From: Bacteroidetes bacterium MedPE-SWsnd-G2
Lineage (GTDB): Bacteria > Bacteroidota > Bacteroidia > Flavobacteriales > Flavobacteriaceae
Length of the DNA: 64,000 nt
Direction of reading: 5' to 3'
NCBI GenBank assembly: GCA_001874335.1
Contig: MPDE01000001.1
Span: 310,001-374,000 of the forward strand
Shown here: positions 1 to 64,000 of the stretch, one piece after another
Layout: each line of letters starts with the position of its first letter
Numbering within the stretch: the first letter of the stretch is position 1
The notes under the pieces: model-generated
The model's database searches: none
The model's input: the letters and a program-made list of their open reading frames with translations, nothing else
Told to the model about the DNA's origin: nothing
Translations under genes and position numbers: made by a program

Positions 1-453
1 TTCTAAAAGGTCACGAATACTCTCTAAAAGCACCTTTTTATCTAAATTCTCAAGAACCAAATTACCGTTTAATTCAAGCACCCTTGTTGACAACACAGTA
101 AGTCTGACATGAATGATTTGAGTATCCAGACTTTTAGGTAAATCTTTTCTTAATTCAACCAAAAACTCTATCAATACTGCTTCGTCTCCTTGAAAAAATG
201 ACAAGTCGCCAGATTTTAAAAACGTTAATTGATTTCTAAATTCAATAAAATTTTGCCAATCACTAATGGCTTGTTTTGCTGCCGTTCCTAAATCTATATC
301 TACATACTTTAAGGCTGCAATATCTTTAGCTGTAATTTTACTAGAGTTCACATCCTGTTTGGTCACAGAGGTTTGTTGCTGATCCTTAGAGTCAGACTCG
401 CAAGACAGCATAAAAAAAAGAAACAAACAACTAACAACTAATTTTAATCTCAT
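1..453 (-). CDS. Putative lipoprotein, partial (C-terminus outside window)
   Basis: An open frame runs from an ATG at 453 to the window edge, giving 151 residues without a stop. It begins with a short charged and hydrophobic signal (MRLKLVVSCLFLFFMLSC) ending in a lipobox-like LSC, so it is probably an exported lipoprotein. The rest is polar and mostly helical in character, and I recognise no domain. It is divergent from the threonine dehydrogenase gene, with a 206-bp spacer that presumably holds both promoters. The function is unknown and the C-terminus lies outside the window. Confidence 0.75.
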   Translation of the reverse strand, partial: MRLKLVVSCLFLFFMLSCESDSKDQQQTSVTKQDVNSSKITAKDIAALKYVDIDLGTAAKQAISDWQNFIEFRNQLTFLKSGDLSFFQGDEAVLIEFLVELRKDLPKSLDTQIIHVRLTVLSTRVLELNGNLVLENLDKKVLLESIRDLLE

Positions 454-621
454 ATCATTTAGCAATAATGTCGTAAAGATAAATAAACTTGCTAAGGCAA
501 CTTATATTATGCTCCAACATTTAAAAATTTGAAACTCAGCAATTCAACAGTTTTTTACTAAATTCTCGAAATTTATATCGTTTTTATGCATTATTTATCT
601 TTAACAACGTTTTTTTCTTAT

Positions 622-629
622 TATTTTTG
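622..629 (+). promoter_or_regulatory. Candidate -7 promoter box for tdh
   Basis: TATTTTTG matches the Bacteroidota -7 consensus TAnnTTTG exactly and lies 30 bp before the start codon. No clear TTG -33 element is present at the usual 18-20 bp distance, so this rests on one box. Confidence 0.4.
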
Positions 630-659
630 CGAAGTATTTAACGAAACAAATTTTTTAGT

Positions 660-1619
660 ATGTCATCAAAAGTCCTCATAATAGGTGCATGTGGTCAAAT
701 TGGATCGGAATTAACCGCAAAGCTTAGAGAAATTCATGGCGCTGACCAAGTCGTTGCCAGTGATATTAGTTATAACAACTTAGCAGTAGTGAATTCTGGA
801 TTATTTGAAATCCTAGACGCTAGAGATTATTCGGCATTAAAAGTTTGTATTGAAAAGTACCAAATAGACACTATTTATCTCATGGCTGCAATGTTAAGTG
901 CAACTGGAGAAAAGTACCCTATGAAGGCTTGGGATTTAAACATGGACACCCTGTTTCATGTTCTTAATCTTGCAAAGGACGGATTTATTAAAAAAGTGTT
1001 TTGGCCATCGAGTATTGCCGTTTTCGGAACAACAACCCCCAAAGAAAACACGCCGCAATATACCGTTATGGAACCTTCTACAGTTTACGGAATCACCAAA
1101 CAAGTAGGTGAGCGTTGGTGTGAGTATTACCATAACAGATATGGCGTTGATGTGAGAAGTATTAGATACCCTGGCATTATAAGCTGGAAAACCTTACCTG
1201 GTGGAGGCACCACAGATTACGCTGTAGAAATTTACCATAAAGCCCTTTCTGATAATACTTATGAATCCTTTTTATCTGAAGACACAGCGCTACCAATGAT
1301 GTTTATGGATGATGCTGTTGCCGCTACCGTAAATATTATGCAAGCTCCTGCCGAAAATATCAAAATAAGATCTTCATACAACCTATCTGCAATAAGCTTT
1401 ACACCTGAACAAATTGCAGAAAGCATCAAAAAACAACTTCCTGGTTTTAGCATGACTTACAAACCCGATTTTAGACAAGCCATTGCTGATAGCTGGCCAA
1501 AATCTATAGATGACAGTCGAGCACGAGAAGATTGGGGTTGGAAGCATAATTTCGATTTAGAAAAAATGACTGAAGAAATGCTAACCAATCTTTCAAAGTC
1601 AGAAGAAACTGTAGCTTAG
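660..1619 (+). CDS. tdh: L-threonine 3-dehydrogenase, GalE-like SDR type
   Basis: This 319-residue protein is an extended short-chain dehydrogenase. It has a Rossmann GACGQIG at residues 9-15, an acidic D35 at the end of beta-2 (NAD preference), a catalytic serine in PSS (117-118) and YGITK with Y143 and K147. Length and sequence style match the GalE-like L-threonine 3-dehydrogenases known from Flavobacteria, which oxidise L-threonine to 2-amino-3-ketobutyrate with NAD+. No signal peptide is seen, so it is cytoplasmic. It appears monocistronic, with a -7 box 30 bp upstream. A different NAD-dependent epimerase activity is the main alternative. Confidence 0.85.
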   Translation: MSSKVLIIGACGQIGSELTAKLREIHGADQVVASDISYNNLAVVNSGLFEILDARDYSALKVCIEKYQIDTIYLMAAMLSATGEKYPMKAWDLNMDTLFHVLNLAKDGFIKKVFWPSSIAVFGTTTPKENTPQYTVMEPSTVYGITKQVGERWCEYYHNRYGVDVRSIRYPGIISWKTLPGGGTTDYAVEIYHKALSDNTYESFLSEDTALPMMFMDDAVAATVNIMQAPAENIKIRSSYNLSAISFTPEQIAESIKKQLPGFSMTYKPDFRQAIADSWPKSIDDSRAREDWGWKHNFDLEKMTEEMLTNLSKSEETVA

Positions 1620-1680
1620 ATAAAATCCTGTATATTAGTGTTGTAAATCACTCTTTCAAGAGTTTTGATTTGAAACATCT

Positions 1681-2310
1681 ATGCCATATACGGGAGGATT
1701 ATTGAATGAGTTAAACGGTAAAATGGGAATTTCTGCACCGCACAGAAGTGTACCCGTTATGAAGCTTATTAAATACCATAAGCCTAAAAGCAAATCGGAA
1801 TTAGAACATCTTATTAAATGGCACTCAAAACACGATTGCCATTGTAAAGTCTCCAGTAAAGGAAGCATTGTAGATTTTGGATTAAACCTTTATCATTCTC
1901 AATTGCCTTATTGGGGCGAAATAAAATTTAGTATCACAGAATGCATTCAATGGGAATATGATCTGTTTGTAACCCAATCTTTAAAAGGGGGGATTCTTGA
2001 ACGACAAGCGATTGAAAACTTAAGTCATTTATTACCTCACTACAAATTTTCAGAAGCCATTGGGTATTTGGATGAAGATTTAAGGGTTGACCTTTTAGTC
2101 TCAAAACCAAATAATCCTGATGAGACTGTTATAGCGGGTATTCAAGTTAAACCACAATCCTATAATTTTATGAGACCTGAAGTTAAGTCGTTTAATAAAA
2201 CGGCTCATAAAAAATGGAATAAACCTGTCTTTTTCCTTTTTTATAATGACAAGCAACAATGGGTGAATTTAGACTCAACCTGTAATAGCATACTTCAAAT
2301 ACCTCTCTAA
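1681..2310 (+). CDS. Type II restriction endonuclease, PD-(D/E)XK-like (MjaI-like?)
   Basis: The 209-residue product has no signal or membrane segment. Its C-terminal half carries RVDLLV (D137) followed by GIQVKP (Q155, K157), a layout that fits a PD-(D/E)XK nuclease core with Gln in place of the usual acidic residue. The N-terminal half has several His and Cys (HDCHC near residue 51). The gene is convergent with a DNA methyltransferase and their stop codons overlap by 4 bp, as in compact restriction-modification systems. I think it resembles the MjaI family, but this is from memory. An in-frame stop at 1666 confines the start to the ATG at 1681. Recognition sequence is not deducible. Confidence 0.6.
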   Translation: MPYTGGLLNELNGKMGISAPHRSVPVMKLIKYHKPKSKSELEHLIKWHSKHDCHCKVSSKGSIVDFGLNLYHSQLPYWGEIKFSITECIQWEYDLFVTQSLKGGILERQAIENLSHLLPHYKFSEAIGYLDEDLRVDLLVSKPNNPDETVIAGIQVKPQSYNFMRPEVKSFNKTAHKKWNKPVFFLFYNDKQQWVNLDSTCNSILQIPL

Positions 2311-3356
2311 ACTAAAGACTTGTAGTTTACTTCAAATCCGTTATCCAAAGTTGTAATTTTATCTACCGCATTAATAACAAGCTGTTTTTCTTGAGCAGTA
2401 ACCACATCTGTATCCAGAATATCATTGGCATGTTTAAATGCTTGTTCTCCTTTTAATTCCTTGCGTTGTTGTACAAATGCTAAATGCCTTTCAAGTCGTT
2501 GCTTGATATAGGCGTTTAAAAAAGGCACACCAGCATCCTGAATATGAGTTTTTATTATCGGAACAAATTTAGGATCAATTTCATAGCCTACTGAGTGTCT
2601 TTCGCTGGCCATTGCAGCCAACATTGTAGTTCCTGTTCCTAAAAAAGGATCAACTACAATATCACCTTTTAGCGAATACATCTGAATTAATCGGTAAGGC
2701 AATTCAAAAGGATAAGCTGCACTTCGTTTTCTCGACTCCGATTTGTCTATTTTTTGTTTGGTGCCTTTCAAATCCCATAAATCTGAAAACCACAAATTGC
2801 GCTCTTCCCAAAAATAAGAACTTGCTCTGCGTTCTTCTTTGTCTTTTTCCTTAGTGAATTTACGCTTATCTCCTTTCCTAAACACTAATATCCATTCATG
2901 TTCTAAGGTCACATAAGCACCCGCAGGAAGCATACCAGAGCCCATAAATTTGTTAGGCGCATTGGTTTGCTTTCTCCAAATAATATTTGGCAAATTACTC
3001 ATGCCTAATTTTAAAAAGGCTTCAATAATTCTGGAATGATTGGGATACAACTGAAATTTACCATCAATGGTTCTTGTCGCATCTCCAATATTGATACAGG
3101 CAAATCCGCCAGGTTTAATTATGCGTTCGGTTTCAGCCCAAACCTTATCTAATTCTTGATGCATAAGCTCATAAGCCAAATACCCATCATTTTCACCTAA
3201 AGCTTCACCTATTTTAGGGTTTTGATTAGACATAATATCATCCCACATTTCTATCATAGGATATGGTGGAGATGTCACAACCAATCCAACAGAATTTGAT
3301 GCGATTTTAGACATGTTTTGTGCAGGTCCCTCTATAATATTATGTGTTCCAATCAT
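2307..3356 (-). CDS. Site-specific DNA methyltransferase (SPPY type, N4-cytosine or N6-adenine)
   Basis: This 349-residue protein has the amino-methyltransferase catalytic motif TSPPY at residues 28-32 and the AdoMet-binding motif DPFLGTG at 236-242. Motif IV therefore precedes motif I, the beta-class order. SPPY is most common in N4-cytosine enzymes, though N6-adenine is possible. The segment between (about 40-230) probably contains the target-recognition region, and about 90 residues follow motif I. It is convergent with the putative endonuclease and likely protects host DNA from it. An orphan or regulatory methylase role is less likely given the partner. Confidence 0.8.
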   Translation of the reverse strand: MIGTHNIIEGPAQNMSKIASNSVGLVVTSPPYPMIEMWDDIMSNQNPKIGEALGENDGYLAYELMHQELDKVWAETERIIKPGGFACINIGDATRTIDGKFQLYPNHSRIIEAFLKLGMSNLPNIIWRKQTNAPNKFMGSGMLPAGAYVTLEHEWILVFRKGDKRKFTKEKDKEERRASSYFWEERNLWFSDLWDLKGTKQKIDKSESRKRSAAYPFELPYRLIQMYSLKGDIVVDPFLGTGTTMLAAMASERHSVGYEIDPKFVPIIKTHIQDAGVPFLNAYIKQRLERHLAFVQQRKELKGEQAFKHANDILDTDVVTAQEKQLVINAVDKITTLDNGFEVNYKSLV

Positions 3357-3515
3357 GGTATAAAAATCTTATGTAAAAGTATCATTTTCAATTACAATTA
3401 TTTTAAAATCTATTTGATGTTTTTTTCTAATCTCAATAAAGTATTGGTTTTTAACCTTATAACATTGATTTGTAAATGAATAGTTTGTAAATTTAGATAT
3501 CCAAAATAATAATAC

Positions 3516-4097
3516 ATGCCATTTAAATTTCATTACCTTTTAGTTTTATGTCTTTTCCTTATGCCTTTAACGATGGTTAATGCACAAGAAGAACATGAAC
3601 ATCAAAAAGAAAAGAATGAACATAATGAAACTGAAGAGCATGAAGAGCATTGGAAAAAACACCGTCATTCAGTTCACTTTGCAATGGGAACCACTCACAT
3701 ACCAAAAGCGAGTTATTCTGGAGATATAGACGACTCTGATATTTACGTACCTACAATCGGCTTAGATTATTTTTTTAGAATTACAAAGCGATGGGAATTA
3801 GGGTTTATGTTGGATTACGAATTTGGAACGTATCTAGTTTTAAGAGAAGAAGAGCTTGAACGACAAAATGCCACTTTAATGGTTTTGACAGGAACTTACG
3901 AGTTTTTCCGTGGGTGGAATTTAGTTGCAGGAGGCGGGGTCGAATTAGAAACCGAAGAAAACTTAGGGATTTTTAGAATTGGGGTTGAAAAAAAATTCAC
4001 TTCAAACCGTTGGAAATTCGGACCTTCACTCTTCCGTGATTTTAAAGAAGGCTATGACACCTGGTCGTTATCTCTAGCCTTAGGTTACGAATTTTAA
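3516..4097 (+). CDS. Outer-membrane beta-barrel protein with His/Glu-rich N-terminus
   Basis: A signal peptide (residues 1-23, ending VNAQ) is followed by about 30 residues made almost entirely of Glu, His, Lys and Asn (about 25-55). The rest is built of alternating aromatic/polar strands with turns and ends in LALGYEF, a terminal aromatic typical of outer-membrane barrels. At 193 residues it would make a small barrel of about eight strands. The His-rich segment could bind divalent metal at the cell surface or periplasm; this is inference. A bidirectional hairpin terminator begins at its stop codon. Confidence 0.65.
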   Translation: MPFKFHYLLVLCLFLMPLTMVNAQEEHEHQKEKNEHNETEEHEEHWKKHRHSVHFAMGTTHIPKASYSGDIDDSDIYVPTIGLDYFFRITKRWELGFMLDYEFGTYLVLREEELERQNATLMVLTGTYEFFRGWNLVAGGGVELETEENLGIFRIGVEKKFTSNRWKFGPSLFRDFKEGYDTWSLSLALGYEF

Positions 4098-4128
4098 AAA
4101 AGCGTCTAACACCAATTAAACGCTTTTT
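4097..4128. terminator. Bidirectional terminator between barrel gene and tRNA-Pro
   Basis: The arms AAAAAGCGT (4097-4105) and ACGCTTTTT (4120-4128) pair perfectly around a 14-nt loop. A-rich and T-rich flanks allow it to serve the upstream plus-strand gene and the minus-strand tRNA. Confidence 0.75.
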
Positions 4129-4129
4129 G

Positions 4130-4204
4130 TCGGGGTGACTGGACTCGAACCAGCGACCTCACGCCCCCCAGACGTGTACGCTAAACCAACTGCGCCACAC
4201 CCCG
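4130..4204 (-). tRNA. tRNA-Pro (anticodon GGG)
   Basis: Acceptor arms CGGGGTG and CACCCCG pair perfectly at 4198-4204 and 4131-4137, with discriminator A at 4130. The anticodon stem CACGT/GCGTG holds the loop CTGGGGG, giving anticodon GGG for proline. The T-arm contains GGTTCGAATCC. The 3' CCA is not encoded. A hairpin terminator follows on the minus strand. Confidence 0.95.
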
Positions 4205-4277
4205 AGTCTATTTTCATCAGTACTAATTAAATGAAAAAGTAAGATATCGAAAAACATTAGTTGAAAATTATTGGCAA

Positions 4278-4838
4278 ATGAAATCAGAAAAAGAAAAAAT
4301 ATTAAGAGGAAACCTCTACAATGCATTTGGTCTGGAGTTATCTCAAGAACGAGAACGCGCCTATCAACTTTTTTCTGAACTTAATGCTCTTGGAAAATCC
4401 AAACCTGAAAGAAAAACCGAAATCTTAAATATCCTTTTAGAGCATTGTGGTAGTGATGTTTGTATTGAACCTCCTTTTTACTGTGATTACGGGAGTCACA
4501 TTCATATTGAAAACAACGTCTTTATTAATTTTAATTGCACCATTTTAGATGCTGCTCAAGTGCGCATTGGAGCGCATACATTAATTGGCCCAAATGTTCA
4601 AATTTACTCGGCAACTCATCCCACCAATTGGAAACTTCGTGCTCAAGATTTAGAAAACGCAAAACCCATAACCATTGGCGAAAATTGCTGGATTGGAGGC
4701 GCTAGCGTCATTTGCCCAGGAGTCACTATTGGTAATCGCTCGGTAATTGGAGCCGGTAGTGTAGTCACAAAGTCCATCCCCAACGACGTTGTTGCCGTTG
4801 GGAACCCGTGTAGGGTAATTAAAACGCTTAATCCTTAA
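4278..4838 (+). CDS. maa: Sugar O-acetyltransferase, maltose/galactoside acetyltransferase family
   Basis: The 186-residue protein has the short helical N-terminal domain of maltose acetyltransferases (residues 1-55), then a left-handed beta-helix made of hexapeptide repeats such as IHIENN, VRIGAH, ITIGEN, VTIGNR. The acetyl-CoA site signature IYSATHPTNW carries the catalytic-type His near residue 115. Such enzymes move acetyl from acetyl-CoA to the 6-hydroxyl of sugars. It is cytoplasmic and apparently monocistronic. Its last 11 bp overlap the end of the convergent peptidase gene. The exact sugar acceptor cannot be read from sequence. Confidence 0.85.
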   Translation: MKSEKEKILRGNLYNAFGLELSQERERAYQLFSELNALGKSKPERKTEILNILLEHCGSDVCIEPPFYCDYGSHIHIENNVFINFNCTILDAAQVRIGAHTLIGPNVQIYSATHPTNWKLRAQDLENAKPITIGENCWIGGASVICPGVTIGNRSVIGAGSVVTKSIPNDVVAVGNPCRVIKTLNP

Positions 4839-7002
4839 TAGACGCTCCCATTCCTTCTAAATCTAACACAAAAGAATAGTATAAAGCTGTTCGCTTATAA
4901 CGTTCAAATCGGCCTGAAGCACCCGAATGTCCGTTTTCCATATTGCAATCCATTACAATAATATTATCATCCGTTTTCAAAGCTCGCAATTTGGCAGTCC
5001 ATTTTGCGGGCTCCCAATACTGCACTTGACTATCCCAATAACCTGTAGTTATCAAAATATTTGGGTAGTCTTGAGCCGTCACATTATCATAAGGTGAATA
5101 CGATTTTATATAGTCGTAATACTCTTTATTTTTAGGATTTCCCCATTCATCAAACTCAAAGGTTGTAAGCGGTATAGACTCATCGGCCATTGTAGTAACC
5201 ACATCTACAAAAGGTACAGCCGCAACAACTCCATTCCACATATCTGGTCTCATATTCAAAACAGCACCCATTAATAAACCTCCGGCACTACCTCCCATAG
5301 CATACATATGATCGCTACTCGTAAAGCCGTTATCAATTAGGTATTGCCCGCAGTCAATAAAATCTGTAAAGGTGTTTTTTTTCTTTAATAGCTTTCCGTC
5401 TTCATACCAATCTCTACCCATTTCTTGACCTCCCCTAATATGCGCAATTGCGAAAATAAATCCGCGGTCTAACAAACTTAATCTGGTGGAAGAAAAAGTA
5501 GCCTCCGAGCTAGAGCCGTAAGACCCATAGGAGTATAACATTAAAGGCGTGGAGGCACTTTTCTGAGTCCCTTTTTTATACACTAACGAAATAGGAACCT
5601 TTGTCCCATCGGTTGCTGTAGCCATATGACGTTCTGAAGTATAATTATCAGGAGAAAAGGTCACATCTTGTACCTCTTGCTGTTTAAGCAATTGCATTTC
5701 CTTGGTCCCCATATGCATTTCGGAGGTTTGCCAAGGCGTAGTTAAAGACGTATAGTTATACCTTAAATTTTGAGTGTTAAAATCTAAATTAGTGGTTAAT
5801 GATACGAGATAAGCGGGGTCATTAAATTCCATATAATAAGACTCTCCCTCCCATGGTTGAACCTTGACGTGTGTTAGACCACCCTTACGTTCTTCAAGAA
5901 CCAAGTAATCCTTAAACAATTCAAACTCTTGCAAATACACCTGTTCTCTATGCGGGACAACATCAGCCCAGTTTTCTTTTGTAGTGGCTTCCAAAGGCGT
6001 TTTCACCAACCTAAAGTTTTTAGCATCTAAATTGGTTCTTATATAAAAGTGATCACCATAATGTTGTGGTTGATATTCTAAATTGCGTTCTCTTGGTTGA
6101 ACAACCTTCCATTCACCCTCTGGATTATTAGCATCCAAATATCGAAACTCGGTTGAAAGTGTTTGATAACTGTAAATCATTAAAAATGCTTTAGACTTAG
6201 ATTTGTACACCCCACAACTAAAAGTTTCGTCGGTTTCCTCAAACACCATAACATCTTCCGATTGGTCAGTTCCCAGAACATGTCTATATACTTGATATTC
6301 TCTCAGTGTTTCAGGGTTCTTTACAGTATAAAAAACCGTTTTATTATCATTAGCCCAAGTAGCCCCTCCACTTGTATTTGTCAATACATCAGGAAGCAGC
6401 AGTCCAGTTTCTAAGTTTTTAAAATGAATGTCATACCGGCGTCTTGAAACGGTATCTACAGCATAGGCCAACAACTTATTATTACTACTTACAGATCGCG
6501 ATCCCATTCCGAAATAGGAATGTCCTTTGGCTAATTTTGGACCATCAAGCATAATCTCTTCTTCAGCATTTTCAGTTAAGGCCTTTCTACAGTACAATGC
6601 ATAATCGTCGGCCTCACGAAACCTTGTATAATATGAATATCCATTTTCATTATAAGGTACCGATTGGTCATCCTTTTTTATTCTTGAAGTCATTTCGGTA
6701 TACAGCTCCTCTTGAAAAGCAGTAGTATGTTTAGTTGCTTCTTGCAAATACTCATTTTCCTCACCCAAATACTCTAACACATCCTGAGTTTGCGCATCAG
6801 GAGATGCTGCATTTTTCTGCTCATCACTCAATCGCATCCAATGGTAATTATCCACCCGTTTATCACCATGCATTTCAAGCACCTTTGGTACTACTTTAGC
6901 AACAGGACCTTTTGCAACTGGCTCAGGGGCTTCTTTTTCATTTTTAGCGCAACCACTAATTAAAAACAGAATACCTAAAACTAAATAATAAACATTTTTC
7001 AT
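4828..7002 (-). CDS. ptrB: S9 family serine peptidase, oligopeptidase B-like lipoprotein
   Basis: The protein combines a long beta-propeller domain with a C-terminal alpha/beta-hydrolase domain. The catalytic Ser sits in GGSAGG (S572 counted from the start chosen), Asp in GYWDSQ (D657) and His in NGHSG (H692). I chose the ATG at 7002 rather than the longer frame to 7050, because it places a clean lipoprotein signal at the N-terminus (MKNVYYLVLGILFLISGC); length is then 724 residues. Oligopeptidase B cleaves short peptides after basic residues; prolyl oligopeptidase activity is the alternative. Its tail overlaps the acetyltransferase gene by 11 bp. Confidence 0.88.
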   Translation of the reverse strand: MKNVYYLVLGILFLISGCAKNEKEAPEPVAKGPVAKVVPKVLEMHGDKRVDNYHWMRLSDEQKNAASPDAQTQDVLEYLGEENEYLQEATKHTTAFQEELYTEMTSRIKKDDQSVPYNENGYSYYTRFREADDYALYCRKALTENAEEEIMLDGPKLAKGHSYFGMGSRSVSSNNKLLAYAVDTVSRRRYDIHFKNLETGLLLPDVLTNTSGGATWANDNKTVFYTVKNPETLREYQVYRHVLGTDQSEDVMVFEETDETFSCGVYKSKSKAFLMIYSYQTLSTEFRYLDANNPEGEWKVVQPRERNLEYQPQHYGDHFYIRTNLDAKNFRLVKTPLEATTKENWADVVPHREQVYLQEFELFKDYLVLEERKGGLTHVKVQPWEGESYYMEFNDPAYLVSLTTNLDFNTQNLRYNYTSLTTPWQTSEMHMGTKEMQLLKQQEVQDVTFSPDNYTSERHMATATDGTKVPISLVYKKGTQKSASTPLMLYSYGSYGSSSEATFSSTRLSLLDRGFIFAIAHIRGGQEMGRDWYEDGKLLKKKNTFTDFIDCGQYLIDNGFTSSDHMYAMGGSAGGLLMGAVLNMRPDMWNGVVAAVPFVDVVTTMADESIPLTTFEFDEWGNPKNKEYYDYIKSYSPYDNVTAQDYPNILITTGYWDSQVQYWEPAKWTAKLRALKTDDNIIVMDCNMENGHSGASGRFERYKRTALYYSFVLDLEGMGASIKD

Positions 7003-7164
7003 GATAATTGGTTTAATTATGAATTCCCATAACCCTAAAAATGAAGTCAAAAAAATAGATGTAGAAAGTGAGGTGCACTATTAAAAGCAAATAAAAATAG
7101 TGAATTTTAATACAAATCAACTGATTTTCAACTAATTTCATAACTTATACTTTTAACCAGCATT

Positions 7165-7842
7165 ATGACATCTCCTCTTTTTAAATATCAGTTTTGGCAT
7201 GCCTTTTTGCTTGCTATTCTCTTAATTTGCCTGTATCAAATCACAAAACACCACCCTATTATTTTGCAAGGCGAATTGTGGGATGTCCCAACAAAAACAT
7301 GGTTTGTCATTGCAGTTTTAGTCCCAATTTGTCATCAAATTTATGTGTGGTTATGTTGGCGATTACAATTACATCATAAAACCATAACCAAATCATTAGG
7401 AGAACGGGGATTTACTATTTATAAAATTGGCTTTGCAATCCTTATAATACTTCGCCCTGTGAGCTTAACGTTTTTGGCGATTTCTAACGCAAACACCTTC
7501 AGAATAAATTCAACATTAAGCATGAGTTTAACTGTAATCTGTCTTCTTTTAAGTGGTTATTTATTTTATTCTGTGAAACGCTATTTTACTGCGGATCGCG
7601 CCTTTGGAAAGGATCATTTTTACCCTGATATTTTCAAAAGCAAACCCTTTGTTAAAGGAGGTATATTCAAATACACCTCAAATGGAATGTATATTTATGG
7701 CTTCCTTTTACTTTACGTCCCTGGACTCATTTGGCAGTCTCAGGCTGCAATTTTAATTGCTCTTTTTAATCACATTTATATTTGGGTACATTTTTACACG
7801 GTAGAACAACCTGATATAAAACTAATTTACAACTCAAAATGA
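7165..7842 (+). CDS. Membrane methyltransferase-like protein (PEMT/ICMT-type fold)
   Basis: This 225-residue protein has about five or six hydrophobic helices. A motif near residue 167, GIFKYTSNGMYIYG, resembles the conserved segment of phospholipid and isoprenylcysteine methyltransferases (G-x-F-x-Y-x-x-N-x-M-Y). The C-terminus carries a conserved-looking Glu (TVEQPD). It may therefore methylate a lipid headgroup or prenylated molecule using AdoMet at the inner membrane. The assignment rests on this one motif and topology. It overlaps the next gene by 4 bp (ATGA), so the two are co-translated. Confidence 0.5.
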   Translation: MTSPLFKYQFWHAFLLAILLICLYQITKHHPIILQGELWDVPTKTWFVIAVLVPICHQIYVWLCWRLQLHHKTITKSLGERGFTIYKIGFAILIILRPVSLTFLAISNANTFRINSTLSMSLTVICLLLSGYLFYSVKRYFTADRAFGKDHFYPDIFKSKPFVKGGIFKYTSNGMYIYGFLLLYVPGLIWQSQAAILIALFNHIYIWVHFYTVEQPDIKLIYNSK

Positions 7843-8393
7843 TGCCTAATTCGACGGCTATTTTCACTTCAGAACGACTAGCTTTTAGACCTTGGCAACA
7901 AAGTGATCTTGACGCCATGGCAGCCATAAATGCCAATCCGAAAGTTATGGCTCATTTCCCCGATACTCAAAACAAAACCCAAACCCAAGGGTTTATCGAC
8001 AGAATGCAAGAAGAATATCGTTTAAAAGGCCATTGTTATTTTGCAGTAGAACTCATCAAAACAAATGAGTTTATTGGCTTTATCGGACTCTCAACTCAAA
8101 CCTATGCTGCGTCCTTCACACCATGTATTGATATTGGCTGGCGATTGGATGAAAAACACTGGAACAACGGTTATGCACAAGAAGGCGCAAAACGCTGCTT
8201 GGCGTTTGGTTTCGACACCTTAAAACTTGTTGACATTTATGCCATTTGTCCAAAATCAAACAAGGCATCAGAGCATGTTATGAAACGCATAGGTATGACG
8301 TTCTATACCAACTTTAAACACCCATTGTTAGAAAGCAGTCCTCACTTGCAAGATTGTTTCGTTTATAAAAGCTCAAATCCTCTTAACATATAA
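7839..8393 (+). CDS. GNAT acetyltransferase, RimJ/RimL-like
   Basis: The 184-residue product begins with SERLAFRPW, the typical opening of ribosomal-protein-alanine acetyltransferase-like GNATs. It contains a beta-bulge region FIGFIGLS near 75-82, the acetyl-CoA pyrophosphate loop region around WNNGYAQEGA (near 107-116) and the C-terminal SEHVMKRIGM. It probably N-acetylates a protein terminus or small amine. Start and upstream stop overlap by 4 bp with the membrane methyltransferase-like gene. The true substrate is unknown. Confidence 0.8.
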   Translation: MMPNSTAIFTSERLAFRPWQQSDLDAMAAINANPKVMAHFPDTQNKTQTQGFIDRMQEEYRLKGHCYFAVELIKTNEFIGFIGLSTQTYAASFTPCIDIGWRLDEKHWNNGYAQEGAKRCLAFGFDTLKLVDIYAICPKSNKASEHVMKRIGMTFYTNFKHPLLESSPHLQDCFVYKSSNPLNI

Positions 8394-8470
8394 ACCTCTA
8401 AAACATACAATTTTCAAGCTTATACTTTCATTATTTTGTAGTTTCGCACCTCTTGAATTGATACTATATT

Positions 8471-9235
8471 ATGAAAGCAATTATTGAGTCCCAAACACCC
8501 ATTTTACAAGACTCTTCTGTAAAAAAAGCCCTCAGTTCTTTTATAAATCAACCCGATTCTTATAAAAGTAAGTTTTTACAATCCGCTTACAATGTTGGAT
8601 TTGACGGCTATTCTTATATTGGACAAAAGGATAGTTTAAATCAGTATGACACCGATTTGCTGCATTCTTTTGTGATTTCAGATTTTGTTTCAGTTGACAA
8701 ATATCCAAAGGAATTTCATCAGTTTTTGGCAACAGAATGGCAAGTACTAACCACAGCCATCAAAACCATTGAATTAGAACTGGCAGAGCAATTAAATCTC
8801 CCCGGACTCATCCAACTGTATCAGGAAGATAAGGTGGGATATATGATGTCTTGTAACTTTTACCCAGATCCCAAACGCTTGCAAGCTGAAGCTGAAACCA
8901 ACGTCAGATTATCAAGTCATAAGGATGCCTCCATATTTACAACATTTCCTTTCGGAATTGACAAGGGACTCGCCTATACCACAAACGAAAACAACATCCA
9001 AAACGTTGGAGTTGTCAACCAACATATGTTTAGTTTTAAGGGTTATTTTATAGAATACTTTTCTAACCATCAACAACAGGCGTTACAACATCAAGTTGAT
9101 CTTCCTGAAAACCCATCAAGTGAACGTTTTTCGTTTGCTGTGTTTTCATTACCAAAGCCAAAAAGCACATTTTATCACAATGGGAAATTGATTTCTGGAG
9201 CAACTTATTTTAATGATTATTTATCTCTTTTTTAA
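8471..9235 (+). CDS. 2-oxoglutarate/Fe(II) oxygenase, isopenicillin N synthase-like
   Basis: The 254-residue protein shows the double-stranded beta-helix iron ligands: HKD in SSHKDAS (near residue 156-158) and a distal His in LQHQVD (near 211), followed by the 2-oxoglutarate-binding RFS in SSERFSF. YMMSCNFYP near 116-124 corresponds to the strand before the first ligand. It should couple 2-oxoglutarate decarboxylation to oxidation of a small molecule in the cytoplasm. The stop codon overlaps the pnuC start by one base (TAATG), so translation is coupled. The substrate may be whatever the transporter imports; this is inference. Confidence 0.75.
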   Translation: MKAIIESQTPILQDSSVKKALSSFINQPDSYKSKFLQSAYNVGFDGYSYIGQKDSLNQYDTDLLHSFVISDFVSVDKYPKEFHQFLATEWQVLTTAIKTIELELAEQLNLPGLIQLYQEDKVGYMMSCNFYPDPKRLQAEAETNVRLSSHKDASIFTTFPFGIDKGLAYTTNENNIQNVGVVNQHMFSFKGYFIEYFSNHQQQALQHQVDLPENPSSERFSFAVFSLPKPKSTFYHNGKLISGATYFNDYLSLF

Positions 9236-9807
9236 TGGATTTATTTCTCGAAGCCAGCGCCGTTATTCTCAACCTCATTTATCTGTTTTTATTAATTAAG
9301 GAACGTATTTCTTGTTGGGTTTTCGGGATTGCCGCATCGCTTTTAAGCATAGTGCTTTTTTATAAAATCGGCCTGTACTCCGAAGCAATACTTTATGTGT
9401 ATTACGTAATTATTGGGTTCTATGGCTATTGGTTATGGTCACAAAATCAAGACCCCGAATCTAAGCTAAAAGTATCAACACTTTCCTTAAATTATCATTT
9501 AAGGATTATAAGTATTGGCATCCTAATTTCCTTAGCTGTAGGCTACGGATTTAGTAATTATACTGATGCTGTCAACCCTTATTTAGACGCCACGACCACA
9601 ACATTTAGTTTTATCGCCAGCATTTTAGAAGCGAAAAAAATTTTGAGCTCTTGGTTATTTTGGATTGTAATAAATGCTGCAACTATTGTATTGTACATTC
9701 AGCAGGATTTAGTACTGTATTTGATGCTTACCATAGTTTATTTCGGATTTTCAATTACCGGTTTTTTACAATGGCGAAAAAGCTACCAATCAGCCCTGTT
9801 ACAATGA
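9235..9807 (+). CDS. pnuC: PnuC-family vitamin/nucleoside transporter
   Basis: This 190-residue integral membrane protein has about seven helices. It carries the PnuC repeats GLYSEAILYVYYVIIGFYGYWLW (centre, positions about 48-70) and SWLFWIVINA...LYLMLTIVYFGFSITGFLQW (C-terminal part). PnuC proteins take up nicotinamide riboside, and relatives take up thiamine or riboflavin by facilitated diffusion followed by trapping. No kinase or thiamine gene is next door and I see no riboswitch upstream. It is translationally coupled to the 2-oxoglutarate oxygenase, which is the only clue to substrate. Confidence 0.82.
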   Translation: MDLFLEASAVILNLIYLFLLIKERISCWVFGIAASLLSIVLFYKIGLYSEAILYVYYVIIGFYGYWLWSQNQDPESKLKVSTLSLNYHLRIISIGILISLAVGYGFSNYTDAVNPYLDATTTTFSFIASILEAKKILSSWLFWIVINAATIVLYIQQDLVLYLMLTIVYFGFSITGFLQWRKSYQSALLQ

Positions 9808-9865
9808 ATTAAATCAACTTCTATTCTAAATTAGTATCTTTCTAAGACCAAATATCCGACCTCAA

Positions 9866-10213
9866 ATGGCACAAACTAATTTACATATAGACTACATCGA
9901 ATTTAAGGCCAAAGACTTGAATCAAATTAAATTGTTTTACCAATCGGTATTTGATTGGTCGTTTACGGACTATGGACCGAGTTACTGTTCGTTTGAAAAC
10001 TCAGGTTTATCTGGCGGATTTGAGTTAACAAACCAACCAATAGTTAATGGCACTCTGGTTGTAATTTACCATTCTAACTTAGACCTTTTAATACCGAAAA
10101 TTGTAGCCTCTGACGGACATATTAGCAAACCCATTTTCTCATTTCCTGGAGGACGACGATTTCATTTCACTGACCCTTCAGGAAATGAATTGGCGGTGTG
10201 GTCTGAAAAATAA
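9866..10213 (+). CDS. VOC (glyoxalase/bleomycin resistance) family protein
   Basis: At 115 residues this is a single VOC module: DYIEFKAKDLNQIKLFYQSVFDWSF at the N-terminus and FPGGRRFHFTDPSGNELAVWSE at the C-terminus are the characteristic paired beta-alpha-beta-beta-beta elements. His and Glu in FHFTDPSGNE are probable metal ligands. Members isomerise, cleave or bind small molecules, and no substrate can be assigned. The next gene starts 9 bp downstream, so they probably share an mRNA. A near-consensus TATCTTTC box lies about 30 bp upstream. Confidence 0.8.
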   Translation: MAQTNLHIDYIEFKAKDLNQIKLFYQSVFDWSFTDYGPSYCSFENSGLSGGFELTNQPIVNGTLVVIYHSNLDLLIPKIVASDGHISKPIFSFPGGRRFHFTDPSGNELAVWSEK

Positions 10214-10221
10214 AGTTTTAA

Positions 10222-10536
10222 ATGGAAAAGCAAAACACATTAAATCCCTATAATTTTGGAAAACTTCAGGGTCTCATTTTTTTTACTATAGGATTAATAT
10301 GCGGTGTTTTATATAGTTTTGGCGGATTAATTATTGACTGTTTGGTGAGCCTTAATATCCTTTCGGCAGAAGCAATGTCAACTCCAGGTTTAAGCAAAGG
10401 AACTTTATTAGCATTCGGTGCCTTACTTGGCATGCCCATCATATCCGGAGTTTGCGGATTTGTTTTAGGTGTAATTGAAGCGCTTATTTTTAATTATTTC
10501 ACGACTTCTTTTTATCATAAACCTCCAAAGTTATAA
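10222..10536 (+). CDS. Small membrane protein of unknown function
   Basis: The 104-residue product has two strongly hydrophobic stretches (about 17-42 and 62-92) with a short loop between and a basic, proline-containing C-terminus (YHKPPKL). Glycines are frequent in the membrane segments. I do not recognise the family. It starts 9 bp after the VOC gene and is probably co-transcribed with it. Confidence 0.55.
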   Translation: MEKQNTLNPYNFGKLQGLIFFTIGLICGVLYSFGGLIIDCLVSLNILSAEAMSTPGLSKGTLLAFGALLGMPIISGVCGFVLGVIEALIFNYFTTSFYHKPPKL

Positions 10537-10572
10537 TTCAACAAAATGTAGCCTACAAACTCCTGCTTCTGT

Positions 10573-11892
10573 CTATACCTTAACCTGATTAAAATTATAA
10601 AGAATATCTTTCTTTAAGGCCACCAATTCCATTTTAGCTTGAGGTTCTACACGGAAGCAGAAATTTAACTCACTGATGAGTAATTTAAATTGTGCCGTCA
10701 CATAAATCGCTATTTGCCCTGAAATGATAAACGCAGGAATTAGTAGTAAAGGGTAGTCCAATTGCACAAATCGACCAATCATAACAATCATAAACCAATA
10801 ATACAAGGGAAACAGTAGCATCCCAACAATCATTTGTACAGGCGTCTTAAATTCAATTTCTAACTTACTAAGCTTAAACACCATTGAGGGTATGATATAT
10901 GGTAAATAATTACAAACCATTCCAAAAACATATATTGGAGAAAGCAATACAAGTTTCAATAGCCTCAATGTAATTGCAAAAGGTTTATTGGAGTGCATAA
11001 AGTTATTCTCTAAACAGTGTAAAGTCAATTTTTCTCTTTTGATGTCATGAAACAACTGTTTCAGTTTTTGTTGCGTATCAGTATACAACTTTTGATTTGA
11101 CTTCCTTAATTTTTGCATAATTCGGGAAATTCTCAAGCGTAAACCTAGAGTGTTTTCCTTTTCAATATCGGTAACCGCATCATCTTGATATTGCAGATAA
11201 AAAGAATGGCATTGTCTTAAAAATTCTTCTTGATCTTTATCTGTTGTGATAGGCAATTGTTCTTCTAAACGATCTTCTATAAGCTGAGTTAACTGTTTTA
11301 CTTGGGTTACGCTGTCTAAGTTTTCATTATTGGATTTAAAATCGGAAACCACAATTGGTGCCCCAACTCTAACTGAAACATGACTGTAAAATAAGGTGGC
11401 ATTAGAATAATCAATTGCTATGGGTAATATTTTCAACTCTTCTTCAAGTCCGTTTTCATCTTCAAAACTCAAAGCAATTCGAGCCGTCCCAGTTTTTATT
11501 TCTCTTAATTTTAATTCGTTATAACTGTTTCCTTCAGGAAAAATTAATATACTTCCTTTCCGACTTAAATAATCGTGACATTTAGAAAAAGTAGTTCTAT
11601 TATCGGGAGTTTTCCCAGGTTCTAAATCTACTTTTCTATAAACTGGAACCACATGCAACCAACTTAAAACCCTTCCAACTGTTCGGTTTTTAAACAATCC
11701 CGATTTAGCCAAAAAGCCTGTACGTTGTTTTAAAAGCGCAGCCACAATTAAGGGATCCATAAGCGTATTTGGATGATTTGCAACAACCAACAAAGGTCCT
11801 TTATCTACCAAATGCTCTTTCCCTGAAACCTCAATCTTTTTATAAAAAAAGAACAGTGCGAGCTTTACTAACTGTTTCAGTATAGCATACAT
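10573..11892 (-). CDS. Glycerolipid acyltransferase (PlsC-like, GPAT/SCT1-type)
   Basis: The 439-residue protein has an N-terminal acyltransferase domain with ANHPNTLMDPL (H40, D46), an HX5D spacing instead of the usual HX4D, and the block III motif IFPEGNS near residue 117. The HX5D spacing recalls eukaryotic glycerol-3-phosphate acyltransferases of the Gpt2/Sct1 type. After a helical linker, the C-terminal part has several membrane helices (about 310-400). It should acylate glycerol-3-phosphate or lysophosphatidate at the inner membrane. Its start codon overlaps the stop of the upstream transporter gene by one base, indicating an operon. Confidence 0.8.
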   Translation of the reverse strand: MYAILKQLVKLALFFFYKKIEVSGKEHLVDKGPLLVVANHPNTLMDPLIVAALLKQRTGFLAKSGLFKNRTVGRVLSWLHVVPVYRKVDLEPGKTPDNRTTFSKCHDYLSRKGSILIFPEGNSYNELKLREIKTGTARIALSFEDENGLEEELKILPIAIDYSNATLFYSHVSVRVGAPIVVSDFKSNNENLDSVTQVKQLTQLIEDRLEEQLPITTDKDQEEFLRQCHSFYLQYQDDAVTDIEKENTLGLRLRISRIMQKLRKSNQKLYTDTQQKLKQLFHDIKREKLTLHCLENNFMHSNKPFAITLRLLKLVLLSPIYVFGMVCNYLPYIIPSMVFKLSKLEIEFKTPVQMIVGMLLFPLYYWFMIVMIGRFVQLDYPLLLIPAFIISGQIAIYVTAQFKLLISELNFCFRVEPQAKMELVALKKDILYNFNQVKV

Positions 11893-13184
11893 TATTTCAT
11901 ATTCTTTTTAAGGTTCGCCAATTGCAATAAGATAAATCCGCCAATAAAGAAAACAGACATAAATATCATACTATTTCGCATGCTTCCTGTCACCTGGTCA
12001 ATAAAACCATAACACAACGAACCTATAACTATAGCTAACTTTTCGGTGATATCATAAAAACTAAAAAATGATGCAGTGTCCTTAGATCCTGAAGGTATCA
12101 ATTTTGAATAGGTTGACCTGGATATAGATTGTATGCCTCCCATGACAAAACCTAACACGGCAGCCAAAGTATAAAACGACATTTTATCTTGTAGAAAATA
12201 ACCAGAAACACAAATCACAATCCATAATAAAAGCGTGGTACTAATGGCAAACCCGTTACCTTTTCGTTTGGAAAGAAAAGCAAAAAAGTAAGCACCAACA
12301 ATAGCAATAATTTGAATAATAAGAACCACCATTATCATTTCGTCAGCCTCCATGCCTATTTCCTTTTCAGCAAATAATGGCGCTAACAACATAACGGTTT
12401 GAACTCCCATACTAAACAAAAAGAAAGCACTTAAAAAGCGGTTCATTACCAACTTAGATTTTACAATCTTCATCACAGATTTTATTTCTTTAATACCATG
12501 ACTTAGCACTTTACTGGTTATCTTTTTTCGTTCGCCTTTATCTCTCAAATAATGAAATGCAATTTGAGCAAACCCAAGCCACCAAATACCAACCAAAACA
12601 AAACCAAATCGCGTGGCAGACTGCCCTGATTCGAATCCAAAAACCTCATATTTCTGAAACAAGACCAAGTTGATAATAAGTAAAATCACACTTCCAATAT
12701 ATCCCATTGCAAAGCCTTTTGCACTCACCTTATCCATTTGATCCACACTGGCCACTTCAGGTAGAAATCCGTTATAAAACACCAACGAACCAGCAAAACC
12801 AATACTTGCGGTAACGGCACAAGCAATACCGTACTCCACATTTTCACCTGTAAAGAAATATAATCCCATACATGCAAATGACCCCAAATAGGTAAAGAAT
12901 TGCATAAATCGCTTTTTCAATCCGCCGTAATCAGCAATTCCTGATAATACTGGCGACATAAACACAATAATTAAAAAGGAAAAAGAAATGGCATAGGAAT
13001 ACAATACCGAGTTTTTAATACTCATACCGAAAAAGTCTACCATTTCACCACCAAAAACAGCCTTAGTCGTTGTTAGGTAATAAATTGGAAAAATAGCAGT
13101 AGTAACAATTAAATTGTACACAGAGTTTGCCCAATCAAAGGACGCCCAAGCATTGATGAGTTTTTTGTTGTTTTGTTCTAACAT
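11892..13184 (-). CDS. UMF1/Atg22-type MFS transporter
   Basis: This 430-residue protein has about 12 membrane helices and opens with AWASFDWANSVYNLIV, the W-x-x-x-D-W-A-N-S signature of the UMF1 (Atg22-like) branch of the major facilitator superfamily. Eukaryotic relatives export amino acids from vacuoles; bacterial substrates are unknown. SRSTYSKLIPSGSKDTASFFSFYDITEK near 350-380 is the conserved second-half motif. It precedes the acyltransferase gene, with a one-base overlap of stop and start. A role in lipid or metabolite transport linked to that gene is only a guess. Confidence 0.85.
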   Translation of the reverse strand: MLEQNNKKLINAWASFDWANSVYNLIVTTAIFPIYYLTTTKAVFGGEMVDFFGMSIKNSVLYSYAISFSFLIIVFMSPVLSGIADYGGLKKRFMQFFTYLGSFACMGLYFFTGENVEYGIACAVTASIGFAGSLVFYNGFLPEVASVDQMDKVSAKGFAMGYIGSVILLIINLVLFQKYEVFGFESGQSATRFGFVLVGIWWLGFAQIAFHYLRDKGERKKITSKVLSHGIKEIKSVMKIVKSKLVMNRFLSAFFLFSMGVQTVMLLAPLFAEKEIGMEADEMIMVVLIIQIIAIVGAYFFAFLSKRKGNGFAISTTLLLWIVICVSGYFLQDKMSFYTLAAVLGFVMGGIQSISRSTYSKLIPSGSKDTASFFSFYDITEKLAIVIGSLCYGFIDQVTGSMRNSMIFMSVFFIGGFILLQLANLKKNMK

Positions 13185-13258
13185 TAAAATTGATTTTAAA
13201 AATTAAATGTACTACTAATTAATTTAAGATGTAAAAACCTACAAATCAAACAACTTCC

Positions 13259-13765
13259 CTATAGCGGAAAGTTGTCTTGATTAGAATTGACATTATCTGA
13301 AACCTCTATCATATTGTCTCTTGTATTTTTCTGAACCGATACCGATGCAAACAAACTCAATAAATAAGACATGCCATAAAATCCTTTTTCACTCAAGGCT
13401 AACTCAGCATTCCACAAGCCTATCACTAAAAGGCATAACGCGCTTAAAATAGCAAACCAACTTAGTCCGTAATACAAATCTGTTACCTTAAGGCCTTCCA
13501 TTTTATCTCTTACACTTTTTTGTACCGAAATGGCCGCAAAGAGTCCAAACAATAGTATGGTAAAATAGTATCCACGTTCATTTAATTGCATGTCTGAGTT
13601 CCATAAACCCACACAAAAAGCGACGATACCTGTCACTAAACAAGCCCAAGATGCACCTGTAAATGCTGAAGTAGGTTTTTGAGAATTCTCTGCACTTACA
13701 CTCTTTTTTACCGTTGGTGATTTAAACGACTCTGATGCCGATTTTTGTTTTGAAAACTGTTCCAT
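13259..13765 (-). CDS. YiaA/YiaB-family inner membrane protein
   Basis: The 168-residue product contains two copies of a two-helix module: SWACLVTGIVAFCVGLWNSDM...SVQKSVRD and SWFAILSALCLLVIGLWNAEL...SVQKNTRD. This internal duplication (about 39-92 and 101-155), with GLWN and SVQK repeated, is characteristic of the YiaAB domain. A polar, Ser/Lys-rich N-terminus of about 35 residues precedes it. The molecular role of this family is unknown. It lies 74 bp upstream of the UMF1 gene on the same strand. Confidence 0.8.
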   Translation of the reverse strand: MEQFSKQKSASESFKSPTVKKSVSAENSQKPTSAFTGASWACLVTGIVAFCVGLWNSDMQLNERGYYFTILLFGLFAAISVQKSVRDKMEGLKVTDLYYGLSWFAILSALCLLVIGLWNAELALSEKGFYGMSYLLSLFASVSVQKNTRDNMIEVSDNVNSNQDNFPL

Positions 13766-13934
13766 AATTTAAAGTATTAATTGAAATTTTAGTATTGATT
13801 AACAGTTCAAATTTGCGAGTAATCTGTGAGTAAAAAAATACAACTTATTTAAAATACTTACGATATAAATTCTACCTATAAACAAAATATTCATAGTTTT
13901 AAGTATATTTAAGCACACATAACTTATGATATAA

Positions 13935-15416
13935 ATGAATGCTGCAAGAGAAATAATTCTAAGTTTAACCATAGAAAGCAAGAAGGATTTTATGCGTTAC
14001 CTGCGGCAGCGAAATAAAAGAAACGACACCAAAAATGTAGAATTATTTCAACTGCTTAACTCTAATACGTCTCTAAAGGAAATCCCAAATCTCTTGTATG
14101 GCTCTCCTTCTCCGGGCGCCTATCATGCACTAAGCAAACGTCTGCACGACTCATTGATTGACTTTGTTGCAGCTAAAAACTTTGAAAAAGAATCGTCTAA
14201 AGAAATGATGGCCATGAAATTGCTCATGGCTGGAAGTTCGTTTTTAGAAAACCGGAAAATTGAAATTGCTTATAAAACCTTAAATAAAGCCGAATTAATT
14301 GCAAAAAAATACGATTTACTCTCCATTTTAAACGAGGTGTACAATTACAAAATCATGTATGCCCACCTCAATCCAAAAATAGACTTAAAACAACTTATCG
14401 CAGATTATAATAGCAATAAAAAGCGCCTTTTGGAAGATGAAAAACTCAATTTATTCTATGCTTCTGTTCAAGCTGAATTACACAATTCAACAACTAACGT
14501 TTCAGATATAATTAATAAAAACCTTAAGAGTTATCAAATATCTATATCGCAAGATTTAAGTTATACTGCCCTTCTAAAAATAATAGAAATAAGTAATGAA
14601 GTTGCTCACGCTTCTCGTGATTACTTTGCGGTTTTATCTTTTATAGAAAATGCTTGTAAGACCATTCAAATCTCCGAACGGATTGAAGACAAACATCTCA
14701 ATGCGCATTTGCATATTTTGTATTATTTGGCCAATACCTATTTCAGAATTAAAAAATTTGAAGTGGCTAAAATTCACTTAAAAGACATGCATTATTATAT
14801 GCAATTGGACCACAATAGATATTACAACACCTTCTACCCCCAATACCAACTGTTATCCAATTTACTATTAATTTATACGGGGCGAAACCCTGAAGCTATT
14901 TTAGCTCTTCAAGAATTTAACTATAACAAATTCAAACAACAGCCTGAATACCCTTTACATCTTAAGCTGAGTTTGGTGGTTGCACTATTCCTTAACCAAG
15001 ACTTTAAAGCCGCTTTTAAGCTATACCAAGAATTTCATCACAGTGATACTTGGTACTCAAAAAAAACCGACAACATTTGGGTAGTTAAAAAGAACTTAAT
15101 AGAAATTTTACTCCTTATTGAATTGGATTATGGCGATTTAGTTGAAGCGCGATTGCAAAGTTTTAAGCGCAAACACAAGGCCAATATCCTTGCCAAAAAT
15201 GAAGAAAAGGTGTTGGAATTTTTAAAACTCGCAATTCAATATTATTACGACAACAATGTGGTCAATACTCATCAATTTCAAAGCAAAACCAAGCAATTGC
15301 TAAAAGCTCAAAAACAAGAAGAAGATGTGTTTTCTATTAGTTTTTACGCTTGGCTTTTAGCTAAAATTGACCACAGCGATCCTTATACCCTTTGCTTAAA
15401 TCTAATAAGCCAGTAA
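13935..15416 (+). CDS. Helical repeat (TPR-like) protein of unknown function
   Basis: The 493-residue protein lacks a signal peptide and is almost wholly alpha-helical, with repeated patterns of aromatic and small residues such as LHILYYLANTYFRIKKFEVAKIHLKDM (about 255-285) that look like degenerate TPR units. Tyr and Leu are abundant. It is probably a cytoplasmic protein-protein interaction scaffold. I do not recognise a specific family. It is divergent from the YiaAB gene and followed 48 bp later by a T9SS-exported protein, with no evident functional link. Confidence 0.6.
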   Translation: MNAAREIILSLTIESKKDFMRYLRQRNKRNDTKNVELFQLLNSNTSLKEIPNLLYGSPSPGAYHALSKRLHDSLIDFVAAKNFEKESSKEMMAMKLLMAGSSFLENRKIEIAYKTLNKAELIAKKYDLLSILNEVYNYKIMYAHLNPKIDLKQLIADYNSNKKRLLEDEKLNLFYASVQAELHNSTTNVSDIINKNLKSYQISISQDLSYTALLKIIEISNEVAHASRDYFAVLSFIENACKTIQISERIEDKHLNAHLHILYYLANTYFRIKKFEVAKIHLKDMHYYMQLDHNRYYNTFYPQYQLLSNLLLIYTGRNPEAILALQEFNYNKFKQQPEYPLHLKLSLVVALFLNQDFKAAFKLYQEFHHSDTWYSKKTDNIWVVKKNLIEILLLIELDYGDLVEARLQSFKRKHKANILAKNEEKVLEFLKLAIQYYYDNNVVNTHQFQSKTKQLLKAQKQEEDVFSISFYAWLLAKIDHSDPYTLCLNLISQ

Positions 15417-15464
15417 ATCAAATCCCTTATTTATCTTAACTTAGAGCAAAAAATTTCATTTGCT

Positions 15465-16730
15465 ATGAAACGCTTTGCCCTGCTTTTAATTTTAATAGGC
15501 CTACCACTGTCGCACAGTTTTGCCCAAATATCAAAGCAAGTACTATTTTTAGGCAACAGTTATACCGGTGCCAACAACCTGCCATTAATCATTCAAAACA
15601 TGGCCGAAAACACTGGAGACGTTTTAATCTACGACAGTAATACTCCTGGTGGTCATCGCTTTTTAAACCACGCTGTTAACAGCACTTCCTTAGCTAAAAT
15701 TAATGCCGAACAATGGGACTATGTTGTATTGCAAGGTCAAAGTCAAGAAACCTCTTGGAGTGCCTCACAAATGGCTACTGAAGTTTATCCTCATGTTGAA
15801 ACCCTCACCACGGCCATAAGAGCAAATTACGATTGTTCTAATCCTTTATTCTATATGACTTGGGGACGAGAAAATGGAGATGCTAATAATTGCGAGTTTA
15901 TTTCATGGGTATGTACCTACGAAGGTATGGACGATGCCATTTATAACACCTATATGGACCTGGCCGAAGTTAACGAAGGAGAAGTAGCTCCCGCTGGTGC
16001 TGTATGGCGTTATTTGAGAACAAACCACCCAGAAATAGACTTATATACGGCTGATGGTTCTCACCCTTCTTTAGCCGGAAGTTATGCGGCTGCCTGTGCT
16101 TTTTACACCATGATTTATAAAAAAGATCCGAGTCTAATCACTTGGAATTCGACACTTTCAGAGGCCGATGCAAACACCATCAAATTAGCTGCAAAAACAG
16201 TGGTCTTTAATCAAATTGAAACTTTCGACTTTACAACAAACCTTGCCGATGCCAGTTTTAACGAAGTCATTACTAATACCGATGTCAACTTCACCAATAC
16301 CAGTACAAATTTTGACGCCGTATCTTGGGATTTTGGAGATGACAACACCTCAACACAAACAAATCCGCAGCATACTTATGCTACTGCCGGAGATTACACC
16401 GTGACACTAACCACAACAAAATGTGGTAAAACTGCAACGACATCAAAAGTTATAACTGTAACCTCTGCCTTAAGTCTTGATGATGAAAGTTTGACTAAGA
16501 CTACACTGTTTCCAATTCCCGTTAAAGATTCGGCAACAATACAGCTCAATAATCATTTTAGTACGGTGACTATTTCAATTTTCGATATGAATGGTAAACG
16601 CGTTTCCCAATTTCAATACGCTCAAACTGATACATGTAATCTGGATGTTTCGCATTTAAAATCGGGAGTGTACATGGCGCAAATTGTTACTGAAACCAGT
16701 CAATTTAATTGTCGTTTGATAAAGGACTAA
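15465..16730 (+). CDS. Secreted SGNH-hydrolase-like protein with PKD domain and T9SS sorting tail
   Basis: A signal peptide (1-20, ending SFAQ) precedes an SGNH-type hydrolase domain with the nucleophile block LGNSYTG (S32) and the Asp-His block DGSHPS (D197, H200). A PKD domain (about 265-335, containing VSWDFGD and HTYATAGDYTVTLT) follows. The last 75 residues (LFPIPVKDSATIQL ... GVYMAQI) form a T9SS type A sorting domain. The protein should be exported by the gliding-associated secretion system and attached to or released from the surface, where it may de-esterify polysaccharide or lipid. Length is 421 residues; the substrate is unknown. Confidence 0.85.
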   Translation: MKRFALLLILIGLPLSHSFAQISKQVLFLGNSYTGANNLPLIIQNMAENTGDVLIYDSNTPGGHRFLNHAVNSTSLAKINAEQWDYVVLQGQSQETSWSASQMATEVYPHVETLTTAIRANYDCSNPLFYMTWGRENGDANNCEFISWVCTYEGMDDAIYNTYMDLAEVNEGEVAPAGAVWRYLRTNHPEIDLYTADGSHPSLAGSYAAACAFYTMIYKKDPSLITWNSTLSEADANTIKLAAKTVVFNQIETFDFTTNLADASFNEVITNTDVNFTNTSTNFDAVSWDFGDDNTSTQTNPQHTYATAGDYTVTLTTTKCGKTATTSKVITVTSALSLDDESLTKTTLFPIPVKDSATIQLNNHFSTVTISIFDMNGKRVSQFQYAQTDTCNLDVSHLKSGVYMAQIVTETSQFNCRLIKD

Positions 16731-16817
16731 ACACAATCAACATCCTTTTTTGTAAATTGCTAATTGAAGGACGTTCACCTAATAGCCTTCCTTTTCAAAA
16801 CCTATAATTAACAACTC

Positions 16818-17252
16818 ATGAAGTATTCACTAAAAAACACTATCAACAAACCTCACGACGAGGTCATTACTCATTTTACAAATCCTGACGGACTCAAACA
16901 TTGGATGGAGGGATTTGAACGCTTAGAACGCATTTCTGGAGAGGCGCATTCTGAGGGCTCTAAAACCAACTTTCACTTTATCTTTAAAAATAAACCGATG
17001 GTGATTGCAGAAACCATTTTAGAACAAAATTTACCACATCAAATTAAGTTTGCCTACGAAAGCAAAATGGGCTATAACGAGGTTGAAATGAAGTTTGAAA
17101 AAGCTTCAGATAATAGCACCACTCAAATTAACAACAGCTACTTTGAGCTCAATGGCCCGATGAAATATATTGGCTTTTTAATGAAACCCTTAATGAAAAA
17201 GCAATCCCTAAAATACATGACCGCATTTAAGGCCTATGCCGAAAAACAATAA
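16818..17252 (+). CDS. SRPBCC family protein
   Basis: The 144-residue protein starts KYSLKNTINKPHDEVITHFTNPDGLKHWMEGFE, typical of the START/Bet v 1-like (SRPBCC) fold with its ligand cavity, and ends in a long C-terminal helix (LMKKQSLKYMTAFKAYAEKQ). Such proteins bind lipids or hydrophobic ligands or act as polyketide-cyclase-like enzymes. There is no signal peptide. It is closed off by a strong terminator 9 bp after the stop codon, so it is probably a single-gene unit. Confidence 0.75.
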   Translation: MKYSLKNTINKPHDEVITHFTNPDGLKHWMEGFERLERISGEAHSEGSKTNFHFIFKNKPMVIAETILEQNLPHQIKFAYESKMGYNEVEMKFEKASDNSTTQINNSYFELNGPMKYIGFLMKPLMKKQSLKYMTAFKAYAEKQ

Positions 17253-17261
17253 GACGATAAG

Positions 17262-17289
17262 GCGCAATTTTAGGATTGCGCTTTTTTTT
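17262..17289 (+). terminator. Rho-independent terminator
   Basis: GCGCAAT (17262-17268) and ATTGCGC (17275-17281) form a perfect 7-bp stem with a 6-nt loop, followed by eight T residues. It terminates the SRPBCC gene. Confidence 0.9.
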
Positions 17290-17361
17290 GCAAGAAAAAA
17301 CATACTAATTCAAAAAACTTACCGTTCTTAGTATTCAAAATCATCAATCAAAATCATCATT

Positions 17362-17817
17362 ATGAATCACAAATTAATTGCACTTTTAGTTCTTGCTTTA
17401 ACCTTAAGTTCTTGCGATAATATTAAAAACTCCACAAAAAAAACGATTAACAAAGGCGGCGAAGTTGTCGGCAATACAACAACTCAATTTTTTGAAGGCG
17501 TTACCGAAGGTGTTGATCGCGCCTTAGAGTGTGAACTTCAATTATCACCTCAACTTCAAAGTTTTGGAATAAAAACCGGCAAATTTGTTGTTGATAACAG
17601 CAAAAATGGTGGTAAAAACAACCTACTAACCCTTTACATAATATTTGAGGATGATTTTAAAAAGACTTTATCTGTAAAAGCCTTTGACAAAAAAGATTTA
17701 GAGATTGGTAGAACCTCATTAGAAGTTAGTGGTAAGGCAGGCGAAGCCGGCTATTTTGACTTTGAATTTGACAAACGCACCTACATCGAAGTAAGAAGTA
17801 AAATTTCTATAGAGTAA
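17362..17817 (+). CDS. Putative lipoprotein of unknown function
   Basis: The 151-residue product begins with a lipoprotein signal (MNHKLIALLVLALTLSSC). The mature part starts with a Lys/Asn/Thr-rich segment and an amphipathic stretch (VGNTTTQFFEGVTEGVDRALE), followed by a beta-rich domain (about 60-150). I do not recognise a named family. It sits between two units of opposite orientation and seems to be transcribed alone. Confidence 0.65.
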   Translation: MNHKLIALLVLALTLSSCDNIKNSTKKTINKGGEVVGNTTTQFFEGVTEGVDRALECELQLSPQLQSFGIKTGKFVVDNSKNGGKNNLLTLYIIFEDDFKKTLSVKAFDKKDLEIGRTSLEVSGKAGEAGYFDFEFDKRTYIEVRSKISIE

Positions 17818-17874
17818 GGCCTATACCTATAAAATTTAAATGGATATCTTTTTTATCAAGTGCTACAACCTTGG

Positions 17875-18282
17875 CTAAATACTTGAAGAAAAGGCCAAGC
17901 AAATCCCGATTAGAAAGTGATTACGCATTACCCTGTGATAGGTTGTAATGTAACCCTCTGTTTTTGGGGCTTTAAAAAAGTACATGATCATAAAACCAAC
18001 ATTTATTATCCCAAATCCGATGTAAATGGTTTCAGAATAGGCATTGGTTTGAAGTAAAAACACCCCTAAAGCACTTCCTATAATACAACTTGAAAGCCTT
18101 ACGCAGTTCGCACCCAAATCATTTTTAATGCGCATTAATTTTAATGGCACAAAGTAAAATGCTAACGCACTAATTAGAATAACCAAAATTGGTCTTGGCA
18201 ATTCGGTTTTAGCAGATAAAACCAATAAAACGGCAACAAATAAAAGAGCGATGGTCTCAAAATATTTTTGAAGTAAACTCAT
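17875..18282 (-). CDS. Small multi-pass membrane protein of unknown function
   Basis: The chosen start gives 135 residues with four hydrophobic helices and a short C-terminal segment with YHRVMRNHF. The frame extends upstream to 18336, but a perfect minus-strand -7 box lies inside that extension (18314-18321) and the extra 18 residues lack the hydrophobic pattern, so the ATG at 18282 is preferred. No family is recognised. It is convergent with the lipoprotein gene and divergent from the hydrolase gene. Confidence 0.55.
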   Translation of the reverse strand: MSLLQKYFETIALLFVAVLLVLSAKTELPRPILVILISALAFYFVPLKLMRIKNDLGANCVRLSSCIIGSALGVFLLQTNAYSETIYIGFGIINVGFMIMYFFKAPKTEGYITTYHRVMRNHFLIGICLAFSSSI

Positions 18283-18313
18283 GATAAACAAAGGGCTGGA
18301 ATTAATGTTTTGA

Positions 18314-18344
18314 CAAACATACCGGTTCAAAACCAAGATTACAA
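18314..18344 (-). promoter_or_regulatory. Candidate promoter (-33 TTG, -7 TATGTTTG)
   Basis: On the minus strand TATGTTTG occupies 18321-18314 and matches TAnnTTTG. A TTG lies 20 bp upstream (18344-18342). The start codon at 18282 is about 30 bp downstream. Confidence 0.5.
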
Positions 18345-18519
18345 CTGTTTTATTTACTCACCTCCCATCTACTTCACAAACAACTAATTTTCAAACAATT
18401 GCAAAACACTTAAACCCTACTTTACTTTAATTTCTGTTTGAAATCATTTAATTTAGAGCCTAACAGCAACCAAAACAGAAGCCATCTTTTATTCAGGTCA
18501 AGCTTTTAAACACTAATTT

Positions 18520-20196
18520 ATGAAGCAGTATTACTTTTTTCTACTCCTACTTTGCAGCAATCTAAGTTGGGGACAACTCCCAGAACAACACGCCGTAGAT
18601 CAAATTTTTAAAGCCTGGGATTCGTCTGATAGTCCGGGTTGTGCATTAGGTGTGATGAAGGATGGCAAATTAATTTACGCCAAGGGCTATGGTATGGCCA
18701 ATTTAGAATACCCTATCCCAAACTCGGCCTTTTCTGTATTTAGAATTGGCTCGACATCAAAACAATTTACGGCGGCATGCATTATTCTATTAGCCCAAAA
18801 CGGCAAGCTTGAATTAACTCAAACCTTAGATCATTTTTTTCCCGATTTTCCGGATTACGCCAAACAAATCACAGTAAAACACCTCTTAAATCACACCAGC
18901 GGAATTAGAGATTATCTCACCCTATCCTACCTTAGAGGACTTGGCAATGACGATTATTATACCGACAGTGATATCATGTCTTGGTTGATCAATCAACAGG
19001 ATTTAAACTTTGCCCCTGGCGAAGAATTTCTGTACAGCAATTCGGGATACTGGCTGTTAGGTCAAATTGTAAATAAAGTGAGTGGACAAAATATGGCAGA
19101 TTATGCAAAGGAAGCCATTTTCAAACCACTTGACATGACCGAAACGCACTTTCATAACAACCATAATCAAATTGTAAACAATCGTGCTTCGGGCTACAGA
19201 CCAACCAAAGAAAACGGTTATGAGATTAGCATGACAACCTTAGATATGATAGGTGATGGCGGAATTTTCACAACAATAAACGACATTAAAAAATGGGACG
19301 ATTCCTATTACAATTCTTCCGTTTTGAATAAAGCGTTCTGGGAGCAGATGTGCGAGCAAGGACGGCTAAATGATGGTACGGTTTTAGACTACGCCTCTGG
19401 ATTAGGAATTGGCAGCCATAAGGGACTAAAAACCATAAGTCATGGTGGGGCTTTTGTGGGCTTTAGAGCCGAATTGATTCGGTTTCCGGAGCAGCATTTT
19501 TCGGTAGCAATATTTGCAAACAGAGCAGACTCAAATCCGAGTCAAATGGCATTACAAGTGGCCGATGTCTTTCTCAAATCAGAATTTAAATCGGATGAGA
19601 ACACTACCAATCCTGCTAACCAATCAGCCACAGCAGCGGTTAACTTCATCGACCTTTCAACCACCGAATTAGAACAATACTGTGGACACTACTGGAACCC
19701 AGAAAACCTTCTTGCTCGAAAAATATATTTACGAGATGGTATGTTGCGCTACTTCCGTTCTGAAACCAACGAAAGTGATTTAAAACCTTTCGGGAAAAAC
19801 GCGTTTAAAATGGTAAATGTAGGTGGTGATGTCACAGTTTCTTTTCAAAAACAACCTGACGGCCGCTACAATATGCTGTTTAGAGTCAACGACGACCCAG
19901 ATTCGGTGTCAATACCTTTTACCCCAAAAGACTATAACCCTTCAGAATTAAAAGCCTTTGCAGGCGATTATCACAGCAGCGAATTAAATGTTGTTTACAG
20001 TATAAAACTCGAGGCCAACCAATTAATGCTTTATGTGAATCAGAAAAAAATATCACCCTTAAAAACGGTCTTAACCAATGTCTTTTCGAACACTGATTTC
20101 GGAACCTTTCAGTTTAATACAGATCACATGGGGCAACCCACAAGTTTCACCTTGGCCGCAGGTCGAGTAAAGAACTTAAAATTTAAAAAGCAATAA
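18520..20196 (+). CDS. Secreted serine hydrolase, class C beta-lactamase/PBP-like
   Basis: After a signal peptide (1-18), the 558-residue protein has a beta-lactamase-like domain with STSK (nucleophile S78, K81), YSN (Y172, N174) and HGG (SHGGAF, near 308) in family order. Residues about 375-558 form two beta-rich extension modules beginning LEQYCGHYWNPE and LKAFAGDYHSSE. Such periplasmic or surface enzymes act as D-aminopeptidases, esterases or peptidases; true beta-lactamase activity is not implied. A paralogue follows 38 bp downstream, so the pair probably arose by tandem duplication and shares an mRNA. Confidence 0.85.
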   Translation: MKQYYFFLLLLCSNLSWGQLPEQHAVDQIFKAWDSSDSPGCALGVMKDGKLIYAKGYGMANLEYPIPNSAFSVFRIGSTSKQFTAACIILLAQNGKLELTQTLDHFFPDFPDYAKQITVKHLLNHTSGIRDYLTLSYLRGLGNDDYYTDSDIMSWLINQQDLNFAPGEEFLYSNSGYWLLGQIVNKVSGQNMADYAKEAIFKPLDMTETHFHNNHNQIVNNRASGYRPTKENGYEISMTTLDMIGDGGIFTTINDIKKWDDSYYNSSVLNKAFWEQMCEQGRLNDGTVLDYASGLGIGSHKGLKTISHGGAFVGFRAELIRFPEQHFSVAIFANRADSNPSQMALQVADVFLKSEFKSDENTTNPANQSATAAVNFIDLSTTELEQYCGHYWNPENLLARKIYLRDGMLRYFRSETNESDLKPFGKNAFKMVNVGGDVTVSFQKQPDGRYNMLFRVNDDPDSVSIPFTPKDYNPSELKAFAGDYHSSELNVVYSIKLEANQLMLYVNQKKISPLKTVLTNVFSNTDFGTFQFNTDHMGQPTSFTLAAGRVKNLKFKKQ

Positions 20197-20234
20197 ATCA
20201 ATCGCCTAATAATTACACTTAAAACAGCACAGTA

Positions 20235-21866
20235 ATGAAACATCTTATTTTAATCGGTCTTCTCTTTTTAGGACTTGGAAGCATTGAGGCACAAACGATT
20301 GACAAGGCCGAACTCGCTAAAAATATAGAAGCCTTAATTCCTATGGCCGTTAATGACACCACTCCGGGGCTTATTGTTGGCGTCGTACACAAAGGCGAAC
20401 TCATTTTTAGTAAAGGTTACGGGCTGGCTAATTTGGCCTATGGCACGGCAAACAACCCGAATATGGTTTACAATACAGGTTCGGTAAGTAAGCAGTTTTT
20501 AGGCTACGCCTTTGCCATGCTCGCTGTTGATGGGAAATTGAACTTAGACGATCCTGTGAGCCAATATTTAGATAACTGGCCTAGCTTTAAACACGAGGTT
20601 ACGCTTAGACATTTGCTGAGTCATACCAGCGGTTATAGAGAAGCCTATACCATGTCTAATCTGGCAGGACGTATTATTGGTACCGACAAACTATCTCGTG
20701 AAGAATGCCTGAATGTGGTGCGAAAACAACCCGAGTTAGAGTTTGTGCCAGGCTCAAGATACACTTACAACAGTACTGCTTGGGTAATACTTGCCGAGGT
20801 ACTCAAAAAAGTAACAGGCGAAGAAGCCGATCAATGGGTTAGCAACAACATTTTGAAACCGCTAAACATGAACGACACCCAAATAGAATCTTATGTGGGC
20901 GAGGTGATTAAAAATGCTGCCGAATCTTATTCACATAGCGATAAAGGTTACACCAACGAGAAGAGTAACCGAGCAATTTTTGGAGCTGCCGAAATCTACT
21001 CCAACATCCCAGACCTTATGACTTGGGTGATGAATTATGACACCGCAGAGATTGGAGGCAAAGCCGTGAACAAACTGTTTTTAGATCCGTTTATTTTAAA
21101 CAACGGCAAGAGTTCTGGTTATGCCTTGGGTATTGGCGTTGGAAAATACAAGGGCTTAACGCGCTACCGCCATACTGGTGGGCATGAAGCTTTTGCAACC
21201 CAACTTAGTTACTTTCCAGAACACCAATTGGGTTTAATCACCATTTCTAATTATGGTGGCAAGGGCTGGTTAGCGACTTCTAAAATTGCCGACCTTATTT
21301 TAGGCGAGTATATGAAACCGTCTAAAACTCAGGAGGACAAAACAGTAAAAGTGGCTAAGAAAAAGCTTAAACAATTTGTGGGGCATTATATCTCAGAAAA
21401 AGGCAATGATACCGCATTGATTACCCTTGAAGGTGACAGTTTACGAGGTGATAATGAATTTACTTTGATACCAACTTCTAAAAACACCTTTAGGGTGGAC
21501 AATTGGAATGGGAAAATAAAATTTGACACCTCCAACAAAGAAACGACACTCACCATTACCGATGGTGATGCGGTCAGCTATCATCAAATCGATTCTTGGG
21601 AAACGAGTAAGAGCAAATTACATACCTATGAGGGCGACTTTTTTAGTGAGGAATTGGAAACCACCTACCACTTAAAAGTTACAGATGGTAAACTTAGTAT
21701 TCACCACCGTTGGTTAGGAGAAATTGAATTAATGCCTTTTGCCAATGATGTGTTTAAAACCAATTGGGGTTACCATGTGATGTTTAACCGTGATGCTCAA
21801 AACCAAATATCTGGATTAACACTTAATAGTGGGCGCACACTAAATGTGAAATTCGACAAACAATAA
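20235..21866 (+). CDS. Secreted serine hydrolase, class C beta-lactamase/PBP-like (tandem paralogue)
   Basis: The 543-residue protein has a signal peptide (1-20), then SVSK (S83, K86), YNS (Y178) and HTGG (near residue 315), and beta-rich C-terminal modules (LKQFVGHYISE, LHTYEGDFFSE) like its neighbour. The second motif is Y-N-S instead of Y-x-N, a variation seen in some family members. The nucleophile and Lys are intact, so it should be active. It lies between the first paralogue (38 bp) and the cyclase lipoprotein (21 bp), suggesting a three-gene operon. Confidence 0.85.
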   Translation: MKHLILIGLLFLGLGSIEAQTIDKAELAKNIEALIPMAVNDTTPGLIVGVVHKGELIFSKGYGLANLAYGTANNPNMVYNTGSVSKQFLGYAFAMLAVDGKLNLDDPVSQYLDNWPSFKHEVTLRHLLSHTSGYREAYTMSNLAGRIIGTDKLSREECLNVVRKQPELEFVPGSRYTYNSTAWVILAEVLKKVTGEEADQWVSNNILKPLNMNDTQIESYVGEVIKNAAESYSHSDKGYTNEKSNRAIFGAAEIYSNIPDLMTWVMNYDTAEIGGKAVNKLFLDPFILNNGKSSGYALGIGVGKYKGLTRYRHTGGHEAFATQLSYFPEHQLGLITISNYGGKGWLATSKIADLILGEYMKPSKTQEDKTVKVAKKKLKQFVGHYISEKGNDTALITLEGDSLRGDNEFTLIPTSKNTFRVDNWNGKIKFDTSNKETTLTITDGDAVSYHQIDSWETSKSKLHTYEGDFFSEELETTYHLKVTDGKLSIHHRWLGEIELMPFANDVFKTNWGYHVMFNRDAQNQISGLTLNSGRTLNVKFDKQ

Positions 21867-21887
21867 ATTAATTTTAAACTAAACACT

Positions 21888-22703
21888 ATGAAGGCTATTG
21901 TTGTTGTTCTTATCCCTTGTTTGCTACTTTTTAATTGTGAGCAGCAAACTAAACCCCTTGAAACAAATACCGATACAACAACAGCAAAACCAAAAACCAT
22001 TGTCGATTTGTCTCATGCCTACTCCCACGAAACCGTGTATTGGGTAACCGCTAAAGAATTTGAATTAGACACCGTTTTTAATGGGCAAACCGACAAGGGA
22101 TTTTACTACTCGGCTTATAATTTTAGTACAGCAGAACATGGCGGTACACATATTGATGCACCTATCCATTTTGCTGAAGGTAAACAAACGGTAGATGAAA
22201 TTCCGTTAGAGAAACTCATGGGGCCAGCCATAAAAATAGATGTCTCAAAAAATGCACAAGCCAAGCCCGATTATTTGATTACCGTGGCCGATTTAAAAAC
22301 TTGGGAAGCCACACACTTCACGATTCCTGACGCTAGTATTGTGCTGCTACAAACAGGATTTGCCAAGTATTACCCTAATAAAGCACAGTATTTGGGCACC
22401 AACGAGCGTGGTGAACATGCTATTGCAAAACTTCATTTTCCGGGACTCTCTCCCGAAGCTGCCGATTGGCTGGTCAAACAACGCAACATCAACGCCATTG
22501 GTATTGACACCCCGAGTATTGATTACGGGCAGTCTGAATATTTTAAAAGCCACGTGAGTTTGCTTTCTGCTAACATTCCTGCCTTTGAAAACCTTACCAA
22601 TTTAGACCAACTCCCCAACACCAATTTTACGATTATTGCACTACCCATGAAAATTAAAGGCGGTAGCGGCGCACCACTGCGTATTGTGGCTGTTTTGGAG
22701 TAA
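21888..22703 (+). CDS. Cyclase-family lipoprotein (kynurenine-formamidase-like fold)
   Basis: The 271-residue protein has a lipoprotein signal (MKAIVVVLIPCLLLFNC) and the metal-binding HGGTHIDAPIHF (near 84-95) of the cyclase/KynB superfamily, with further conserved GIDTPSIDYG near 206-215. Members are Zn- or Mn-dependent amidohydrolases or dehydratases of small acids. Being exported as a lipoprotein is consistent with a periplasmic substrate, unlike cytoplasmic KynB. It begins 21 bp after the second serine hydrolase and is probably co-expressed with it, perhaps acting on the same product; that is inference. Confidence 0.8.
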   Translation: MKAIVVVLIPCLLLFNCEQQTKPLETNTDTTTAKPKTIVDLSHAYSHETVYWVTAKEFELDTVFNGQTDKGFYYSAYNFSTAEHGGTHIDAPIHFAEGKQTVDEIPLEKLMGPAIKIDVSKNAQAKPDYLITVADLKTWEATHFTIPDASIVLLQTGFAKYYPNKAQYLGTNERGEHAIAKLHFPGLSPEAADWLVKQRNINAIGIDTPSIDYGQSEYFKSHVSLLSANIPAFENLTNLDQLPNTNFTIIALPMKIKGGSGAPLRIVAVLE

Positions 22704-22809
22704 GACTTTCTGTTTTAGAGATTTAAGAATTATACCACAAAAAAATACAGTCTTTGTTTTTAGTTTGTGAGTATTACCTTATATTTCAGAGCTAAACCTC
22801 AAGACCATT

Positions 22810-23142
22810 ATGGAAGACCAAAACATCAACACAGAACAGCCTGAAGCAAGCTACCAACTCGCTGCCAATCTATTATTCAACGAAGAGCTTAAAACTGAAG
22901 TTGTGATTGCTGAATTAATTAAAAATGGTTCCAGCGAAAAGGATGCTACTGCCATTATTTTAGATTTAAAAACCCAAAATGCAGCAATTCTAAAAGAAAA
23001 CGCTAAAAAAGATATGCTTTATGGTTCTCTTTGGTGTATTGGAGGATTAGTTGCAACCTTAGCTGATGTTGGATACATTTTTTGGGGAGCAATAGTTTTT
23101 GGAGGTTATCAATTTATTAAAGGTGCCATTAACGCGATTTAA
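22810..23142 (+). CDS. Small membrane protein of unknown function
   Basis: The 110-residue protein has a soluble acidic N-terminal half resembling a small helical hairpin (AANLLFNEELKTEVVIAELIKNGSSEKDATAIILDL) and one or two membrane segments in 72-108 with IFWGAIVFGGYQFIKG. Its architecture, a helical recognition-like hairpin then a membrane hairpin, is shared with the small gene at 24562-24882, so the two may be distant paralogues. No function is known to me. It seems monocistronic, with a near-consensus TATATTTC box about 30 bp upstream. Confidence 0.6.
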   Translation: MEDQNINTEQPEASYQLAANLLFNEELKTEVVIAELIKNGSSEKDATAIILDLKTQNAAILKENAKKDMLYGSLWCIGGLVATLADVGYIFWGAIVFGGYQFIKGAINAI

Positions 23143-23361
23143 GAAGCTTAAAACGAAAAGTTAGAATAGAACCCAATTCAACACCGTATACATCAAATGG
23201 CTCCTTCATTTTTTAGCCCAAAGGTAGGCGCCGATAAAAAGAGAAATTACAAGTTTAGAAAACAACTAAAGACAATATTGATTTTAAATATTATCTACCT
23301 CTAAAAACCAATACCTCAACTTAAAAAAATAAACGCTAACAATACTTTATACAAACTTAAA

Positions 23362-23799
23362 ATGAACAAACACATAATTATACTTGGAGTTTCATTAATA
23401 CTCTACTCCTGTTCTGCGACCAAACAAACTTCGAAAAACACAACTCAGATACTACGTGACAATATTACATTTTTGATACAAGAAATATCTACTGACAAAA
23501 CTTACGGCTTAACGCCAAAGAATCCGGTAGAAGTTGGAGGAGCTAAAGATTCTGAAGGCGTACAAAACGAAAGAAGGTTTCTTAATGCATTAGCTGGACC
23601 AAACGGTGAAAGAATCTCTTATTATAGAGCCGGGAGTTGTTGTCCTGTTAAGAGTGATAATGACCCATTTGGGTTTGGTAGTGTAATGTTAGATAATTAC
23701 CGTGTTACTTGGGAAAACTCAAAAGATACAGTCTCAATATATATTAATATGTATGATTCGGGAAAACTGAAAGCACCTGTTGGTTTTACTATTAAATAA
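23362..23799 (+). CDS. Conserved-looking lipoprotein of unknown function
   Basis: The 145-residue product has a lipoprotein signal (MNKHIIILGVSLILYSC) and a mature domain with TYGLTPKNPVEVGG, NERRFLNALAGPNGE and SCCPV, containing a vicinal Cys pair near residue 93. From memory this type is widespread in Flavobacteria and sometimes carries a misleading sugar-phosphate aldolase label; nothing here looks like an aldolase. Function is unknown. The short spacer downstream contains a possible 40-residue membrane peptide gene. Confidence 0.65.
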   Translation: MNKHIIILGVSLILYSCSATKQTSKNTTQILRDNITFLIQEISTDKTYGLTPKNPVEVGGAKDSEGVQNERRFLNALAGPNGERISYYRAGSCCPVKSDNDPFGFGSVMLDNYRVTWENSKDTVSIYINMYDSGKLKAPVGFTIK

Positions 23800-23855
23800 T
23801 AACAATTTCCAAGATGGTAACTCTAGGTAAAACTGCCTACAAAAAAGAAAAATAA

Positions 23856-23978
23856 GTGAACATAATTTTGACAACTTTAAAGTGGATTTCGATAATATTA
23901 TTTTTTCCACTTTCATTAATATTTATAGCATATTACAAACAGAAAAAAGCAAAACAAGACTATTGGAAAAAAGGCTGA
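23856..23978 (+). CDS. Possible 40-residue single-pass membrane peptide
   Basis: A GTG start at 23856, directly after an in-frame TAA, opens 40 codons ending at TGA 23976-23978. The product has one hydrophobic segment (LKWISIILFFPLSLIFIAYY) followed by a strongly basic tail (KQKKAKQDYWKKG), a classic positive-inside single-pass design. It is too short for routine gene calling. No promoter or homologue is known to me, and chance is possible in A/T-rich spacer. Confidence 0.3.
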   Translation: MNIILTTLKWISIILFFPLSLIFIAYYKQKKAKQDYWKKG

Positions 23979-24027
23979 ACTGGATAAAACACTACTTGTA
24001 CCACAACTTTAACTCAAAACAACCACT

Positions 24028-24581
24028 ATGGAAATTGGCAATAAAATATTAAAAATGAATTGGAAGTACCGTATACGGTTTGCCATCGGTATTGCTATTA
24101 CGTATTCGTTTATACTTTGGTTATTTGATTATTTCTCGGAGGACACAATCCCATCTGTCAAAAGCATCCTATTTCAAGGTATCACTTTTGGGCTATTTTT
24201 CGGAATTGGGTTCCCTTATTTCAATGAAAACTTGCTGCTAAAATTTCTAATAAAGTTGGAATAAAAATTACTCCAGAGTTAGAGGTAGAGGAAGTGATTA
24301 AAATAGAAGGTTCTGCAAATTTATTTCGTAGTATGGAAGGCGTTGGTGGTAAACTATTCTTGACCAATAAAAAACTGATATTTAAATCACATAAAATAAA
24401 TATTCAAAGAGGGCAAACCGATATTAAGTATCAAGATATTGCCCAAATTATAGAACGAAAAACGGCTAAACTCATAGACAACAGCATCAGAATAATAACA
24501 ACAGATCTTACAGAATTTGCCTTTGTGGTGAACGAAAGAGAGTTGTGGATTGCACATATAAATGAACAAATTAGACTATAG
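24028..24581 (+). pseudogene. Frameshifted membrane/GRAM-like gene (two frames, break near 24228)
   Basis: The first frame (24028-24264, 78 residues) encodes two hydrophobic helices and ends abruptly. The second frame continues protein-like from about 24228 (KLAAKISNKVG, positions 24228-24260) through a GRAM-like domain (ANLFRSMEGVGGKLFLTNKKLIF, then IAQIIERKTAKLIDN) to 24581. One additional A in the run at 24227-24230 would join them into one protein of about 184 residues. It is therefore either a genuine frameshift mutation, programmed slippage, or a sequencing indel. GRAM-like domains bind membranes. A separate ATG at 24294 would give only the C-terminal 95 residues. Confidence 0.6.
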
Positions 24582-24882
24582 CGTCTCATTAAGGGCAAAG
24601 GGATTATCTAAAGCGGACATCATCACAGAAATGACCGCTCAAGGGTTTGATGATTCTGAAATTAAGTATTATTTAAAAAAATCGGATGAGATTTATTTAA
24701 ATCAACTTTTAAATACCAAACCCTCTAAAACTCAGAAAACATCTATTCGAGGCGTCAAAACCTTTGTACTGATTGCTGGTCTTTTGTTATTAATTGCTGC
24801 TTTTTATGGGTACATAGGCATCGGACTTTTAGGGCTTTGTTTATGCTGGAGTCTAATAAAGTTTGGGTCTTATGGTAATTAA
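24562..24882 (+). CDS. Small membrane protein of unknown function
   Basis: The 106-residue protein has a helical N-terminus (SVSLRAKGLSKADIITEMTAQGFDDSEIKYYLKKSDEIY, about 6-45), a polar linker and one or two C-terminal membrane helices (about 67-100). The layout is like the gene at 22810-23142. It overlaps the end of the frameshifted GRAM-like gene by 20 bp, so it is probably translated from the same mRNA. I do not recognise a family. Confidence 0.55.
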   Translation: MNKLDYSVSLRAKGLSKADIITEMTAQGFDDSEIKYYLKKSDEIYLNQLLNTKPSKTQKTSIRGVKTFVLIAGLLLLIAAFYGYIGIGLLGLCLCWSLIKFGSYGN

Positions 24883-24973
24883 GCCATTTTGAGAAAATAT
24901 ACACCTGACGTTATAACAAATAATTGATTTAAAACCGTTTAAGGCAACAGCTCTTGTGTTACGTAAAACAAAT

Positions 24974-25016
24974 AAAGATTACACATATTCAATAGTAAGA
25001 ATAATCATATATTAGC
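24974..25016 (+). repeat. 43-bp direct repeat, copy 1
   Basis: This copy matches 28202-28244 at 40 of 43 positions, with the last 30 bp identical (24987-25016). The three mismatches are at repeat positions 9, 11 and 13. It ends 66 bp before the MBOAT gene, so it might also act as promoter or leader. Confidence 0.9.
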
Positions 25017-25082
25017 GAATAAGAAAGAACTTATATTTTCGGATTAAATTCTTTGCAAACCCAATTACCTTAAATTAGTTTT

Positions 25083-26549
25083 ATGCTATTTAATTCGCTA
25101 GAGTTTTTATTATTTCTTCCTTTAGTAACAATAATTTATTTTTCACTTCCTTCTAAATATAGATGGTTTTGGCTACTCTTAAGTAGCTATTATTTCTATA
25201 TGTGTTGGAATCCCAAATATGCAATTCTAATATTTACTTCTACAGTAATTACTTATTTAAGTGGTATTACAATTGACCGTATTAACAAATCAACATCAAT
25301 AAATCAAAAAGTTAAATACAAAAATTGGTGTGTCGCATTTTCTTTTAGCATTAATCTATTAATACTAGTATACTTTAAATATTTTAATTTCTTTATAGAA
25401 AATATAAATGCCGTAGTCCTAAAATATGATTTTGGTGAAACCCTACCATTTGTAGACATTCTTTTACCTGTCGGGATTTCCTTTTATACTTTCCAGGCTT
25501 TAAGCTATACTCTTGATGTCTATCGTGGTGATACTGAAACAGAATATCATTTTGGCAGATATGCCCTTTTTGTTTCATTTTTTCCTCAACTTGTTGCAGG
25601 GCCAATTGAGCGTTCATCAAACTTACTTTCACAATTTAAATTAAAACAAAAATTCAGCTTTAATAATTTATCATTTGGAGCCTTTTTAATTTTAAGAGGT
25701 TTGTTTAAAAAGGTAGTAATTGCAGATAGGTTAGCCATTTTAGTCAATACAATTTATAACAATCCGACCAACCATGAAGGATTACCTTTAATTGTTGCAA
25801 CTCTATTTTTTACATTTCAAATTTACTGTGATTTTTCGGCCTACTCAGATATTGCTATAGGAACCGCCAAAATTATGGGGTTTGATCTTATGCAAAACTT
25901 TAACAAGCCATATTTTGCGCAAAACGTCACTGAATTCTGGAGAAAATGGCATATCTCACTAAGCACATGGTTTAAGGATTATTTATACATACCGCTTGGT
26001 GGTAATCGAGTTTCATCTTTTAAACGCTTAAGAAACATATTCATCGTTTTTATTGTCAGTGGTTTGTGGCATGGTGCAAGTTGGAATTTTATAATTTGGG
26101 GAGGACTTCATGGAATTGGTTTAATTTTTGAACAGTTATCTAAGCCATTAAAACAATTCATAAACTTAAAGCTTAACATTAAAACCAATGGTTACAGTTA
26201 TAAGCTATTTCACATAATTGTTACTTTTAGTTTTGTGAGTTTAGCATGGGTGTTTTTTAGAGCAAACACCTTAACTGATGCTGTTTATATTTTGCAACAT
26301 ATGTTTACTATAAACTCCTTCGAGTTATTAGATACAGGTCTTAGTGATTTTGATTTAGGTTTCTCATTTTTCTTAATTATGTTCTTAATTACAGTTCAAA
26401 TAATTGAACGAAAAAACAACTTAACTGAAATTATTCTTAAAGAGAATATCATACCACGCTGGATAACAGTTGTTACCCTTGTTTTAATAATAATTTTTTG
26501 GGGATTCTATCCCGTTGAGCCATCACAATTTATTTACTTTCAATTTTAA
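25083..26549 (+). CDS. MBOAT O-acyltransferase, AlgI-like
   Basis: The 488-residue protein has about 11 membrane helices and the MBOAT signature: LVAGPIER near 172, FWRKWHISLSTWFKDYLYIPLGG near 288-310 and the catalytic His region GLWHGASWNFIIWGGLHG near 331-348. AlgI-like proteins pass acetyl groups across the inner membrane for O-acetylation of an exported polysaccharide or other glycan. The next gene, 3 bp downstream, encodes a periplasmic SGNH-type partner. No glycan synthesis genes are adjacent, so the acceptor is unknown. The region is visibly more A/T-rich than the hydrolase cluster upstream. Confidence 0.88.
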   Translation: MLFNSLEFLLFLPLVTIIYFSLPSKYRWFWLLLSSYYFYMCWNPKYAILIFTSTVITYLSGITIDRINKSTSINQKVKYKNWCVAFSFSINLLILVYFKYFNFFIENINAVVLKYDFGETLPFVDILLPVGISFYTFQALSYTLDVYRGDTETEYHFGRYALFVSFFPQLVAGPIERSSNLLSQFKLKQKFSFNNLSFGAFLILRGLFKKVVIADRLAILVNTIYNNPTNHEGLPLIVATLFFTFQIYCDFSAYSDIAIGTAKIMGFDLMQNFNKPYFAQNVTEFWRKWHISLSTWFKDYLYIPLGGNRVSSFKRLRNIFIVFIVSGLWHGASWNFIIWGGLHGIGLIFEQLSKPLKQFINLKLNIKTNGYSYKLFHIIVTFSFVSLAWVFFRANTLTDAVYILQHMFTINSFELLDTGLSDFDLGFSFFLIMFLITVQIIERKNNLTEIILKENIIPRWITVVTLVLIIIFWGFYPVEPSQFIYFQF

Positions 26550-26552
26550 GAA

Positions 26553-28199
26553 ATGAAAAACGCACTTAAATTTATAGTATTCGTTTTCACACTGGTAACA
26601 TGCATCTTTCTGTACTTTAATTTTACCATAATTACACTAAATAACGATTATTTGGTGTCTTATGGGAGGGGTCTTGAAAAAAAGTTTGACAAATTGGAAA
26701 GCATAGACACTAACAAAATTGTAATCGTTGGTGGGTCTAATGTAAATTTTGGCATTGACAGTGACCTTATGGAAGTTTCTCTTGGAGTTCCTGTGGTGAA
26801 TATGGGGTTTCACGCAGGGTTAAATACTTTTAATATAATATCACCTGTTACACCATTCCTAACAGAAGGAGACATTTTAATTATATCAAAGGAATTTAAT
26901 GACGAATTATACGGCGCATCTGTAGAAGTCTCAAATTACTTTCAGTTTATGCCATTAAAAGCAAGATGGGAAACTTATAAAAATTTTGATGCTATTGCGC
27001 CAATTTTAAAATGTCACATTAATAATTCTCAAAATAACATTATCAACTTTGACTTTAAACCCCAAAACACCTATAAACCAGGAACCTACCAAGCAAAAGC
27101 TTTTAAAAATGATAATTTAAAAAAAAATGTCATTGATTTTGAAATGAACACTGGTACGTATTCAAAAATCAAGGCAAAAAAATTAGATCCACCTAGTAAC
27201 ATTGAATTATTCAAATATTACCAAAACTTAAAAACCAATTTAAATGAAAGAGGAATCAAAGTTTATTTTTCAATTCCTGCGATAGCGGATAGTCGCTTCT
27301 CAAAAGAAGAAATGATAACATATTACCAAACTTTAAGCGACAAAACAGGTATACAATTATTATCTAAAAACATATTGTCATTCCCAAGAGAAAAATTATC
27401 AAACACTTTATATCACCTGAATGCTACTGGTAGAAAAGAAAGGTCATTAAATCTAACAAATGATTTGTCTCAAATCCTAAATATTAAGTTGAAGAAGATC
27501 AATGAATTGTTTTACGCATCTTCCACTAAAATCAATGCCACTCCTCTAAAACTTAATGATTTTAGACAATGTAAATTAATTGACAGTCAATTAGTTTTTG
27601 TAAACAATAACAAAAAGGACAAACAGAATTATTGTCGTGTAATGCTAAAAGACACAAACACCACTTTTAATGACAAGTCTTTTAAAATAGTGGTTAAAGG
27701 AAACGATTCACTTATTAAGGATTTAAAATTTAAAGCCGTAGGAAGGCCTCAGGATTGGGATTTTATTTATAAAGATGACTCCAAACATGTATTAATTAAA
27801 AATAATGTGCAAGGAACAATTTATAAAAATGGTAATAATTACATAGGAATAAGCTTAAACAACATAAACAAATATCACAACGACAGCATCAAAATTATAA
27901 AAATAGAGATTTCTGAGACACCTTTCACCTCGAAACCTATTATTGAATTGGGTTTAAATAAAAGTTTGGCAATTGACTCACAGAATTCAAATAATGAATT
28001 AATAATCAAAAACGGGGAGATTTTCACGCCTTATGAATTAATTCAGAATAGAAAATATATTTTAACAAACCAAAGCAAAGAAATACGGATTACTAACCTC
28101 TATTCAGGTAACACTAAGGCAATTAAGAAAAATAGCTCAAATCCGAAAGTGAATATTCAATTTCCTGCTGACGTAATAGAAGTTTATGACCTCAAATAA
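26553..28199 (+). CDS. Periplasmic SGNH-like O-acetyltransferase partner of MBOAT (DltD/AlgX-like)
   Basis: The 548-residue product has a single N-terminal membrane anchor (about 7-27). An SGNH-like domain follows, with GGSNVNFGID (nucleophile-like S58) near 56-65, NMGFHAG near 83-89 and a probable catalytic His in LYHLNATGR near 285-293. The C-terminal part (about 330-548) is beta-rich and unrecognised. With the adjacent MBOAT it should complete acetyl transfer onto a glycan in the periplasm. Lys and Asn codons are very frequent. The pair begins and ends with copies of a 43-bp direct repeat. Confidence 0.65.
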   Translation: MKNALKFIVFVFTLVTCIFLYFNFTIITLNNDYLVSYGRGLEKKFDKLESIDTNKIVIVGGSNVNFGIDSDLMEVSLGVPVVNMGFHAGLNTFNIISPVTPFLTEGDILIISKEFNDELYGASVEVSNYFQFMPLKARWETYKNFDAIAPILKCHINNSQNNIINFDFKPQNTYKPGTYQAKAFKNDNLKKNVIDFEMNTGTYSKIKAKKLDPPSNIELFKYYQNLKTNLNERGIKVYFSIPAIADSRFSKEEMITYYQTLSDKTGIQLLSKNILSFPREKLSNTLYHLNATGRKERSLNLTNDLSQILNIKLKKINELFYASSTKINATPLKLNDFRQCKLIDSQLVFVNNNKKDKQNYCRVMLKDTNTTFNDKSFKIVVKGNDSLIKDLKFKAVGRPQDWDFIYKDDSKHVLIKNNVQGTIYKNGNNYIGISLNNINKYHNDSIKIIKIEISETPFTSKPIIELGLNKSLAIDSQNSNNELIIKNGEIFTPYELIQNRKYILTNQSKEIRITNLYSGNTKAIKKNSSNPKVNIQFPADVIEVYDLK

Positions 28200-28201
28200 A
28201 A

Positions 28202-28244
28202 AAAGATTATAAACATTCAATAGTAAGAATAATCATATATTAGC
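28202..28244 (+). repeat. 43-bp direct repeat, copy 2
   Basis: This copy starts 3 bp after the stop codon of the SGNH-like gene and ends 75 bp before the next lipoprotein gene. It matches 24974-25016 at 40 of 43 positions. Confidence 0.9.
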
Positions 28245-28319
28245 TCGAATTTTCTCCTCAACTTGGACTTCCGTTAGGGGATAATTTCGAATACTAAAAC
28301 ATTAAAGCCAAATCTCATT

Positions 28320-28832
28320 ATGAAACACCTTTTTACAATTTTAATGTTAAGCGTTTTATTTGCTTGCAATTCTGATAAATCAAACAAAACAGAAACCGAG
28401 GTCCATAAAACGACTGAATCTCCTTCGGCAACCGAAAAGTCTTTGGTAAAACCTGCTAAAACCAACACGCTTTCAACGGTTTTAACAGATGTGAAAACAC
28501 TGTCTCAATTGGAAGGTCAGAATCCTATTGTTGCGTTTCAAAATATGGCAAAATTAGAGGCTCAAAAAGTGATATCCATTTCAAATGAAAACATCAATTC
28601 AGCATTAGATACTGCCAAGCAATACAAACATTGTGTCATCACCACAGCCGATCACACTCTTGTTTCAATCACAGACCTTACTAATTGCAAACCATCTGGT
28701 TCTTGGGGCGCTTGTATGCCTTTTGCTTCAGGCTACATTAAAAAGGGCGATTTGATTTATCAAGAAGATTATTGCAACAATATTATTGGTCTACCAGATA
28801 GCCAAAACAGAACAATGTATCTGTTTAATTAA
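28320..28832 (+). CDS. Putative lipoprotein of unknown function
   Basis: The 170-residue protein has a lipoprotein signal (MKHLFTILMLSVLFAC) and a Lys/Thr/Ser-rich linker (about 17-50). Its globular C-terminal domain has four spaced Cys residues (KHCVITT, TNCKPSG, GACMPFA, DYCNNI), which suggests disulfide bonds in the periplasm. No family is recognised. The gene lies 75 bp after direct repeat copy 2 and 9 bp before the next gene, so the latter may be co-transcribed. Confidence 0.65.
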   Translation: MKHLFTILMLSVLFACNSDKSNKTETEVHKTTESPSATEKSLVKPAKTNTLSTVLTDVKTLSQLEGQNPIVAFQNMAKLEAQKVISISNENINSALDTAKQYKHCVITTADHTLVSITDLTNCKPSGSWGACMPFASGYIKKGDLIYQEDYCNNIIGLPDSQNRTMYLFN

Positions 28833-28841
28833 TAGTTAAGA

Positions 28842-29525
28842 ATGACAGGGAAAACAAACAGTAAAAAAACATTCAAAATAAACCTAAATGTTCGCGGAAT
28901 GACTTACAGTGAAGTCATAAACACCCCAAACATTAAGGCTAAAAGTTTTATTTACATTATTCCCAGACCGTTGTTTAAACCTGTAAAACGAATTTCTAAA
29001 GTTTTTCTATACCAGGAGAATGAACTTATAGGTAGTGAGCGAAGAAGCTACAATTTGGTAAATTATTTAATTGGTTGGATGGGTCTTCCTTTTGGACCTA
29101 ACGCGGCTTATAATGCTATAAAATCAAACAAAACAGGTTTGGATTTTACCGAAGATTTTAAATCTAATATCACCGAATCCGATTTCAATAACGGCCAATT
29201 AATTATTAAAACAATTGCAAAGGTTTTTGATCCCCTTAGTAAAAGTGATAAAAAGGAATTGCTCAAGGCATTTAATAAATATGAAAAACGAATCATGCCT
29301 TTCAGTTCACCTCCGGTTGTTGGATTGAATTTGGATACAGAAGCATCTGAAACTTGGATTGGTTTACACAAAAATGATCTTGAAAATCAAGATGCACTGC
29401 GCTCTATTATTTACAAATACTTCTATAAGCATACCATTTTCAAATGCGTGGATATAAATGATGAGACCGAACTTATAAGCAAATTAAAAGCGCAAGGAGA
29501 AGTGATAACACGTCGTAAAAACTAA
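28842..29525 (+). CDS. Hypothetical protein
   Basis: The 227-residue product lacks a clear signal peptide and has one moderately hydrophobic stretch (YLIGWMGLPFGPNAAY, about 66-82) with a Gly-Pro turn. The remainder is mixed, with a helical DPLSKSDKKELLKAFNKYEKR near 130-150. It starts 9 bp after the Cys-containing lipoprotein gene. I do not recognise it; its N-terminal beta-rich part plus short hydrophobic hairpin might associate with membrane. Confidence 0.5.
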   Translation: MTGKTNSKKTFKINLNVRGMTYSEVINTPNIKAKSFIYIIPRPLFKPVKRISKVFLYQENELIGSERRSYNLVNYLIGWMGLPFGPNAAYNAIKSNKTGLDFTEDFKSNITESDFNNGQLIIKTIAKVFDPLSKSDKKELLKAFNKYEKRIMPFSSPPVVGLNLDTEASETWIGLHKNDLENQDALRSIIYKYFYKHTIFKCVDINDETELISKLKAQGEVITRRKN

Positions 29526-29554
29526 AAGAATTACCAGATTTCACGATTGAAGAA

Positions 29555-29794
29555 ATGACAGCATATATTGAGAATATAAAAAACCCAGGGATGTCCAAAT
29601 CTTCAGGGTTTCATTTGGATGGGAGTTTGGTTTTCACCCTTTTTAGTTTGTTTAGAACCATAAAAACTGAGATAGATAATGATACTGAGAAAAAATTAAC
29701 AAGAGCAGCTTCATTAATAGAAAACATTATTTACGTCATGAAACACCCCGGAATGGAAGCCTTAATTTACAGCAACGAAACTGAAAACAAATAG
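29555..29794 (+). CDS. Small hypothetical protein, possibly N-terminally incomplete
   Basis: The 79-residue product is soluble and mostly helical, without a recognised motif. The same frame is open back to a stop at 29516-29518 and reads protein-like before the ATG (ELPDFTIEE), but contains no ATG there, so either a rare start is used or an ancestral longer gene has lost its beginning. It lies 29 bp after the preceding gene. The coding status is uncertain. Confidence 0.4.
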   Translation: MTAYIENIKNPGMSKSSGFHLDGSLVFTLFSLFRTIKTEIDNDTEKKLTRAASLIENIIYVMKHPGMEALIYSNETENK

Positions 29795-29859
29795 GCTAAG
29801 CAATTTACCTAATTATTGATTTTCAGAATTTTACCAAACTCCACACTGTGTCATTAATG

Positions 29860-30017
29860 TAATTTTACAATAGTAAAAAACAATTAAAAACAGCACATTA
29901 TGTATCCTAAAGCCACAACAGAAAAAATATTGATTTCAACATTTACGCCACCAACTAAAAAATAACCTTTTTTTATCCCAAATAGTAATACAAAAAGAAG
30001 CCAAGAGCTTCTTTTTG
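29860..30017 (+). other. Candidate short transcript with 21-residue micro-ORF
   Basis: The 329-bp gap 29795-30123 has no ordinary gene. A near-consensus -7 box TAATTTTA (29860-29867) is followed by an ATG at 29900 that opens 21 codons to TAA 29963-29965, then by a strong terminator at 29991-30017. This could be a small RNA or leader-like peptide. Alternatively the terminator simply ends the 28320-29794 unit. Confidence 0.3.
29991..30017. terminator. Strong bidirectional terminator
   Basis: CAAAAAGAAGC (29991-30001) and GCTTCTTTTTG (30007-30017) pair over 11 bp with the 5-nt loop CAAGA. It is 197 bp beyond the nearest ordinary gene. Confidence 0.85.
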
Positions 30018-30123
30018 TATATATTTATTTTTACACTCTCAATTTACAAACAGCCTTTCCTTCCAAACCTGTAAAGTAATATTTACAATTGCTTTTTGTA
30101 TCTTACATAGCAAATGTAAACAG

Positions 30124-30960
30124 ATGGAATTTCTTAATTGGCTACTCAACATAGACCCTAACCTATTTATTGGAGGTTTACTGGTCCTTTTCTTTACGCT
30201 TGAACAAATCTCAAAATCGCCGTTTTCATTTAAAAAAAGAGGCAAACACCTAATCAACAACTTACTGTTTCAGATTTGTCTCACCCTGTTAAACATCTTT
30301 TTTGTGGCGGTTCAAATTCAATGTATTGAATGGCTAAATTCTAAGGAAATTGGTCTATTATACTTGGTAGAACTTCCGTTTGCGGCACAACTGATCTTGA
30401 GTATCATTTTTTATGACATCACTACGTATTGGATACATCGTGCTTCTCATAAATTTCCTGTGCTATGGCGTTTGCATCGTGTGCATCACAGCGATACCAC
30501 CATGGATTCTTCGACCACATTTAGGTTTCATCCTTTAGATCTTATTTTAGTCTATCAAACCGGTAATATTATTACCGCTGCTGTTTTCGGAACCGATTTA
30601 ACCTCCATGGCATTGTATTATGTTATACTATACGTCATTTTCTTTTTTGTGCATGCCAATCTCAACTACCCGCAATGGCTAAACAACACCTTAGGTTTGG
30701 TATTTGTCATGCCCGACCATCACAGAGTACATCATCACCAAGAACAGCGCTACACCGACTCAAACTTTGCCGATATTTTTATTCTTTGGGACCGGTTATT
30801 TGGCACCTATCAAATTATACCCACATCAGAAATGGTTTATGGCTTAAAAGAGTTTGACACTGACGAGAGACAAGGTTTTAAATACCTCATGAAAAGTCCG
30901 TTTATAACCGTAAACACACCTGAGAACACAGTTACAGCTTCTAACAACAACACTGGCTAA
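30124..30960 (+). CDS. Sterol desaturase/fatty acid hydroxylase superfamily protein
   Basis: The 278-residue membrane protein carries the di-iron histidine clusters of the superfamily: HRASH (near 105-109), HRVHH (near 118-122) and DHHRVHHH (near 199-206), with an additional His in FFVHANLN. Four to five membrane helices surround them. It should hydroxylate or desaturate a lipid acyl chain, carotenoid or sterol-like molecule using O2 at the inner membrane. The C-terminal tail is short and Asn/Thr-rich. The physiological lipid cannot be named. Confidence 0.85.
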   Translation: MEFLNWLLNIDPNLFIGGLLVLFFTLEQISKSPFSFKKRGKHLINNLLFQICLTLLNIFFVAVQIQCIEWLNSKEIGLLYLVELPFAAQLILSIIFYDITTYWIHRASHKFPVLWRLHRVHHSDTTMDSSTTFRFHPLDLILVYQTGNIITAAVFGTDLTSMALYYVILYVIFFFVHANLNYPQWLNNTLGLVFVMPDHHRVHHHQEQRYTDSNFADIFILWDRLFGTYQIIPTSEMVYGLKEFDTDERQGFKYLMKSPFITVNTPENTVTASNNNTG

Positions 30961-31024
30961 ACTTCTAAAATCAACACCTTTAATTATTATACTATATTGT
31001 AAATCATTTCAAAAACCATTTAAA

Positions 31025-32269
31025 ATGAAATACAACTTTGGTGTCTTGCTTCTGATAACAATTGCGCTTTGCGGTTGTAAAGACAAACTGAATCCATCGG
31101 TTAGGACTGAATCCAAAACACCTATTAAAGACAGCCTCACTTTAGAACTTCAAAACCTAAGCAAAGGTTATTTTGATGGTATGGGTGTTGCGATCGTAGA
31201 TGAGACAGGTGTTTTATACCAAAACGGAATTGGACTGTCTGATGTCGAAACAAATTCAGATTATACCATCAACACCATACAACCTATTGCTTCGGTGTCA
31301 AAAACACTTATAGGTATTTCATTATTAAAGGCGCAAGAACAAGGGTTGTTGCAATTAGACGACCCCGTAAATAAATATCTCCCTTTTCAAGTTAGTAATC
31401 CTAATTATCCGGAGCTGCCAATTACTATTAGGCAATTGGCCACACATACTTCCACCATAATCGACACAGAGGTTTATATGAACACTTCTTATGTTTTAAA
31501 AGATGAGATAAAACGCGATTCAAGCAAGACCAATTCTTACCCACAAAATTTCAATCCGCCATCAGCCAAAATACCGCTTTCCCAATATTTGGAAAATTAT
31601 TTGTCACCCAATGGTATGTGGTATAACAGCAATTCCTTTTTAAACCAAATGCCAGGCCATCGCTTTGAATACAGTAATGTTGGTGCAACCTTAGCGGCTT
31701 ATATTATTGAACGTGTATCGCATCAATCTTATGCTCAATTCACAGACTTGCACATCCTCAAACCTTTGAATATGACACAAACGGGTTGGGATTATAATTC
31801 GGTAAATTACGAGACTGTTTCCACCTTGTATTCCAGTCCAAAAACTTCAATTCCGCATTACTCATTAATCACTTATCCCGATGGTGGACTCCTTACCAAC
31901 GTTTCTGATTTAGGAAAGTATTTAACCGAATTGATTAAAGGCTATTCGGGTAAGGGAACGCTACTCTCAAAAGAGAGTTACAACATCTTATTTGAAACCC
32001 AATTAAATGCAGAACATTTTACGGAAAGAGATGCCAATCATCCCTATGACGATGAGTATAATTCTGGAATATTTATGGGGTTTTCGGCCTTAGGAAATAT
32101 TGGTCATACTGGCGGAGACCCCGGAGTTTCTACGCTTCTATTTTTTAATTCTGAAGATAAAATAGGGCGTCTTTTACTGGTTAATACTAATATTGAAAAT
32201 CAAGACGGTGTAAACGCCTATTTCAACATTTTTAATACATTGGGAGAATATAGTGAACTGCTTAAATAA
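31025..32269 (+). CDS. Serine hydrolase lipoprotein, class C beta-lactamase/PBP-like
   Basis: The 414-residue protein has a lipoprotein signal (lipobox ALCGC, Cys18) and the class C motifs SVSK (S90, K93), YSN (in FEYSNVGA, near 219) and HTGG (near 364). Unlike the paralogues at 18520 and 20235 it lacks the C-terminal beta-rich modules and has an insertion with a Ser/Asn/Pro-rich segment about 150-200. It likely hydrolyses a D-amino acid peptide or ester in the periplasm. The GNAT gene follows after 6 bp and is probably co-transcribed. Confidence 0.85.
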   Translation: MKYNFGVLLLITIALCGCKDKLNPSVRTESKTPIKDSLTLELQNLSKGYFDGMGVAIVDETGVLYQNGIGLSDVETNSDYTINTIQPIASVSKTLIGISLLKAQEQGLLQLDDPVNKYLPFQVSNPNYPELPITIRQLATHTSTIIDTEVYMNTSYVLKDEIKRDSSKTNSYPQNFNPPSAKIPLSQYLENYLSPNGMWYNSNSFLNQMPGHRFEYSNVGATLAAYIIERVSHQSYAQFTDLHILKPLNMTQTGWDYNSVNYETVSTLYSSPKTSIPHYSLITYPDGGLLTNVSDLGKYLTELIKGYSGKGTLLSKESYNILFETQLNAEHFTERDANHPYDDEYNSGIFMGFSALGNIGHTGGDPGVSTLLFFNSEDKIGRLLLVNTNIENQDGVNAYFNIFNTLGEYSELLK

Positions 32270-32275
32270 AAAATC

Positions 32276-32704
32276 ATGACTATAGAAACAACAACTAATC
32301 CAAAGCAGGAAGACCTAAAAACCATTAGTAAGGGCATACAGCGTTATAACCAACAACACTTGCCAGATGCAGTAGTTTTTGAACCAGACACCAGGTTTGC
32401 GGTGTTTGCAAAAGATGATTCGGGTCAAGTTGTTGGAGGTATAAGAGCCAACGCATATTGGAACTATTGCAGTATTGAACTACTTTGGCTATCAGAAGCA
32501 TCGCGAGGCAAAGGCGTTGGCACAAAACTCATAGAAGCGACCGAAGCCTTTGCTTCAAAACACAGATTTGAATACATAAGAACTGAAACTACAAGCTTTC
32601 AAGCGCTGCCCTTCTATAAAAAAATGGGGTACCACGTTTATGGCGAATTACCCGATTTCCCAAAGGGACATACTATCTATTGTTTGTTTAAAGCACTGAT
32701 CTGA
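32276..32704 (+). CDS. GNAT family N-acetyltransferase
   Basis: The 142-residue protein is a single GNAT domain: VVGGIRANAYWNYCSIELLWLSEASRGKGVGTKLIEATEAFA (about 51-92) contains strand 4, the acetyl-CoA loop R-G-K-G-V-G-T and helix 3. FQALPFYKKMGYHVYGEL near 110-127 is the C-terminal signature. No substrate is apparent. It begins 6 bp after the class-C hydrolase gene. Confidence 0.85.
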   Translation: MTIETTTNPKQEDLKTISKGIQRYNQQHLPDAVVFEPDTRFAVFAKDDSGQVVGGIRANAYWNYCSIELLWLSEASRGKGVGTKLIEATEAFASKHRFEYIRTETTSFQALPFYKKMGYHVYGELPDFPKGHTIYCLFKALI

Positions 32705-32775
32705 GTATGCATTCGTAGTTAATTTTAGTTCACATAAACATACAACTCCCATATCTGTTTTAGTGATTTAAACCT

Positions 32776-32783
32776 TAACTTTG
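32776..32783 (+). promoter_or_regulatory. Candidate -7 promoter box
   Basis: TAACTTTG matches TAnnTTTG exactly and lies 54 bp upstream of the PhnB-like VOC gene at 32838. No exact TTG occurs at the expected -33 position. Confidence 0.4.
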
Positions 32784-32837
32784 AAAGACCTGAACTCAAA
32801 TTTCAACATTCTTAACTCGGTTTAAACTAATATCAAG

Positions 32838-33260
32838 ATGAAAACAACAACATTTCTAACCTTTGTGAATGAACAATGCGGAAAGACAGAAGAGGCCATG
32901 GCATTTTACACTTCTATATTCCCGAATTCGGAAATCAAAACAATCATAAAATACCAGGAAGGCGAAGCTGCAGGAACACCTGATTTGGTGAAATACGGTG
33001 AATTTACAATCAATGGTGTCCCATATCGCATCTCTGAAAACAGCTATAATCACGCCTGGTCGATAACACCCGGAGTGTCCTTGTTTTTGGACTGCCACTC
33101 AGAAGATGAGATTGACAACTTTTTTGAACAACTATCTCAGGATGGGCAAATCATGATTCCGCTTGATAATTACGGCTCTGACAACTATGGATTTGGCAAA
33201 AAATTTGGATGGTGTGCCGACAAGTTTGGTGTTTCCTGGCAGTTAAATCTAATGGAATAA
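32838..33260 (+). CDS. VOC family protein, PhnB-like
   Basis: The 140-residue protein resembles the PhnB/3-demethylubiquinone methyltransferase-like branch of the VOC fold: TFLTFVNEQCGKTEEAMAFYTSIFPNSEI at the N-terminus and GFGKKFGWCADKFGVSWQLNL at the C-terminus. Despite family names it is not a methyltransferase. The role is unknown. A perfect -7 box lies upstream, and the gene appears to be its own unit. Confidence 0.82.
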   Translation: MKTTTFLTFVNEQCGKTEEAMAFYTSIFPNSEIKTIIKYQEGEAAGTPDLVKYGEFTINGVPYRISENSYNHAWSITPGVSLFLDCHSEDEIDNFFEQLSQDGQIMIPLDNYGSDNYGFGKKFGWCADKFGVSWQLNLME

Positions 33261-33350
33261 ATACTGATTTTTACAACCAATGATTTTTGACCTCTGCCTT
33301 AAAATATTTTGTACGATTATATTTTTATTCACCATTCCCAACCTTAATAT

Positions 33351-34349
33351 ATGAAACGTACATACCACAAGCACTTTAAACGAGGTATTATCCTATTCCT
33401 TGCGCTTTGTTTCTTTGGCTTGCATTTTATCGCTCCAAGGTTTATTACAGAAATCAGAAACCCGCTGGCACAGGTTTTTAAAAAAGAACAATCTAAAACG
33501 CAAGAAAACACATTTGAAGCTAAAGGCTTAAAAGGCAAAACCATAGAATTTAAATCTTTTGACAATCTTAACTTATCAAGTTATTTAAGTTATTCTAATT
33601 TAGCTGAAACCAAAGGCACAATTATTTTATTGCACGGCATTCGATCCAATAAGGAATCCTTCGCTGGCTTATGTAAAACCCTTTCTAATTTAGGGTACAA
33701 TTCGGTTGCTTTAGACTCCAGAGCTCATGGTTTTAGTGAAGGTACACATTGCACATTTGGAGTGAATGAAAAATTTGATGTCTCGACTTTGATCGATGTT
33801 TTAGCTGAAAAGGAAAATATAACTCAAAACATTGGAGTTTGGGGCAAATCTCTTGGAGGCGCCATAGGCTTACAAGCTTTAGGTCATGATAAGCGAATTA
33901 AGTTTGGCATCATAGAAAGCACTTTTTCCAGCTTTAACGCTATTGTAAATGATTATTTTAAACTTCATTTAGGGTTTAATTTTGAACCCTTAACTAATTA
34001 CTTGGTGCGTCGTGCAGGAAAAATTGCTGAGTTTAATCCTGAAGAAGCATTTCCGGCAAAATATTGCAAAAACATAGACCAACCCATTCTTATATCTCAT
34101 GGTGCCATGGACAAGCGTATTGACATAAAATATGCGAAAATCAACTATAAAAATATAGCGAGTAAATCGAAGACTCTAATAGAAATTCCTTTGGCCAACC
34201 ACTCTAATGTATGGCAAAAAGGAGGTCAAGATTATTTTTTATCTATAAAATCATTTTTAAATGAGAACGCCATAAAATCAGATGTCAAAACTCAAATCAC
34301 GGCGCAACAGGAGACAATAAACACCCTGAATACAAGGTCCAAATCATAG
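33351..34349 (+). CDS. Membrane-anchored alpha/beta hydrolase
   Basis: The 332-residue protein has an N-terminal signal-anchor (about 10-30). An alpha/beta-hydrolase domain follows with oxyanion-loop motif LLHGIRSNKESF (near 91-102), nucleophile elbow GKSLGG (Ser near 165), acidic residue in HGAMDKRI (Asp near 254) and His in ANHSNVW (near 284). It is probably an esterase or peptidase facing the periplasm. Its last 53 bp overlap the convergent prenyltransferase gene, an unusually long tail-to-tail overlap. The C-terminal about 25 residues look disordered, consistent with that part being dispensable. Confidence 0.8.
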   Translation: MKRTYHKHFKRGIILFLALCFFGLHFIAPRFITEIRNPLAQVFKKEQSKTQENTFEAKGLKGKTIEFKSFDNLNLSSYLSYSNLAETKGTIILLHGIRSNKESFAGLCKTLSNLGYNSVALDSRAHGFSEGTHCTFGVNEKFDVSTLIDVLAEKENITQNIGVWGKSLGGAIGLQALGHDKRIKFGIIESTFSSFNAIVNDYFKLHLGFNFEPLTNYLVRRAGKIAEFNPEEAFPAKYCKNIDQPILISHGAMDKRIDIKYAKINYKNIASKSKTLIEIPLANHSNVWQKGGQDYFLSIKSFLNENAIKSDVKTQITAQQETINTLNTRSKS

Positions 34350-35172
34350 ACCCTAATGCGGCAATATTCATGGCAATACCAAAAAACTTCATCTGCTTCA
34401 AGGTATAAGGTTTGTCCTTAAAGACAATAAACAAATCTAACATAAGCCAAATAGAAAACAAGGCTAAAAAACCAGACAGCACATAGTCTTCAAACCACAC
34501 CAAAAGCAGACACACTTCTAAGAGTAGTAAACTCAACATTATTAGTTTTGTTTTTTTACGTCCGATGAGTGTAGCGGTGGTTCGTTTGTTTGCCTTCATA
34601 TCGGGTTCAATATCCATTATCTCTCCTGCAATATGGGCCTGAAAAGCAAAAAGAGTCAAGTAAATAATAGTTTGCCACGGCATCATTTCAAGATCGTTAA
34701 GAAGCACACTAAAAAATACCGTAAACACATACCCAACTTGAATAAAAATTTCGAATGGAGGTCGTTCCTTAATGCGGAAGGGTTTAAAATTATATACAAT
34801 GTTTATAGCAATCATAAACAGTAATAACAACAGCATATTAAGTCCCGACAAGACCGTAAAATAAATTATAAACGGACTAATCACTAAGGCAATTTTTAAG
34901 GGTACAGTCTCTAAATATTGCTCAGAAGCTTTGGCACCAAACAAAAAGTTTCCTTTCCTGGCATTCTCCTTATCAGCTGCAATATCATTGTAGTCGTTGA
35001 GGCCGTAAACCAAATAATTTAAAGGAAATGTAACAAAAAAAAGGCCTATCCAAAATTCAAAATGTGTCCAAAAATTGGATTCTATTGTAAAAGGAACGAG
35101 GTATATCCAAACTGTTGGAAACCACAATCCGGGTCTCGAAATTTTAATGTCCTTGAGAATATCTATGGCCAA
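34297..35172 (-). CDS. UbiA-family prenyltransferase
   Basis: The 291-residue membrane protein has about eight helices and two aspartate motifs: NDYNDIAADKENARKG near 60-75 and DIEPDMKANKRT near 187-198, which bind the polyprenyl diphosphate through Mg2+. UbiA enzymes prenylate quinone rings, carotenoids or glycerol phosphate; the variant here resembles lycopene-elongase-like sequences. There is no in-frame ATG after the upstream stop, so a TTG start at 35172 is used. The gene ends 53 bp inside the hydrolase gene. The acceptor is not deducible. Confidence 0.8.
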   Translation of the reverse strand: MAIDILKDIKISRPGLWFPTVWIYLVPFTIESNFWTHFEFWIGLFFVTFPLNYLVYGLNDYNDIAADKENARKGNFLFGAKASEQYLETVPLKIALVISPFIIYFTVLSGLNMLLLLLFMIAINIVYNFKPFRIKERPPFEIFIQVGYVFTVFFSVLLNDLEMMPWQTIIYLTLFAFQAHIAGEIMDIEPDMKANKRTTATLIGRKKTKLIMLSLLLLEVCLLLVWFEDYVLSGFLALFSIWLMLDLFIVFKDKPYTLKQMKFFGIAMNIAALGSMIWTLYSGCLLSPVAP

Positions 35173-35260
35173 TTCTTTTTTGCCATAAAAATAAGGACTA
35201 CCAACTTAATTACATATATTTATTCTTGTAAAATTCTTACAAATAATAGGAGTGATTAAC

Positions 35261-35818
35261 ATGAGCATATACACCTTAGCATTCAAACTAATAGCAACCC
35301 CATTTTTAGCCATTGGGGTTCTATTTCTAACCGATTCAAGCATATTCTTTTACCCTTTAGTGTTTAGTTTAACACTCGGGCTATCCAATTACAATCTCCT
35401 TCGTCATAATTTGGTTTTAGGATTGTTAATTGGTTTAATCTTTTCCTATTTAACTTATTTTGTAGGTTTATTAAGCTTTATAATCACGGCTTCAGGCAAT
35501 CAAGATAAAGGAATAAGTAATAACATCACTATTGGAGAATGGATTAATATTGATTTAGCTTTCACATTTACGGTCATGATTATAGCTCCATTTTTAACAA
35601 TGATAGTTCAAAAGTCAATTTATAAAAACACGAACTCTAAGTTGTCTAATTCGATTATTGCTGTCACCATAGTAATAATTACCATAATTAGCTTTTTTAT
35701 TAACCACCAACAAACAAATTACGTCTTCGATATATTTAGCTTATGGCATATCATTTGCTTATTTGGACTTCAACTTATCATCAATCAAACTCAGCTATTA
35801 AAATTAATAAAAATTTAA
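35261..35818 (+). CDS. Multi-pass membrane protein of unknown function
   Basis: The protein has five to six hydrophobic helices in about 185 residues and no recognised motif. A GTG at 35252 lies in the same frame, but a good Shine-Dalgarno-like AGGAG (35248-35252) stands 8 bp before the ATG at 35261, so that start is chosen; such a strong ribosome-binding site is unusual here. Ile, Leu and Asn dominate. It is divergent from the prenyltransferase gene, and the two starts are less than 100 bp apart. Confidence 0.5.
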   Translation: MSIYTLAFKLIATPFLAIGVLFLTDSSIFFYPLVFSLTLGLSNYNLLRHNLVLGLLIGLIFSYLTYFVGLLSFIITASGNQDKGISNNITIGEWINIDLAFTFTVMIIAPFLTMIVQKSIYKNTNSKLSNSIIAVTIVIITIISFFINHQQTNYVFDIFSLWHIICLFGLQLIINQTQLLKLIKI

Positions 35819-35858
35819 GATTAAGATTTAAAAACCTAACGCCCATATTAAAGTATAA

Positions 35859-35899
35859 ATAGAAAAGATCCCCTGATAAATTGGATCCCTATTTCTATT
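35859..35899 (+). other. Imperfect hairpin after membrane gene
   Basis: AATAGAAA (35859-35866) pairs with TTTCTATT (35892-35899), and the inner GATCC (35867-35871) pairs with GGATC (35883-35887), leaving a 4-nt bulge. It could be a weak transcription end or mRNA stabiliser for the gene ending at 35818. It lacks a T-run. Confidence 0.35.
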
Positions 35900-35982
35900 C
35901 AATAGCTAATCAACCTCTTTCGTAAAAATCACACATAAAAACAGCTAGATTCTTACAAAAAATAATTGTATATTTAACTGGG

Positions 35983-36107
35983 AAATACAGGTTAAGTCTA
36001 TCACAGAATTTTGATAAACTCCTAATAATTAAGTATTCGTTATTAAAACTTAAACCTTCAAAAAAATTGTGATAGCAAAGCCTTAGAGAAATCTAAGGCT
36101 TTTTTTA
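35983..36107 (+). ncRNA. Candidate structured small RNA
   Basis: No gene is present between 35819 and 36529. A near-consensus -7 box TATATTTA (35969-35976) precedes this segment. Its arms CTATCACA (35998-36005) and TGTGATAG (36068-36075) are exact complements, TTTTGATAA (36009-36017) pairs with TTATTAAAA (36040-36048) with one G-T, and AGGTTAAGT (35989-35997) pairs with ACTTAAACCT (36048-36057) with one bulge. It ends in a terminator with a GAAA loop. A closing stem, bubble and apical stem recall 6S-type RNA, but the family is not identified. Confidence 0.45.
36077..36107 (+). terminator. Strong terminator with GAAA tetraloop
   Basis: AAAGCCTTAGA (36077-36087) and TCTAAGGCTTT (36092-36102) pair perfectly over 11 bp around the tetraloop GAAA, and the T-run continues to 36107. 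No protein gene ends within 250 bp upstream, so it must end a non-coding transcript or a long 3' UTR. Confidence 0.9.
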
Positions 36108-36477
36108 AAACTACTCATGTATATTATTTGAAATTAATGAACAAGTAATTTGCTCTTCGGTCTAAGACTATCAACACTCTGGATGGCAGCCAGGTTAACA
36201 AAGTTTCACTACTTAACACAACAATTTGAATGCTGTTGTAATGCAGTTTTATAGCACCAAAGCCCCTAAGCTTTGAATTTGAATCATTCAGAAATTATAA
36301 ACCACAGGATTTAGACTATTTTGATAAAAGAAAAAAAGGGCCATAGAAAAAAGGCTTGAACCAGCCATAAAACTTCTATAATCCTACTATCTCAATCAGT
36401 TTTGAAAGTAACCTCCCTCAAAAGTGTTTAAGAAAAGTTAAAATTCTGAAAATCACAGCTATCAAAAGCCACTTTCA
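36108..36477. other. Intergenic region without recognisable gene
   Basis: I find no start-bearing open frame, tRNA, repeat or hairpin of note. A 34-codon startless frame (36242-36346) reads somewhat protein-like and may be a decayed gene fragment, but there is nothing to support it further. Confidence 0.5.
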
Positions 36478-36506
36478 TTGAATTCAAGAATAATTAACTA
36501 TTTTTG
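36478..36506 (+). promoter_or_regulatory. Promoter of His/Cys-rich protein-receptor operon
   Basis: TTG at 36478-36480 and TATTTTTG at 36499-36506 are separated by 18 bp, which fits the Bacteroidota sigma factor consensus. The first gene starts 24 bp downstream at 36530. Confidence 0.65.
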
Positions 36507-36529
36507 GACTCAGGATTTCACACTAAACC

Positions 36530-36859
36530 ATGAACTTCAAAACCAGTATAGGCAAAAATATTTCTGCATTAATGCTACTTATAGCATTAATGTCTCCTAC
36601 TGCCATTGAGTTTGCTCATGCCTTCGAAGGTCACGAACACACCAGCTGTACTGAACAAAAAGATCACATTCATGACAACAGCTTAAAATGTGAATTATGT
36701 AGTATTCACATTCCATCGGTTGCCTACAAAATAAATGGATTCACAGAATTAGAGCCTGTAACAATTACGGTTCAGACTAAAGTAAATCTGAAATCCATAC
36801 GTTTTCACTCGTTTACTATAACTAATACGCAGTTACGAGCACCTCCCTGCTTTTCTTAA
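36530..36859 (+). CDS. Small secreted His/Cys-rich protein (probable metal-related)
   Basis: The 109-residue protein has a signal peptide (about 1-31) followed by a short region dense in potential metal ligands: FEGHEHTSC, DHIHD and CELCSIH (about 32-65). The C-terminal half is beta-like and ends in PPCFS. This resembles small periplasmic DUF2946-type proteins found next to metal uptake genes. It is the first gene of an operon with a TonB-dependent receptor and a lipoprotein. I infer that it binds or senses a transition metal such as Zn or Cu; the metal is unknown. Confidence 0.65.
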   Translation: MNFKTSIGKNISALMLLIALMSPTAIEFAHAFEGHEHTSCTEQKDHIHDNSLKCELCSIHIPSVAYKINGFTELEPVTITVQTKVNLKSIRFHSFTITNTQLRAPPCFS

Positions 36860-36897
36860 TCAATTCACTTTTTATTTAATGTTAATTAAGAATCACT

Positions 36898-39297
36898 ATG
36901 CGTGTTTATGCTCTAATACTCTTGTTTTTGAGCGGCACTACTTTATTAGCTCAAAACTGTGATTACAGCCTATCAGGTACTGTAATCGATTTGCATGATG
37001 GGTCGCCCTTAATAGGTGCTACCATTATAATAGCTAATACAGAACAAGCCGTTCAAACAAATGTAGAAGGAAAATATAAATTCAACAATTTATGTAATGG
37101 CACTTATAATTTACAAGTGTCGCATCCTTTTTGTTCAACCAAAGGCGTTACAGTTAAGGTTAATGGTCATACCGTTAAAATCCTAAAGCTGGAACATCAT
37201 CTGGAAGAACTCAATCAAATTACTCTTGAAGGCAAAGCTTTTGAAGACAAAACCAAAACCATGCTGTCAAGCGTCATCAAACAAGATGAACTTGAACGTT
37301 ACAGCAGCGGCTCTTTAGGTGATGCTTTAAATAGTTTAAGCGGCGTTTCTTCCCTAAATACAGGAAATACTGTTGTTAAACCACTTATTAATGGATTACA
37401 CAGTAGTCGAGTGGTCGTTATTAATAACGGGGTTAGGATGGAAGATCAAGAGTGGGGTGCAGAACATGCGCCTAACATAGACATTAATGCCGTAGGGAAC
37501 CTAACATTAATAAAAGGTGCTAGCGCGCTACAATTTAGTGGTGATGCCATGGGGGGCGTAATAATCGCCGAAGCCGCAAAAGTACCGGTTAAGGATAGCC
37601 TATATGGTAAAACCTTAGTGACAGGTGCAAGCAATGGCCGAGGTGGTGCATTGACGTCCAATCTGACTAAAACTTATGAAAGTGGTTGGTATACCACGCT
37701 TCAGGGTACGCTTAAAAAATTTGGTGATTTCGAAGCTCCAGACTACGTGCTAAGCAATACGGGCTCTTTTGAGCGCAACCTATCTGTACAATTTGGTCTG
37801 AACCAAATAGACAGAGGATTTGAAGCCTACTACTCATTATATAAAAATGAAATTGGTATTCTATCAGCTTCACATTTAGGCGGTGCACAAGATCAGGTGA
37901 GAGCAATTAATAGTGATGTTCCATTAATCATAAACGATTTTACTTATGATATAATGCCACCAAAACAAGATGTTACGCATCATTTGGCTCGTATTAAAGG
38001 GTACAAAACGTTTGAAAATTTTGGAAAACTCAGCCTGCAATATCATTTTCAGCAAAACCAAAGGTTTGAGTATGATATAAGACGAGGAGATGATGCTGGT
38101 AAGCCCTCGGTAGATTTGCAATTAAACACTCATAGTTTTATGGCTGATTTAGATTCGAAATTATCTGATGAATCTAATCTAAAGGCAGGTCTGCTGTACA
38201 GGTATCAAGAAAACATTGCTAATCCTGAAACGGGAGTTAGACGATTAATCCCTGATTACAAAAAGTACAATGCAGGAGTGTATTTGGTATTAGATTACCA
38301 ATTAAATGACAATTGGCTTCTTGAAGCAGGAGGGCGATTTGATTATAGTTTTATGGATGTTTACAAATACTATAGAAAATCGTTTTGGGAGTCTCGCAAT
38401 TATGATGAGCTCTACCCAGAATTGGTGATTGAAGATTTGGGAACTCAAGTATTAACAAATCCGAAGCCTAAGTTTAACAATGGGTCTGCAACTTTTGGAG
38501 CGTCCTATACGTTTGGCAAAGACTATAGTCTTTTTATAAATTATAGCTATGCCTCAAGAGCGCCAAATCCATCCGAGTTGTATAGCGAAGGCTTACACCA
38601 TTCGGCATCGCGAATAGAATTAGGAGATTTAAGTTTTACACCCGAGCAAGGCCATAAGGTCGCTTTGAGCTTTGAACGCAGTAACAACTTATTTGGCTTT
38701 GCTATTAGTCCGTTTATAAACACTATAAATAACTTTATTGTTATCGAACCCACAGGAGTGGAACAAACAATTAGAGGAAATTTTCAAGTTTGGGAATACA
38801 GACAGACTGATGCCCAATTGTTGGGAGTGGATATAAACGCAAATATTGCTTTAGCAAAAAACCTGAGTTTCTTGCATCAATTTTCTCTTGTAAAAGGTTA
38901 TGATCGTGAAAATGATGAACCTCTTATTGAGATGCCTCCTGTAAATACGGTTAACGAAATTGAATATCGCAATTCAAAATTTCATAATTTAAGGTTAGCG
39001 CTTCAAAGTGAATACGTATTCAGCCAAAATGAATACCCAAACAATAATTTCGAAGTTTTTATCCCTGAAACCCAAACTACAGAACTGGTAGATATTAGTA
39101 CCCCTCCAGACGCATACCACTTATTACATTTTAACTCTAACATTGATTTCGATGTTAACAACAAATCAACCCTTACCATAGGATTTCAGGTCACAAACCT
39201 TTTAAACAATTCCTATCGTAATTACTTAAATAGAATGCGTTATTATGCAGATGATTTAGGTAGAAACTTTTTATTAAATCTTAAAATAAATTATTAA
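36898..39297 (+). CDS. TonB-dependent outer-membrane receptor with carboxypeptidase-like N-domain
   Basis: The 799-residue protein has a signal peptide (1-18), a carboxypeptidase-regulatory-like beta domain (about 22-105; LSGTVIDLHDGSPLIGATI, YNLQVSHPF), a plug domain (about 120-235; GDALNSLSGVSSLNTGN, VRMEDQEWGAEHAPNID) and a 22-strand barrel ending in FLLNLKINY. Such receptors import large or scarce ligands with energy from TonB. The His-rich connector and the neighbouring His/Cys-rich protein suggest a metal or metal-complex ligand. The gene follows the small protein by 38 bp and precedes the lipoprotein gene by 20 bp. Confidence 0.9.
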   Translation: MRVYALILLFLSGTTLLAQNCDYSLSGTVIDLHDGSPLIGATIIIANTEQAVQTNVEGKYKFNNLCNGTYNLQVSHPFCSTKGVTVKVNGHTVKILKLEHHLEELNQITLEGKAFEDKTKTMLSSVIKQDELERYSSGSLGDALNSLSGVSSLNTGNTVVKPLINGLHSSRVVVINNGVRMEDQEWGAEHAPNIDINAVGNLTLIKGASALQFSGDAMGGVIIAEAAKVPVKDSLYGKTLVTGASNGRGGALTSNLTKTYESGWYTTLQGTLKKFGDFEAPDYVLSNTGSFERNLSVQFGLNQIDRGFEAYYSLYKNEIGILSASHLGGAQDQVRAINSDVPLIINDFTYDIMPPKQDVTHHLARIKGYKTFENFGKLSLQYHFQQNQRFEYDIRRGDDAGKPSVDLQLNTHSFMADLDSKLSDESNLKAGLLYRYQENIANPETGVRRLIPDYKKYNAGVYLVLDYQLNDNWLLEAGGRFDYSFMDVYKYYRKSFWESRNYDELYPELVIEDLGTQVLTNPKPKFNNGSATFGASYTFGKDYSLFINYSYASRAPNPSELYSEGLHHSASRIELGDLSFTPEQGHKVALSFERSNNLFGFAISPFINTINNFIVIEPTGVEQTIRGNFQVWEYRQTDAQLLGVDINANIALAKNLSFLHQFSLVKGYDRENDEPLIEMPPVNTVNEIEYRNSKFHNLRLALQSEYVFSQNEYPNNNFEVFIPETQTTELVDISTPPDAYHLLHFNSNIDFDVNNKSTLTIGFQVTNLLNNSYRNYLNRMRYYADDLGRNFLLNLKINY

Positions 39298-39317
39298 TTA
39301 TTACAATCTAAAATAAT

Positions 39318-39866
39318 ATGAAAACTATAAAATTTTTAATCCCAGCACTTTTTTCAACTTTACTTTTTGTGTCATGTTCAAGTGATGATGATACACCTGC
39401 ACCAGTAAATGAAGAAGAATTAATCACAACATTAACGGTAACACTTAGTGATGGTGGAACGCCAATAACTTTAACGTATCAAGATTTAGATGGTGATGGC
39501 CCTAACAACCCAGAAATTACAGTATCTGGTGATTTAGCAAACAATACGGTTTATAATGGATCGATAGTACTGTTAAATGAATCTGTAAGCCCAGCAGAAG
39601 ATATCACTGAAGAAGTTGAAGAAGAAAGCGATGAACACCAATTCTTTTATACTATTGGCAACGGTTTAAACGCAACAACAGCGTACACTAACTTTGACAC
39701 TAATGGAGAAAATTTAGGAACAACGTTCACATTAACAACTGGAGATGCGAGTGCTGGTACTTTAACATTCACACTACGTCATGAGCCAACAAAACCTAAT
39801 ACAGGTCTTGCTGACGCCGGAGGAGAAACTGACATTGAAACAACATTCAACGTTACGATTCTATAA
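39318..39866 (+). CDS. Acidic surface-type lipoprotein paired with the receptor
   Basis: The 182-residue protein has a lipoprotein signal (LLFVSC) followed by SSDDD, an acidic sequence like the lipoprotein export signal that sends Bacteroidota proteins to the cell surface. The mature part is a beta-sandwich-like domain rich in Thr, Asp and Glu with one EEVEEESDEHQ segment (about 94-105). From memory, homologues next to receptors are labelled as a type 1 periplasmic binding fold protein. It likely works as the ligand-capturing partner of the receptor. The operon closes at a strong terminator 25 bp later. Confidence 0.7.
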   Translation: MKTIKFLIPALFSTLLFVSCSSDDDTPAPVNEEELITTLTVTLSDGGTPITLTYQDLDGDGPNNPEITVSGDLANNTVYNGSIVLLNESVSPAEDITEEVEEESDEHQFFYTIGNGLNATTAYTNFDTNGENLGTTFTLTTGDASAGTLTFTLRHEPTKPNTGLADAGGETDIETTFNVTIL

Positions 39867-39891
39867 GAACGCCCTTTTTTGCTCACAAATG

Positions 39892-39921
39892 CGCCCTTTA
39901 CAAGTTGTAAAGGGCGTTTTT
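39892..39921 (+). terminator. Terminator of the receptor operon
   Basis: CGCCCTTTACAA (39892-39903) and TTGTAAAGGGCG (39905-39916) are perfect complements with a minimal loop, followed by five T residues. Confidence 0.92.
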
Positions 39922-40095
39922 ATTTCTAAAATCATAAAATGTGTTTAGAATCTAAACGCTTTGACTTTGCACATCTTCAACTAATAGGTCTTTGCATTTT
40001 TTAAACTAACCGAAAAGTAATAAATTGAATGTCCTACAAAACGCATCAAAGTCCAAGAGCCCTACCAATTTTAAATCGGCTAAAACTAATGAATT

Positions 40096-41268
40096 ATGAA
40101 AAAATCAAGAAGAGAATTTATTAAATACGGGTTAAAAACGGGAGTTGCTGCTCCTTTTTTATTCTCTGGTTTGAGCAGTTGCAATTTCGGTTCTGAAGAC
40201 AAAAAACAAGAAGCACTTTCAACAGCAGAAAAAAAACCTTTAAAAATCTTGATTCTTGGAGGCACCAGTTTTTTAGGACCACATCAAGTTTCCTATGCAC
40301 TTAATAGAGGACATTCGGTTTCCATTTTTACAAGAGGAAAAACAAAACCATCAATTCATAAAGATCTTTTTGATAAGGTCGAACAACTGGTTGGAGACAG
40401 GAAAAACAACTTAAAAGCTCTTGAAAATCGCAAATGGGATGCCGTAATTGATAATTCTGGACGTGATGCAGAATGGACCAAAAGTTCGGCAGAATTGTTA
40501 AAGGAAAACTGTGGCTTATACCTCTATACGTCATCAACTGGAGTATACTATCCTTACCTAAAAAGTGATTATAAGGAAGACGCCAAAGTTTTGCTAAAAG
40601 AACCACAAGATATAACCGATGAATACGAAAAAATAGAATATTGGTACGGTGTTATGAAAGCTAATTCTGAATTGGAAACGATAAAACAATTTGGAAAAGA
40701 CAGGTCTATAATCGTAAGACCTACCTATATGATTGGTCCTGCAGATAAATCGAATAGATTCATTCATTGGCCAATAAAATTGAATAGAGGCGGTGAAGTT
40801 TTGGTTCCAGGAAAAGCCAATGACATGGTGCAATATATAGACGTTAGAGATGTCGCCCAATGGATGATACGACTGATTGAAGACAAAAATGTTGGCACTT
40901 TTAACGCTGTAGGACCAAAGGAACAGCAAAACATGTATGACTTTGTTGAGGAAGCTAAATCGGCATTTACAGCAAAATCATCACTTGTAGTAGTTGATAA
41001 TTATGAGTTTTTAAAATCACAAAATATTTCAGATATCGTGCCTTGGATTATGCCTATTAACAATAATAGTGGCTCGGCAAAAATTAACAACCAAAAAGGA
41101 ATAGCAAACGGACTAACATTCACAGCATTAAGAAAAACGGTAAAAGATACTCATAACTGGTGGACATCTGATGCGGTATCACAAGAACAAAGAGATAAGG
41201 TTGAATTAAACCCTGAATCTGTTTTAGCTCGGGAAAAATCTATTCTTGAACAATGGAAGTCGAGGTAA
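40096..41268 (+). CDS. Exported NAD-dependent epimerase/dehydratase-like protein (Tat, lipoprotein)
   Basis: The 390-residue protein begins KKSRREFIKYG, a twin-arginine motif, and its hydrophobic core ends LSSC, a lipobox. It therefore appears to be folded with cofactor in the cytoplasm, exported by Tat and lipid-anchored. The mature part is an extended SDR-like Rossmann domain starting ILGGTSFLGPHQ (near 52-63), with YTSSTGVYYP near 142-151. The usual YxxxK is replaced by WYGVMKANSE near 183-192 (Y184, K188). It may act on a periplasmic sugar or nucleotide derivative. A redox partner is not seen nearby. Confidence 0.8.
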   Translation: MKKSRREFIKYGLKTGVAAPFLFSGLSSCNFGSEDKKQEALSTAEKKPLKILILGGTSFLGPHQVSYALNRGHSVSIFTRGKTKPSIHKDLFDKVEQLVGDRKNNLKALENRKWDAVIDNSGRDAEWTKSSAELLKENCGLYLYTSSTGVYYPYLKSDYKEDAKVLLKEPQDITDEYEKIEYWYGVMKANSELETIKQFGKDRSIIVRPTYMIGPADKSNRFIHWPIKLNRGGEVLVPGKANDMVQYIDVRDVAQWMIRLIEDKNVGTFNAVGPKEQQNMYDFVEEAKSAFTAKSSLVVVDNYEFLKSQNISDIVPWIMPINNNSGSAKINNQKGIANGLTFTALRKTVKDTHNWWTSDAVSQEQRDKVELNPESVLAREKSILEQWKSR

Positions 41269-41346
41269 ATATTGACCTTAGTTACTTTATAGTTCATATA
41301 AAAACCAATACATTTAGCCTAAGTCACAAAATAGCAAACCCTACCA

Positions 41347-41826
41347 ATGGAATATTTCACATTAGCCAGAGTTATTCACGTCATAGCCGTTATTTTATGG
41401 ATTGGTGGCGTTGCGATGGTCACAACGGTGATTATACCAGCGGTAAAAAGAATGAAATCTAAAGAAGAGCGAATCGAAACCTTTGAAATGATAGAAGGCA
41501 AGTTTGCCATTCAAGCAAAGATAACAACCCTATTAACTGGGGGCTCTGGGTTTTATATGATGTATGAACTCAATGCATGGAACAGATACCTGGACTATCG
41601 GTTTTGGTGGATTCATGCTATGACCTTAGTATGGATAATCTTTACACTCATCCTCTTTATTCTTGAACCTTATGTGTTGCATAAATTATTCAAAACCCAA
41701 GCACTTAAAAACCCTGAAAAAACATTTAGAATTATGCACCGCCTTCATTGGATTCTATTAGTATTAAGTTTAATAACTACAGCTGCTGCCGTTGCAGGCA
41801 GCCATGGCTGGTTTTGGTTAAAATAA
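41347..41826 (+). CDS. Four-helix integral membrane protein (CopD-like?)
   Basis: The 159-residue protein has four membrane helices with conserved-looking His residues: RVIHVIAVILWIGGVAM (H11) in helix 1, WWIHAMTLVWI (near 81-91) and RIMHRLHWILLVL (near 123-135). This spacing of His in membrane segments resembles CopD/DUF2269-type heme- or copper-related membrane proteins. Function is not established. A probable remnant gene follows 4 bp later. Confidence 0.6.
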   Translation: MEYFTLARVIHVIAVILWIGGVAMVTTVIIPAVKRMKSKEERIETFEMIEGKFAIQAKITTLLTGGSGFYMMYELNAWNRYLDYRFWWIHAMTLVWIIFTLILFILEPYVLHKLFKTQALKNPEKTFRIMHRLHWILLVLSLITTAAAVAGSHGWFWLK

Positions 41827-41830
41827 ATTT

Positions 41831-41932
41831 ATGAGCATATTTACTTTTCACCTTGTCAAAACCGATTTTTATTCTGGTTTTAAAACAGTATTCAATCCGC
41901 CAAAGCCAGATAAAATTCATCCTAAAACTTAG
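41831..41932 (+). CDS. Possible 33-residue protein or truncated gene start
   Basis: An ATG 4 bp after the membrane protein gene opens 33 codons ending at TAG 41930-41932. The product (SIFTFHLVKTDFYSGFKTVFNPP) looks like the start of a longer soluble enzyme, and a terminator follows directly at 41937. It may be a decayed gene fragment or a small peptide. The short spacing would give translational coupling. Confidence 0.35.
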   Translation: MSIFTFHLVKTDFYSGFKTVFNPPKPDKIHPKT

Positions 41933-41936
41933 GACA

Positions 41937-41978
41937 AAACCCTTCAATATCCTTTTTCATTAATAAGGGTTTATTTTT
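41937..41978 (+). terminator. Probable terminator of the 41347 unit
   Basis: AAACCCTT (41937-41944) and AAGGGTTT (41965-41972) pair perfectly with a 20-nt loop and are followed by ATTTTT. Confidence 0.65.
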
Positions 41979-41993
41979 CACTTAAATCCAATA

Positions 41994-42022
41994 AAAAAGC
42001 CGCTCAATTTCTTGAACGGCTT
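41994..42022 (-). terminator. Terminator of tRNA-Asn
   Basis: On the minus strand AAGCCG (42022-42017) pairs with CGGCTT (42002-41997), with an inner TCAA/TTGA stem, and the sequence ends in a T-run. Confidence 0.75.
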
Positions 42023-42034
42023 ACTCTCATTTTG

Positions 42035-42108
42035 CTCCCCCTCTTGGACTCGAACCAAGGACCCTCTGATTAACAGTCAGATGCTCTAACCAACTGAGCT
42101 AAGGAGGA
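42035..42108 (-). tRNA. tRNA-Asn (anticodon GTT)
   Basis: The acceptor TCCTCCT (42108-42102) pairs with AGGGGGA with a G-T pair, and the discriminator is G at 42035. The anticodon loop CTGTTAA gives GTT for asparagine. D-arm GCTCAGTTGGTTAGAGC and T-arm with GGTTCGAGTCC are intact. CCA is not encoded. Confidence 0.96.
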
Positions 42109-42182
42109 AGGTATTACCCTTTTTTTGAGGTGGCAAAGATATGCCTTTTTTTAGTTTACCCAAACTTTTTTTAATTTTTTTT

Positions 42183-43523
42183 CTAATTAAAAATAGCTTT
42201 GAAAATATCATTCCCATTTGCGAATAAAACCAAAGCAATTAAAATGAAAAATCCAACCATTTGAGCACGCTCTAAAAAGGTTTCGCTTGGCTTTCTTCCC
42301 GATACCATTTCATACAGTAAAAACATAACATGACCACCATCTAAAGCCGGAATCGGCAATAAGTTAAGTACGCCTAACATTATTGATAGAAATGCCGTTA
42401 TGCCCCAGAAAAATTCCCAGCTCCATGTATTTGGAAACACATCGTAAATGGCTTTAAATCCACCAACACCTTTATACGCTCCTGTACTTGGTGTAAATAT
42501 TTTTTTAAGCTGACCACCGTAAGATGACATTTGACCTGTGAAACGGTTAAAGCCTTCTCCAAAACTTTCAGCAAGTGTATATTCCTTTTTAACAATAGTA
42601 TAATACCCCACACGCTCAATATCATTTAAGCTTCCTGTTGGACGAATACCAAATTTACCTTCGGCATCAACCTTTAATTGCTTAGAGATCGTCTCTTCGC
42701 CTCTTAATAAAGTAACCGCAACCTCTTGACCTGCTAATGGTGCTAATCGCTCACCTATTTGATCAAAGTATTTTAAAGGCTCACCATTAATGGTTCTGAT
42801 TATATCTCCTTGTTCTAATCCTGCATTTACATTTTCTGAAGTTTCAGCAACCTCTCCAACAACAAATGGGTATCGTAATTCAAAAAACGACTTGTCTTCA
42901 GCACCACTCAACTGCCCTAAATAATCTTCAGGTAAGCTTACCGTTTTAGTGCCTTGAGCATTAGAAACCGTTAAAGTTTCTGCCTCAATCATTCCTTTTT
43001 TAATGTCTGAAAAATTAGCAATAGGCTGATCGTTTATCGCAACCAAGTTATCACCCGTTTTCAAGCCTAAGTCTGTTAGGATCGGATTATGAATATCATA
43101 ACCATCTTTTATGCTTGACGTTTCAATATCAACAGCGCCGTAACCAAAAGCCATAAATACGTAAATAACGTAAGCCAAAATAAAGTTAACAGTCACACCA
43201 CCTAACATTATAATCAAACGTTGCCAAGCTGGTTTTGATCTAAACTCCCATGGTTGCGGTGGCTTTGCCAACTGCTCCTTATCCATGCTTTCATCAATCA
43301 TACCAGCAATTTTCACATATCCTCCAAGTGGCAACCAACCAATACCGTATTCGGTTTCACCAATTTTCTTCTTAAATAAAGAAAACTTCACATCAAAAAA
43401 GAGGTAAAATTTCTCTACTCGCGTTTTAAATAATTTAGCAGGTATAAAGTGTCCTAATTCATGAAGTACAATCAATAACGACAGACTTAAAAGAAATTGA
43501 GATATTTTTATAATGAATTCCAT
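42183..43523 (-). CDS. rseP: Site-2 intramembrane zinc protease RseP
   Basis: The 446-residue protein has HELGHF (H21, E22, H25) in its first membrane helix and the third ligand motif PALDGGHV near 390. Two PDZ domains lie between (about 125-205 and 215-295; the second contains GLEQGDIIRTINGEPL). This is the standard RseP layout. The enzyme cleaves anti-sigma factors or signal peptide remnants within the inner membrane. A perfect -7 box lies about 27 bp upstream on the minus strand. The start at 43523 gives the expected membrane-embedded N-terminus. Confidence 0.92.
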   Translation of the reverse strand: MEFIIKISQFLLSLSLLIVLHELGHFIPAKLFKTRVEKFYLFFDVKFSLFKKKIGETEYGIGWLPLGGYVKIAGMIDESMDKEQLAKPPQPWEFRSKPAWQRLIIMLGGVTVNFILAYVIYVFMAFGYGAVDIETSSIKDGYDIHNPILTDLGLKTGDNLVAINDQPIANFSDIKKGMIEAETLTVSNAQGTKTVSLPEDYLGQLSGAEDKSFFELRYPFVVGEVAETSENVNAGLEQGDIIRTINGEPLKYFDQIGERLAPLAGQEVAVTLLRGEETISKQLKVDAEGKFGIRPTGSLNDIERVGYYTIVKKEYTLAESFGEGFNRFTGQMSSYGGQLKKIFTPSTGAYKGVGGFKAIYDVFPNTWSWEFFWGITAFLSIMLGVLNLLPIPALDGGHVMFLLYEMVSGRKPSETFLERAQMVGFFILIALVLFANGNDIFKAIFN

Positions 43524-43549
43524 AGTTTATTTCAAAAATTTACAAGCCA

Positions 43550-43557
43550 CAAATGTA
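43550..43557 (-). promoter_or_regulatory. Candidate -7 promoter box for rseP
   Basis: The minus strand reads TACATTTG here, matching TAnnTTTG, 27 bp before the rseP start. The nearest TTG is 23 bp upstream, a longer spacer than usual. Confidence 0.4.
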
Positions 43558-43598
43558 ACCTTTTAGCCGCATTTAGAAAACAATTAGGTTTCTATTGC

Positions 43599-45533
43599 CT
43601 ATTTTTTTAAGAAGGATTTAGTAATTGTGCCTTTACTGGTTTCAAACTTAATAAAATGAATACCAGAAGCTAAGTCAGACATATTTAATTCTGAATTAAA
43701 ATCGGGCTGCGACATCAACTGCCCTAACGTGTTGTAAATCAAAATATTTGACACACTTAAACCTTCAGAAATCTCAACATTAAGTATATGGTTTACGGGA
43801 TTTGGAAAAATTTGAAGCTGAGATTGTATTGTCACGTCGTTTACACCTAATACCACCGAATTATTTTTGGAAATCAAATCGAAAGCTGGATCAAACCAAA
43901 TGTTTTCGACTGTAAAATTAACAGTGTTCGAAAACGTCTCTCCAGAAAAATTATGGTCCAACACCAAATCTAATTGCTCTCCCAAAGTCCCCACAACCTT
44001 AATAGGTACCGGAGCTTCAAAAAACGAAACTGAAGCGTCACTTTGTGTCTGCAAAAGCTGCATATTTAAATTGCTGTCATCTTGATGCCACTCTAAAGTA
44101 TAGGTAGGATAACCTTCATTATAAATCCAATCGTCAAAAAACTCATCTAAATCAACGCCACTTGTACTTTCCATCTCTGCCATAAAATCGGCTGTTTTGG
44201 CATAATCATAGGCATAGTCTGGATGTGCTAAATACGATTGCAGCCCAGCATAAAAATCAACATCTCCCAGTTTCTTTCTCAGCATATGTAATACCATCGC
44301 GCCTTTACTATAGGATAACCTTCCATTAAAAATACGACTCACACTTGTTGTATCCTGATCTGACAAATACACTGCGCCTCCTGGTTGAGAGGTGATGCTG
44401 TTAATCCGGTTTTGTTTCCAAAGGGTAAACTGAATATCACCATCAAAATCTTCAACAACAAGTCCTGATAAATAGGTTGCAAATCCTTCGTTTAACCAAA
44501 TATCCTTCCAACTGCCACAAGTAACTTTATTACCAAACCATTGATGAGCCAATTCATGAGCCACTAAATTTCTATCAAAATTATTCATAAAAGAAACGGT
44601 AGTATGCTCCATACCTCCACCCCATCCAAACTGAGCATGGCCATATTTTTCATCTTCAAAAGGATAGGTTTCAAACAAATCGGTAAACAACTCCATAATA
44701 TCAACTGTTACCGGTGTTTCGGTTTGAGAGGTTGCCAAATCTTCGGGATACACATAGTTTACAATGTCAATAGGGTTACCATTATTAGGTGCAACATCTG
44801 TATAAACCGAATAATTTGTAACAGCAATCGCTATTAAATAGGCTGGTATCGGATAGCGGTGTTTAAAATGAGTTATTTTTTGGTCCACCACATCTGTCTG
44901 ACTTTGTTCCAGTCCGTTAGAAACCGCTATATATTCTTCATTTGTAGGATTGAATTTTGGTGTTTCTAAAAACACATCAATAGAGTCTATTTTATCATTT
45001 AAATCTTGTTTACAAGGCCACCAACCCTTAGCGCCATAAGGCTCAGAAAGGGTCCAAATAATAGGGTCGCCATCATGAGTAGATTGTTCAAAAGAGCCAA
45101 ATCCAGAACTAATAGGATTACCTGAATAACTTATTGTCAGGGAATCTAAAACACCTGTAAGTAGTGTTTCATCCAGTGTCACAACCAATTCGTCATCGGA
45201 GTTTTGCTCAAAACTCAAACTATTTTCACGTTGTTGCACCCCGCTCACTATCATGTTATCAGCAAGGTCAAAGGTGATTTCGGCCATGTTTTCTTTGGCT
45301 TCAAAATAGGTTGTCACATCTCCAGAAATAAATGCGGCGTTGGGATCGACATTAAACTCTAACCTGTGATATTTAATATCGTAATTACCTGTGTTTAGAT
45401 TAATGCGATAATTAACAATATCCTTAGCCGACTTTGCTTCAGCTTCAACGATATCAGATAATTGCATTCGCTGTCCTTGTGTATACATAGACACACCAAA
45501 GACTGTTAAAAGGGTGAATAACAGTGATTTCAT
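43599..45533 (-). CDS. Secreted M1 family aminopeptidase with T9SS sorting domain
   Basis: After a signal peptide (1-20), the 644-residue protein has an N-terminal beta domain (about 45-260) and the gluzincin catalytic domain with HELAH (326-330) and the downstream Glu ligand in WLNEGFA (E349). The substrate-binding motif reads GGGMEH (305-310) rather than GAMEN, a variation I associate with secreted Bacteroidota M1 enzymes. The C-terminal 75 residues (QIFPNPVNHILNVEI ... GIHFIKFE) form a T9SS type A sorting domain. It should be exported and degrade peptides outside the cell. Confidence 0.92.
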   Translation of the reverse strand: MKSLLFTLLTVFGVSMYTQGQRMQLSDIVEAEAKSAKDIVNYRINLNTGNYDIKYHRLEFNVDPNAAFISGDVTTYFEAKENMAEITFDLADNMIVSGVQQRENSLSFEQNSDDELVVTLDETLLTGVLDSLTISYSGNPISSGFGSFEQSTHDGDPIIWTLSEPYGAKGWWPCKQDLNDKIDSIDVFLETPKFNPTNEEYIAVSNGLEQSQTDVVDQKITHFKHRYPIPAYLIAIAVTNYSVYTDVAPNNGNPIDIVNYVYPEDLATSQTETPVTVDIMELFTDLFETYPFEDEKYGHAQFGWGGGMEHTTVSFMNNFDRNLVAHELAHQWFGNKVTCGSWKDIWLNEGFATYLSGLVVEDFDGDIQFTLWKQNRINSITSQPGGAVYLSDQDTTSVSRIFNGRLSYSKGAMVLHMLRKKLGDVDFYAGLQSYLAHPDYAYDYAKTADFMAEMESTSGVDLDEFFDDWIYNEGYPTYTLEWHQDDSNLNMQLLQTQSDASVSFFEAPVPIKVVGTLGEQLDLVLDHNFSGETFSNTVNFTVENIWFDPAFDLISKNNSVVLGVNDVTIQSQLQIFPNPVNHILNVEISEGLSVSNILIYNTLGQLMSQPDFNSELNMSDLASGIHFIKFETSKGTITKSFLKK

Positions 45534-45580
45534 AGTGTTAATTTTGTCCTTAAAATTACTGATTAAAAATAGATAAGTCG

Positions 45581-45588
45581 TATTTTTG
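45581..45588 (+). promoter_or_regulatory. Candidate -7 promoter box for the SCO1 gene
   Basis: TATTTTTG matches the -7 consensus exactly, 37 bp before the ATG at 45626. No exact TTG lies at the -33 position. Confidence 0.45.
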
Positions 45589-45625
45589 CCATCTATAATT
45601 ACAATCTGCCTTAAAGTACCATAAA

Positions 45626-46291
45626 ATGTTACGTTTTTTTAAAAGATATCGGTTTTTTGCTATCGTCTTCTCCCTTATTTCATTGGTCATAATTTCCATT
45701 TTTTACTCGATTTTAAAACCGACAAAAGTGTTGCCCATCTACCAACCTTCTATGGTAAACTTTGAAATGGTAGATAGTACAATTCAACACAAAAAAAAAT
45801 ACCACCACATTGCCGATTTTAGTTTAATTAATCAAAACGGTAAAACCATAACTCAAGAGGACTATAAAGACAAAATTTACGTTGCAGATTTTTTCTTTAC
45901 CACTTGCCAAACCATCTGCCCAATCATGACAGATCATATGGCGCAAATTCAATGGCATATTAAAGAAGACCCTGAAGTAAAATTGCTATCTCACACCGTT
46001 ACACCTGACATTGACACTGTTGCACAATTAAAACGTTACGCACTTAAAAAAGGGGTTTTAGACCATAAATGGAATATGGTTACAGGTGATAAAAAGGAAA
46101 TTTACAAATTAGCGCGTAAAAGTTATTTGGCCGTAAAAGAAGATGGCAACGGTGATGCATATGACATGATTCATACCGAAAACTTTATGCTCATCGATAA
46201 AAAAAGACAAATAAGAGGCTTTTATGATGGCACTTTAAAAGAAGATATTGACAGGCTTTTGGAAGACATTGAAGTCTTAAAAAACGAATAG
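45626..46291 (+). CDS. SCO1/SenC family copper-binding thioredoxin-like protein
   Basis: The 221-residue protein has an N-terminal membrane anchor (about 11-30) and a periplasmic thioredoxin-like domain. It carries the metal-binding CxxxC in TTCQTICPIM (near 92-101) and a conserved His in MIHTENFML near 175-183. SCO proteins deliver copper to or reduce the CuA site of cytochrome oxidase, and some act as redox sensors. It is placed just before the iron transport genes feoA/feoB, with a separate -7 box between, so it probably has its own promoter. Confidence 0.9.
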   Translation: MLRFFKRYRFFAIVFSLISLVIISIFYSILKPTKVLPIYQPSMVNFEMVDSTIQHKKKYHHIADFSLINQNGKTITQEDYKDKIYVADFFFTTCQTICPIMTDHMAQIQWHIKEDPEVKLLSHTVTPDIDTVAQLKRYALKKGVLDHKWNMVTGDKKEIYKLARKSYLAVKEDGNGDAYDMIHTENFMLIDKKRQIRGFYDGTLKEDIDRLLEDIEVLKNE

Positions 46292-46337
46292 CCAAAGGTC
46301 TTTTATCTCAATATTTTTTTACCCTAAAATTTTACCC

Positions 46338-46345
46338 TATTTTTG
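46338..46345 (+). promoter_or_regulatory. Candidate -7 promoter box for feoAB
   Basis: TATTTTTG fits the -7 consensus exactly and lies 26 bp upstream of the TTG start of feoA. A -33 TTG is not evident. Confidence 0.4.
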
Positions 46346-46371
46346 CTTCTTTAAAATCAATCTAAATAAGT

Positions 46372-46605
46372 TTGAAGACAACATTAGCAGAGCTTAAGCG
46401 CGGAGAAAAGGGCATAATTTCGGATGTTTCATCCATTGAAATTCCTTTAAAATTATTGGAGATGGGATGCTTACCAGGTAATGCTGTCGAACTTGTTCAG
46501 GTAGCCCCTTTTCAAGACCCTTTATATCTAAATATTAACGGCACTCATTTAGCAATGCGCAAAGAAACTGCGGCTTTTATATTAATAGACATTATCAATG
46601 AGTAA
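46372..46605 (+). CDS. feoA: Ferrous iron transport protein A
   Basis: The 77-residue protein is a single SH3-like FeoA domain (ELKRGEKGIISDV, LLEMGCLPGNAVELVQVAPF, GTHLAMRKETAAFILI). FeoA is the small cytoplasmic partner that regulates FeoB. No ATG is available in frame after the upstream stop at 46363, so a TTG codon at 46372 is used as start. The stop overlaps the feoB start by 8 bp, making translational coupling likely. The family's usual length is about 75 residues. Confidence 0.9.
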   Translation: MKTTLAELKRGEKGIISDVSSIEIPLKLLEMGCLPGNAVELVQVAPFQDPLYLNINGTHLAMRKETAAFILIDIINE

Positions 46606-48697
46606 GCAAATAAATGTTGCCTTAATCGGAAACCCAAACACCGGTAAAACCTCAGTTTTCAACGCCCTTACTGGATTGAATCAAAAAGTTGGTAATTATC
46701 CAGGGATCACTGTAGAAAAAAAACAAGGCATTTGTAAACTTCCTCGTGGTGTCAAAGCTCATATCATTGACCTTCCAGGCACCTATAGTTTAAACGCATC
46801 GTCATTAGATGAAAATGTTGTAATTGAGTTATTACTCAATAAAAAAGACAAGGATTTTCCAGAAGTAGCTGTTGTCGTTACCGAAGTTGAAAACTTAAAA
46901 AGAAACCTATTACTGTTTACCCAAATTAAGGATTTAGAAATCCCTTCTATTTTGGTAATTAATATGTCTGATCGTCTATCTCATTCTGGGATTTCATTAG
47001 ATATTCCTGCTTTAGAAAAAGCCTTTAATACTAAAATAGCGCTGATAAGCACTCGAAAAAATCAAGGAATTGATGAGCTAAAAACTCTCATTTCTAATTA
47101 TAAAGAGCTTTCAAAAGAACCTTGCTTAGACGCGACTACAATAGATGCGGAGTATTTTAACAATCTAAAAGCTGCCTTCCCAAATCAATTGCTTTATAAA
47201 TTATGGTTAGTGATTACCCAAGATGTGAACTTTGGTAAAACGGACAGAAAAGAAATTGAAGCAGTTACCAAGTTTAAAACCAAAACTAAAACAGACCTTA
47301 AACGGCTGCAACAAAAAGAAACCATTAAGCGCTACCAGTTTATCAATAACGCTCTTAAACAGGGACAAACTATTGATCATGAAAAAGCCAAAGGATTTAG
47401 ATATAAACTGGACCGCGTATTAACTCATAAAGTTTGGGGTTACGCTATTTTTTTCCTTATCCTACTTACCATTTTTCAAGCCATTTATGATTGGGCAAGT
47501 GTACCAATGGATATGATTGATGAGGCCTTTGCGTTTTTATCAGAATGGACAAAATCAAGCTTACCTTCAGGGGCCTTCACCGATTTATTAGCAGAAGGAC
47601 TTATTCCTGGATTGGGAGGAATTGTGATTTTCATTCCGCAAATTGCCTTTTTATTTTTATTCATTTCCATTTTAGAAGAAAGTGGATACATGAGTCGTGT
47701 TGTCTTTTTAATGGACAGAATAATGCGTCGATTTGGCTTAAGCGGAAAAAGTGTAGTGCCACTTATTTCCGGTACAGCATGTGCTATTCCAGCGGTGATG
47801 GCTGCAAGAAACATTGAAAATTGGAAAGAACGTTTAATCACCATTTTAGTAACACCTTTTACCACTTGCTCTGCACGACTACCAGTTTACCTTATCATTA
47901 TTGCATTGGTAATTCCGGATGAGCGCTTCATGGGGCTGAGCTACCAAGCCTTAACCCTAATGTTTTTATACCTTTTAGGATTTGGAACAGCAATATTCTC
48001 GGCATACATTTTAGACCGCATTTTAAAAATTAAAACAAAGTCATTTTTTGTAGTAGAAATGCCAAATTACAAATTGCCGTTATTTAAAAATGTAGCAATT
48101 ACAGTGCTTGAGAAAACAAAATCGTTTGTGTTTGGAGCAGGTAAAATTATTTTAGCCATTTCAATTATACTTTGGTTTTTAGCATCCTATGGCCCTTCAG
48201 ATGAATTTAACAATGCAGAATCCATTGTAACAGAAGCTTCAGAAAATAAAAACCTATCTCAAGACGAATTAGATCAAAAAATTGCTTCTTATAAATTAGA
48301 ACATTCTTTTATTGGCATTGTCGGTCATGCTATAGAACCCGCTATTGAACCATTAGGTTACGACTGGAAAACGGGTATTGCTATTGTCAGTTCGTTTGCG
48401 GCAAGAGAAGTTTTTGTTGGGACATTGGCAACTATTTACAGTGTTGGGAATGACGAAGTAGAGTCTATCAAAGATAGAATGGCAGCAGAAATTAACCCCA
48501 AAACAGGAAACGCTATGTTTAATTTAGCTTCCGGTATTTCTCTGCTTTTATTCTACGCCTTTGCCATGCAATGTATGAGTACGTTGGCCATAGTTAAACG
48601 TGAAACTAACAGTTGGAAATGGCCTACCTACCAACTAGTAATCATGACCATTATAGCCTATACCACGGCATTAATAGCGTTTCAGCTACTCAAATAA
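46598..48697 (+). CDS. feoB: Ferrous iron transporter B
   Basis: The 699-residue protein begins with a G domain: GNPNTGKTS (G1, 10-18), GNYPGITVE (G2, near 35), DLPGTYS (G3, near 57) and NMSD (G4, near 124). A helical GDI-like region follows, then about 8-11 membrane helices with two gate-like repeats (PQIAFLFLFISILEESGYMSR, SGTACAIPA). It drives Fe2+ uptake across the inner membrane. It overlaps feoA by 8 bp and is followed by a tiny Cys-rich gene usual for this locus. A TEASENKNLSQDELDQK loop near 545-565 lies outside the membrane. Confidence 0.96.
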   Translation: MSKQINVALIGNPNTGKTSVFNALTGLNQKVGNYPGITVEKKQGICKLPRGVKAHIIDLPGTYSLNASSLDENVVIELLLNKKDKDFPEVAVVVTEVENLKRNLLLFTQIKDLEIPSILVINMSDRLSHSGISLDIPALEKAFNTKIALISTRKNQGIDELKTLISNYKELSKEPCLDATTIDAEYFNNLKAAFPNQLLYKLWLVITQDVNFGKTDRKEIEAVTKFKTKTKTDLKRLQQKETIKRYQFINNALKQGQTIDHEKAKGFRYKLDRVLTHKVWGYAIFFLILLTIFQAIYDWASVPMDMIDEAFAFLSEWTKSSLPSGAFTDLLAEGLIPGLGGIVIFIPQIAFLFLFISILEESGYMSRVVFLMDRIMRRFGLSGKSVVPLISGTACAIPAVMAARNIENWKERLITILVTPFTTCSARLPVYLIIIALVIPDERFMGLSYQALTLMFLYLLGFGTAIFSAYILDRILKIKTKSFFVVEMPNYKLPLFKNVAITVLEKTKSFVFGAGKIILAISIILWFLASYGPSDEFNNAESIVTEASENKNLSQDELDQKIASYKLEHSFIGIVGHAIEPAIEPLGYDWKTGIAIVSSFAAREVFVGTLATIYSVGNDEVESIKDRMAAEINPKTGNAMFNLASGISLLLFYAFAMQCMSTLAIVKRETNSWKWPTYQLVIMTIIAYTTALIAFQLLK

Positions 48698-48704
48698 TAA
48701 AGCC

Positions 48705-48712
48705 TAACTTTG
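48705..48712 (+). promoter_or_regulatory. Candidate -7 promoter box for the Cys-rich FeoB partner
   Basis: TAACTTTG matches TAnnTTTG exactly, 18 bp upstream of the ATG at 48731. Transcription from here would give a very short leader. No exact -33 TTG is present. Confidence 0.35.
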
Positions 48713-48730
48713 TAAAACAAAAGTTAAGAT

Positions 48731-48874
48731 ATGAATTCGATAATCCAAAACAGTCTTGTAGGCATTGCTATTATAGTAGCGGTACTCGTCTTGCTGAAAA
48801 AATTTGGTGTTATCGGCAAAAAAGCATCTTCAAAATCTTGTGGAGACGACGGCAATTGTTCCAGCTGTAACTAA
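48731..48874 (+). CDS. FeoB-associated Cys-rich membrane protein
   Basis: A 47-codon gene starts 33 bp after feoB. Its product has one membrane helix (LVGIAIIVAVLVLL, about 9-22), a basic linker (KKFGVIGKKASSK) and a C-terminal Cys cluster CGDDGNCSSC (37-46) with three Cys. This matches the small FeoB-associated Cys-rich family (also called virus attachment protein p12 family) that follows feoB in many bacteria and may act as FeoC-like or electron/iron-handling partner. It is short enough to be missed by automatic annotation. Confidence 0.88.
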   Translation: MNSIIQNSLVGIAIIVAVLVLLKKFGVIGKKASSKSCGDDGNCSSCN

Positions 48875-48936
48875 TTGCATTCCTTTTATTAACCTCCTTA
48901 TTAATTTGACAATAAACTCAAACACACTTTCTATGG

Positions 48937-48967
48937 TTTGCAGTTTAGGATATTTTAGTTACATTTG
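48937..48967 (+). promoter_or_regulatory. Promoter of the DtxR-type regulator operon
   Basis: TTTG (48937-48940), of which TTG is the -33 element, and TACATTTG (48960-48967) are separated by 19 bp, an ideal Bacteroidota promoter. Transcription would begin near 48973, inside a perfect inverted repeat. Confidence 0.7.
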
Positions 48968-48969
48968 AA

Positions 48970-48995
48970 AAATTTTTAAGCATACTTAAAAATTT
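48970..48995 (+). promoter_or_regulatory. Probable operator: perfect 11-bp inverted repeat
   Basis: AAATTTTTAAG (48970-48980) and CTTAAAAATTT (48985-48995) are exact complements separated by CATA. The site starts 2 bp after the -7 box and covers the predicted start of transcription, 18 bp before the regulator's start codon. DtxR-type dimers bind such palindromes. It has no T-run and is too near the start to be a terminator. Confidence 0.7.
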
Positions 48996-49013
48996 ATTTA
49001 AAACAACAAAAGA

Positions 49014-49673
49014 ATGTCTGTAGCTATTGAGAATTTTGTCAAAGCCATTTACAAGAATGAATACCTTGACAACAAAGACACCAAACCAGGTTCCATTGCC
49101 AAAAAATTAGGCATTTCAAGTGCAGCAGCCACCGATATGGCTAAAAAACTTGCGGTTAAAAACCTATTGCACTACGAGAAATACCAAAAACTTCAATTGA
49201 CTGAGGAAGGCTATAAAATGGCGCTAAACATTATCAGGAAACATAGACTATGGGAGTCTCTACTTTTCAAGATGTTTGACATGTCATTACATGAAATACA
49301 TCGAGAAGCGGAATTATTAGAGCATGAAACTTCCGATTTCTTAGCAGATAAAATCAGTCAGTATTTAGGCAATCCAAAATTCGATCCGCATGGTGACCCT
49401 ATCCCAAATAGTGATGGAGAAATTACCACTAAAGACGATTCTTTTGCTCTTTCAAAAGCCCAAGAAGGCAAAACATTTGTCATCGCCCGATTAATGAGTG
49501 ACGATAAGGAATTCTTTGATTTTTGCGCTTTAAACAACTTAAAGTTTGGAAACACCATTACAGTAACCAAACAATTTTCGAGTAATAAAATGACTCAAAT
49601 TCAAATAAACACAAATACAATTTTACTTAATCAAGAGTTCACCTCAATTATTTATGTCAATGAAAGCAATTAA
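49014..49673 (+). CDS. DtxR/MntR-family metal-dependent transcriptional regulator
   Basis: The 219-residue protein has an N-terminal winged helix (1-65; KPGSIAKKLGISSAAATDMAKKLAVKNLL). A metal-binding and dimer domain follows (about 66-140) with the ligand-rich RKHRLWESLLF, LHEIHREAELLEHE and DPHGDPIP. A C-terminal SH3-like FeoA-type domain (about 150-219) completes it. It should repress metal uptake genes when Fe2+ or Mn2+ is plentiful. A palindrome over its own promoter suggests autoregulation. The end overlaps the porin gene by 20 bp; the unit continues through the ABC importer, so the whole importer is probably under its control. Confidence 0.9.
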   Translation: MSVAIENFVKAIYKNEYLDNKDTKPGSIAKKLGISSAAATDMAKKLAVKNLLHYEKYQKLQLTEEGYKMALNIIRKHRLWESLLFKMFDMSLHEIHREAELLEHETSDFLADKISQYLGNPKFDPHGDPIPNSDGEITTKDDSFALSKAQEGKTFVIARLMSDDKEFFDFCALNNLKFGNTITVTKQFSSNKMTQIQINTNTILLNQEFTSIIYVNESN

Positions 49674-50475
49674 CACCTATTTACTTTCAAGCCTTGTTAT
49701 CACTGTATTATCAATAACAAGCATTTCAGCTCAATCAACAGACCTTGGACCAATGGTCACTGACAGACCAGATGCTACAGAATCACCAATACTAGTTGAT
49801 AAAGGCTATATTCAAGTTGAAACTGGAGCGTTTTTCGAAACCTTTGAAGATCAAGGCATAACTCAAGACAACTACACTTTTAACACAACTCTTATTAGAA
49901 TTGGACTACTCGACAATTTAGAGCTGCGTTTGGGAGCAGATTTTGTAGAAGGAAAAACAAAAATTAACGGTGTAAAACAGGATGATGTGAGCAGCGGATT
50001 TTCCCCTTTACTTTTTGGTGCTAAAGTTGGAATTGCAAAAGAAAAAGGATGGGCGCCAGAAATTGCATTAATGGGACATGTGTATCTTCCATTTACCGCC
50101 GGTACAGATTACAAACCTCAAACTACAGGCGTAGATTTTAGATTTTCGTTAGGTCACACGCTTAGTGAACGATCTGTGATTGGATACAATCTAGGTGCTG
50201 CCTGGGGTGATGACTCATCTGAGGCTGCTTTTGTATACACTTTAGTTTATGGCTATGCTCTAACGAAGGACTTTGGCCTTTATGCCGAATTATACGGTGA
50301 TGCTCCAGAAAACAGTAAGGCCAATCATTTTTGGGATGCCGGGATGGTATATGTGGTCTCTAACAACTTTCAGTTAGACGCGACTGTAGGAACAAGTATT
50401 ACCAAAGGGCAAGATTTATTATTAAGCTTCGGATTTAGCTTTAGACTACCAACCTCATCAAAACAAAACATCTAA
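49660..50475 (+). CDS. Outer-membrane beta-barrel transporter (porin-like)
   Basis: The 271-residue protein (start taken at the second of two close ATGs, which gives a cleaner signal peptide ending SISAQ) consists of amphipathic beta strands with a terminal aromatic pattern (LLSFGFSFRLP). It opens with MVTDRPDATESP, a sequence seen in the transporter family of outer-membrane channels. Placed between the metal regulator and the metal-binding protein, it is likely the outer-membrane entry route for the same metal. Its frame may also start at 49654. It overlaps the regulator gene and ends 6 bp before the next. Confidence 0.75.
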   Translation: MKAINTYLLSSLVITVLSITSISAQSTDLGPMVTDRPDATESPILVDKGYIQVETGAFFETFEDQGITQDNYTFNTTLIRIGLLDNLELRLGADFVEGKTKINGVKQDDVSSGFSPLLFGAKVGIAKEKGWAPEIALMGHVYLPFTAGTDYKPQTTGVDFRFSLGHTLSERSVIGYNLGAAWGDDSSEAAFVYTLVYGYALTKDFGLYAELYGDAPENSKANHFWDAGMVYVVSNNFQLDATVGTSITKGQDLLLSFGFSFRLPTSSKQNI

Positions 50476-50481
50476 ACTATC

Positions 50482-51393
50482 ATGAAAAAATTAGCAGCAA
50501 TACTCATTATAATAACGGTTTTTGGTTGTAAAAAAGTTAAAAAAACAACTCACGAAAAACTAAATGTAGTTACCACAACTACCATGATTACGGATTTGGT
50601 TTCTAATATTGCCGGAGACCTCGTCAATATTGAAGGATTAATGGGAAGCGGTGTAGATCCCCACTTATTTAAAGCCAGCGCAGGTGATGTTACCAAACTT
50701 TCAGAAGCCGATGTCATTTTTTATAATGGTTTACATTTAGAAGGAAAATTAGTTGAGGTTTTCGAGAAAATGCAATCTCAAAACATTAACACTAAAGCTA
50801 TTGGTGAAATAATAGACACTAACACTCTAATTGGTTCAGAATATTTCCAAAGCAACTACGACCCTCATATTTGGTTTAACATTGACTATTGGATGCAAGC
50901 CACAAATTATGTTGTGGATGAGCTAGCTTTAATGCTTCCTGAGCACAAAGAGCAGCTACGTCAAAACGGTGATGCATATCTTGATCAATTAAAACAATTA
51001 CAAGCATCTATAACTTCAACAATTGAAACCCTTGCTCCAGAAAAGCGTATTTTAGTAACTGCACATGATGCCTTTAATTACTTCGGAAAATCATATGATT
51101 TTGAAGTGGTAGGCCTACAGGGTTTATCGACAGCAACAGAAGCCGGCGTTCAAGATGTACAAAAATTAGCTGCGTTCATTATTGAAAAGCAGATTAAGGC
51201 CATTTTTGTTGAAAGCTCGGTGCCTAAACGTACTATTGAAGCATTAAAGGAGGCTGTAAATGCAAAAGGCCATAACGTAGTAATCGGAGGGACTTTGTAC
51301 TCTGACGCCTTAGGGTCAGCAAACACGCCAGAAGGAACTTACATTGGCATGTTTACTTATAATGTAAAAACCATTGTTGAAGCCTTGCAATAA
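50482..51393 (+). CDS. Metal ABC transporter substrate-binding lipoprotein (ZnuA/MntA type)
   Basis: The 303-residue protein has a lipoprotein signal (ITVFGC) and the cluster A-I metal-binding fold. Probable ligands are His in GVDPHLFKAS (near 60), His in YDPHIWFN (near 131), His in VTAHDAFNYF (near 195) and an acidic residue in FVESSVPKRT or LYSDALG. It should capture Mn2+, Zn2+ or Fe2+ in the periplasm and pass it to the two permeases. There is no long His loop, so manganese or iron is favoured over zinc; this is inference. Confidence 0.9.
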   Translation: MKKLAAILIIITVFGCKKVKKTTHEKLNVVTTTTMITDLVSNIAGDLVNIEGLMGSGVDPHLFKASAGDVTKLSEADVIFYNGLHLEGKLVEVFEKMQSQNINTKAIGEIIDTNTLIGSEYFQSNYDPHIWFNIDYWMQATNYVVDELALMLPEHKEQLRQNGDAYLDQLKQLQASITSTIETLAPEKRILVTAHDAFNYFGKSYDFEVVGLQGLSTATEAGVQDVQKLAAFIIEKQIKAIFVESSVPKRTIEALKEAVNAKGHNVVIGGTLYSDALGSANTPEGTYIGMFTYNVKTIVEALQ

Positions 51394-51411
51394 CATTAAT
51401 ACGAAATCAAA

Positions 51412-52146
51412 ATGAAACCAATAGCTGTAAAAGTAGACGATTTGACTGTAGCGTATAACTACAAACCAGTACTTTGGGATATCGATCTCGAAATTCCTGA
51501 AGGCGTACTTATGGCTATTGTAGGACCTAACGGAGCTGGTAAATCAACACTTATCAAATCTATTTTAGGCATATTAAAACCCATTGCGGGAAGCGTAAGC
51601 ATATATGGCAAATCGTATGAAGATCAACGTTCACTTGTTGCCTATGTTCCACAAAAAGGAAGTGTTGATTGGGATTTCCCTACTACAGCTTTAGACGTGG
51701 TCATGATGGGGACCTATGGCAGTTTAGGTTGGATTAAACGTCCAAAGCAAAAGGAAAAAAAAGCCGCATTAGAAGCTTTAGAAAAAGTTGGAATGTTGTC
51801 TTTTAAAAACAGGCAAATAAGTCAATTATCTGGAGGGCAACAGCAACGTATATTTTTAGCGCGAGCCTTAGTGCAAAACGCTTCAATATATTTTATGGAT
51901 GAACCGTTTCAAGGAGTTGATGCTACTACCGAAATTGCAATAATCAACATTTTAAAAGAATTAAGAAAAGCCAATAAAACGGTAATAGTTGTTCACCATG
52001 ATTTACAAACCGTGCCTGAATACTTTGATTGGGTAACATTTTTAAATGTGAAAAAAATAGCAACAGGTCCCGTAAAAGACATATTTAATGACGATAATTT
52101 GACCAAGACCTATGGTATCAATTATCAAGTCAGTATACAAGAATAA
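51412..52146 (+). CDS. Metal ABC transporter ATP-binding protein
   Basis: The 244-residue protein has Walker [10 protein letters not shown] (near 38-46), Q-loop YVPQKG, the ABC signature LSGGQQQR (near 142-149), Walker B YFMDEPF and the H-loop VVHHD (near 196-200). It closely fits the ATPases of the metal cluster (MntB/ZnuC/SitB). It energises import through the two adjacent permeases. The next gene starts inside its last 35 bp. Confidence 0.95.
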
Positions 52147-53287
52147 AACCATTGAAACCATCGATTTTTTAGAATACATACAACTCGTTTTTACAGACTA
52201 CACCTTACGAACCATTACGTTAGGAACTGCGCTATTAGGTTCAATTTGTGGTATGCTAGGTAGTTTTGCTGTTCTTAGAAAACAATCTTTATTAGGGGAT
52301 GCCATATCTCATGCGGCCTTACCAGGTATCGCTATAGCATTTTTAATATCTGGAGCTAAATCAAGCGACACTCTTTTGATAGGAGCCCTTGCCAGCGGTC
52401 TTATCGGTACTGTTTGGATTAAGGGAATCACTTCTAAAACGCATTTGAAATCGGATACAGCTTTGGGCTTGGTACTTTCATTGTTTTTCGGCTTCGGAAT
52501 GTTATTACTAACCTTTATACAAAAGCAACCTAACGCCAATCAAGCAGGACTAGACAAATACCTTTTTGGCCAAGCCGCTACTTTGGTAGAACGCGATGTT
52601 TGGTTGATGGCAATTGTTACCGGGGTTAGTCTTTGTGTACTTTTATTGTTTTGGAAAGAGTTTAAGATTTTACTTTTTGATGAAGACTATGCTAAAACCC
52701 TTGGGTTTAACACCAAGCGCATAGACATGCTTATCACCAGTTTTATAGTAGTTGCAATTGTGTTAGGTTTACAAACTGTTGGTGTAGTACTAATGAGCGC
52801 GATGCTATTAGCGCCTGCTGCCGCTGCAAGACAGTGGACAAATAGCTTAGGTAAAATGGTTGTCATTGCATCGTTTTTTGGAGCTGCTTCAGGGATTATA
52901 GGCACAGGAATTAGCGCCACCCAAAATCAACTTTCAACAGGACCTGTAATCGTAATAATCGCATCTATATTCGTTTTGTTTTCGTTCATATTCGCACCTT
53001 CAAGAGGATTGCTTTTTAGACAATTACGTTTTATTAAAAACAGAAGAGATTTAGAGCTTCATAAAACATTGGCGTTTATGTATCATATTGCTAATACACA
53101 TGAGGATATAACCCATCCGCACACCATTAAAATTTTAAATAACTTTCAAGGGTTTACTAGAAAAACACTTCAAAAATTAGTGGATAAAAATTACGTTGCT
53201 TTGGACGGTCAAATGTGGTCGTTAACTAAGGAAGGCTTTGACACCGCTTCAAATTTGTATAACCAATTAAACAAAACAAATGAGTAG
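52112..53287 (+). CDS. Metal ABC transporter permease with C-terminal winged-helix domain
   Basis: The 391-residue protein has eight to nine membrane helices of the ABC-3 metal permease family ([25 protein letters not shown] near 51-75). It then has an extra cytoplasmic tail of about 100 residues ([28 protein letters not shown] ... [29 protein letters not shown]) that looks like the winged helix of DtxR regulators. The start overlaps the ATPase gene by 35 bp, since no suitable later ATG exists. The tail might sense metal or interact with the regulator; it is a known-looking but uncharacterised fusion in Bacteroidota. Confidence 0.9.
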
Positions 53288-54440
53288 CGCACAAATAGAA
53301 ATCCAACTGATTGCCAGTATAGTTGCGATAGCATGCGCTATACCAGGTACGTTTCTCGTTTTGCGAAAAATGGCAATGATTAGCGATGCCATAAGTCACT
53401 CCATTTTACCCGGGATAGTAATCGGATTTTTCATCACTCAAGACTTAAACTCACCTTTACTTATATTTTTAGCTGCAATCACTGGAATTATAACTGTTGT
53501 TCTTGTTGAAAAAATACAACAAACAGGTCTGGTGAAAGAAGACACCGCAATTGGGTTGGTCTTCCCTACCCTTTTTAGTATTGGGGTAATACTAATCGCC
53601 AAAAACGCTAACGATGTACATTTAGATGTAGATGCTGTATTATTAGGCGAATTGGCCTTTGCTCCCTTTGACCGTTTCTTAATATCTGGTTATGATATGG
53701 GACCTAAATCCTTATGGGTAATCGGTACAATTTTAATCATAACCTTATTGTTGTTATGGGCTTTTTACAAAGAATTAAAGCTGAGCACCTTTGACGCTGG
53801 CTTAGCATCTGCGCTTGGGTTTTCTCCTGCCATCTTACATTACGGCCTTATGACCGTGTCTTCTGTAACTACAGTAGGCGCCTTTGATGCCGTTGGTGCT
53901 ATTTTAGTTGTAGCCTTGATGATTGCTCCTGCAGCCACAGCTTATTTACTGACGACCAATCTTAAAAAGATGATTGCGTTGGCCTGTTTTTTTGGGGTTT
54001 TAAGTGCCCTTTCAGGCTATTGGATGGCCCATTGGATAGATGCGTCTATTGCGGGCTCAATAACAACTATGCTTGGTTTTATATTTTTTATGGTGTATTT
54101 ATTTGCGCCTAGTAAAGGGATTATTGCTGTGTTGTATCGTGAGAAGCAACAACGCAAGGAAGTTTTATTACTCACTTTTTTATTACATATAAAAAATCAT
54201 TCTGAAGAAAACGAACGCCATGTCAACCACCTAAACGAACATATTAATTGGCAAAAGGTAAAAGCGCAATCTGTATTAGATCTTGCCACAAAAAACAATA
54301 TGATTAGTATTGACAATAACATTGTTTCCCTGACAAAAAAAGGTGAAGACTTTACATCTCAAGCAATTGATTTTATTGTAACCAATGAAGATTCAAAAAT
54401 TGAACACATTAAGGATGATTTTTTCTTATTTAGAGGATAA
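53280..54440 (+). CDS. Metal ABC transporter permease, second subunit, with C-terminal winged-helix tail
   Basis: The 386-residue protein is a second ABC-3 permease (GTFLVLRKMAMISDAISHSILPGIVIG near 20-46). It is paired with the first as a heterodimer, as in SitCD. Its C-terminal about 95 residues (EKQQRKEVLLLTFLLHIKNHSEEN ... VLDLATKNNMISIDNNIVSLTKKGEDF) again resemble a winged helix. The start overlaps the preceding gene by 8 bp. It ends directly against the convergent exporter gene (54441) with no spacer, so transcripts of both may read into each other. Confidence 0.9.
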   Translation: MSSAQIEIQLIASIVAIACAIPGTFLVLRKMAMISDAISHSILPGIVIGFFITQDLNSPLLIFLAAITGIITVVLVEKIQQTGLVKEDTAIGLVFPTLFSIGVILIAKNANDVHLDVDAVLLGELAFAPFDRFLISGYDMGPKSLWVIGTILIITLLLLWAFYKELKLSTFDAGLASALGFSPAILHYGLMTVSSVTTVGAFDAVGAILVVALMIAPAATAYLLTTNLKKMIALACFFGVLSALSGYWMAHWIDASIAGSITTMLGFIFFMVYLFAPSKGIIAVLYREKQQRKEVLLLTFLLHIKNHSEENERHVNHLNEHINWQKVKAQSVLDLATKNNMISIDNNIVSLTKKGEDFTSQAIDFIVTNEDSKIEHIKDDFFLFRG

Positions 54441-54950
54441 CTATTCCTGCTTATTTTTCTTTTTCACCATCTTAAAAAAACTTGTTTCATGAAAAGATTC
54501 TTTCCTGAAAATTAAGTTTGGCAAACTCACACCTACCGACAAGCCCATGATTACAAAAATGGCACTCAATCCGTTATTTACAGTTTCATTAAATATAGTT
54601 GTAAACCCTGTACCTTCAACACCTATTAACTCAATAACACCAATCATAAACTTATAAAAATAGGACCCAGGCACTAAGGGGATTACCGACGGAATAGAGA
54701 ATACCAATGGAGGTGCATGACCTCTATGAGCCACAAACATGCTAAATACACCTATTAAAGTAGCTGCAGCAAAGGAGGCAAAGAATATTTCAAAACCTGT
54801 GAACAATATGAGCTTTTTGACAACTATTCCCAAGCAACCTAAAAAGAAAATATAAATTAGAGTTCGTTTTGGGACATTAAACAACATTGCAAACCCTAAA
54901 GCCGCGATACCGCCTAAACACCCAAACCACACCAATTGCAAAATATCCAT
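54441..54950 (-). CDS. Threonine/serine exporter small subunit (ThrE_2 type)
   Basis: The 169-residue protein has five membrane helices and the typical HRGHAPPLVFSIPSVIPLVPGSYFYKFM near 75-102 of the ThrE C-terminal half (DUF3815). In many bacteria ThrE is one protein; here it is split into this part and the larger part encoded one base upstream. The two should form an exporter for threonine, serine or related amino acids. Confidence 0.85.
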   Translation of the reverse strand: MDILQLVWFGCLGGIAALGFAMLFNVPKRTLIYIFFLGCLGIVVKKLILFTGFEIFFASFAAATLIGVFSMFVAHRGHAPPLVFSIPSVIPLVPGSYFYKFMIGVIELIGVEGTGFTTIFNETVNNGLSAIFVIMGLSVGVSLPNLIFRKESFHETSFFKMVKKKNKQE

Positions 54951-54951
54951 A

Positions 54952-55719
54952 TTAAATATGATAAAGGGTTAGCGCCAATATTAAACCTAAGGCAATCATA
55001 AACACAGTAAATAGACCAACCACAAACCTCGCGAATCCGTTTAAAGTATAACCTGCCAATAAATCTGAAAAGGAATTAATTAAGGGAACACCCGGAATTA
55101 AAAACAAAACCGAAGTAGCAAAAGCCGCTTGAAAACCTTGATTTGGATATAATTTTAATACCCCTCCCGTTACTAAACAAGCTACAAATGCTGCCAAAAA
55201 CACACAGATATAAAAGTTAAATCCTTTTTTATGCAATTCTTGTCGCGTAAGTAAACCCAAACAAGTAGCCACAAATGCTACCAACATTGCAACCAATGGG
55301 CCGCCAGTGATACCACAAAATCCTGCACCAGCTAAACCAACAGCCATAACTACCAACCATCTGGGATGGTGTGAAGTATTATCAATAGTTTCAAGCTCTA
55401 ATAATATTTCAGATTGTTTTGGAGCGTTTTTTTTAATTCGCCAGCTTAACTGACTTATAGCTGTTACTTTAGAAAAATTCACCCCAATAGGCGGAATTTG
55501 CTTTGCGCTGGTATATTCATATTCGTGATCCACATGAGAGACGGTTAACACCAAAGTTCTTAGTGTAAACATAACATCAATATCACAATTATATGTGGTC
55601 GCTATTCTATTTAAGGTCATGTGAATTCTTGACGTACTAGCGCCGCTACTTTGCAAAACAGCGGCAGTTTCAAGCAAAACACTCCCCAATCTATTAATAT
55701 GTTTTTGACTGTATTCCAA
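54952..55719 (-). CDS. Threonine/serine exporter large subunit (ThrE, DUF1212 type)
   Basis: The 255-residue protein starts with a soluble helical part (LLETAAVLQSSGASTSRIHMTLNRIA) followed by about five membrane helices. GFCGITGGPLVAMLVAFVATCLG and FLIPGVPLINSFSDLLAGY are characteristic of ThrE domain 1. It lies immediately upstream of its small partner with one base between, a typical two-part arrangement. A perfect -7 box lies 45 bp before the start. Confidence 0.88.
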   Translation of the reverse strand: MEYSQKHINRLGSVLLETAAVLQSSGASTSRIHMTLNRIATTYNCDIDVMFTLRTLVLTVSHVDHEYEYTSAKQIPPIGVNFSKVTAISQLSWRIKKNAPKQSEILLELETIDNTSHHPRWLVVMAVGLAGAGFCGITGGPLVAMLVAFVATCLGLLTRQELHKKGFNFYICVFLAAFVACLVTGGVLKLYPNQGFQAAFATSVLFLIPGVPLINSFSDLLAGYTLNGFARFVVGLFTVFMIALGLILALTLYHI

Positions 55720-55763
55720 ATTTTCAGCAACTCAACACTAAGTTACTAAAAAAGAATAGATTA

Positions 55764-55771
55764 CAAACTTA
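55764..55771 (-). promoter_or_regulatory. Candidate -7 promoter box for the exporter pair
   Basis: The minus strand reads TAAGTTTG, matching TAnnTTTG, 45 bp upstream of the exporter start. It lies in the 54-bp gap after the TerB-DnaJ gene. Confidence 0.45.
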
Positions 55772-55773
55772 CA

Positions 55774-56547
55774 CTAATTAAAACCGCGTTCTTTTTGAAG
55801 TTTTTCGTAAGCCATTTGAACCTGTCTAAACTTTTCTTCAGCACCTTTCTGGTGTTCAGGACCTAAATGCATAATACGATCTGGATGATACTTTTTAGCC
55901 ATCTTTCTATAAGCTTTCTTCACCTCATCATCTGTTACACTTTTAGAGATTTCTAAAATTTTATAAGCGTTATCTGCACTGTCATAAAACATAGCTTTTA
56001 TACTCTCAAAGTCCCGAGAATTAATACTTAAATAGCCTGAAATGGTATAAATCTGTTTTACTTCATCTTCGGTAACCATACCATCAGCTTGAGCAATACC
56101 AAACAAGAAATGAATAAGTTGTAATCGTGAAGCATGATCCATCATTTGCCTAATTTGCAAACACACTTGACGGGTAGAAATATTATTTTGATTACTTACT
56201 TGTTTAAATAATCTAAATGCATGGTTAGCACGTTCTTTACCATACACGTTTGCAAAATAGTTTCTAACATAATCTAACTCCCTTTTATCTTGCTTTCCAT
56301 CGGCCTTAATAACTACAGTGGCTAAAATCAACAAACTCACTTCAAAATCTCCAGACTCAGTTTTTGGTTTTGTGTAATGTTGCCCTCGTCTTCTCCCATA
56401 ATCATAATCCCTATCACCAATTAAAGGCTGGTTATTGCCGTTTGACATTGCATCAACAACACTTCCTAAGGCTAACCCCAAAATAGCTCCGATAGGTCCT
56501 CCAAAAGACCACCCTATACCAGCTCCTATCCATTTTGAATAACTCAT
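55774..56547 (-). CDS. TerB- and DnaJ-domain protein (DjlA-like co-chaperone)
   Basis: The 257-residue protein has a short Gly-rich hydrophobic N-terminus (WIGAGIGWSFGGPIGAILGLALG) suited to membrane association. A helical TerB-like domain follows (about 75-180; LLILATVVIKADGKQDKRELDYVRNYF, IAQADGMVTEDEVKQI). A C-terminal J domain (about 190-257) contains the Hsp70-stimulating HPD in KKYHPDR. This is the order of DjlA. It probably directs DnaK to particular substrates near the membrane. A near-consensus -7 box TATCTTTA lies on the minus strand at 56579-56572. Confidence 0.88.
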   Translation of the reverse strand: MSYSKWIGAGIGWSFGGPIGAILGLALGSVVDAMSNGNNQPLIGDRDYDYGRRRGQHYTKPKTESGDFEVSLLILATVVIKADGKQDKRELDYVRNYFANVYGKERANHAFRLFKQVSNQNNISTRQVCLQIRQMMDHASRLQLIHFLFGIAQADGMVTEDEVKQIYTISGYLSINSRDFESIKAMFYDSADNAYKILEISKSVTDDEVKKAYRKMAKKYHPDRIMHLGPEHQKGAEEKFRQVQMAYEKLQKERGFN

Positions 56548-56749
56548 GTTTACTTTTTAAATTTAAGTTGATAAAGATACCATATGTTAGTTGAATTTCT
56601 TAAGCTAATGTTACACTCTTAACTATAATTTTAGAAAATGTAAAAGCAAATTTATATCCCACATTAAAACCGTCAATAAAACTGTTAAATCATTCAGAAA
56701 ATGAATCAATACATTGAAAATTAGTATAAGCAGCTAGAGCAATATTACC

Positions 56750-56757
56750 TATCTTTG
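56750..56757 (+). promoter_or_regulatory. Candidate -7 promoter box for bacilliredoxin gene
   Basis: TATCTTTG is an exact match to TAnnTTTG, 31 bp upstream of the start at 56789. No TTG at a normal -33 spacing is found. Confidence 0.45.
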
Positions 56758-56788
56758 CATTCAAATTTCAAATTAAAACGAATTATAT

Positions 56789-57199
56789 ATGTATCCAGCA
56801 GAATTAGTAAAACCAATGCGTGAAGATTTAACGAAAGTTGGTTTTGAAGAATTACAAACAGTTGAGGCTGTAGAAGCGGCTTTAGCTAAAGAAGGAACTA
56901 CTCTTGTTGTAGTTAACTCGGTGTGTGGATGTGCTGCTGCTAACGCTCGCCCAGGTGCAAGTATTAGTATAACAAACGATAAAAAACCTGATCACCTTGT
57001 AACAGTATTTGCAGGAGTAGATAGAGAAGCTACTGATAAAGCAAGAGCTTTTATGGTACCATTCCCTCCAAGCTCTCCAAGTATTGCATTGTTTAAAGAT
57101 GGTGAATTGGTTCACATGTTAGAGCGTCACCACATTGAAGGGCGTCCAGCAGAAGTTATTGCTGAGAATTTAGCCGATGCTTACAACGAGTTTTGCTAA
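56789..57199 (+). CDS. Bacilliredoxin BrxA/BrxB family protein
   Basis: The 136-residue protein is a thioredoxin-like fold with the hallmark CGC motif in VNSVCGCAAANARPG (C46, C48). RHHIEGRPAEVIAENLADAY occurs near the C-terminus. Bacilliredoxins remove bacillithiol from mixed disulfides on cytoplasmic proteins; many Bacteroidota make bacillithiol. A strong terminator follows the stop codon. Length fits the family. Confidence 0.92.
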   Translation: MYPAELVKPMREDLTKVGFEELQTVEAVEAALAKEGTTLVVVNSVCGCAAANARPGASISITNDKKPDHLVTVFAGVDREATDKARAFMVPFPPSSPSIALFKDGELVHMLERHHIEGRPAEVIAENLADAYNEFC

Positions 57200-57221
57200 A
57201 AAACTTTAGTATAAAAAATGC

Positions 57222-57248
57222 AACCACGCTTTTTAGCGTGGTTTTTTT
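57222..57248 (+). terminator. Terminator of bacilliredoxin gene
   Basis: AACCACGCT (57222-57230) and AGCGTGGTT (57235-57243) form a perfect 9-bp stem with a TTTT loop and a T-run to 57248. Confidence 0.93.
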
Positions 57249-57253
57249 ATGTT

Positions 57254-57261
57254 TATTTTTG
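57254..57261 (+). promoter_or_regulatory. Candidate -7 promoter box for the acyltransferase gene
   Basis: TATTTTTG matches the -7 consensus, 24 bp before the ATG at 57286 and immediately after the bacilliredoxin terminator. Confidence 0.5.
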
Positions 57262-57285
57262 CGAAAACTAATCGATTTTCAATAC

Positions 57286-58023
57286 ATGAGTAAACTATTA
57301 TCATACCCATTATCTGTATTATACTATTTAGCCTTTGGTATAACTTTAGTTGTTTTTCATCCCATTCAATGGTTTTGCTTTAATGTATTTGGATATAGTG
57401 CTCACAAAACATCGGTAGATGTATTACAATTTTGTCTCATCCAATGCCTACGGATTTTAGGAACGCGATTCACTTTTGAAATGTCTAAAAACATTCCTCA
57501 AGATCGCCCTTTAATTTTAGTATCAAATCATCAAAGTATGTATGACATTTCACCAATAATGTGGTACATGAGAAAACATCACCCAAAATTTATTAGCAAA
57601 ATTGAATTAGGAAAGGGCATCCCAAGTGTCTCTTACAATCTTAGACATGGTGGTTCTGCATTGATAGATCGTAAAAACCCTAGACAATCCTTACCAGCTA
57701 TAATGAAATTTGGTGAATACATTGAGAGCAACAAACGCACTGCTGTAATTTTTCCTGAAGGCACAAGAAGCAAAGATGGCACACCTAAAAGATTTCAAAC
57801 CAAAGGCTTAGAAATTTTATTAAAAAAAATACCATCTGCTGCAGTTTTGCCTTTGTCCATAAACAACTCTTGGAAACTGGTTAAAAACGGAGCCTTCCCG
57901 ATGGGCATCGGAATTCATTTAAAATTTAAGGTCCATGAACCTATAGAAATAGCTACCTTTGCTGACAAATCGGAACTTTTGCAAACTATTGAGCAAACGG
58001 TAAGCGAAGGTGTCCACAACTAA
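57286..58023 (+). CDS. plsC: 1-acyl-sn-glycerol-3-phosphate acyltransferase (PlsC)
   Basis: The product has a membrane helix near the N-terminus and the acyltransferase blocks SNHQSMYDISP (HX4D, near 77-87), FPEGTRSKDG near 155-164 and VLPLSINNSW near 184-193. It acylates lysophosphatidic acid to phosphatidic acid. The frame is open back to 57193, but that stretch contains the upstream gene's terminator and a -7 box, so the ATG at 57286 (245 residues) is chosen. The acyl-ACP desaturase follows after 8 bp, which links acyl transfer to unsaturated chain supply. Confidence 0.9.
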   Translation: MSKLLSYPLSVLYYLAFGITLVVFHPIQWFCFNVFGYSAHKTSVDVLQFCLIQCLRILGTRFTFEMSKNIPQDRPLILVSNHQSMYDISPIMWYMRKHHPKFISKIELGKGIPSVSYNLRHGGSALIDRKNPRQSLPAIMKFGEYIESNKRTAVIFPEGTRSKDGTPKRFQTKGLEILLKKIPSAAVLPLSINNSWKLVKNGAFPMGIGIHLKFKVHEPIEIATFADKSELLQTIEQTVSEGVHN

Positions 58024-58031
58024 CTCCGCAC

Positions 58032-59015
58032 ATGTCACTTAAAAATATACGTTTAGACGTCATGAAATTTCTTGAAAAAGACGTCGATGCCTTAATGGAT
58101 AAATATTTGATTCCAATCGATACCATTTGGCAACCTTCAGATTTTTTACCGAATTCTGAATCACCTAAATTCTTTGATGAAGTACACGAAATTAGAGAGC
58201 TCTCTAAAGAGTTGCCTTATGATTTCTGGGTGGTTTTAGTTGGAGATATGATTACAGAAGAAGCTTTACCAACCTATGAGTCTTGGTTAATGGAAGTTGA
58301 AGGTGTAAACCATATAGAAAAAAATGGTTGGTCTAAATGGGTTTCTCAATGGACAGCCGAAGAAAACAGACACGGTGATGTACTTAACAAATACCTATAC
58401 CTTTCTGGTCGCGTAAATATGAGGGAAATTGAAAAAACCACTCAGTATTTAATTGCAGATGGTTTTGATATTGGTACAGATCGTGATCCTTACAAAAACT
58501 TTGTATACACAAGTTTTCAAGAGTTAGCAACATACATTTCTCATAATCGAGTTGCAAAAATAGCGCGTAAAAATGGAAACAAGCAACTGGCTAAAATGTG
58601 TAAAATCATTGCAGGTGATGAGATGAGACACCACCATGCATACAGTGAGTTTGTTGAACGTATTTTTGCCGTTGACCCAAGCCAAATGATGATGGCCTTT
58701 CATTATATGATGAAACAAAAAATCACCATGCCAGCTCACTTTTTAAGAGAATCTGGAAACAAAATTGGTACTGCTTTTGAAGAGTTTTCTAACACTGCAC
58801 AACGTATTGGAGTTTACACTTCGCATGACTATATTGACATTTTAGAAAAACTAATATCTCGTTGGGAAATAGATAAAATCACAAACCTTGATGATGAAGC
58901 AGAAAAGGCAAGAGATTATCTTATGAAACTCCCTAACCGTATGAAACGAATAGCAGATAGAATGACCATTCCTGAAAATTCTTTTCAATTTAAATGGGTA
59001 GAGCCTGCAGTATAA
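58032..59015 (+). CDS. Acyl-ACP desaturase (ferritin-like di-iron)
   Basis: The 327-residue protein is helical and soluble, with the di-iron motifs EENRHGD near 112-118 and DEMRHHH near 198-204. These are the two ExxH elements of the plant-type stearoyl-ACP Delta-9 desaturase family. It would insert a double bond into acyl-ACP with O2 and ferredoxin. The gene follows plsC after 8 bp and ends at a strong terminator. The product should supply monounsaturated chains for phospholipids. Confidence 0.92.
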   Translation: MSLKNIRLDVMKFLEKDVDALMDKYLIPIDTIWQPSDFLPNSESPKFFDEVHEIRELSKELPYDFWVVLVGDMITEEALPTYESWLMEVEGVNHIEKNGWSKWVSQWTAEENRHGDVLNKYLYLSGRVNMREIEKTTQYLIADGFDIGTDRDPYKNFVYTSFQELATYISHNRVAKIARKNGNKQLAKMCKIIAGDEMRHHHAYSEFVERIFAVDPSQMMMAFHYMMKQKITMPAHFLRESGNKIGTAFEEFSNTAQRIGVYTSHDYIDILEKLISRWEIDKITNLDDEAEKARDYLMKLPNRMKRIADRMTIPENSFQFKWVEPAV

Positions 59016-59025
59016 AAATATCATA

Positions 59026-59060
59026 AAAACATCCTCCATTTCTGGAGGATGTTTTATTTT
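59026..59060 (+). terminator. Terminator of plsC-desaturase operon
   Basis: AAAACATCCTCCA (59026-59038) and TGGAGGATGTTTT (59043-59055) pair over 13 bp around TTTC, followed by ATTTT. Confidence 0.95.
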
Positions 59061-59066
59061 AAGCCT

Positions 59067-59720
59067 ATGAATACACAACACCTAATTGAAACCACTATAG
59101 ACTTTGTAAAAGCACAATTAGTTGATGCCGAAGGCGGTCATGATTGGTTTCATATAGAACGCGTATATAAAAACGCCATTCACATTGCAAAACACGAAAA
59201 GGTTGATTTGCTGATCGTTTCATTGGGGGCATTATTGCATGATATAGCAGATAGCAAATTTCACGATGGAGACGAAACTATCGGACCTCAACTTACACGT
59301 GAGTTTCTATTCAAACAAAATGTAGATAGCATTGTTATTGAACATGTGGTTAAGATTATTGAAAACATATCGTTCAAAGGCGGCAATGAAACTCAAAAAT
59401 TTAAATCGGCAGAATTAGATGTGGTTCAGGATGCCGACCGCTTGGATGCCATAGGAGCTATAGGTATTGCAAGATGTTTTAATTATGGGGGCTTTAAAAA
59501 CAGAGCTTTATATAATCCAGACATCGCTCCTAATCTTTCAATGACAAAAGAAGAGTACAAAGCATCAAAAGCACCTACAATTAATCACTTTTACGAAAAG
59601 CTACTTCTACTTAAGGATAGAATGAACACTAAAACGGGCCAAAAGATTGCCCAAAAAAGACATGATTTTATGCTGCAGTATTTAGATCAGTTTTTTGATG
59701 AATGGGATGGTAAGGCCTAA
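59067..59720 (+). CDS. HD-domain phosphohydrolase
   Basis: The protein carries HD superfamily metal ligands: HDWFHIERV near 20-28, LLHDIADSKFHDG near 55-67 and VVQDADRLDAIGAIG near 121-135. It resembles the small YpgQ/YedJ-type nucleotide or pyrophosphate hydrolases. I start it at the ATG 59067 (217 residues) and not at the upstream one inside the terminator hairpin. It is cytoplasmic and convergent with the AraC regulator gene, with 5 bp between. The substrate is unknown. Confidence 0.88.
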   Translation: MNTQHLIETTIDFVKAQLVDAEGGHDWFHIERVYKNAIHIAKHEKVDLLIVSLGALLHDIADSKFHDGDETIGPQLTREFLFKQNVDSIVIEHVVKIIENISFKGGNETQKFKSAELDVVQDADRLDAIGAIGIARCFNYGGFKNRALYNPDIAPNLSMTKEEYKASKAPTINHFYEKLLLLKDRMNTKTGQKIAQKRHDFMLQYLDQFFDEWDGKA

Positions 59721-59725
59721 TCCTA

Positions 59726-60595
59726 CTATTGTATAATAATACGCATTTCTTTACGGTACTGAGAAGCACTTTTTCCGGTAATCTCCTTAAAGAGTTTATT
59801 AAAGTGTGAAAAATTATTAAACCCGCATTCAAAACTAATATCCGTAATGCTATCATAGCTTTCTAACAATAACTTGGTAGCGTGCACCACACGGTACTCA
59901 TTTACCACTTTAGTAAATGTTTTTCCCGTTACCTTTTTAAAGTACCTACAGAAAGCAGGAACAGTCATGCTTACCAAATCAGCTATTTCATCTAGTGGGA
60001 TTGTTCGTTTAAAATTGGTATTAATATGTTTAAATATAGCATCGATTTTAGCATTATCCTGAGGTTCGGCTTCAAATGCAAACCCATCTACATTCAACAA
60101 TCTATAATGTTCAGAAAGCGCTAAATCTTGGAGAATCTCAAGAAACTTCATAATCCTTGCAAAACCTGTTAGTGAATTTAGTTCTTGAATTTTGGGCCCA
60201 ACGGTGCGCTTGGTTTCTACATTAAACAACACTCCTTTTTTAGCACGCTCTAACAACCTATTAATAACGGTCATTTCAGGAATCTTAAAAAAATGCGCTC
60301 CTAAAAAATCTTCTTTAAACTGAATTATAGTTTCTGAGCCAGTAGAAGTAAATCGATCTGTAAACCCGTTATGAGGCAAATTGGCCCCAATTAATAGCAA
60401 CTGACTATTATTAAAATAAGAAATATGATTTCCAATATGTCGCTTGCCTTTCCCTTTATTTACATAGGATAACTCAATTTCAGGATGAAAATGCCAAAAT
60501 GCTTTATTTACATGAACATCTTTGGTATGCTGAAACACTTTTAAAGAATTTCCAAAATCAGGACTTAACTTTTCTAATACAGCCTTAGTTTTCAT
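59726..60595 (-). CDS. AraC family transcriptional regulator with cupin sensor domain
   Basis: The 289-residue protein has an N-terminal cupin-like domain (about 20-110; FWHFHPEIELSYVNKGKGKRHIGNHI) that probably senses a small ligand. Its C-terminal AraC DNA-binding domain has two helix-turn-helix units (about 190-289; IPLDEIADLVSMTVPAFCRYFKKVTG and ITDISFECGFNNFSHFNKLFKEITGKSASQYRKE). It likely activates a carbohydrate or stress gene. No obvious target lies next to it. A minus-strand -7 box is found just upstream. Confidence 0.92.
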   Translation of the reverse strand: MKTKAVLEKLSPDFGNSLKVFQHTKDVHVNKAFWHFHPEIELSYVNKGKGKRHIGNHISYFNNSQLLLIGANLPHNGFTDRFTSTGSETIIQFKEDFLGAHFFKIPEMTVINRLLERAKKGVLFNVETKRTVGPKIQELNSLTGFARIMKFLEILQDLALSEHYRLLNVDGFAFEAEPQDNAKIDAIFKHINTNFKRTIPLDEIADLVSMTVPAFCRYFKKVTGKTFTKVVNEYRVVHATKLLLESYDSITDISFECGFNNFSHFNKLFKEITGKSASQYRKEMRIIIQ

Positions 60596-60615
60596 ATCGA
60601 CATCAATTTTCGATA

Positions 60616-60623
60616 CAAAATTA
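60616..60623 (-). promoter_or_regulatory. Candidate -7 promoter box for the AraC gene
   Basis: The minus strand reads TAATTTTG, matching TAnnTTTG, 20 bp upstream of the AraC start. No -33 TTG is clear. Confidence 0.35.
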
Positions 60624-60764
60624 CCAATTAAAAAATAGACTATCTATGTTCTATTACCCTGATTCTATAGTATTTTACCATTATATCATCTATACACGTC
60701 TCGTGCGGTTAATTTAGCATACAAATATGCCAAGATTGTTGTTTTCCAACGTATTAATCTGACC

Positions 60765-60772
60765 TAAGTTTG
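60765..60772 (+). promoter_or_regulatory. Candidate -7 promoter box for secreted protein gene
   Basis: TAAGTTTG matches the -7 consensus exactly, 28 bp before the start at 60801. The nearest TTG is 23 bp upstream, a longer spacer than usual. Confidence 0.45.
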
Positions 60773-60800
60773 TATTGTAGAACTTTTAATATAAATAGAA

Positions 60801-61409
60801 ATGAAAAAAGTGATCAAAAAAGGTATAGTATTAGCGACATTAATATGTACCATGGTAAGTTTTGGAAATGTTGAAAACGTAAGTGACGACAACAGAAGAT
60901 CAATCAAAACAACCTTAAAGTTAAAAAACGTAAAGAAAGGACAATTATTAACCATTAAAGATAGCGAAGGAAAAACATACTACTCTGAAGCTATTAAAGG
61001 TAATGGTACATTTAATAAAGCATTTGATTTAACAGTGCTAAAATCTGGTCAATACTATTTTGAAATTGACAAAGATGTAACCTTAGGCATAATTCCATTT
61101 ACAATAAAGGACGGTGAGATTAAAGTTTCTAATGAGTTAGAAAAAACCATATACAAGCCTGTAGTGAGAGTTAAAGAGTGCTTAATTTATGTAACCCAAT
61201 TGGCTTTAGAAAATGAGCCTTTAAATGTAAAAATTTACTATAGAAATGATGCAAAATCTAATTCTGATTTTGAAGAAGTATACTCTGAAACATTAGAAGC
61301 AGAAAAAACAATTGAGCGTGTTTATCATTACTCAAAAACACAAAAAGGTGAATACAAATTAATTTTCAAATCCAACGGAAAAGTATTCACAGAAACGTTT
61401 AAAGTGTAG
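60801..61409 (+). CDS. Secreted beta-rich protein of unknown function
   Basis: The 202-residue protein has a basic N-terminus and a signal peptide (MKKVIKKGIVLATLICTMVSFG). The mature part contains two beta-sandwich-like modules (about 35-110 and 115-202), with strings such as LLTIKDSEGKTYYSEAIKGNGTFNKAFDL and KGEYKLIFKSNGKVFTETFKV that look like short Ig-like units. It has its own promoter-like box and a strong terminator. Homologues are common in Flavobacteria to my memory, but no function is known. Confidence 0.7.
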   Translation: MKKVIKKGIVLATLICTMVSFGNVENVSDDNRRSIKTTLKLKNVKKGQLLTIKDSEGKTYYSEAIKGNGTFNKAFDLTVLKSGQYYFEIDKDVTLGIIPFTIKDGEIKVSNELEKTIYKPVVRVKECLIYVTQLALENEPLNVKIYYRNDAKSNSDFEEVYSETLEAEKTIERVYHYSKTQKGEYKLIFKSNGKVFTETFKV

Positions 61410-61436
61410 TTAGCTTTATTTATTGGATAGTTCTGA

Positions 61437-61465
61437 AAAAGGGAGTCGATCGTCGACTCCCTTTT
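61437..61465. terminator. Strong bidirectional terminator
   Basis: AAAAGGGAGTCGA (61437-61449) and TCGACTCCCTTTT (61453-61465) pair over 13 bp with a 3-nt centre. It separates the secreted protein gene from the convergent crotonase gene. Confidence 0.92.
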
Positions 61466-61490
61466 CATATTTTATATCCATTCCTATTAT

Positions 61491-62273
61491 TTACTCCCCA
61501 GGAAAATCGGCTTTACGTTTTTCTAAAAATGCAGTTGTACCTTCAGTAAAATCGGCAGTACCGAAACAATTTCCAAAAGCCTTAACCTCTACTTGGTAGC
61601 CATTTACACCATCTGTATAATTAGCATTTACAGCTTTAATTGCAGCTTTAATTGCAACAGAAGAGTTTCTCATTATCTTTCTAGCAATAGACTCACAAAA
61701 CGACAACAATTCATCCTGAGCTATTAAATGATTAATTAAACCATAAGCCAAAGCTTGGTTAGCATCGACCATCATTGCTGTCATAATCATTTCCATAGCG
61801 CGACCTTTACCAACTAACTGAGTTAAACGCTGAGTTCCTCCATATCCAGGTATTAAACCAAGTGACACTTCTGGTAATCCCATTTTTGCATTAGAACTCG
61901 CCACTCTAAAATGACATGCCAATGCAAGTTCTAATCCACCACCTAACGCAAATCCATTAATAGCTGCAATAACAGGAGTTGATAAATTTTGAACATAATC
62001 AAATAATAATTCTTGCCCTTGAGCAGCCAATTGCTCTCCTTGATCTACATCAAAATCGGCAAACTCACTAATATCTGCACCAGCTACAAAAGCCTTGTTT
62101 CCGCTTCCAGTAATGATAATTACCTTGGTCGATTTATCTTGATCTGCAGCTTTAAATGCTTCATGTAATTCAGCAATAGTAGCTTTATTTAGTGCATTTA
62201 ATTTTTTAGGTCTGTTAATTGTAATTGTCGTGATTCCAGAATCAAATTCGGAAAGAATATTTTCGTAATTCAT
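61491..62273 (-). CDS. Enoyl-CoA hydratase/isomerase family protein (crotonase)
   Basis: The 260-residue protein has the crotonase oxyanion motifs GNKAFVAGADISEF near 57-70 and NGFALGGGLELALACHFRVA near 102-121. The two catalytic Glu residues of enoyl-CoA hydratase fit GGLELALA (near 111) and LPEVSLGLIPGYGGTQRL (Glu near 131). It hydrates 2-enoyl-CoA in fatty acid or amino acid breakdown. It is downstream of the histidine kinase gene on the same strand with a 46-bp gap, so the two may be co-transcribed. Confidence 0.92.
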   Translation of the reverse strand: MNYENILSEFDSGITTITINRPKKLNALNKATIAELHEAFKAADQDKSTKVIIITGSGNKAFVAGADISEFADFDVDQGEQLAAQGQELLFDYVQNLSTPVIAAINGFALGGGLELALACHFRVASSNAKMGLPEVSLGLIPGYGGTQRLTQLVGKGRAMEMIMTAMMVDANQALAYGLINHLIAQDELLSFCESIARKIMRNSSVAIKAAIKAVNANYTDGVNGYQVEVKAFGNCFGTADFTEGTTAFLEKRKADFPGE

Positions 62274-62319
62274 GATATTAAGTTTTTAACGCTTCTAATT
62301 TTAGAAATTAGATCTGGTT

Positions 62320-63774
62320 TTACTTCGGAAAAACTACTCTAAAAGTAGTACCCTTATTTTTTTGTGATGTAAAGGTAATACTTCCATTATAAGTTTCTAC
62401 AATATTTTTCACCATAGCCAACCCTAGACCCATTCCGCTGGTTTTGGTAGTAAACTTTGGCTCGAATACTTTGAGTAAATTTTCTTCATCCACTCCAATA
62501 CCATTATCTGCAACAGTAATTTCTACTGCATCTCCCAAATCTCCTACATGCACTTCCATTTTTGGTGCCTCTTCTCCTTGTTCTTGAATGGCTTGAATGC
62601 CGTTTTTAACCAGGTTTGTAACCACCCTAATAAGCTGAGTTCTATCAAACTTTGCAATAATAGCATCTGAGTCTGAGGTAAAAACAATGTATTCTTCATT
62701 AAAAATTTCTAATGCCAGTTTAACAATTTGAACGACATTTAAAGTTTCGTTTTTCTGAGCTGGCATTTCGGCAAAATTTGAAAACGCCGATGCAATAGAA
62801 CTCATGGTATCTATTTGCTGAATTAATGTATCGCTATATTCCGACACCTTTTGATGGATATTAGGATCCTTAGGATCAAACTTACGCTGAAAACTTTGCA
62901 CACTTAATCGCATTGGAGTAAGCGGATTTTTAATTTCGTGAGCCACCTGCTTTGCCATTTCTCGCCATGCTTGTTCCCTCTCACTTGTTGCTAATTTAAC
63001 AGCACTTTCTTCAAGCTCGTCAATCATACCATTATACGACTGAACCAAATTAGATATTTCTTCACTTGAAGATTTAATTTCAATACGTTTATTACGACGC
63101 TCTAAACGTGTGTCTTTCATAAAATCACTTATCATTTTAAGCGATTTAGTAATATACTTTGAAACAAAATAAGCAAATGCAATAGCTGCAAACAGCATTA
63201 CCAAGTAGGCATAACCCAAGCGCATTAAAAACTCTTCTAACTCTTTATTTAAAAAGTCGTCATTTTCTAAGTAAGGCAAATTAATAATGGCCAACGGTTT
63301 AAACTTGGCATCTGTGACATAACTAAATGAAGACCGGAATACCTCCCCGTTTTCTTCATTTACCCCCACATATCTATGACCAAAACTATTGGCTATCTCA
63401 TTTAATATTGGAGTTTCAATACAATTTGAAATGGTATCTAATGCGATAGTAGCTTTAGAAGATTTGAGCAAGCTACCGTCCAAATCATACAAATTCACTT
63501 GCAGTTTATGAATAGCCGCTATTTCATATATTTTATCCTTAAAGATTAAAGGAATATTATTGGTTGTAACAGGATAGGTTGTGCTTTTTAAAACATAATT
63601 AATATGCTCCTTTATGTTGTGTTCTTTACGTTCTAAACGTCTTTTATGGTAATCTCTTGCCTCTTCATTGTACTGATAAATGGTCACCCATGCAATTAGA
63701 ATTGAAGCCAAAAAGACCAGCAATATCATTGCTATAAAAATTCTAACCCTTAAAGACAGTTTTTTCAATTTCAT
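62320..63774 (-). CDS. Membrane sensor histidine kinase (HAMP, HisKA, HATPase)
   Basis: The 484-residue protein has two membrane helices (about 10-32 and 190-210) bracketing a periplasmic sensor region. A HAMP-like linker follows (about 210-262), then a dimerisation domain with the phospho-His motif QVAHEIKNPLTPMRLS near 276-291. The C-terminal ATPase domain has an N-box LVKNGIQAIQEQ, G1 DNGIGVDEENLLKVFEP and G2 TSGMGLGLAMVKNI. The H-box sequence is like NtrY-type kinases. No response regulator is adjacent in the window, so its partner lies elsewhere. Confidence 0.92.
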   Translation of the reverse strand: MKLKKLSLRVRIFIAMILLVFLASILIAWVTIYQYNEEARDYHKRRLERKEHNIKEHINYVLKSTTYPVTTNNIPLIFKDKIYEIAAIHKLQVNLYDLDGSLLKSSKATIALDTISNCIETPILNEIANSFGHRYVGVNEENGEVFRSSFSYVTDAKFKPLAIINLPYLENDDFLNKELEEFLMRLGYAYLVMLFAAIAFAYFVSKYITKSLKMISDFMKDTRLERRNKRIEIKSSSEEISNLVQSYNGMIDELEESAVKLATSEREQAWREMAKQVAHEIKNPLTPMRLSVQSFQRKFDPKDPNIHQKVSEYSDTLIQQIDTMSSIASAFSNFAEMPAQKNETLNVVQIVKLALEIFNEEYIVFTSDSDAIIAKFDRTQLIRVVTNLVKNGIQAIQEQGEEAPKMEVHVGDLGDAVEITVADNGIGVDEENLLKVFEPKFTTKTSGMGLGLAMVKNIVETYNGSITFTSQKNKGTTFRVVFPK

Positions 63775-63815
63775 AGATGCTTAAAAGCGGTTACTCCCCA
63801 ATAATCAAGCCATAT

Positions 63816-64000
63816 TTAAGCTCTCGGATTTTTTTCCCTTATAGATTTATAAATTTTGAATCCTAACATAATCAAAATCCCTAAAACCAATAGCCCTGCA
63901 ATGCCGTAAATCCAGTTTATACCACTTTTAAGGATTACTAAAAATACGACTGCAAATAGAATAAAGGTAGCGCCTTCATTCCAGATTCTCATGTAACTTG
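63816..64000 (-). CDS. C-terminal end of a membrane protein (HemJ/CopD-like?), partial
   Basis: The minus-strand frame entering from the window edge encodes about 61 residues ending KIYKSIREKNPRA, with two membrane helices (FILFAVVFLVILKSG and WIYGIAGLLVLGILIMLGFKIY) preceded by MRIWNEGAT. The RIWNE-then-helix pattern recalls the end of HemJ/CopD-type heme-pathway membrane proteins, but this is tentative. The ATG at 63992 could also be a start of a 58-residue protein. It lies upstream of the histidine kinase gene on the same strand. Confidence 0.55.
   Translation of the reverse strand, partial: SYMRIWNEGATFILFAVVFLVILKSGINWIYGIAGLLVLGILIMLGFKIYKSIREKNPRA

Follow-up and report, generated by a model that had tools for sequence, protein, structure and literature searches.

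We identified a 16-bp core, TTTAAG-CATA-CTTAAA (48975–48990, unstranded), at the head of a metal-import operon of Bacteroidetes bacterium MedPE-SWsnd-G2. This core is very likely the operator through which the DtxR-family regulator encoded by the following gene represses its own operon in a metal-dependent manner, with Ala38 of the regulator proposed to face a thymine in the half-site. The operon lies in a window (the whole stretch of DNA analysed) of 64,000 nt from contig MPDE01000001.1 of assembly GCA_001874335.1 (positions 310,001–374,000, forward strand), and all coordinates refer to this window. To judge from sequence comparison, the site is of the streptococcal SloR type in a flavobacterial clade, and is a variant of the classical DtxR box with one base changed per arm, not a new kind of operator.

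The core is the centre of a 26-bp perfect palindrome (48970–48995, unstranded), which consists of AAATTTTTAAG (48970–48980), CATA (48981–48984) and CTTAAAAATTT (48985–48995). Upstream of it are TTG (48938–48940), 19 nucleotides, TACATTTG (48960–48967, forward strand) and AA. TACATTTG is of the form TAnnTTTG, the consensus of the Bacteroidota -7 box. The box is separated from the palindrome by 2 bp, and the end of the palindrome from the ATG of the regulator gene (49014) by 18 bp. The sequence bore out what the initial annotation had described here, namely the perfect palindrome with its CATA centre, the TTG-N19 arrangement and the 2-bp and 18-bp spacings. An inverted-repeat search placed the arms at 48954–48980 and 48985–49011 (27 nt, 74% complementary, with the inner 11 perfect). 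Repeats with arms of at least 11 and loops of 0–10 occurred at seven places in the window, as compared with a mean of 0.38 and a maximum of 3 in 60 dinucleotide shuffles, so that a palindrome of this length is beyond chance, though one of several. Conservation provides the stronger evidence for an operator.

A family-level search covered 149 genomes and gave a regulator match in 134. An orthologue with at least 64% identity was present in 26 genomes, the source genome included, while the other best matches were roughly 27–41% identical. In all 26 genomes with a close orthologue, TTTAAG-N4-CTTAAA was found 35–39 bp before the start codon. The set was enlarged with 80 named loci to 106 loci with a regulator at least 60% identical, whose sites are referred to as class A. 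The motif was exact at 105 of the 106, and 103 of these copies were 35–40 bp before the start codon; the single inexact locus (L148) has ATTAAG, one base off. The initial annotation had made its proposal depend on conservation upstream of orthologues, which is clearly present. The 107 class A rows used in later counts include some species twice, as a genome and as a named contig, and distinct site windows numbered 85 (85-bp windows) or 82 (44-bp windows). Among the 85 distinct sequences the arms never varied but for a single substitution in the outermost base on the left, G and C occupied the ends of the spacer in all 85, and the logo showed a YWWR-biased centre, giving the consensus TTTAAG-YWWR-CTTAAA. 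In 105 of the 106 class A promoters a TAnnTTTG box ended 15 or 16 bp short of the dyad. The TTG of the '-33' region was not conserved in the logo of the 85 sequences.

Two further elements were seen in the class A logo. TTTTAG lies just 5' of the -7 box (48953–48958, forward strand; logo positions -22 to -17, with T81 T85 T84 T64 A78 G63 of 85). TTTAG precedes only one of the 13 TAnnTTTG boxes in the window, that of the operon itself, and none of 63 boxes in the class B promoters described below. The TTTTAG element may be what remains of a classical half-site, or else may belong to the promoter. Between the operator and the ATG, TTTAAAA (48997–49003, forward strand) forms part of a TTTAAAGC-like element that extends to 49004. 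This element is strongly conserved at a fixed distance 3' of the class A operator (+23 T in 85, +25 A in 84, +26 A in 84 and +27 G in 69 of 85; the window copy is without the G), and may be a second weak half-site or a translation signal.

The initial annotation had expected the site to recur near other metal genes. A search of the source genome with the full 26 bp and up to three mismatches returned the site itself only; as this search is too strict to serve as a test for a regulon, the 16-bp core and an 18-bp core were used in its place. The strict 16-bp core occurred once in the source genome as compared with six times for the reversed control. In the 26 genomes there were 67 strict sites, 26 of them at the regulator and 41 elsewhere, against 87 for the reversed control. 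The 18-bp core with two mismatches gave 158 matches in the source genome against 125 for its reversed control, which is near background, and TTTAG-N6-CTAAA gave 50 against 37, which is not clearly above it. Gene context was assigned to the site and 14 of 18 one-mismatch sites: 10 were inside genes and five, the site included, were intergenic. Five extra sites with a YWWR centre were found in the relatives, four inside genes and one intergenic. The intergenic site is TTTAAGTATGCTTAAA (L306; G070, C8:186912–186927), 19 bp upstream of a TonB/SusC-like gene that may be a second target in that species. Of 42 over-cut-off Nramp (mntH-like) matches in the 26 genomes, 30 were examined, and the core with up to one mismatch was absent from the roughly 700 bp before the match in all 30; this is safe for 29 of them, since L288 is cut by a contig end and its upstream side may be missing. 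Scanning of the whole Nramp loci found the core with up to one mismatch elsewhere in four of the 30. One copy is exact (L298; G006, C16:14286–14301), has the centre AATT, and lies beyond the 3' end of the Nramp gene.

With the strict core present once in the genome and no core before the Nramp genes examined, the predicted metal regulon did not appear. The regulator might nevertheless activate, or both activate and repress, a wider set of genes, the autoregulatory site being only the strongest, as MntR of Bacillus subtilis is dual (PMC11275975), and the site before the TonB/SusC-like gene and the exact, non-YWWR core past the Nramp gene would fit such an arrangement. The extra strict sites are fewer than those of the reversed control, however, only one of the five extra YWWR sites lies outside genes, and no core precedes the Nramp loci examined. 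We regard a wider regulon as unlikely, bearing in mind that weaker sites would escape these scans; a one-operon autoregulator is the simplest picture.

The palindrome also lies within the predicted leader, where the window sequence folds to an 11-bp hairpin (-6.8 kcal/mol), and it might act as an RNA structure, an attenuator or a translational control, in place of a protein site. In 82 distinct sites, complementarity at pairs 9–15 from the dyad was about as base composition predicts (for example, 46 observed against 38.3 expected at pair 9 and 28 against 37.6 at pair 14), and beyond the core the class A arms are A/T-rich. The inner six pairs showed no co-variation, the central pairs 1 and 2 were complementary less often than by chance (29 and 20 against 41.5 and 36.2), and the centre kept its YWWR bias. 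Because the outer arms are not complementary clearly above chance, an RNA hairpin is disfavoured, and we judge it very improbable. As only the inner 16 bp are conserved, we take these as the operator core; that the outer ten bases of the window copy also pair perfectly is probably a coincidence. Of the repressor site that the initial annotation had placed over the start of a DtxR-type operon, the conserved core stands and the full 26 bp does not.

The regulator gene (49014–49673, forward strand) encodes an mntR-like protein of 219 aa. It has the N-terminal winged helix and the metal-binding and dimerisation domains of the DtxR/MntR family, with a C-terminal FeoA domain (PF01325, 36.8 bits, cut-off 26; PF02742, 95.9 bits, cut-off 27; FeoA, PF04023, 24.3 bits, cut-off 23), and is the sole match to itself in its own genome at E 0.001. 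Its nearest solved relatives by sequence are XccMntR, DR2539, ScaR and SloR. Scores against the NCBIfam MntR models were all below cut-off (141 bits against 350 for NF047407, and 50.7 against 138 and 46.2 against 153 for others), so that 'MntR-like' is a functional guess. His77, Glu81, His96, Glu100, Glu103 and His104 were present in all 106 clade A rows, and position 7, which matches MntR Asp8, was Asn in all 106. The first six are candidate metal ligands, by comparison with ligand roles described in the family (PMC4805248).

Five genes follow on the forward strand. The first (49660–50475, PF13557) encodes a protein that we infer to be of outer-membrane type, with a homologue in 64 of the 80 named loci. 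The second (50482–51393, PF01297) encodes a TroA-like metal-binding periplasmic protein, whose closest solved chain is Treponema TroA (E 9.2e-84) and whose best NCBIfam match, the zinc protein AztC, is below cut-off. An ABC ATPase (51412–52146, PF00005; best NCBIfam Mn/Fe ATPase score 228 bits, cut-off 393) and two ABC-3 permeases complete the operon (52112–53287, PF00950 to residue 294; 53280–54440, PF00950 to residue 275). The NCBIfam scores for manganese, iron and zinc transport proteins were all below cut-off. These scores, the AztC match and the Asn at position 7 of the regulator weaken any assignment of the metal, for which Mn2+ is the most likely candidate. On the 5' side of the regulator are feoA, feoB and a small protein whose match to a FeoB-associated family is below cut-off. 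The two commonest gene orders (29 and 27 loci, together 56 of the 80 named loci) both hold the whole operon, with sco1, feoA, feoB, mntR, omp and the genes for the periplasmic protein, the ATPase and both permeases, and differ solely in whether the small protein was detected. The remaining 24 loci are without one or more operon genes within the stretch or threshold used.

Both permeases carry conserved C-terminal tails (52994–53284, ~97 aa, and 54105–54437, ~111 aa). AlphaFold models of the two tails (mean pLDDT 68 and 73) contain helices and a two-stranded wing, and Foldseek gave weak winged-helix matches, the best at an E of about 0.04 (CggR), with MntR 2f5c at 0.35. The tails resemble each other weakly (hhalign probability 65). 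Kinship with the regulator was considered and could not be demonstrated (hhalign probability 3). In Chlamydia, YtgCR is a fusion of permease and repressor, and the tails are possibly decayed relatives of such fusions.

The consensus box for DtxR and IdeR is TTAGGTTAGSCTAACCTAA (PMC10317159), which holds two overlapping dimer sites, whereas the class A operator is proposed to be a single dimer site. More distant regulators were examined at 84 clade B loci, a part of the family-level matches: 80 of the weaker ones, a few being second copies in their genome, and four more from the same search. The exact TTTAAG site was absent from the 300 bp upstream of all 84. An unbiased half-site search found TTTTAG-N6-CTAAAA, with up to one mismatch between the arms, at 75 of them. 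A class-level search of 247 genomes gave matches in 209; in the best 28 distant loci, which were examined, TTTAG-N6-CTAAA was present with up to one mismatch in 25 and exactly in 24. In the combined collection this form was exact at 97 of 219 regulator loci, which make up class B, and it preserves the classical box as a single dimer site. When aligned on the dyad, class A (TTAAG-N4-CTTAA) and class B (TTAGN-N4-NCTAA) have the same classical 5-4-5 spacing of half-sites and a YWWR-like centre. The difference is at the second cytosine of the classical half-site, which is T in the right arm and A in the left arm in all 85 distinct class A sites, the first cytosine being fixed. One locus in another family, L243 (G186), has a regulator 56% identical, with Ala38, and a TTTAAG-type operator with its last base changed; this may reflect lateral transfer or a deeper origin of the operator class.

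The statement in the initial annotation that the site does not look like a classical box was therefore half right: one base per arm has changed (CCTAA to CTTAA), but the geometry equals that of the TTTAG-N6-CTAAA box. Its suggestion that the site may define the motif for Bacteroidota regulators of this kind did not hold. The TTTAAG form belongs to a single clade, made up of members of one family and one locus from another, whereas TTTAG-N6-CTAAA is exact at 97 of the 219 regulator loci collected and at 24 of the 28 class-level loci outside that clade. The two classes may differ in promoter geometry as well. Of the 77 class B loci in which a site was present, 54 have their nearest TAnnTTTG 40–47 bp after the dyad, 19 have it elsewhere and four have none; a search limited to 25–60 bp after the dyad gave the 63 class B boxes counted above. 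This suggests that the operator moved from a position upstream of the promoter (class B) to the start of transcription (class A).

The operator classes were compared with the recognition helix in all 219 loci taken together, of which 107 were class A, 97 were class B and 15 fitted neither class, the last being counted for residue 38 and left out of the operator-change count. Every one of the 107 class A rows had Ala at residue 38, whereas the 97 class B and 15 unclassed rows had, without exception, Ser or Thr there. Neighbouring positions were less clean, with Ala at position 37 in 18 class B rows, Ala at 39 in seven and Ser at 35 in five; residues 34, 35, 36, 39, 43 and 60 also differ between the classes. 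In the 204 classed rows, site class followed the clade of the DtxR protein without exception. A tree built from only the C-terminal part shows a single change of operator class (SH-aLRT 100), and the co-variation with residue 38 therefore counts as one evolutionary event. The possibility that the site is read by some other regulator, for example of the Fur/Zur family, with the DtxR-type gene adjoining it for other reasons, is most improbable, given this agreement of site class with protein clade, the DtxR-box geometry and match to a proven SloR site (PMC12096823), and the presence of the strict core in its own genome solely at the DtxR-type gene.

Residue 38 corresponds to Thr40 of IdeR (1fx7; equal-length match of residues 25–134 to 27–136, offset 2). 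Thr40 touches the second base of CCTAA, where a thymine methyl would force it to move (PMC8464063). Class A sites keep the first cytosine and lose the second, while class B sites keep the second and leave the first free. A change from Ser or Thr to Ala would make room for the methyl group of the thymine. We propose, with somewhat less than even confidence, that residue 38 is the specificity switch in this branch of the DtxR family, in both flavobacteria and streptococci, Ser or Thr going with NCTAA and Ala with CTTAA half-sites. With only the first cytosine retained in class A, and only the second needed in class B, a CCTAA site would be readable by both and could have formed a bridge between them. 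IdeR tolerates C1-to-T or C2-to-T but not both; it binds an all-CTTAA site with only a mild loss, and the authors favour indirect readout (PMC8464063). On both these grounds, Ala38 may instead be permissive or irrelevant.

At the position of residue 38, Ala is found in SloR and ScaR too. By parsimony its presence in flavobacteria and streptococci takes two changes, whereas a tree that joins the two Ala38 forms had a higher likelihood (p-AU 0.797). As the joint tree is not rejected, we do not claim an independent origin by convergence; a common one is compatible with the tree but not required by it. Genome G033 carries, beside a class A regulator with a TTTAAG site, a second DtxR protein (~35% identical) with Thr38. 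No TTTAAG site accompanies the second gene. Upstream of it, AGTTAGATGACTCTAACA comes nearest to the class B box but does not match it fully, and the locus was left unclassed. In G084, G118, G145, G133 and others, a second DtxR-like match lies in an open frame of ~343–368 aa adjoining the regulator gene, and perhaps represents a different protein, part of which resembles the regulator.

A conserved site, kept at a constant distance from the promoter box and from the start codon, thus precedes the operon, and residue 38 co-varies with the operator class. The following mechanism, in which binding, metal, repression and the Ala38 contact are predicted, is very probable on this evidence. When metal, most likely Mn2+, is plentiful, a dimer of the regulator would bind the palindrome. 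As this begins about where transcription should, the bound dimer would block RNA polymerase and jointly shut down the regulator gene, the outer-membrane-type protein and the Tro-type metal ABC importer. Scarcity of metal would release the dimer. The half-site is that of DtxR and IdeR with the second cytosine replaced by thymine and the first cytosine fixed.

With these results, a considerable group of marine Flavobacteriaceae has an assigned operator motif for its metal regulators. Two operator classes are seen among Bacteroidota DtxR proteins, which are mainly one base pair per arm apart and track one helix residue. A two-by-two comparison of Ala or Ser at residue 38 with T or C in the half-site would bear on how the DtxR family reads DNA, a matter on which the authors of the IdeR and SloR studies weigh direct against indirect readout (PMC8464063, PMC12096823).

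The TTTAAG motif is not new to biology, being known experimentally from streptococcal SloR. The MtsR site may be TTAAGTTAACTTAA, of the same kind as the CTTAA-type site, although this string was not found as an MtsR site in the literature searched. The search, made largely without subscription journals, recognised no operator motif for a DtxR/MntR protein of the Flavobacteriaceae. Within the Bacteroidota, PgMntR of Porphyromonas gingivalis is likewise a DtxR-family protein with FeoA domains encoded in a metal-import operon, and binds the promoter of its own operon, more tightly with Mn2+; unlike the window regulator it has two FeoA domains and an FeoB2-type transporter in place of an ABC importer, and the available text of that report defines no operator sequence (PMC4805248). 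TroR of Treponema, a DtxR-type repressor, controls the troABCD importer through an 18-bp dyad (PMC2628430), and TroA of that importer is the closest solved relative of the window periplasmic protein. The operator sequences differ, and troR is last in troABCDR whereas the regulator is first in the window operon (PMC2628430).

The closest parallel is with SloR of Streptococcus mutans, a DtxR-family protein with Ala at residue 38 that controls manganese import (PMC12096823), although it comes from a different phylum and its likeness to the window regulator is distant (84 bits, E 1e-22). SloR binds TTTTAAGCATACTTAACA (SRE1, mntH promoter) at 60 nM in gel shift; EDTA, altered arms or replacement of the spacer by CCCAAT each abolish the shift. 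The SloR authors treat the effect of the spacer as unsettled, and consider indirect readout (PMC12096823). Positions 48974–48991 of the window (TTTTAAGCATACTTAAAA) are identical to SRE1 at 17 of 18 bp, with the same GCATAC spacer. TTAA-GCATAC-TTAA (48976–48989) has the 6-6-6 form, TTAA-N6-TTAA, of a SloR-type operator, and conservation suggests that it too may depend on its spacer. In terms of half-sites, the G and C at the two ends of the spacer represent the first cytosines. Under the present reading, the CCCAAT replacement removed the first cytosine of both SloR half-sites, in which the second was already T, and a switch at residue 38, if correct, would explain the need for the spacer. SloR sites are grouped, bound cooperatively and overlap the -35 region (mntH) or the -35 and -10 regions (sloABC) (PMC12096823), whereas the window has a single strict site, over the point where transcription of the regulator's own operon is predicted to begin.
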